A DNA stretch of 6,266 nt, taken from assembly GCA_037439705.1 (NCBI GenBank), contig JBBIVP010000032.1:8238-14503 (forward strand), given 5' to 3'. Both the position numbers and the translations under genes were made by a program. The DNA is from JBBIVP01 sp037439705 [NCBI: bacterium] (GTDB lineage Bacteria > JBBIVP01). Of the stretch, positions 1 to 6,266 are shown piece by piece. A model generated the notes under the pieces. It ran no database searches. It saw nothing but the letters and a program-made list of their open reading frames with translations, and was not told where the DNA came from. The stretch's first letter is position 1; each line of letters opens with the position of its first letter.

Positions 1-1526
1 ATCGCTATCTCAAGTTTTTCATCCTCCGTATATCCGGGAAGCCTTATCACTTCCATCCTGTCAAGGAGAGGAGGAGAAATTGTATATATTACATTTGCTG
101 TTGTTATAAAAAGGACATCTGAAAGGTCATAATCAACTTCTATATAATGGTCATTGAAAACATGGTTCTGTTCAGGGTCAAGAACCTCAAGAAGTGCTGC
201 TGCGGGGTCACCCCTGTAATCAATCCCTACCTTGTCAATCTCATCCATCAAAAATACAGGATTTCTTGTTCCAGCCTTTCTCATCCCATGAATTATCTTG
301 CCTGGAAGGGCACCTATGTATGTCCGCCTGTGGCCCCTTATCTCAGCCTCGTCCCTTATTCCTCCGAGGGAAATGCGAACGAATTTCCTTCCTGTGGCTC
401 TTGCAATTGATTTGGCAAGGGATGTTTTTCCTGTTCCTGGGGGACCAACAAAACAGAGAACAGGAGCCTTCATTTCTTTCTTTGCAAGAGCCCTTACAGC
501 GAGGAATTCAAGAATTCTCTCCTTCGCCTTTTCAAGCCCGTAATGGTCCTCATCAAGAATTTTTTTTGCTTCCTTTATGTCAAGTTTTTCCTTTGTCCTC
601 TCCTTCCATGGAATGGAAAGAAGCCAGTCAATATAATTTCTTGAAACGGTTGCCTCAGCAGAAAGTGGAGACATCATCTTGAGTTTCTTTATCTCTCTTT
701 CAACCTTCTCCTTCACCTTTTTAGGCATTTTCTTCTTTTTGAGGAGCGCCTCAAATTCCTCAATCTCCTGTTTGTAATCATCCTTTTCACCAAGTTCTTT
801 CTGAATAGCCTTCATCTGTTCGGTGAGATAGTATTCCTTCTGCGCCCTCTCCATCTGTTTCTTTACCCTCTGTCTAATCCTTTCTTCTATCTCAAGAATT
901 TCAATTTCTCCCTGAAGGAGTTTTAATATCATCTCAAGCCTTTTGTTTACATTCTGTTCTTCAAGAACTGCCTGCCTGTCGGGGAATTTTAAAATCATCT
1001 GCGCCACAATCACATCTGATAATATAGAAGGATTGGATATGTTTGATATTGAAACAAGAGCCTCGGGCGGAATTTTTGGATTGACTTTTGTATATCTTTC
1101 AAAGCTTTGAATAACTGCCCTCATTAAAGCTTCTGTTTCCTGGTCGTTCGGATTTATCTCAACGAGTTCCTCTGCTTCCACCATTATATGTGTTTGCACA
1201 TCTACAATCCTGTGAGCATAACCCCTCTTTTTCCCTTCAACAAAAACCTTTAATGTTGTATCAGGAAGCCGCAGAACATTGGATATAGTAGCAAAAACTC
1301 CAACCCTGAAGAGGTCTTCGGGTTTGGGGTCATTTATCTGGGCATCTTTCTGAGCAAGCAAAAATAGATGTTTACCAAGTTTTAAAGATTCCTCAATAGA
1401 TTTTATTGACTTCTCCCTTCCGATGAGAAGAGGGAGGGTCATTCTCGGAAACACCACGACATCCCTTAATGGAATAAGTGGCAGAAAATACTTTTTTCCT
1501 GTTCCAATAAATTTTTTTTCTTCCAT
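1..1526 (-). CDS. lon: ATP-dependent Lon protease, N-terminal about 508 residues (cut by the left window edge)
   Basis: Lon is a cytosolic homohexameric AAA+ serine protease that unfolds and degrades misfolded and regulatory proteins. The frame is open without a stop from the ATG at 1526 to the edge. Visible in order: the substrate-binding N domain starting with the typical PLRDVVVFPRMTLPLLIG near residues 19-36; a charged helical linker around residues 195-260; the conserved SAEATVSRNYIDWLLSIPW entry to the AAA+ module near 302-320; Walker A GPPGTGKTS at 361-369; Walker B FLMDEID ending around 431 (D428, E429); sensor-1 Asn478; and the arginine finger in LLDRMEVI (R490). The alpha subdomain and the Ser-Lys catalytic dyad lie outside the window, so proteolytic competence cannot be checked. 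The start codon overlaps the clpX stop by one base (TGATG), and GAGGGAG lies just upstream, so translation is probably coupled to clpX. An A8 run spans codons 2-5. Confidence 0.97.
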   Translation of the reverse strand, partial: MEEKKFIGTGKKYFLPLIPLRDVVVFPRMTLPLLIGREKSIKSIEESLKLGKHLFLLAQKDAQINDPKPEDLFRVGVFATISNVLRLPDTTLKVFVEGKKRGYAHRIVDVQTHIMVEAEELVEINPNDQETEALMRAVIQSFERYTKVNPKIPPEALVSISNISNPSILSDVIVAQMILKFPDRQAVLEEQNVNKRLEMILKLLQGEIEILEIEERIRQRVKKQMERAQKEYYLTEQMKAIQKELGEKDDYKQEIEEFEALLKKKKMPKKVKEKVEREIKKLKMMSPLSAEATVSRNYIDWLLSIPWKERTKEKLDIKEAKKILDEDHYGLEKAKERILEFLAVRALAKKEMKAPVLCFVGPPGTGKTSLAKSIARATGRKFVRISLGGIRDEAEIRGHRRTYIGALPGKIIHGMRKAGTRNPVFLMDEIDKVGIDYRGDPAAALLEVLDPEQNHVFNDHYIEVDYDLSDVLFITTANVIYTISPPLLDRMEVIRLPGYTEDEKLEIA

Positions 1527-2782
1527 CAGGCTCCCTCACTTATCTTTCGCTCTCCCTTAATAAGAATCGGAGATGCAGAATTCAAAATCACATCTTCATT
1601 GATAATACATTCTTTTACCACTCCTCTCATATTGGGAATATCATACATTATATCAAGCATCTTCTCCTCAAAAATTGCACGAAGCCCTCTTGCTCCAGTT
1701 TTCTTTTTGATGGCAAGTTGGGCAATAGTTTGAAGTGCATCTTCCGTAAAAACGAGATTTATTCCCTCCAGTTCAAAAAGTTTTTGATATTGCTTCACAA
1801 TAGCATTTTTTGGCTTGGTAAGTATTTCTATAAGTGCGTTTACATCAAGTTCATCAAGAACCGCTATTACAGGAAGTCTTCCAACAAATTCCGGGATGAG
1901 CCCATACTTTATCAAATCCTCTGGTTCAACCATAGCATAAAGTTCTCCCTTTGTATATTTCTTTTCTCCTTTCACCTCTTTCCCGAACCCGATGCTTCCC
2001 GTGGAAACCCTCTTCTCCACAATTTTTTCAAGTCCTTCAAAAGCACCACCACATATAAACAGGATGTTGGTGGTATCCACAGGTATATAATCCTGATATG
2101 GATGTTTTCTCCCTCCCTTTGGAGGAACATGAGCAATCGTTCCTTCAAGAATTTTGAGAAGAGCCTGCTGAACCCCTTCTCCTGAAACATCCCTTGTTAT
2201 AGATGGACTATCGCTTTTACGAGATATCTTATCTATCTCGTCAATATATACTATTCCCTTCTGAGCCCTTTCTATATCAAAATCCGCATTCTGCAGAAGG
2301 TAAAGAAGAATGTTCTCCACATCTTCGCCCACATACCCTGCTTCCGTAAGGGTGGTCGCATCAGCTATTGCAAAAGGAACATTCAAAAACTTCGCGAGGG
2401 TTTGGGCGAGAAGGGTTTTCCCGGTACCCGATGGTCCTATGAGAAGGATGTTGCTCTTCTGAATCTCCACATCCTTTATTTGATTTACACTCTCAATCCT
2501 TTTGTAATGATTGTATACTGCAACTGACAAAATTTTCTTTGCCCTCTCCTGATTTATAACATATTGGTCCAAAAATTTTTTTATCTGGACTGGCTTCGGG
2601 ATTTTCTCGCTTATAACCTCACTTATTTCCTTTTCCCAATCTTCTAAAAGCAGGTCATTACACAGTTCCACGCACTCATCACATATATAAACCGATGGAC
2701 CCGCTATGAGTTTCTTAACTTCCTTCTGACTCTTACCGCAAAAAGAACATTTAACTAATTTATCATCAAGTTTTCTTACCAT
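1526..2782 (-). CDS. clpX: ClpX, ATP-dependent unfoldase subunit of the ClpXP protease
   Basis: ClpX is the hexameric AAA+ unfoldase that recognises tagged substrates and threads them into ClpP in the cytosol. Numbered from the ATG at 2782 (418 residues, close to E. coli's 424): an N-terminal zinc-binding domain with CSFC at 12-15 and CDEC at 34-37; Walker A GPSGTGKT at 116-123; pore loop GYVG at 149-152; Walker B VYIDEID at 178-184; the ClpX signature [19 protein letters not shown] around 196-214; the ClpP-docking IGFG loop at 264-267; and sensor-2 GARGLR at 363-368. All key elements are intact. A start 13 codons earlier (ATG at 2821) is possible, but it would overlap clpP by 56 nt, has only a weak GGA upstream, and adds residues that do not look like the family. 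The preferred start overlaps clpP by 17 nt and is preceded by AGGGAG. Together with ClpP directly upstream it forms the ClpXP machine. Confidence 0.97.
1531..1537 (-). promoter_or_regulatory. Ribosome binding site of lon, inside the clpX 3' end
   Basis: GAGGGAG lies within the last codons of clpX, about 4-7 nt before the lon ATG at 1526. It supports this start and fits reinitiation at the TGATG junction. Confidence 0.7.
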
Positions 2783-3404
2783 TGTTTTTCTTCTCCCTGT
2801 TTCTTGAAAAAAGGATTTCATCTATAATTCCATACTTTTTCGCCTCATCAGGTCTCATAAAATAATCCCTTTCAATGTCCTTTGCTATTTTTTCAAGTGT
2901 CTGACCTGTATGCTGTGCAAGAAGTTTTTTTACTTCTTCCTTTGTTTTTACGAATTCCCTTGCATGAATTTCTATGTCTGTTGCCTGTCCACCCACAGAG
3001 CCCCATGGTTGATGAATGAGAATTCTTGAATGGGGAAGGGCAAATCTCTTGCCTTTTTCTCCACCGGCAAGAAGTATCGCTGCCATACTTGCTGCTATCC
3101 CTACACATATAGTATAAACTGGCGATTTTATGTACTGCATTGTATCGTAAATTGCAAGACCCGATGCCACATCACCTCCGTATGAATTTATATAAAGGTA
3201 AATCTCCTTCTCTGGCTCCTCTGCCTCAAGATAGAGCAGTTGCGCTATAACAAGATTGGCTGACCACATATTTATTTCTCCACCTATGAATACAAAACTG
3301 TCTTTTAAACGCCTTGAATATATATCATAAGCCCTTTCCCCCCTGTGGGTCTGTTCTATAACAATTGGGACGAGCTGGGAAACCTGCTTTTCAATCCCTT
3401 TCAT
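2766..3404 (-). CDS. clpP: ClpP, ATP-dependent Clp protease proteolytic subunit
   Basis: ClpP is the tetradecameric serine peptidase chamber that degrades polypeptides delivered by ClpX or other Clp ATPases. From the ATG at 3404 the protein has 212 residues, a usual family length. The catalytic triad is complete: Ser106 in GIAASMAA, His131 in ILIHQP, and Asp180 in ERDYFM. The spacings (25 and 49 residues) match E. coli Ser97-His122-Asp171. The oxyanion-region motif INSYGGDV is present near 72-79. The C-terminus is a lysine-rich tail ([11 protein letters not shown]). A GTG at 3416 would add four residues, but GAGGT sits 5 nt before the ATG at 3404, so the ATG is chosen. The gene starts 14 nt inside the end of tig and its own end overlaps clpX by 17 nt, giving tight operon packing. 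A short N-terminal leader typical of autoprocessed ClpP may be present, but its cleavage site cannot be read with certainty. Confidence 0.97.
2793..2798 (-). promoter_or_regulatory. Ribosome binding site deciding the clpX start
   Basis: AGGGAG sits 10 nt before the ATG at 2782, inside the clpP 3' end. It favours the short form of ClpX over the upstream ATG at 2821. Confidence 0.6.
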
Positions 3405-4509
3405 ATTCAACCTCACACCTTTTTTCTAAGAATTCCATCGTTTTCTTTCTTATTATACCATCCTCAATCCTTCTTTTCAATTCACTATTTGCCGAGAGAA
3501 CCTCTACTCTTCTGTTCATTTCCTTCGCAAGTTTTTCAATTTCCTCCATAATTTCTTCATCTTCAGCTCCTATATTTTCCTTTTCCGCTATGGCATAAAG
3601 GAGTATCTCGCTTTTTACCCTTTCTTCAGCGATTTTCGGAAGTGCCGGGTCATCCTTTTTGAGCTCCTCCTTGAGCCTTCTGTATTCCTCAGAAACGAGG
3701 CTTTCCGGTGCCTCAAAGTTATTAACTTTAATCAAATGCTCAAATATAGCATTTTGAATCCGGTTTTTGATAACCCTTTCTCTGTCCATTTCCAGTTTTT
3801 CCCTTATTTTTTTCCTCACACTTGAGAAATCTGGTTCACCGAGAACCTTCGCAAATTCATCATTTGCCTCTGGCAGGATTAACTCGTAGATTTTTAAAAT
3901 TTTTAAAACCCTGTCCTTAAAGTTGACCACATCACCAATCCTCTTCCCATCAAACTCATCGCCTTTTTCAACAATGAGGAGAATACCCTTTTCTTTACCC
4001 TCAGGAGAACCTGCTTCCACCACATCCTTTTCTTTTACAGAATCCCTTTCTTCTACAGGTTTGAGTGTAGCATGTTTTCTTCTAAGGTCATCAATAACAG
4101 CCTCCACATCATTATCAGTGAGCGTCCAGTCTTTTATCTTGATTTTCATCTTTTCATAACCCAATGGTTCAATTCTAGGCAGAACATCAAATCTCACTGC
4201 GTAATTGAAACTGTCTTCTATAAACATCTCCTCAATGAGGGGCGGATGGATTGGATTCAAACCTTCTTTTTGAAGGATTTCAGAAAGCGTCCGCTTAATT
4301 GTGGTTTCCATCGCCTCCCTTTTAGCACTTTCTCCATAATAACTATGAATTATCTCTATGGGAGCCTTTCCCTTTCGGAATCCTTTTATATCGGCATTTC
4401 TTTGAACCTCTTTGAGTATTCTCTGAATTTCCCTTTCCACCATCTCCTTTTCAACTGATACCTTAACCTTTCTTTTTGTTTGAGAAATGTTCTCTACTTT
4501 GTATTCCAT
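3391..4509 (-). CDS. tig: Trigger factor with a shortened PPIase region
   Basis: Trigger factor is the ribosome-docked chaperone that meets nascent chains at the exit tunnel. The 372-residue protein is clearly shorter than the roughly 430 of E. coli. Residues 1-112 form the ribosome-binding domain, with the signature GFRKGKAP at 43-50. A helical linker follows (about 130-152, [17 protein letters not shown]). The middle segment, about 157-210, holds the position of the FKBP-type PPIase domain but is only about half the usual length, and I cannot find the FKBP core (the GxGxxIPGFE and GMxxGE-type motifs). The C-terminal substrate-cradle domain runs from [14 protein letters not shown] (about 212) to the end and is rich in charged helices. 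The start is supported by GAGGA 7 nt upstream. The 5' end is 12 nt from tRNA-Leu and the 3' end overlaps clpP by 14 nt. Chaperone function is expected to remain; prolyl isomerase activity is doubtful by inference. Confidence 0.93.
3410..3414 (-). promoter_or_regulatory. Ribosome binding site deciding the clpP start
   Basis: GAGGT lies 5 nt before the ATG at 3404, within the tig coding region. It favours this ATG over the in-frame GTG at 3416. Confidence 0.65.
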
Positions 4510-4516
4510 TTTTTTA

Positions 4517-4521
4517 TCCTC
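4517..4521 (-). promoter_or_regulatory. Ribosome binding site of tig, abutting the tRNA 3' end
   Basis: GAGGA begins at the first base after the tRNA discriminator nucleotide and lies 7 nt before the tig ATG at 4509. It is the complete translation signal in a 12-nt tRNA-mRNA junction. Confidence 0.75.
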
Positions 4522-4603
4522 TGCGAGGGAGGGGACTTGAACCCCTACCTCTTTCGAGACTGGATCCTAAGTCCAGCGCGTCTTCCTGTTCCGCCACCCT
4601 CGC
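4522..4603 (-). tRNA. tRNA-Leu (anticodon UAG)
   Basis: The 82-nt class II tRNA folds completely. The acceptor stem is GCGAGGG paired with CCCTCGC, followed by discriminator A at 4522. The D stem is GCG/CGC around a GAACAGGAAGA loop. The anticodon stem CTGGA/TCCAG carries the loop CTTAGGA, with UAG at 4569-4567. A long variable arm contains CTC-GAAA-GAG. The T stem AGGGG/CCCCT carries the loop TTCAAGT. A73 and the long variable arm are leucine identity features; UAG reads CUA and, with wobble, other CUN codons. There is no intron and no encoded CCA (the next bases are GAG), so the CCA must be added after RNase Z-type 3' processing. It lies 12 nt upstream of tig in the same direction. Confidence 0.98.
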
Positions 4604-4613
4604 TTATTATTTT

Positions 4614-4641
4614 ATTCTACACAGCCCAACAATTTTTACAA
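4614..4641 (-). promoter_or_regulatory. Putative sigma70-type promoter for tRNA-Leu and the tig-clpP-clpX-lon operon
   Basis: On the minus strand a -35-like TTGTAA (4641-4636) is separated by 16 nt from a -10-like TAGAAT (4619-4614). These match consensus at 4/6 and 5/6 positions. The predicted start site falls only a few bases before the tRNA 5' end at 4603, as expected for a tRNA promoter. No other promoter position is available between the tRNA and tig, so this site probably also serves the protease operon. Readthrough from archease remains possible because I see no terminator in the gap. This is a visual assignment in AT-rich DNA. Confidence 0.5.
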
Positions 4642-4664
4642 CTTAACAAATATGAAGGTCTGGG

Positions 4665-5081
4665 CTAAACATCAAAAACCACTTCTGTAACAAACTCATT
4701 TCCCTTCTTTTCAATTCTGAGATTATGATAGGTTGCCGCCTTTAATTCCGTCCTTAATTCAAAAAACTCCTCATTCAGAGGAGAAAAAAGAATTTCTGCC
4801 TCAAGACTTTTTTCATAAACCTTCAAATTTTCAATCTTCAATGGAACTTTTTTTAAGGAAACAAAATAAATGAGTTCGTTCAGAAACCTGACAAGAACCT
4901 CCTCCTTGTCAATCCCTTCTACAAAAATTTTTTTCCTCTCAAAATTTTTTATTTTTTTTCTCTTTCTTTTTACGACTATATCCAGAAATCCCTGGAAAGC
5001 CGAGGAAAAAAGGTCCTCTATCGTCTTCCCCTTTATTTCAATTTTTATGTCTGCCTTGTGGTCAATAATCCTGTAACCCAC
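4665..5081 (-). CDS. Archease family protein (predicted RtcB RNA-ligase activator)
   Basis: Archease is a small metal-binding protein that accelerates guanylylation and turnover of the RNA ligase RtcB, which joins tRNA exons in archaea and animals and is thought to act in RNA repair in bacteria. The 138-residue length is usual. The N-terminal motif IIDHKADIKIEIKG (5-18) matches the family's HxAD region, with His8 and Asp11. The central FLNELIYF (67-74) and the C-terminal LKAATYH (113-119) are also family-typical. The protein ends in VVFDV, placing an Asp at the penultimate position, the family's C-terminal metal-ligand region. Residues 38-51 are unusually lysine/arginine-rich. The start is GTG, sharing its first G with the TAG stop of the deacetylase gene. 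The Shine-Dalgarno sequence is weak (GGAAA), so translation is probably coupled to that gene. RtcB is not in the window. Confidence 0.9.
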   Translation of the reverse strand: MGYRIIDHKADIKIEIKGKTIEDLFSSAFQGFLDIVVKRKRKKIKNFERKKIFVEGIDKEEVLVRFLNELIYFVSLKKVPLKIENLKVYEKSLEAEILFSPLNEEFFELRTELKAATYHNLRIEKKGNEFVTEVVFDV

Positions 5082-6094
5082 TATATTTTCCAGAAGACCC
5101 TGAATGTGGAAAGAAGGGGCTCCCTCAAATAAGGGGGTATCATGCCTTTCATTGAAATTTTTTCCTCTCCTAAAAGAACCCTGAATACCTTTTCAACACT
5201 TTCCGTTAAACCCTTTATTGAATATCCGCCCTCAAGAAGGAGAAAAGGCCCTCCTGCACCTATCTCATCCGCAACTTCTACAATTATTTCCGCCATCCTT
5301 CCAAACCCTTCTGATGTAACCCTCATATCTCCAAGAGGGTCATCAATGAATGGGTCAAAGCCTGCTGAAACGAGAATTATATCCGGGCGATAATTTCTTA
5401 TTACAGGAGCGATTATCTCTTCAAAACATCCCACATAAACCATATCATCCGAACCACCTGGGAGTGGAATGTTCACGGTATATCCTCTTCCCTCTCCCTC
5501 ACCAACTTCTCTCAAAGAACCTGTTCCGGGATAATATGGCCATCTGTGAGTGGAAATGTAAAGGACATCACTTCTCGTCCAGAAAGCCCACTGTGTTCCA
5601 TTTCCATGATGTAAATCCCAGTCAATTATTGCAACCCTTTCCATTCCATTTCTTATGCAGAATTCAGCAACAATGGCTATATTATTGAAAAAACAGAATC
5701 CCATTGCTCTGTCTGATTCAGCATGGTGTCCCGGTGGTCTTATAAGGGCAAACCCTCTTTTTATGTTTCCCTTTATAAATTCCTCCATCATGTTCAGAGA
5801 ACTTCCTACAGCAAAAAGGGCTGTCTGAAATGAATCGGCTGAGGTTGATGTATCAGTATCAAGGTAAACGCTTCTGCCATCTGTACCTTTTATCCGGTTA
5901 AAGTGGAATTTCGTATGAATTAAAAGAATTTCCTCCTCTTCTGCCTTCCTCAAAGGAATGGATTTAAGTTTTGAAATCAATCCTTTTTCCTTTAGCATCT
6001 CATTAAGAGCCCTCACCCTTTCAGGACTTTCAGGATGCCCGTAAGAGGGAAGATGATTCTCAAAAATTTTATCTGCTACTACACCTACGCTCAT
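5081..6094 (-). CDS. Histone deacetylase superfamily protein (class II HDAC / acetylpolyamine amidohydrolase-like)
   Basis: The protein belongs to the zinc-dependent arginase/deacetylase fold that removes acyl groups from lysine side chains, acetylpolyamines or related small molecules. Numbered from the ATG at 6094 (337 residues): HPESPERVRAL at 20-30; RPPGHHAE with the catalytic His pair at 123-124; GFCFFNN at 132-138; the zinc site from IDWDLHHGNGTQ (Asp160, His162) and AGFDPF (Asp247); and LEGGYS with the catalytic Tyr291. Every expected active-site residue is present. HRWPYYPGTG near 183-192 resembles bacterial class II enzymes. No signal peptide or membrane segment is visible, so it should be cytosolic. 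The true substrate cannot be told from sequence. A TTG at 6118 would add eight residues but has no ribosome binding site, whereas AGGAGAG precedes the ATG. The gene ends in TAG overlapping the archease GTG. Confidence 0.93.
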   Translation of the reverse strand: MSVGVVADKIFENHLPSYGHPESPERVRALNEMLKEKGLISKLKSIPLRKAEEEEILLIHTKFHFNRIKGTDGRSVYLDTDTSTSADSFQTALFAVGSSLNMMEEFIKGNIKRGFALIRPPGHHAESDRAMGFCFFNNIAIVAEFCIRNGMERVAIIDWDLHHGNGTQWAFWTRSDVLYISTHRWPYYPGTGSLREVGEGEGRGYTVNIPLPGGSDDMVYVGCFEEIIAPVIRNYRPDIILVSAGFDPFIDDPLGDMRVTSEGFGRMAEIIVEVADEIGAGGPFLLLEGGYSIKGLTESVEKVFRVLLGEEKISMKGMIPPYLREPLLSTFRVFWKI

Positions 6095-6101
6095 TTTTTT
6101 A

Positions 6102-6266
6102 TTATCTCTCCTGTTCAAAAAATTTCAACAAAAAACAAATTCTATATTCACACAAAATTTTTATAACTTCCTTTACATCATTGCAAGGCTGGTTCTTTTT
6201 ATTTTGTAGACACACATAGACATTGTTACCAGGGGAAAGGGATAAAATTGGATGAAAAGGTTTTTT
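6102..6266 (-). CDS. Possible C-terminal end of an unrecognised upstream gene (cut by the right window edge)
   Basis: Reading the minus strand from the window edge, one frame stays open for 54 codons and ends at TAA (6104-6102), 7 nt before the deacetylase ATG. The predicted tail includes SLSPGNNVYVCLQNKK and ends in LLKFFEQER; it has four cysteines and many lysines. The deacetylase Shine-Dalgarno sequence lies within its last codons, as is common between genes of one operon. I do not recognise the family. The stretch is AT-rich and short, and uses TTG and TGT codons more than its neighbours, so a chance open frame over an intergenic region remains quite possible. Confidence 0.35.
   Translation of the reverse strand, partial: KKPFHPILSLSPGNNVYVCLQNKKNQPCNDVKEVIKILCEYRICFLLKFFEQER
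6106..6112 (-). promoter_or_regulatory. Ribosome binding site deciding the deacetylase start
   Basis: AGGAGAG lies 11 nt before the ATG at 6094. The spacing is slightly long but the match is strong. It lies downstream of the alternative TTG at 6118, so it cannot serve that start. Confidence 0.6.

Follow-up and report, generated by a model that had tools for sequence, protein, structure and literature searches.

Gene organisation of the locus

The window, by which is meant the whole 6,266-nucleotide stretch of DNA analysed here, carries on its minus strand a compact series of genes in the order histone-deacetylase-like gene, archease, tRNA-Leu(UAG), tig, clpP, clpX and lon, with 61 nt between archease and the tRNA and 12 nt between the tRNA and tig (Table 1). 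The products of tig, clpP, clpX and lon each score above the cut-off of the model concerned, PRK00277 and PRK05342 being NCBIfam models. For clpP the ATG at 3404 is the preferred start, with a GTG at 3416 as the alternative, and for clpX the ATG at 2782 is preferred in a reading frame that is open from an ATG at 2821. With these likelier starts clpP overlaps tig by 14 nt, clpX overlaps clpP by 17 nt and lon overlaps clpX by 1 nt, so that the stretches of 12 nt and 61 nt are, besides the tRNA itself, the only non-coding sequence between archease and lon.

The trigger factor encoded in the window is short, at 372 aa against 415-512 aa in 16 aligned relatives. Pfam gives no match to a peptidyl-prolyl isomerase domain in this protein at E 0.001, and the same is true of the longer trigger factor of L012, a Deltaproteobacteria-labelled MAG. 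Directly upstream of the tRNA lie the archease gene and a gene of the histone-deacetylase fold, which overlap by one base. Archease is the partner of the RNA ligase RtcB in other organisms.

ARAGORN and Rfam identify the same single tRNA, the latter through an RF00005 match at 4603-4522 of the minus strand (57.3 bits, E 9.9e-11), and the cloverleaf drawn out and compared with the window sequence has an acceptor stem of seven closed pairs. These results confirm the initial annotation of this DNA in ending the tRNA at discriminator A4522 without an encoded CCA, and its description of the junction, GAGGA followed by 7 nt to the tig ATG and 12 nt in all, is exact. Within GAGGATAAAAAA, which is both tRNA trailer and tig leader, the Shine-Dalgarno sequence GAGG starts immediately 3' of the discriminator.

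Table 1. Positions of the genes and sequence features of the window.
Feature	Coordinates	Strand	Details
lon	3..1526	minus	Truncated by window end; TIGR00763, 615 bits (cut-off 608)
clpX	1526..2782	minus	PRK05342, 660 bits (cut-off 359)
clpP	2766..3404	minus	PRK00277, 310 bits (cut-off 249); PF00574
tig, trigger factor	3391..4509	minus	372 aa; TIGR00115, 208 bits (cut-off 180); Trigger_N and Trigger_C
Promoter-like site TTGAAA-17-TATAAT	3452..3480	minus	11/12 matches, second hexamer preceded by TG; within the 3' end of tig, upstream of clpP
Trailer/leader GAGGATAAAAAA	4510..4521	minus	12 nt, between A4522 and the tig ATG at 4509
tRNA-Leu, anticodon UAG	4522..4603	minus	ARAGORN and Rfam RF00005; discriminator A4522; no encoded CCA
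Promoter-like site TTGTAA-16-TAGAAT	4614..4641	minus	9/12 matches; RNA start would be near 4607
Archease	4665..5081	minus	PF01951
Histone-deacetylase-fold gene	5081..6118	minus	

Recurrence of the tRNA-tig pair

Among the matches listed, the ClpX closest to that of the window is 70% identical, and nearer ones may exist. Among 31 relatives of G001, Lon is at most 63% identical where the match is nearly full length, and up to 73% where it covers short pieces. A 52-row tree built on ClpX, Lon and ClpP places L012 beside the window, on a long branch. The comparisons made here thus rest on distant relatives, and the compared genomes come from the phyla of those relatives, outside the window's own group. 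They comprise genomes of five phyla together with 80 ClpX loci, some of which recur in the phylum samples, and in each case the nearest same-strand tRNA upstream of tig was recorded. Phylum names were deduced from the organisms given among the ClpX matches: G003, the nearest sampled phylum, is that of L012, G179 that of Thiomonas, G180 that of a Firmicutes MAG (Bacillota), G002 that of L062 and G177 that of L080. Genomes without a tig match number 5/148, 1/60, 3/61 and 3/30 in the phylum samples, and a partial or weak tig led to the exclusion of 5 of the 144 matched genomes of G003 and 1 of the 58 of G180. Ten of the 80 ClpX loci have no recognisable tig, and two of the other 70 lack the tig N-terminus. 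Scans of viral contigs, which returned 18 loci for Lon, five for ClpX and none for the deacetylase, yielded nothing of use.

A tRNA-Leu(UAG) lies no more than 300 nt upstream of tig in 104/139 genomes of G003, 39/59 of G179, 9/57 of G180 and both genomes of G002, where some loci counted as absences have an upstream sequence shorter than 300 nt (3/139 in G003, 2/57 in G180). The same arrangement occurs at 34 of the 70 ClpX loci with a recognised tig, and at none of 28 loci (27 genomes) in G177. The recurrence of this pair in three sampled phyla argues that its adjacency is more than chance. Comparison of the junction in relatives had been proposed in the initial annotation, which had also held that relatives with the two genes apart would refute its reading. 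This refuting condition applies in part, as 32/139 genomes of G003 have no same-strand tRNA within at least 300 nt of sequence upstream of tig.

The distance from the encoded tRNA end to tig ranges from 13 to 276 nt in G003 (median 58.5 nt, with 40/104 pairs at 40 nt or less and eight at 20 nt or less), 21-242 nt in G179 and 81-298 nt in G180, tig starts having been set by profile position, which may make single gap lengths wrong. At 12 nt, the gap of the window is the smallest among all tRNA-Leu(UAG)-tig pairs measured. CCA is encoded in most of the tig-linked tRNA-Leu(UAG) genes of the sampled phyla (92/104 in G003, 39/39 in G179, 9/9 in G180 and 2/2 in G002). Short CCA-less pairs are nonetheless found elsewhere, at L292, where a GTG follows after 15 nt, and at L295 and L298, with 26 nt. 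When the tRNA-Leu of the window was queried against the L012 genome, a single full-length match was obtained, which is the tig-linked copy.

In 25 of the 57 genomes of G180 the slot ahead of tig is occupied by tRNA-Gly(GCC) (e.g., L015 and L016; loci among L187-L216 and L383-L409). By contrast, in E. coli K-12 the gene upstream of tig is bolA, and the 8 kb examined there contain no annotated tRNA. Searches of an open-access library, judged by titles and abstract openings, turned up no paper on a tRNA adjoining tig that is kept across phyla.

Promoters, terminators and probable co-transcription

The promoter scan used a sigma-70 consensus, which may not suit the lineage of the window. Over the whole window it finds 15 promoter-like sites where 13.7 are expected, which is the chance level, so that the 9/12 site upstream of the tRNA proves little by itself. 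No site of at least 9/12 falls inside the tRNA or the 12-nt gap. A terminator in the gap is ruled out by its length of 12 nt and its lack of a U-run.

Pairs with a gap of 40 nt or less (n=45, the window included) were compared with pairs whose gap exceeds 80 nt. Expected numbers come from shuffled sequences, in which dinucleotides were kept where a path was found and single bases otherwise; the shuffles for the tig/clpP site, for the region ahead of clpP in relatives and for terminators by group keep dinucleotides. Among the tight pairs, 19/45 have a promoter-like site within 75 nt upstream of the tRNA (5.2 expected), none has one in the tRNA and gap (1.0 expected, a difference too small to weigh alone), none has a terminator-like site in the gap (0.2 expected), and an SD-like word precedes the tig start in 35/45. 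Among the wide pairs, a promoter-like site lies upstream of the tRNA in 18/68 (4.3 expected) and in the tRNA and gap in 14/68 (9.5 expected). Since the upstream sites are enriched in tight and wide pairs alike, they mark the promoter of the tRNA and do not by themselves indicate coupling. A modest surplus of promoter-like sites near tig is seen just where the gap is wide.

Terminator-like sites are frequent in wide gaps. They occur in 4/42 gaps of 41-80 nt (0.5 expected), 10/35 of 81-120 nt (1.5 expected) and 8/33 of 121-300 nt (3.4 expected). By group, they are present in 7/104 gaps of G003 against 3.0 expected and in 11/39 of G179 against 1.5; in G180 they are found in 18 of the 25 tRNA-Gly(GCC) pairs (1.3 expected) and four of the nine tRNA-Leu pairs (1.0 expected). 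Terminators probably uncouple tig from the tRNA in some of the lineages, and read-through should mostly be possible in G003.

In the window, tRNA-Leu and tig are likely to be co-transcribed, because 12 nt is too short for a terminator or a promoter and because tight pairs have promoter-like sites upstream of the tRNA. The tRNA-mRNA precursor put forward in the initial annotation is thereby supported by inference, the pattern of the tight pairs agreeing with it. With a tRNA and a protein gene on one strand and neither a terminator nor a separate promoter between them, the locus has the make-up of a mixed operon of the tufB kind.

A different explanation is that the adjacency reflects compaction or an old neighbourhood, the tRNA being expressed separately and tig, or at least clpP-clpX-lon, having its own promoter in the tRNA or in tig. 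Several of the comparative results are in keeping with this: wide gaps often hold terminator-like sites, above all at 81-120 nt, as do the tRNA-Gly(GCC) pairs of G180; the tRNA and gap of wide pairs show some excess of promoter-like sites; and the pair is missing from 32/139 genomes of G003 in which at least 300 nt of upstream sequence is present. In the window itself, the 11/12 site inside tig is the best sigma-70-like site, and its score is equalled on the minus strand by ~5% of 300 shuffled sequences and by 13 of 1000 versions of tig with shuffled codons. This site may be a second, internal promoter for clpP-clpX-lon. It would, however, serve those genes and not tig, and the region upstream of clpP is only mildly enriched in 76 relatives, with sites of at least 10/12 in five (1.5 expected) and of at least 9/12 in 11 (6.3 expected). 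As the tight pairs also have no promoter-like site in the tRNA and gap, separate expression of tRNA and operon appears quite improbable.

The proposed 3' cut and its candidate enzyme

The reading preferred here, to which we attach moderate confidence, is that tRNA-Leu(UAG) heads a tig-clpP-clpX-lon transcription unit, that the precursor is cut at the discriminator by an enzyme of the RNase Z kind, and that the use of the arrangement is co-expression. RNA polymerase would start just upstream of tRNA-Leu and, given the lack of a terminator, the lack of room for a promoter and the tight pairs of relatives, would make a single tRNA-mRNA precursor running from tRNA-Leu through tig-clpP-clpX-lon. 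RNase P would trim the 5' side of tRNA-Leu, an endonuclease of the RNase Z kind would cut the precursor at the discriminator, and nucleotidyltransferase would add CCA to the tRNA. The 3' product would begin at GAGG, with tig translated from a leader of ~12 nt. The main use would probably be the economical co-expression of translation and protein-quality genes, rather than the sensing of tRNA processing.

A cut after A4522 would leave the entire GAGG on the mRNA. Its pairing with the anti-Shine-Dalgarno sequence, the latter taken from general knowledge, amounts to -5.6 kcal/mol without the discriminator and -5.8 kcal/mol with it, and release by RNase Z of an mRNA that starts with its Shine-Dalgarno sequence is plausible. 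In the folding model the first three bases of this sequence are unpaired with a probability of ~0.85-0.92 and the next two with ~0.55, in the precursor with its tRNA as well as in the cut mRNA. Being equally unpaired before and after the cut, the Shine-Dalgarno sequence does not need cutting to be exposed, and a switch in which the tRNA masks it until the cut was rejected on the values for the first three bases. A CCUC-GCA-GAGG hairpin can also be drawn at 4518-4528 of the minus strand, in which the 3' strand of the acceptor could pair with the Shine-Dalgarno sequence if the acceptor stem failed.

RNase Z of Bacillus subtilis is reported to process CCA-less precursors, with a U no more than 2 nt from the discriminator stimulating it ~200-fold (PMC10100781). 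Like its substrates, the tRNA of the window has no encoded CCA, and its trailer does not begin with C, let alone CC, A4522 being followed by GAG. Unlike the U-stimulated substrates described in that report (PMC10100781), its trailer begins GAGGAU, with the first U at +6, and serves as an mRNA leader. Among the 12 CCA-less pairs of G003, a U lies within 2 nt in eight by script and in nine after L236 was read by eye. The B. subtilis enzyme has in addition been reported, in one assay with an archaeal CCA-less precursor, to make half of its cuts 5-6 nt past the discriminator (PMC7479834); a cut at this distance in the window would remove the Shine-Dalgarno sequence. The first U at +6, taken together with such downstream cutting, makes it less probable that the cut is exact and efficient.

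These considerations lend weight to another course of events, in which the precursor is cut elsewhere, within the A-rich trailer or tig, or is trimmed by 3' exonucleases after a downstream cut, so that each precursor gives either the tRNA or the tig mRNA, with uncut RNA as the main template for translation of tig. It would account for a trailer without the nearby U that activates the B. subtilis enzyme (PMC10100781), for the ability of that enzyme to cut 5-6 nt downstream (PMC7479834), and for a Shine-Dalgarno sequence that is exposed in the folding model without any cut; most relatives, moreover, encode CCA and many of them still have short gaps (40/104 at 40 nt or less in G003). Set against this, a folded tRNA so close to the start codon, at 12 nt, may get in the way of the 30S subunit, and a cut downstream of the Shine-Dalgarno sequence would waste every tig message. 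On these grounds we judge the alternative course to be rather unlikely, and retain cutting at the discriminator as the preferred reading.

An encoded CCA, as in most relatives, is usually a sign of a different 3' pathway. Thermotoga-type enzymes, in the reports concerned, cut after CCA (PMC3161902, PMC7479834), and through such a cut the excision idea could extend to CCA-encoding relatives. An enzyme of the Thermotoga kind was not identified in the relatives examined.

Homologues of the RNase Z family were sought with TIGR02651, which finds them in 20/20 relatives and in none above its cut-off, against 9/14 control genomes above it. The match is unbroken across model positions 150-200 in 4/12 CCA-less genomes (G089, G103, G124 and G162) and in 0/8 CCA-encoding ones. 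One of the four was scanned further, and this protein, L414 of G089, passes the cut-off of the RNase Z model NF002558 (PRK02126). In the short RNase Z-like homologues (248-271 aa, among L416-L425; ten aligned) the match is in two pieces, with model region 150-200 missing. Five of the short homologues were scanned against further models, and four are best matched by RNase Z models and L419 by a cyclic-nucleotide phosphodiesterase model, none over the cut-off; when L418 is compared with solved structures, RNase Z comes after two putative hydrolases and one further entry. In Propionibacterium acnes, RNA mapping is described as placing cut sites near the 3' ends of most tRNAs in a genome that, according to the report, encodes no obvious RNase Z (PMC3848588), and another nuclease is thus possible in the window too.

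It is possible, if doubtful, that in many bacteria of a broad group a single cut both matures the 3' end of tRNA-Leu(UAG) and forms the 5' end of the trigger factor-Clp-Lon mRNA. The message would then have a 5'-monophosphate and a leader of ~12-30 nt that begins at or near the Shine-Dalgarno sequence, with the window as the tightest case. If true, this would mean that bacteria use tRNA excision to start an mRNA in a widely kept gene pair, as mitochondria do. The 3' maturation of a tRNA and the fate of the chaperone-protease message would then depend on one shared cut, and one endonuclease would serve both translation supply and protein quality control.

Relation to known systems

The tufB operon of Salmonella, thrU-tyrU-glyT-thrT-tufB, unites a promoter region, tRNA genes and a gene of the protein-synthesis machinery in one operon (PMC6134099). 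Like it, the window has a tRNA followed by a protein gene; unlike it, with its four tRNAs and an elongation factor, the window has one tRNA and a chaperone-protease operon. The tufB operon is the same in E. coli, and its gap from tRNA to ORF is wider than 12 nt. The tRNA-tig locus is best classed as a probable tRNA-mRNA operon of an already known kind (compare tufB), extreme in its spacing.

In human mitochondria, the neighbouring mRNAs are described as being freed when RNase P and RNase Z excise the tRNAs (PMC8437803). In the window the tRNA lies within 12 nt of an ORF, and a processing cut that made the mRNA 5' end would be punctuation of this kind. The window differs in presenting one tRNA-ORF junction and in that the mRNA would keep a 12-nt Shine-Dalgarno leader after the putative cut. 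The tRNA-Leu(UAG)-tig pairs of other bacteria share with the window the same tRNA, ORF, order and strand, and differ from it in that CCA is mostly encoded, gaps span 13-298 nt and some contain terminator-like sites.

Possible regulation and message stability

The initial annotation had further suggested that tRNA-processing capacity might set chaperone and protease output. Put more fully, tRNA-processing capacity would govern tig and the proteases, linking translation load and protein quality control in a feedback. A gap of 12 nt with the Shine-Dalgarno sequence right at the tRNA end fits such a scheme, and RNase Z can indeed be a regulated step, as in Streptococcus oligofermentans, where peroxide is reported to cause degradation of RNase Z and so to hinder tRNA maturation, all 50 tRNA genes being CCA-less (PMC8549757). 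However, the Shine-Dalgarno sequence is as accessible before the cut as after it in the folding model, relatives vary widely in gap length and CCA status, and part of the wide-gap relatives have terminator-like sites that would break the link. The 11/12 site inside tig could, in addition, free clpP-clpX-lon from such control. The suggestion is not supported by these results, and feedback of this kind seems very unlikely; simple co-expression is the use that we continue to favour.

Two properties of the proposed 5' end may bear on the stability of the message. A 5'-monophosphate end is reported to favour decay by RNase E or RNase J, and a strong Shine-Dalgarno sequence in the leader to be able to stabilise mRNA in bacteria without RNase E (PMC3997798). 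Either effect could apply to the tig mRNA, in which GAGG is a short Shine-Dalgarno sequence.
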